Shown here piece after piece: positions 1-9,493 of a stretch of 9,493 bases of DNA. Position numbers and translations under genes: made by a program. The notes beneath the pieces were generated by a model, which did not search any database, was not told where the DNA came from, and saw only the letters and a list, made by a program, of their open reading frames with translations. Source of the DNA: Candidatus Martarchaeota archaeon. Lineage in GTDB: Archaea; Micrarchaeota; Micrarchaeia; Micrarchaeales; Micrarchaeaceae. The stretch is from assembly GCA_023474385.1 (NCBI GenBank), contig JAMCYB010000030.1:1-9493 (forward strand). Reading direction: 5' to 3'. Position 1 is the stretch's first letter, and each line of letters starts with the position of its first letter.

Positions 1-175
1 CGCTGCTGTTCTTCATCAGGGCGGCGCGGTCTGAGGATATGACATTCTCGCATGAATGGCAAATCCCCTGGTTGTTTATCGCCGGGGTATAGGCGCCGCA
101 GAACTGGCACATGAGGCTCCTGCTGTTCTTTTCAGCTGCACCGAGCATCCTTAAATAATGTGAAACGCCGGCCAT
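1..175 (-). CDS. Zinc-ribbon protein, 3' end cut by window edge
   Basis: A minus-strand reading frame starts at an ATG (175-173) and stays open to the window edge, giving 58 visible residues. Cysteines at 23, 26, 39 and 42 form a C-x2-C-x12-C-x2-C pattern (CQFC and CHSC), which fits a small treble-clef or zinc-ribbon metal site. A TATA-like element at 205-212 would place the transcript start about 7 bases before this ATG, and an AGGT just upstream could act as ribosome binding site. An internal ATG at 148 is a possible alternative start. The gene follows fibrillarin after 51 bases but appears to have its own promoter. I do not recognise the family. A nucleic-acid or protein-binding role would be a guess from the metal site alone. 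Confidence 0.6.
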   Translation of the reverse strand, partial: MAGVSHYLRMLGAAEKNSRSLMCQFCGAYTPAINNQGICHSCENVISSDRAALMKNSS

Positions 176-197
176 GCTACCTGCAGGTATACTGGAA

Positions 198-215
198 CAA
201 AAAAGATATAAGCCT
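198..215 (-). promoter_or_regulatory. TATA-type promoter of zinc-ribbon gene with T-run
   Basis: Read on the minus strand this contains CTTATATC followed by TTTTTT. The TATA centre near 208 predicts a start near 182, seven bases before the ATG at 175. The T6 run lies directly downstream of the fibrillarin stop codon and could also terminate that transcript, as archaeal polymerase stops at T-runs. Confidence 0.45.
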
Positions 216-226
216 TACCACTGGCG

Positions 227-883
227 CTACTTCTTCCTCAATACCGCAAACATATGCAGGTCGTCAAAAGGCTCTAGCTTTACTTTCTCCACCACTTCGA
301 ATATAGGCGATACGCTCCTTAGGGCCTCATCGAAGACCTTTTCCGGGTTCTTCGATATGTCTATGCTCTGCGACTTTATTATGAAGTATGCATAGCCGCC
401 TGGCTTGAGCATATCGCTGTTCTTGTTCAGTATCGCCGCCTGGTCCCTGGCGGACACGTCCTGGTATATTATATCGCATGCGCCTACGCTCTTGCTGTAT
501 CTCTCGGTGTTGTTAGCATCTGCAAGTATGGGAAACATGTTCTTCCTGCGCTCGCATACCTTTATCAGGTCGCGCATGTTGCGCTCTGACAGCTCCACGC
601 AGAACACCTGCCCTTGTGAGGCTATGTCGCTTACATGGCTGGATGTTGTGCCTGTTGCGGCGCCTAGATAGAGCACACTTGAGCCCTTCGATAGCTTGAA
701 GCCCTTGAGGCCGTTGATTATGGCTGCGGCAAGCTTGCTCCGGTACGGATTCCACAACCTGTACTCCTTGCCATCATACGGCACTAGGACCTCTCCGTAC
801 ACCCTGTGGCCAGGATCCAGGTTCTCTGTCGCTAGCTTGCCGTCTATTGAGTACACTCCTTCGAAGAGCCTTTTCACTTCCAT
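227..883 (-). CDS. flpA: Fibrillarin, rRNA/tRNA 2'-O-methyltransferase
   Basis: The 218-residue protein matches archaeal fibrillarin, the SAM-dependent enzyme of box C/D ribonucleoproteins that methylates ribose 2'-OH groups on rRNA (and tRNA) at sites chosen by guide RNAs. The SAM-binding motif VLYLGAATGTT is at residues 70-80, an acidic strand end (VELS) at 96-99, and the family motifs YQDVS and FIIKSQSID at 140-144 and 157-165. The family's K-D-K-H active site appears complete as K50 (in NPYRSKLA), D142, K160 and H210 (DDLHMF). Length is normal for archaea (about 210-230). It lies 27 bases after eL21 with no good promoter between them, so the two are probably cotranscribed. Its usual archaeal neighbour, the Nop5/Nop56 scaffold gene, is not next to it here. 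Confidence 0.97.
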   Translation of the reverse strand: MEVKRLFEGVYSIDGKLATENLDPGHRVYGEVLVPYDGKEYRLWNPYRSKLAAAIINGLKGFKLSKGSSVLYLGAATGTTSSHVSDIASQGQVFCVELSERNMRDLIKVCERRKNMFPILADANNTERYSKSVGACDIIYQDVSARDQAAILNKNSDMLKPGGYAYFIIKSQSIDISKNPEKVFDEALRSVSPIFEVVEKVKLEPFDDLHMFAVLRKK

Positions 884-910
884 CTGAGACCGCGTTAATT
901 TAGATAGCGC

Positions 911-1198
911 TCACGAGCTGACCTTCTCCAGGTGCTTGGCGCTCACGATAAGCTGCTTGTGCGCTTTTATGTCCTTCACGTCGACTATGTATGCGCCGCC
1001 GCGGGCCCCGAGTATGGTGCCGACCTTGCCCTTGAAGCGTGGGTGCGGTATGTCCCGGTTGTTGCCCTTAGGCACTATTGCTACCCTGTCGCCTATGTTG
1101 AACGCCTTTATTACGTCCCTTATTGCAAGCTGGGAAGGCTTATGGTGCCTGGCGAGGTTGCGCGACCTTCCGCTCAATAATCCATTTGATTTCTTCAT
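911..1198 (-). CDS. rpl21e: Large-subunit ribosomal protein eL21 (L21e)
   Basis: This 95-residue basic protein matches the archaeal/eukaryotic eL21 family of the large ribosomal subunit. The N-terminus is rich in Arg/Lys (SGRSRNLARHHKPS). It is followed by the small beta-barrel core, with FNIGDRVAIVPKG near residues 34-46, the signature HPRFKGKVGTILGARGGAYIV around 52-72, and a C-terminal segment ending in LIVSAKHL. Length is typical. The ATG at 1198 is the first in frame after the predicted promoter at 1236-1252. The gene is divergent from the TBP gene and leads a likely two-gene unit with fibrillarin, which couples a ribosomal protein to the rRNA-modifying enzyme. Confidence 0.95.
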   Translation of the reverse strand: MKKSNGLLSGRSRNLARHHKPSQLAIRDVIKAFNIGDRVAIVPKGNNRDIPHPRFKGKVGTILGARGGAYIVDVKDIKAHKQLIVSAKHLEKVSS

Positions 1199-1235
1199 AT
1201 AATCACAGAAGAGGTTTTGTCAAGGGAGTATTGCA

Positions 1236-1277
1236 CATATAACTATTTATACTTTATTAGGCATTATCAATCAGGTG
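1236..1277. promoter_or_regulatory. Compact divergent promoter for eL21-fibrillarin and TBP
   Basis: The 86-base gap between the two start codons holds one main TATA element, CTATTTATAC (1243-1252) on plus, which reads GTATAAATAG on minus, so it can be used in either direction. For the plus gene the predicted start near 1274 gives an 11-base leader, and AGGTG at 1273-1277 is a plausible ribosome binding site 7 bases before the ATG. For the minus gene the same box, or the neighbouring AGTTATATG, places the start 14-25 bases before the ATG at 1198. Direction-specific BRE elements were not clearly resolved. Confidence 0.6.
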
Positions 1278-1284
1278 TAATCCC

Positions 1285-1644
1285 ATGGAAAGCTCCAAAC
1301 CAGTACAATCATCACATTCGAAGTATCTGCATGTCAAGCTCAAGCCAACCTATGAGGTAGTCAATATAGTAGCGAGCGCAGATTTGAACATAGAGCTGGA
1401 CCTTTACGGGCTGGCCAAGCTGTCGCGCGACGTGGACTATGAGCCGGAGCAGTTCCCAGGGGCGATATTCAAGGTGTATGACCCAAAGGCGGCACTTTTG
1501 CTATTCAACAGCGGGAAGATAATATGCACTGGCGCAAAGACGCCCGAGGACGTGAAGAAGGCAGTAAACCATGCTGTGATGCTCGTCAAGAAGTACATGT
1601 CAATGTACAAGGGCGCAAGCGCGCCAAAGACCAAGGCGAAATGA
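1285..1644 (+). CDS. tbp: TATA-binding protein domain, single repeat
   Basis: The 119-residue product contains one clear TBP repeat (residues about 24-104): VVNIVASADLNIELDL, then YEPEQFPGAIFKVYDPKAALLLF, then NSGKIICTGAK and a closing helix. It is closest in feel to the first TBP repeat. Archaeal TBP normally has two such repeats in about 180-190 residues and forms a saddle that bends the TATA box. Here the second repeat is absent. A lysine-rich tail (ASAPKTKAK) and a stop codon follow directly, and I find no second-repeat remnant in any frame before 2009. The pair of phenylalanines that intercalate DNA is kept (F57 in EQFPG, F74 in LLFNSG). To make a full saddle the protein would have to dimerise, which is inference. 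It could be the sole TBP or an accessory paralogue. Start ATG 1285 has AGGTG upstream. Confidence 0.9.
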   Translation: MESSKPVQSSHSKYLHVKLKPTYEVVNIVASADLNIELDLYGLAKLSRDVDYEPEQFPGAIFKVYDPKAALLLFNSGKIICTGAKTPEDVKKAVNHAVMLVKKYMSMYKGASAPKTKAK

Positions 1645-1683
1645 TTATATGCTATTTATCTGCGTATAAGCCTTGATGCGCAA

Positions 1684-1697
1684 GCTTTAAATATATA
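1684..1697 (+). promoter_or_regulatory. Strong TATA box with no ORF downstream
   Basis: The TTTAAATATATA element is a near-ideal archaeal box A. Its centre (about 1690) predicts transcription from about 1715, exactly where a perfect hairpin begins, and no ORF of note follows. It is therefore assigned to the small RNA candidate at 1715-1805. Confidence 0.55.
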
Positions 1698-1714
1698 ACA
1701 GGACAGAATACTTA

Positions 1715-1805
1715 CGCCGCATTTTATGCGGCGAATCACGCTAGTTCTGTAACAACCCTATTCTCATCCACCCGGGGCGTATGCAATGCATACGCCTCAA
1801 TTTTT
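1715..1805 (+). ncRNA. Candidate small RNA between two hairpins
   Basis: From the predicted start at 1715 the sequence opens with a perfect 6-bp stem (CGCCGC 1715-1720 with GCGGCG 1728-1733, 7-base loop). About 42 bases with little obvious pairing follow. It closes with a perfect 9-bp stem (GGCGTATGC 1776-1784 with GCATACGCC 1788-1796, loop AAT) and a T5 run at 1801-1805. Promoter, 5' stem, open middle and 3' stem plus T-run together look like an independent RNA of about 90 nt. I do not recognise a known family: no C/D boxes, no SRP, RNase P or tRNA signatures. It could instead be part of the 3' region of the TBP transcript. Confidence 0.5.
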
Positions 1806-1950
1806 ACCAATTTAACCGCAGGTCTGATTGCCCCATAGGCGGAAGAGCCATTGGAGCATTTTCCCTTTATGGCACGGTTTACTATTAAGTGTAGTTATTG
1901 GCATGGTTTGGCGCATTGGAAGACGTAATACAAACGAGTGATAAGCATGC

Positions 1951-1975
1951 AAAAACGCGGCCAAAAAGGCCGCGC
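1951..1975 (-). terminator. Hairpin plus T-run terminator of two-gene unit
   Basis: On the minus strand a perfect 7-bp GC stem (1974-1968 with 1962-1956) encloses a T5 loop and is followed at once by a T5 run (1955-1951). It lies about 35 bases after the stop codon of the RAM-like gene. The shape is that of an intrinsic terminator. A second short T5 run at 1998-1994 lies between it and the stop. Confidence 0.6.
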
Positions 1976-1992
1976 ATAAGGTTTGAGGTTTT
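1956..1992 (-). repeat. Hairpin/16-mer element, copy A
   Basis: The GC-rich hairpin (1956-1974), a two-base gap, and the 16-mer TAAGGTTTGAGGTTTT (1977-1992, plus strand) form a unit. It recurs at 2569-2607 with a different stem sequence, the same two-base gap and 14 of 16 bases of the 16-mer. Read on minus, the 16-mer comes first and the hairpin second, directly after a stop codon. Confidence 0.6.
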
Positions 1993-2009
1993 CAAAAAGA
2001 CAGCATAAC

Positions 2010-2345
2010 CTATTTCCTGTATTTGTAATAGCTGGTTATCTCTCCATATTTGGCATCTATCTTGTTGTGTATATATCCAAATACGTCTTTCGGCTCCTTT
2101 CCGCCCTTGAACCTCGTCTTGACTATGAAACCGTAATCCCCATCAGTAACGTAAACCTCCTCTACATCGTCGAAGCTTATAAGCTTCTCGGCGACTGTGT
2201 CAGGGTCTGCATTCTCTTTGGGGTTCACAAGGTAGAACTTGTAGAATCTCTTTCCGTCGCGCTTTATGCTGTACTGCTGCTCCTTCTTTGCGAAGAGCGT
2301 TTTAGCCGCACTTTTGGAACTCGAATTACCGTTTCCCACCACCAT
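2010..2345 (-). CDS. Small RAM/Lrp-ligand-domain-like protein
   Basis: This 111-residue protein has a polar, probably disordered N-terminus (about 25 residues, Ser/Lys-rich). A compact alpha/beta part follows: a strand (KRFYKFYLVNP), a helix with DPDTVAEKLISF, then VEEVYVTDGDYGFIVKTRF and a helix with VFGYIHNKID. The order, and the GDYGFIVKTRF strand especially, resembles the RAM (AsnC/Lrp ligand-binding) fold, in which 'tGdYDlllkv' is characteristic. There is no helix-turn-helix, so it would be a stand-alone RAM-like protein able to oligomerise or sense a small ligand. It begins 4 bases after its upstream neighbour's stop, with GTGAT just upstream as a likely ribosome binding site, so the two are one operon. 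A terminator follows. Confidence 0.65.
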   Translation of the reverse strand: MVVGNGNSSSKSAAKTLFAKKEQQYSIKRDGKRFYKFYLVNPKENADPDTVAEKLISFDDVEEVYVTDGDYGFIVKTRFKGGKEPKDVFGYIHNKIDAKYGEITSYYKYRK

Positions 2346-2349
2346 GAAA

Positions 2350-2529
2350 TCACTTTTTATTATAATTGAGAAGATCTGACATAGTTATTGTCTTTTTCGT
2401 GCCGTTGAGCGCTTCCGGAGATTCGTCATACTCTATATGCCATGAGTTCTCGCCATCCTTTACAACTCTGACAGGCCTCTTGTCATCATCAAGCACGTGC
2501 TCTTTATCCGCTCTATGTATTATTCCCAT
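2350..2529 (-). CDS. Small acidic hypothetical protein
   Basis: The frame gives 59 residues from the ATG at 2529. A GTG three codons upstream (2538) would add MVT. I prefer the ATG because a GTGG lies just before it. The protein is charged and soluble, with a run of DDDKRP, a strand-like VRVVKDGENSWHIEYDE and a C-terminal helix, and has no cysteines or membrane segment. I do not recognise it. It is translated just ahead of the RAM-like gene in the same transcript (4-base gap), which suggests linked function. A weak TATA (CTTTATGA, about 2557-2563) could give a leaderless message from the GTG. Confidence 0.55.
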   Translation of the reverse strand: MGIIHRADKEHVLDDDKRPVRVVKDGENSWHIEYDESPEALNGTKKTITMSDLLNYNKK

Positions 2530-2564
2530 GGTTACCACTGCAGTTTATTGTTGAAATCATAAAG

Positions 2565-2738
2565 AGGATGCGCACCGATGCGGTGCGCACCTAAGGTTTG
2601 GGGTTTGTAAGAAAACCAGCTTGAATCTGGGTGTGGGAAAGGAGAAGCGCAAAACGGGTTTGCCATAAAACAATAACCATATGGCACACATACTTCATGG
2701 TCAATCTCTTGAACCATTGCCTACCCACCCACTTAACA
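2565..2738 (-). ncRNA. Candidate structured RNA (or small ORF)
   Basis: A strong minus-strand TATA at 2757-2768 predicts a start near 2738. Downstream, three helices can form. UGGGUGGG (2731-2724) pairs with CCaCACCCA (2636-2628) with one bulge. An 8-bp stem with one bulge is capped by a GAGA (GNRA) tetraloop (2717-2697). UGCCAU/AUGGCA (2686-2681 with 2666-2661) makes a third, so the first helix would close a three-way junction. The segment ends with the 16-mer and a perfect 9-bp hairpin (2607-2569). An ORF of 61 codons (2717-2532) overlaps it, but its product runs through the hairpin and shows no recognisable pattern. RNA is favoured, weakly. Confidence 0.38.
2569..2607 (-). repeat. Hairpin/16-mer element, copy B
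   Basis: A perfect 9-bp stem (TGCGCACCG 2569-2577, loop ATG, CGGTGCGCA 2581-2589) is followed after two bases by TAAGGTTTGGGGTTTG (2592-2607). It is the same composite as at 1956-1992 with an unrelated stem sequence, so the architecture is conserved rather than copied whole. It lies 40 bases upstream of the start of the 59-residue gene and at the end of the candidate RNA. Confidence 0.6.
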
Positions 2739-2756
2739 AAGAATATTATGAAGAAG

Positions 2757-2768
2757 CTTTTATATATA
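2757..2768 (-). promoter_or_regulatory. Minus-strand TATA box
   Basis: Read on minus this is TATATATAAAAG, close to the archaeal box A. Centred near 2763, it predicts a start near 2738 and would drive the candidate RNA and possibly the two small genes beyond it. Confidence 0.5.
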
Positions 2769-2849
2769 GGTATATGGAAATATTTTGTGTTAACCTAATC
2801 ATAGTGACGAAATTCTTTTATAAAAAATAGTTTTAGACCAGTAAAGTTA

Positions 2850-2877
2850 TATACTATTATCATTTTACGATAGTATA
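2850..2877. promoter_or_regulatory. Inverted repeat, candidate operator
   Basis: TATACTAT (2850-2857) and ATAGTATA (2870-2877) are perfect inverted halves with a 12-base spacer, so half-site centres are 20 bp apart, two helical turns. It sits about 65 bases upstream of the large regulator-like gene. A 16-bp AT palindrome overlaps its end (2877-2892). Geometry suits a dimeric HTH regulator, possibly the neighbour itself. AT-rich chance palindromes are common, so this is moderate evidence. Confidence 0.4.
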
Positions 2878-2904
2878 AATTATATATAATTTTGAAATTT
2901 AAAA

Positions 2905-2925
2905 TACGAAATACTTAAATATATA
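2905..2925 (+). promoter_or_regulatory. BRE plus TATA for leaderless regulator-like gene
   Basis: CGAAATAC (about 2907-2914) resembles a BRE and is followed by TTAAATATATA (2915-2925). The TATA centre near 2919 predicts a start at about 2945, one base before the ATG at 2946, so the message should be leaderless. No Shine-Dalgarno sequence is present, in agreement. Confidence 0.6.
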
Positions 2926-2945
2926 CATATAACTAAATTCTAATT

Positions 2946-4313
2946 ATGGAAGAATTGCCAAGAGCCGTCTCTAATAAAATAAAGGATTTAAAAAATAAAC
3001 ATAGGCACCACATAGAAGTACATAGAAAGGGCAATTATTTCTATCTATTTGAAACCACGTCCGAATGGGTGCCTGAGACCATGTCACGGAAGAAATTATC
3101 TTTGTATATAGGTAAACTATCTAAAAGCGCTAAGTTCATACCCCCTTTAAGGAAGAGGCCTTCAACCGAGGGGATTAATACATTAGACGAATATATAAAC
3201 AGAGTACATAAAGCAGATGCCTTAGAAGAAAAGGAATTGATAAAGTCAGAATACGAGGTACCAATACTTAAGGAACTCAGCACAAATCCGAGAGAAGGCG
3301 CACAACAAATAAGCAAGAAGCTAGGGTTAAATTATTCTACAACCTACTATTGGATAAAGAGGCTAGAGGAGAAATATGGTATACGCTATACTATAGAACA
3401 CGTGTTCCTTAACAAGTTCGGCTTTTTCAGATTTTTTGCCGTAGCAAAGTTTAGTGATAAGCGGCCAGATTCAGAAGCTTTGAAGAGAGTTCTGGAGGAT
3501 AACAAGTACATACAGCTGGCGTTCTTGTCTAGGGGTGCTTACGATTTGTTCATATTCTTCCTTGCTTCAGATCCGGTATCTGCAGAAAACCTAATATACG
3601 ATTTGCGATCAAACCCTGTGCTTGCCGAATGCCCTGCATTTTGGTATTCGAGCTATTTTACCCAAGGGATAGGGTATATACCGCTAAGGGATGAATTCTT
3701 CGATGTACTGGAAGAGCGGGTCTGGCGCAGGACCAAGGAGCATCCACGCAGGTCAATAGGGCAGATCTTCCTCCGGGAATTTGCAACTTTAAAGGAGCTT
3801 AATCATAATGGCCTAATAGAATTCTCGGAGATAGACAGAAAATATGGCCTTAAGAAAGGCTCTGCGCAGTATACATACCATAAACTGCTCGAAGACGAGA
3901 TGATATTCAGAGTGACAATTACGATGGATAAACCACCAATAAAGGATACTGCAGTAATAGTGATAAATCAGATAGATGTTGGTAAATTTAATAAAAAACG
4001 GACGGAGTGGCTAAAAGATGTAATAGAAGAAAGCAACGAAGTACCACTCAACAAATATATATTCGTTGGAGATATCGGTTCGCCTTATGGCATAATACAT
4101 ATATCACCCGTATATAAAGACGGCGAAGTAGAAAAAGTCGAGGCAGATATACTTAAAATTACTAGTGGCATAAGAGTAGAAACATCAATAATATCTAAGA
4201 TATTGGTAGGCAAATTAGGCTATAGAAAAATAGACACTACGAAAACATGGGTATACAAGACGCTATATCAAGAACTAACAAAAGATGGCAAGAGCAATGC
4301 GGATATAGCTTAA
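2946..4313 (+). CDS. Transposase-type N-module fused to tandem Lrp-like units
   Basis: The 455-residue protein appears to have three parts. Residues about 21-58 (KGNYFYLFETTSEW then RKKLSLYIGKL) resemble the short module at the start of some IS-family transposases, typically 'YVYESTSYWDKEKK...RKxIGKID'. Residues 103-142 look like a winged HTH (ISKKLGLNYSTTYYWIKRLEE). An RAM-like alpha/beta segment follows (157-225), containing RGAYDLFIFFLA. A second, more diverged pair may follow: HTH at about 268-325 (IDRKYGLKKGSAQYTYHKLLED) and RAM-like at 333-415. No transposase catalytic residues are seen. Lrp-type proteins are usually about 150 residues with one HTH and one RAM, so this is a large fusion. 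Likely a DNA-binding regulator; ligand and targets unknown. Its codons favour A/T far more than the helicase gene, hinting at transfer or accessory status. Confidence 0.75.
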   Translation: MEELPRAVSNKIKDLKNKHRHHIEVHRKGNYFYLFETTSEWVPETMSRKKLSLYIGKLSKSAKFIPPLRKRPSTEGINTLDEYINRVHKADALEEKELIKSEYEVPILKELSTNPREGAQQISKKLGLNYSTTYYWIKRLEEKYGIRYTIEHVFLNKFGFFRFFAVAKFSDKRPDSEALKRVLEDNKYIQLAFLSRGAYDLFIFFLASDPVSAENLIYDLRSNPVLAECPAFWYSSYFTQGIGYIPLRDEFFDVLEERVWRRTKEHPRRSIGQIFLREFATLKELNHNGLIEFSEIDRKYGLKKGSAQYTYHKLLEDEMIFRVTITMDKPPIKDTAVIVINQIDVGKFNKKRTEWLKDVIEESNEVPLNKYIFVGDIGSPYGIIHISPVYKDGEVEKVEADILKITSGIRVETSIISKILVGKLGYRKIDTTKTWVYKTLYQELTKDGKSNADIA

Positions 4314-4330
4314 TCATTTATTCTGATTTT

Positions 4331-4392
4331 TATGTTCCTTGTCCTCCCATATATTTCACCTTATGTTCCTGCTCCTCCCATATATTTCACCT
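4331..4392 (+). repeat. 31-bp tandem repeat, two copies
   Basis: Two abutting 31-base units (4331-4361 and 4362-4392) are identical at 29 positions. They differ only at bases 10-11 of the unit (TG against GC). Each ends with CCCATATATTTCACCT, and a relaxed third occurrence of that end, CCCATATGTTTCACCT, lies at 4628-4643. On the minus strand each unit begins AGGTGAAATATATGGGAGG, which contains two Shine-Dalgarno-like strings. Confidence 0.85.
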
Positions 4393-4453
4393 GCTTCTGC
4401 ATCTCTGGAAGGATTTAAATACCTTTCTTTGCGGATTTTGGATAATAAGTAAC
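4377..4453 (+). repeat. 77-bp direct repeat, copy 1
   Basis: Starting inside the second tandem unit, this segment matches 4628-4703 at roughly four of five positions with a single-base gap. The longest identical blocks are CATCTCTGGAAGGA and TTTGGATAATA. This copy carries a good TATA-like core (ATTTAAATA, 4413-4421) that the other copy has lost or altered. Confidence 0.8.
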
Positions 4454-4484
4454 ACCAGTATTCGACAACAACTATTCGAGCCAG

Positions 4485-4574
4485 ATGCGCATACTCAATG
4501 AGTATTACAAGGAAGCGATGCCTAGAAAGATAGATTATAGAATAACAGCTAACATAAAAGAAGAAGCGGAATAA
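4485..4574 (+). CDS. Micro-ORF or gene remnant, 29 codons
   Basis: An ATG at 4485 opens a 29-residue frame (MRILNEYYKEAMPRKIDY then RITANIKEEAE). The same frame is open upstream to 4449 without a start, adding VTPVFDNNYSSQ. The composition (charged, helix-forming, few rare residues) looks protein-like. It lies between the two direct-repeat copies, about 40 bases after the start predicted from the TATA at 4413-4421. It may be a small protein, or the tail of a deleted gene. No family recognised and no clear ribosome binding site. Confidence 0.25.
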   Translation: MRILNEYYKEAMPRKIDYRITANIKEEAE

Positions 4575-4627
4575 AACCTAATATTCAGCCGCTGTTTCCG
4601 CGACCTCCCTTATCGTCTTCGTCTGGA

Positions 4628-4703
4628 CCCATATGTTTCACCTGTGTGTGCATCTCTGGAAGGAATTAGATATTTTCTTTATGGGCTTTGGATAATAGGT
4701 AAC
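4628..4703 (+). repeat. 77-bp direct repeat, copy 2
   Basis: This is the 76-base partner of 4377-4453, with one base missing after the TATA-like region and mostly transition differences. Read on minus, both copies keep a CAG-GTG-AAA-xAT-ATG-GG string preceded by CCTTCCAGAGATG. Confidence 0.8.
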
Positions 4704-4772
4704 TGAAAAACCAGGCACATGAATAACAGCCCGATGCCATGAATATTCTAACCGGAACGCGGTTTAAACAAA

Positions 4773-4786
4773 AGGCATAAATATCT
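4773..4786 (+). promoter_or_regulatory. TATA box of PH-domain gene
   Basis: GGCATAAATATC is a fair box A. Its centre (about 4780) predicts a start near 4805, ten bases before the GTG at 4815 and forty before the in-frame ATG at 4845. Confidence 0.45.
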
Positions 4787-4814
4787 TCCTGACAAACTAC
4801 TTAGACCGCATTTA

Positions 4815-5891
4815 GTGGGGGCACGATATGCGATTAGGAAGAAGATGGATAATTTGGAAAAATATGCAGACCTTGACCTTCCGCTAGTGCCGGGAGAGAA
4901 GGTTGCATATGTTACGGAGGGCGCAGACATAGTGCACCGTGCGCTAGTCATAGCTACCAATAAGAGGCTGCTGCTGGTTAAAAGAGGCATGGTGCCTTCG
5001 TATACTTCGCTGTTCTACAACACCATATCTCTGGTTCACTTCAAGGGCGGCTTGCTGATGCCCGCAGTCCTTCTCAAGCTGAATGGCACAGGAAAGCTCA
5101 AAGTCATAAGGACGCGCAGCAACATTACTGCAAAATCGCTTTTCAGCATACTCAGCAATAGGGTGATAATAGACCACGACGTCGCCATGACCTACAGGGC
5201 AGTTGATGAGATTGCAGGCCTGGATTACCGCATTGATTCAAACAGGAGTAAGATCAGAACCGGCATGCTGAGCACTAACAACATGGTCGAGGTAGTTGAG
5301 AGGATAGAAGAGGCAAACGGAGCTTTCGCAGAGATGGTAAGAATGGTTGAAAACAACGTTGTGAAGAACGCTGAAACCAGGAAGGCAGCTGGAAGAGAGC
5401 TCAATGCCGAGAGGGTCGAGAGCCTGAAGGCTATGGTAAGAGGGGCCTCCAGAAGCGCGCTTAACAACACAGCTGCAGTATTTGGCAGCTACAGGAAGCC
5501 ACAGGGTGCCATGCACGATTGGATAGACTTTGAATCTGTAGCAAAGAAGCTCGAAAAGATAAGCATATCCGACATGTATGATCCAACCGTGTTCGTGCCG
5601 CAGAGCACGTCCGCATTTGTAGCTGCAGCCCCAGGATCGGGCGTAATTGCTGCGCATATAGAAGGCATGCAGCATGCTAATGCCGAGGCAATCCTTGCGG
5701 AAGCGCATGCGCTGTGGGAGGCAGAAGCCCTCAAGGCCATAAGCAGCAGAACAGAGGCAGTGAGCCAGCAACATGCCGAAGCTATGGCTGCAACTACCGC
5801 AAACACTGGAACGGAGCTCCAGGACAAGCTTGTAAGGGACATGCACATATTCAGGATAAGGAGCGCCAGGGATAAGCTCGCAAACATGTGA
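4815..5891 (+). CDS. PH-like-domain protein with helical tail
   Basis: From the GTG start this is 358 residues. Residues about 24-112 (VPGEKVAYVTEG, then ALVIATNKRLLLVKRG, then further strands and a closing helix) resemble the bacterial/archaeal PH-like fold, where the 'altnkRll' strand pair is typical. That fold usually serves as a protein or lipid-binding platform. The rest is mainly helical. Residues 155-210 are charged and coiled-coil-like; a Gly/Pro break lies near 215-275; residues about 280-340 are rich in Ala, Glu and His. No membrane segment, signal peptide or catalytic motif is visible. The start is uncertain: GTG 4815 fits the short-leader promoter, while ATG 4845 has AGGAAG upstream. 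It is monocistronic by spacing. Function unknown; the PH-like call is by strand pattern only. Confidence 0.72.
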   Translation: MGARYAIRKKMDNLEKYADLDLPLVPGEKVAYVTEGADIVHRALVIATNKRLLLVKRGMVPSYTSLFYNTISLVHFKGGLLMPAVLLKLNGTGKLKVIRTRSNITAKSLFSILSNRVIIDHDVAMTYRAVDEIAGLDYRIDSNRSKIRTGMLSTNNMVEVVERIEEANGAFAEMVRMVENNVVKNAETRKAAGRELNAERVESLKAMVRGASRSALNNTAAVFGSYRKPQGAMHDWIDFESVAKKLEKISISDMYDPTVFVPQSTSAFVAAAPGSGVIAAHIEGMQHANAEAILAEAHALWEAEALKAISSRTEAVSQQHAEAMAATTANTGTELQDKLVRDMHIFRIRSARDKLANM

Positions 5892-5942
5892 CCATGCGGG
5901 CGATGCAAGCATAGGCACGAGCCTGCCGCTTTATTGCCTCAC

Positions 5943-5954
5943 ACGTATAAATTC
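5943..5954 (+). promoter_or_regulatory. TATA box of helicase gene
   Basis: ACGTATAAATTC is a good box A. The centre near 5949 predicts a start at about 5975, giving an 18-base leader to the ATG at 5993. Only a weak AGG lies in that leader. Confidence 0.5.
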
Positions 5955-5992
5955 TCTTTTACCAATACTGTATACTGTGCAGGCTGAAGCTT

Positions 5993-8128
5993 ATGGATGT
6001 GCGCCAGATAAAGGGCATCGTTCCTTATGAAATGGTAGAATCGCTGGAGAAACGCGGTCTCGAGAAGTTCACGCCGCCCCAGGAGGCGGCGATAAGCTCG
6101 GGATTATTGGAGGGGAACAGCATTGTTGTTGCATCGCCGACAGCCAGCGGAAAGACGCTCGTAGCAGAGCTGGCGGCAGCATACAGCATAATAGCGAAGG
6201 GCAAGAAGGCAGTGTATATAGCACCCATGAGGGCTTTGGTGGAAGAGAAGTACAGCGAATTCAAGGCTGCATATCCCTACATAAAGAGCGTTATGTCTAT
6301 AGGCGACATGGATTCGAATGATCCATGGCTATCCAATTACAGCATGATATTCGTATCGACAGAGAAATTCGACAGCCTCATAAGGCACGGGATAGACTGG
6401 CTTCCCAGTGTTGGGTGCATTGTGTTTGACGAGGTCCACATGCTCGACGACCCTTCGAGGGGCGCGACGCTTGAGCTGCTGATGACCAAGCTCAAGGACA
6501 TAACTGACGCACAGATGATTGCGCTGAGCGCGACAATAGGCAACGCTAACGAGATCGCTGAATGGATGGGCGCCAAGCTGGTCGAGAGCGATTACAGGCC
6601 CGTTAAGCTGAGGAAGGGAGTAGTGCTTGACAATAAGGTGTATTATAAGTTAGGCAGGGCGAAGGCAGAGGATGAAGGCAGTGCGGAGGAGCTGAAGGGA
6701 GGCGCGCAGCTGCAGGAGATACGGGTAGTAGAGGACACTCTGAGAAGGGGCAAGCAGGCTCTTGTATTCTATTCTTCAAGGAGGAACGCAGAGGCAGGGG
6801 CGGAAAGGATAGGCGCTGCAATAGGCCCGACGCTCACTGCAGACGACAAGATAAGGTTAAACGAACTCAGCGAAAGGGTGCTCGGCGTGCTGGAGAGCCC
6901 TACGCAGCAATGCATAAAGCTCGCCAGGGCGGTGAAGAATGGCGTAGCGTTCCATCATGCCGGCCTGCTCAACTCGCAGCGCGGCTACATAGAGCAGGCC
7001 TTCCGAGATAATATTATAAAGGCGGTATGCTCCACCACCACATTGGGCCTTGGCGTCAACCTTCCGGCGCACACAGTACTGGTCAAGGAGGTGCACAGGT
7101 ACGACGGGTTCGGGAGCTCGAAGATAGGCATAAACGAGGTCACGCAGCTCTTCGGCAGGGCAGGAAGGCCCAAATATGATACAGAGGGCAGGGCGCTGCT
7201 TCTGGCTACATCAAAGGAGCTCATGAAGAGGCTCTACAAGGAGTACATAGAGGGCGAGCTGGAGCCGGTGAGCTCCAGCCTCGGCATAGCGCCGATACTC
7301 AGGACACATATACTCGCTTTTATAGCTGAGGATTTCCTCAACTCCGTGGACAGCATAAACGCCTTCATGGCTAAGACCTTCTACGGCTTCCAGTACAGGG
7401 ACCTGTGGGAGATAAAGCAGAACGTAAGGAGCATACTCATGGAGCTCGGCGAGTGGGAATTCATAGAGGACAGGAACGGCGAGCTGGTCGCGACAAGGCT
7501 CGGTAGGAGGGTCAGCGAGCTCTATATAGACCCCCTTTCGGCTAAATGGATCGTCGATTCGCTCAAGAAGCAGCGCGATATCATAGGCAGCCTGTTCATG
7601 ATAACCAATACGCTCGAGATGAGGCCGTACGTCAAAGCGACCGAGGAGGGGCTTTCGAGATATGTGATGTACAGGAGCACCATGCCAAGCACCAGCATAT
7701 TCGACTCTGAAGGCAGCTTCGATTACGCAGTGTACGAGCCGGAGAGGGCCTTCACCACTGCGCTGATGCTATATGACTGGATGGACGAGGTGCACGAGAA
7801 GGAGCTCGTCGAGAAGTATTCCATAACGCCCGGTGCTTTATACGTCAAGCTCACCAATGCGGACTGGCTCGTGTATTCTTCTATAGAGCTGGCCAAGCTG
7901 GTGCATGTGCCTATACATGACCTGGTGAACGTAAACGTCAGGCTCAAATATGGGATAAAGGAGGAGCTGCTGAACCTTGTCAGGCTTGAGCAGATAGGAA
8001 GGGTGAGGGCGAGAGCGCTGTTCAACAACGGCATACACACAATCGAGGACATAAGGAACAGCCGCGAAAAGGTAGCCAGGGTTCTCGGAAAGGACATCGC
8101 GCAGAAGGTGTTCAGCCAGATAGACTGA
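5993..8128 (+). CDS. hel308: Hel308-type ATP-dependent DNA helicase
   Basis: The 711-residue protein is a superfamily 2 Ski2-like helicase of the Hel308 group, 3'-5' DNA helicases thought to unwind lagging strands at stalled forks. Motifs in order: Q-motif (FTPPQ, Q30), Walker A ASPTASGKT (47-55), motif Ia APMRAL (77-82), DEVH (146-149), SAT (179-181), GVAFHHAGL and TTTLGLGVNLPAH in the second RecA lobe, and motif VI QLFGRAGRPKYD (about 383-394). A winged-helix part follows, with the ATRLGRRVSELYIDP signature near residue 510. The C-terminal helix-hairpin-helix (VRLEQIGRVRARALFNNGI to the end) matches Hel308 domain V. Length is typical (about 690-720) and all ATPase motifs look intact. It is convergent with the eS8 unit, 37 bases apart. 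Confidence 0.95.
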   Translation: MDVRQIKGIVPYEMVESLEKRGLEKFTPPQEAAISSGLLEGNSIVVASPTASGKTLVAELAAAYSIIAKGKKAVYIAPMRALVEEKYSEFKAAYPYIKSVMSIGDMDSNDPWLSNYSMIFVSTEKFDSLIRHGIDWLPSVGCIVFDEVHMLDDPSRGATLELLMTKLKDITDAQMIALSATIGNANEIAEWMGAKLVESDYRPVKLRKGVVLDNKVYYKLGRAKAEDEGSAEELKGGAQLQEIRVVEDTLRRGKQALVFYSSRRNAEAGAERIGAAIGPTLTADDKIRLNELSERVLGVLESPTQQCIKLARAVKNGVAFHHAGLLNSQRGYIEQAFRDNIIKAVCSTTTLGLGVNLPAHTVLVKEVHRYDGFGSSKIGINEVTQLFGRAGRPKYDTEGRALLLATSKELMKRLYKEYIEGELEPVSSSLGIAPILRTHILAFIAEDFLNSVDSINAFMAKTFYGFQYRDLWEIKQNVRSILMELGEWEFIEDRNGELVATRLGRRVSELYIDPLSAKWIVDSLKKQRDIIGSLFMITNTLEMRPYVKATEEGLSRYVMYRSTMPSTSIFDSEGSFDYAVYEPERAFTTALMLYDWMDEVHEKELVEKYSITPGALYVKLTNADWLVYSSIELAKLVHVPIHDLVNVNVRLKYGIKEELLNLVRLEQIGRVRARALFNNGIHTIEDIRNSREKVARVLGKDIAQKVFSQID

Positions 8129-8165
8129 GCAGATAGCGATGCGCATGAATAGATAGAAGGCTTCT

Positions 8166-8621
8166 TCAGCCGCCGAATATGGAGCCGAAGCCGGCAGAAG
8201 CCGCGTCTTCTTCCCCTTTTATTGTCGAAATTACCTTTTCCTCGATATCCTTGGGCGCCCTCTTTAGGCCCTTGATCTTGCTCTCGAGGAGTTTGTCCGC
8301 CTTGTTCAAGAAATCGTCGTTCGCCTTCAGGTACAGGTATACCTTGCCATCGTCCAGGCCGAGCGCCGCTCCATCCCTCAGGCTGTATTCCTGCCTTGCA
8401 AATATCACGTCCCCGTATTCCTCCTTGACCTTCTTTAGATTCTCCTGTATCTTCCTGTCGCGCTCGGCGGCAGCAAGCTTTTCCTCGTCGGTCATCTCCT
8501 TGGCCGGCTTGTCCTCCTTGGATGAGGGTATAACGTTAGGGTCGAGATACGGATCGTAGGACAGTAGCTTCTTCAATGACTCTGCCTCAGACCTTCCGCA
8601 CTCGTATACGCGTATAGGCAT
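8166..8621 (-). CDS. Conserved-looking acidic protein downstream of eS8
   Basis: The 151-residue protein starts 6 bases after the eS8 stop and is surely cotranscribed with it. It opens with a short strand (MPIRVYECG) and a helix (RSEAESLKKLLSYDPYLDP). A highly charged helical stretch (about 38-72: DEEKLAAAERDRKIQENLKKVKEE) follows, then VIFARQEYSLRDGAALGLDDGKVYLYLKAND, a helical Lys-rich region and a Gly/Phe tail (GFGSIFGG). The middle shows strand-turn patterns around DDGKVYLYL. There are no membrane segments or metal motifs. I do not recognise the family. Placement beside a ribosomal protein suggests a role near translation, which is inference only. Confidence 0.8.
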   Translation of the reverse strand: MPIRVYECGRSEAESLKKLLSYDPYLDPNVIPSSKEDKPAKEMTDEEKLAAAERDRKIQENLKKVKEEYGDVIFARQEYSLRDGAALGLDDGKVYLYLKANDDFLNKADKLLESKIKGLKRAPKDIEEKVISTIKGEEDAASAGFGSIFGG

Positions 8622-8627
8622 ATTGCG

Positions 8628-9026
8628 TCACTTCGCAACCAGCTTAGCGTTGACCGCGCCGTCGCGGCCGGGGCTGTTAAGGACCACGGCGTTGCCGAGC
8701 TCAGTGCTTATGATAGTGCCCTTTGTTATTATGTTCTGCCTTGCGAAGTTCCTGTTGTCCGGTGACTCAAGCACGCCCTTTATCTGGACCTTCTTGTAGC
8801 CTTCCTTTGTTAGCAGGTTCGCAAAACCGGCCTTCTTCAACACAGCAGTGAAATGGCCGCCTCTGCGCCGAACAGGCTTAACGTCGTTCTTGTCGGCTAG
8901 CTTTGTAGCGGAGAAATAGTTTCCTATCTCGCTTTTCTTCTTATCCCTGAATTTAGACTTGTGCTTGCCATTGCCTATGTGCTTTGTCTTTGATGATCTG
9001 TGCAGCTGCACTCCGAATTGACTCAT
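8628..9026 (-). CDS. rps8e: Small-subunit ribosomal protein eS8 (S8e)
   Basis: From the ATG at 9026 this is 132 residues and matches eS8 of the small ribosomal subunit. It has a basic N-terminus (HRSSKTKHIGNGKHKSKFRDKKK), a central RRRGG, and the family signature SPDNRNFARQNIITKGTII, then a C-terminal PGRDGAVNAKLV. Length is normal for archaea (about 125-135). A GTG four codons upstream (9038) is also in frame, but the family usually begins near this ATG, and the promoter predicts transcription from about 9033, which would exclude the GTG. It leads a two-gene unit with the acidic protein downstream. Confidence 0.95.
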   Translation of the reverse strand: MSQFGVQLHRSSKTKHIGNGKHKSKFRDKKKSEIGNYFSATKLADKNDVKPVRRRGGHFTAVLKKAGFANLLTKEGYKKVQIKGVLESPDNRNFARQNIITKGTIISTELGNAVVLNSPGRDGAVNAKLVAK

Positions 9027-9054
9027 TGTATCACACACTTAGTATAAATCGCAG

Positions 9055-9064
9055 TATTATAAGC
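9055..9064 (-). promoter_or_regulatory. TATA box of eS8 operon
   Basis: CTTATAATAC on the minus strand, centred near 9059, predicts a start near 9033, seven bases before the eS8 ATG. A second TATA-like string (9042-9050) is too close to the start codon to be used for this ATG. Confidence 0.45.
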
Positions 9065-9103
9065 AGTGACAAGGTATTTAACTTTTCTTATGGGCTTCCG
9101 CAG

Positions 9104-9493
9104 TCACCCTCTCCTTATGTCCATATCCCCAAAGAAATTATCAAGGGTCGGCTTTTTTATCTTTTCTTTCTCGAGCAGGTTTAGCGTATCGTCGTGCATG
9201 TATAACTTTATCCTGCTGTTCGGCGCATGGCTTATGCTGCATGCGTATTGGTGGGATTGGCCAATGCGCTCAGCAATGTCAGTGTCGGAGCTTTTCTTGG
9301 TAATCAGTAGTTCCATCTTGCATGAGCCGTATAGTTCTATCTCCTTTCTGATCTTATCGTAAATACCAAGCAGCCACCTGCTCTTCTCGTCTATGCTGGC
9401 ATCTATATCGTAATATATCTGGATATATGAAGGATGCGACTCATGAGCCTTATCTGCAGATCCCGCAACTATGGTTATGTGGGGTTTGCTAAG
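9104..9493 (-). CDS. Unrecognised protein, 5' end beyond window
   Basis: A minus-strand frame is open from the window edge to a TGA at 9104, giving 129 residues. The visible part reads as a soluble alpha/beta protein. It has a strand pair near the edge (KPHITIVAG, then YIQIYYDIDA), a helix (IDEKSRWLLGIYDKIRKEIELYG), a strand (KMELLITKK), a helix (TDIAERIG), another strand (RIKLYMHDD) and a charged C-terminal stretch with KIKKPTLDNFFGD. The alternating pattern is open to several folds and I cannot name it. An internal ATG at 9316 is unlikely to be the start, because coding character continues upstream. It ends 66 bases before the eS8 GTG/ATG region and runs in the same direction, but eS8 seems to have its own promoter. 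Confidence 0.6.
   Translation of the reverse strand, partial: LSKPHITIVAGSADKAHESHPSYIQIYYDIDASIDEKSRWLLGIYDKIRKEIELYGSCKMELLITKKSSDTDIAERIGQSHQYACSISHAPNSRIKLYMHDDTLNLLEKEKIKKPTLDNFFGDMDIRRG

Follow-up and report, generated by a model that had tools for sequence, protein, structure and literature searches.

The window analysed here, the whole stretch of 9,493 nucleotides from contig JAMCYB010000030.1, carries a forward-strand open reading frame that runs from ATG to TGA and whose product contains exactly one TATA-binding protein (TBP) repeat (Table 1). PF00352 (TBP) matched this protein once, at residues 23 to 104 and profile positions 2 to 85 of 85, with 97.2 bits (E 5.1e-28) against a family cut-off of 22.9. 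Because only one stretch matched, where a canonical TBP carries two lobes in one chain, the product is a TBP-lobe protein rather than a canonical TBP, and we refer to it as a half-TBP of type A. In the spacer that separates the gene from its divergent eL21 neighbor, inspection by eye alone disclosed one AT-rich, TATA-like element near 1240-1258, which the two genes seemingly share. Directed searches of the fetched loci for the window's neighbor genes found fibrillarin in 12, a count that takes in the window itself and some places fetched twice.

Table 1. Positions of genes and features in the analysed window.
Feature	Position	Strand	Basis
Fibrillarin, following eL21 here and in close relatives	227..883	-	Pfam, 250.2 bits
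Ribosomal protein eL21, head-to-head with the TBP gene	911..1198	-	Pfam Ribosomal_L21e, 54.8 bits
Spacer of 86 bp between the divergent eL21 and TBP genes	1199..1284	.	Sequence
Single-repeat (half) TBP, type A, 119 aa	1285..1644	+	ORF, Pfam TBP and relatives
Codon N27, Asn of central strand S1	1363..1365	+	Invariant in 46-sequence alignment
Stirrup motif YEPEQFPG, residues 52-59	1438..1461	+	Invariant in 46-sequence alignment
Codon F74, presumed second intercalating Phe	1504..1506	+	Invariant in 46-sequence alignment
Segment of about 2.9 kb, unmatched in L002	1888-4763
AsnC-like ligand-binding ORF, inside 1888-4763	2010-2345	-	Match below Pfam cut-off
455-aa protein with MarR/Lrp-type HTH, inside 1888-4763	2946-4313
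Direct repeats, inside 1888-4763	4330-4391 and 4377-4689
DEAD-box helicase with archaeal helicase domain 4	5993-8128

Downstream of the TBP gene, the flanks that match the ends of the 2.9-kb segment sit 27 bp apart in locus L002 and are separated by 790 bp in L001. This segment may represent an insertion or else a stretch that was lost.

An alignment of 46 single-repeat proteins, hand-chosen from protein-search matches and including the window query, revealed six invariant residues: N27, E53, E55, F57, F74, and T82. As in known TBP structures, N27 presumably occupies a DNA-contact position; we take F57 and F74 to be the intercalating Phe pair, and N27 and T82 the minor-groove Asn and Thr of the lobe. 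Mapped by motif, E53 and E55 likely correspond to the two Glu residues through which TFB grips the C-lobe of TBP in canonical complexes, as described in PMC7221094. Canonical archaeal TBPs (Methanocaldococcus, Sulfolobus, Pyrococcus; PDB: 2z8u, 1mp9, 1ais) share with the half-TBP the lobe fold, the Phe positions and a YEPEQFPG-type stirrup, but they have two distinct lobes per chain, whereas the half-TBP has one that resembles neither more. In the comparison with PDB TBPs, it matched the two M. jannaschii TBP lobes about equally (66.8 and 70.6 bits).

The original prediction held that the frame contains one complete TBP repeat, with F57, F74, and a clean stop, and that no second repeat or remnant follows within 365 bases. 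Both statements were borne out, the latter across the whole window: of 262 frames of at least 20 aa compared with a half-TBP profile, none scored better than E 3 apart from the half-TBP frame itself (E 8.9e-63). A sequencing or assembly error, named as what could remove the claim, is unlikely, as is a truncation, because near-identical genes lie on separate contigs, in L001 and L002 (98% and 97% protein identity; 91-92% and 89-91% DNA identity over the aligned parts), and the window gene and its L001 counterpart give a dN/dS of 0.023. Among 10 more distant pairs, three were saturated and seven gave 0.09-0.23. For half-TBPs at large, many separate assemblies and one complete genome rule out an artefact or contig chimera as their source.

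To place the gene in its phylum, we searched the 295 genomes of the phylum of the complete genome NZ_CP060530 (Candidatus Micrarchaeum sp. A_DKE; G001), the Micrarchaeota. A PF00352 match at E 1e-5 was found in 272 and none in 23; these gaps are real and may reflect either incomplete bins or TBPs that have diverged further. When one half-TBP of another type, B, was used to search these 295 genomes again, 272 were matched once more, and all of the matches were parsed; type B was defined by 66% identity to this query, with three genomes assigned by hand at 58%. About 100 of the 272 encode B and another half as separate single-repeat genes, A being the window type: 98 have B plus one other half and 2 have B plus two others. 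A further 88 carry a single non-B half and 71 a single two-repeat gene; B is the only type in 6; two non-B halves occur in 3 genomes and three in 2; the last 2 are odd (G007, with a canonical TBP plus A and B; G094, truncated). The genome completeness values in this census are blank. Of the 71 two-repeat genes, 41 whole ones were read and 30 were assigned from the match table only. The 88 single-half genomes include three two-repeat genes cut by a contig edge (G105, G150, G241) and a fragment at a contig end (G254). A comparison by eye gave two PF00352 matches in G105 and G145, both among the 88, and three in G082 (A plus B); the second match of G145 was missed by the B query.

Nearly every relative in genome_contigs, where 97 loci were confirmed and 80 kept, bears a Micrarchaeota title; the others are some 'Marsarchaeota' and Micrarchaeaceae, a single Mancarchaeum, and a single 'bacterium' (L078). 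All 80 kept loci encode a TBP repeat: 79 show one, and L080 shows two, the first of them truncated where the contig stops; at 11,423 bp, this contig is exactly as long as that of G105. Because L055 and L079 begin at a contig end, a first repeat may be missing there. On a single 1175-bp contig, the first half of protein P0029 matches type B and the second half the window's A, with the joint in the shared YEPEQFPG, making it either an assembly chimera or an A/B recombinant.

The original prediction allowed that a full two-repeat TBP elsewhere in the genome could make the single lobe an accessory paralogue. We consider this extremely unlikely. The complete genome G001 has A at about 0.79 Mb, B at about 0.16 Mb, and nothing else above the family cut-off. 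The closest relative among the searched genomes, G002, likewise has A and a separate single-repeat B as its only matches over the cut-off, though at ~0.6 Mb it is perhaps incomplete. G033, listed at ~0.8 Mb, carries one half-TBP on a 771,545-bp contig, 640 kb of which yielded no further TBP at E 10 in frames of at least 40 aa. Since no canonical TBP is found on these complete or long contigs, the half is not accessory in the relatives G001 and G033. The search for a second TBP, made in relatives' genomes, thus came out in two ways: no canonical TBP in G001 or G033, but a separate second repeat, B, in G001 and G002. Genomes G010 and G012-G016 gave one PF00352 match each, even at E 0.1; in G030, A and B share one 814,439-bp contig. 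The long contigs of G033, G030, and G063 and the complete genome G001 give the census its strongest cases. Among the genes read, a canonical TBP appeared once, in G007 beside A and B, and is likely contamination (GC 0.41 vs 0.43). This case, the 30 unread two-repeat genes, and the position of the window's genome outside those searched are what an accessory role could draw on; against it also stand the two-repeat genes that were read, whose lobes are considered below.

The head-to-head arrangement with eL21 recurs across the loci chosen for fetching with their flanks. Of the single-half loci, 24 of 26 show it (a set that includes the cut two-repeat genes G150 and G241), as do 7 of the 11 A loci but none of the 11 B loci. 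Among two-repeat loci the count is 41 of 43, and both misses, G094 and G105, are contig-end cuts. Where a genome has several non-B halves, 3 of 10 loci show the arrangement, and so do 72 of the 80 kept genome_contigs loci. From this shared arrangement, most half and two-repeat TBP genes are positional orthologues, and B, absent from the eL21 place, is a separate gene. Two genomes encode three single-repeat TBP genes each, G063 (L195-L197, all on a 1,178,830-bp contig) and G069 (L198, L199); in both, two of the three genes are nearly identical and without an adjoining eL21.

The two-repeat TBPs of the phylum (e.g., P0006, G099) belong to the same lobe family as the half-TBP but carry two copies in one chain; the 41 of 43 loci above, all from the G genomes, include G099, and P0006 has no locus. 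All Micrarchaeota lobes, whether half, N or C, fell in one clade (UFBoot 98 in a 139-lobe tree, 95 in a 120-lobe tree). The smaller tree takes in the 62 lobes of 31 two-repeat proteins, and all 62 grouped inside this clade with the half-TBPs. The AU test rejected a canonical C-lobe origin of the second lobes (delta lnL 170, p about 2e-4) and likewise a single shared re-duplication (delta lnL 210); the constrained trees behind all AU tests were obtained by short searches. Lobes within one protein are 37-89% identical in Micrarchaeota two-repeat TBPs vs 38-58% in the canonical proteins scored, the ranges overlapping at the low end (G155, G169, G089, G138, G143; 37-49%).

An RpoB' tree of 48 genomes picked by class, in which several inner nodes have UFBoot <80, requires at least four changes between one and two repeats, and two-repeat TBPs probably arose more than once. 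P0003, P0004, and P0006, placed near single-gene G033 and G015, look like further re-fusions in the lobe trees (UFBoot 76-100 in the 139-lobe tree; low support for P0003 and P0006 in the 120-lobe tree), as do P0013, P0018, and P0020 near G048 (UFBoot 99 and 80, respectively), and G130 looks like a further loss of a repeat (UFBoot 94, 120-lobe tree). The lobes could also have become alike through gene conversion rather than by repeated re-duplication. In the two-repeat genes of L170-L176, CTG is replaced by CVGC in the first lobe and by CAGA or CAGS in the second, as if asymmetry had re-evolved. Most of 49 genomes probably have a split RpoB gene, because their RpoB frames measure ~605-734 aa compared with 1097-1142 aa in G089, G155, and G169; in G051, the frame is broken in two.

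Placing the single repeat among canonical first and second repeats, as the original prediction had proposed, gave the single Micrarchaeota clade and allowed both sides for it: the N-side placement had an AU p of 0.57, and constraining every Micrarchaeota lobe to the C side cost 2.8-2.9 lnL units (p 0.46-0.49). A-type lobes average 43% identity to canonical N-lobes and 44% to canonical C-lobes. On an N-vs-C profile built on 62 canonical proteins, Micrarchaeota groups had mean scores of 4.6 to 13.8, single lobes ranged from -37 to +46, and the window scored -2.2. Left-out canonical lobes scored +107 (N) and -115 (C), a contrast inflated by close relatives in the set, as the three PDB archaea score much nearer to zero (N-lobes +45, +2, -9; C-lobes -21, -35, -20). 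A nesting of the half among canonical N-lobes, suggested by the nearest-N node (UFBoot 100 in the 139-lobe tree, 74 in the 120-lobe tree), was unsupported by the AU tests and profiles. Type B joins the other Micrarchaeota lobes in the best trees (UFBoot 96 and 90 in the 139- and 120-lobe trees).

The resemblance to the presumed ancestor before the internal duplication therefore holds in form; as descent it fares less well, with the lobe assignable to neither N nor C and a return from two lobes to one likelier than a relic. Reversion is favored because other archaea, including named Aenigmarchaeota matches such as P0062, have two-lobed TBPs with distinct lobes. Alternatively, the Micrarchaeota never underwent the founding TBP duplication and keep a dimeric one-lobe TBP that predates it, their two-lobed genes being later, independent re-enactments. 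The Micrarchaeota lobes do fall between canonical N- and C-lobes, as expected of an outgroup to both, and we nevertheless regard this history as very unlikely.

To evaluate the fold, we modeled the half-TBP and the two-repeat P0006 with AF2, as single chains. The half model is one TBP lobe (mean pLDDT 80.1, with 90-95 for residues 41-100; pTM 0.64) and superimposes on a TBP lobe with a Foldseek rmsd of about 1.0 Å over 78 columns. Its strand S1 spans residues 28-33 only, and residues 21-30 have a pLDDT of 68. In the P0006 model (pLDDT 89.9, pTM 0.82), both S1 strands have 11 residues and the protein forms a TBP saddle, with a TM of 0.85 to S. acidocaldarius TBP (1mp9); this saddle may be guided by canonical TBPs, since 18 of the 33 alignment rows behind the model are such proteins. 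We read the short, uncertain S1 of the half as a strand edge that may be waiting for a partner.

Taken as a whole, the half-TBP is very probably a reduced, one-lobe form of the general TATA-binding protein of the organism, working as a two-subunit saddle, with dimerisation, DNA bending, TFB docking, and the choice between A:A and A:B as the parts that we infer. It is most likely the general TBP because it holds the same eL21 place as the two-repeat genes, whose lobes group with the half-TBPs. Two one-lobe chains would meet at strand S1 and rebuild a ten-stranded saddle, which would present two Phe pairs for the TATA kink and two YEPE stirrups. As either stirrup could dock TFB, polarity would have to come from TFB, the DNA flanks, and RNA polymerase, not from TBP itself. 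A symmetric TBP, if present, could let the element shared by eL21 and TBP fire in both directions. Genomes with a single gene, such as G033, would have to build the saddle as an A:A homodimer; the window's lineage keeps B as a second half-TBP, and A:A and/or A:B dimers would be expected there; several lineages encode two such lobes in one chain instead.

The claim that a functional half would have to homodimerise is only partly supported for the window, because G002 carries B too: a two-subunit saddle is the natural mode, and P0006 is predicted to form one, but a heterodimer is about as likely, and we give A:B and A:A near-equal weight in the window's organism. The RpoB' tree has B in each half of the clade to which relatives of the window belong; the G015/G033 and G016/G010/G012 genomes of that clade yielded no B. 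From this distribution, B was probably lost in these lineages, where A's orthologue would work alone. The seven sampled genomes on the window's side with A and B (G001, G002, G003, G004, G017, G030, G057) were picked as such, and five one-half genomes may lie on the same side by their weaker PF00352 scores (G232, G253, G262, G266, G295).

A split TBP, with A and B as obligate partners in the window's lineage, an A:B heterodimer as the saddle, and A insufficient by itself, falls only a little short of an even chance. It is consistent with the co-occurrence of A and B in about 100 of the 272 genomes and with the B sequences read, which retain the N, the Phe positions, and YEPEQFPG or YEPDQFPG; the six B-only genomes are no more than assembly gaps could yield, and the AU test does not reject a grouping of B with canonical C-lobes (19 lnL units worse, p 0.25). 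However, A's orthologue must act alone in the five clade members where B was not found, the nearby two-repeat proteins P0003, P0004, and P0006 have two A-like lobes rather than A plus B, and the best trees place B with the other Micrarchaeota lobes. An A:A homodimer as the general factor, with B as a regulator or promoter-selective partner, is a reading that we hold tentatively, at slightly less weight. B is missing where A's orthologue is retained, it was never at the eL21 place among the 11 fetched loci, and lineages lacking B can carry extra halves too (three each in G063 and G069), but the wide retention of B and the same DNA-contact motifs in the sequences read argue against this reading.

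Of 25 genomes examined, 23 encode a TFB with two cyclin repeats in one frame, and none was found in G005 and G014; a TBP of like halves therefore meets a TFB of the usual make-up. In known complexes, TFB contacts DNA on both sides of TATA. An intact TFB with such contacts could allow a monomeric half to bind half a TATA element while TFB bridges the rest, which we judge improbable: the short S1 edge in the monomer model and the repeated two-lobed forms at the same locus both point, indirectly, to a two-lobe working unit.

The 31 tRNA upstreams of G033 (L326-L357) share a wTWTAA-like element, mostly at -37 to -27 and above 8 shuffled controls; the 10 bases upstream of it hold no BRE-like signal in this one genome (≤0.15 bits per position). 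When 43 tRNA upstreams from different loci were pooled, no motif position stood out; upstream regions of G033 protein genes told little because the gene calls were crude, and G119 has only 4 tRNAs to offer.

One lobe per chain, as in the half-TBP, also characterizes bacterial single TBP-like domains, e.g., the RNase HIII N-domain, likened here by description (from the portions available of PMC7289017 and PMC7221094). Vaccinia VITF-3l, as far as the available text of PMC12917281 describes it, is another TBP fold with an altered lobe number; it is tripartite, gaining a lobe and pairing with a TFIIB homologue, where the half-TBP instead has one lobe per chain. The available accounts (PMC7221094, PMC7289017, PMC12917281) depict TBP itself as a two-lobed chain that is required in archaea and eukaryotes and was born by duplication and fusion of one lobe. 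The available parts of PMC8407392 and PMC8204110 mention DPANN TBP without a size.

The RNase HIII N-domain is part of an enzyme and not a promoter factor, the role proposed for the half-TBP. Among titles and passages of open-access papers on Micrarchaeota and DPANN TBP, we found no account of a one-lobe TBP in archaea. One-lobe TBPs in many genomes of one phylum, together with seemingly repeated two-lobed remakes, would open the duplication and fusion step of TBP to experiment, and with it the questions of whether a symmetric TBP is workable, how promoter direction is set without TBP asymmetry, and what is gained from fusion. Half-TBP genes are already partly annotated in public records, some single-repeat matches being labeled 'hypothetical protein' (NCBI) and others TFIID TATA-box-binding protein (JGI).
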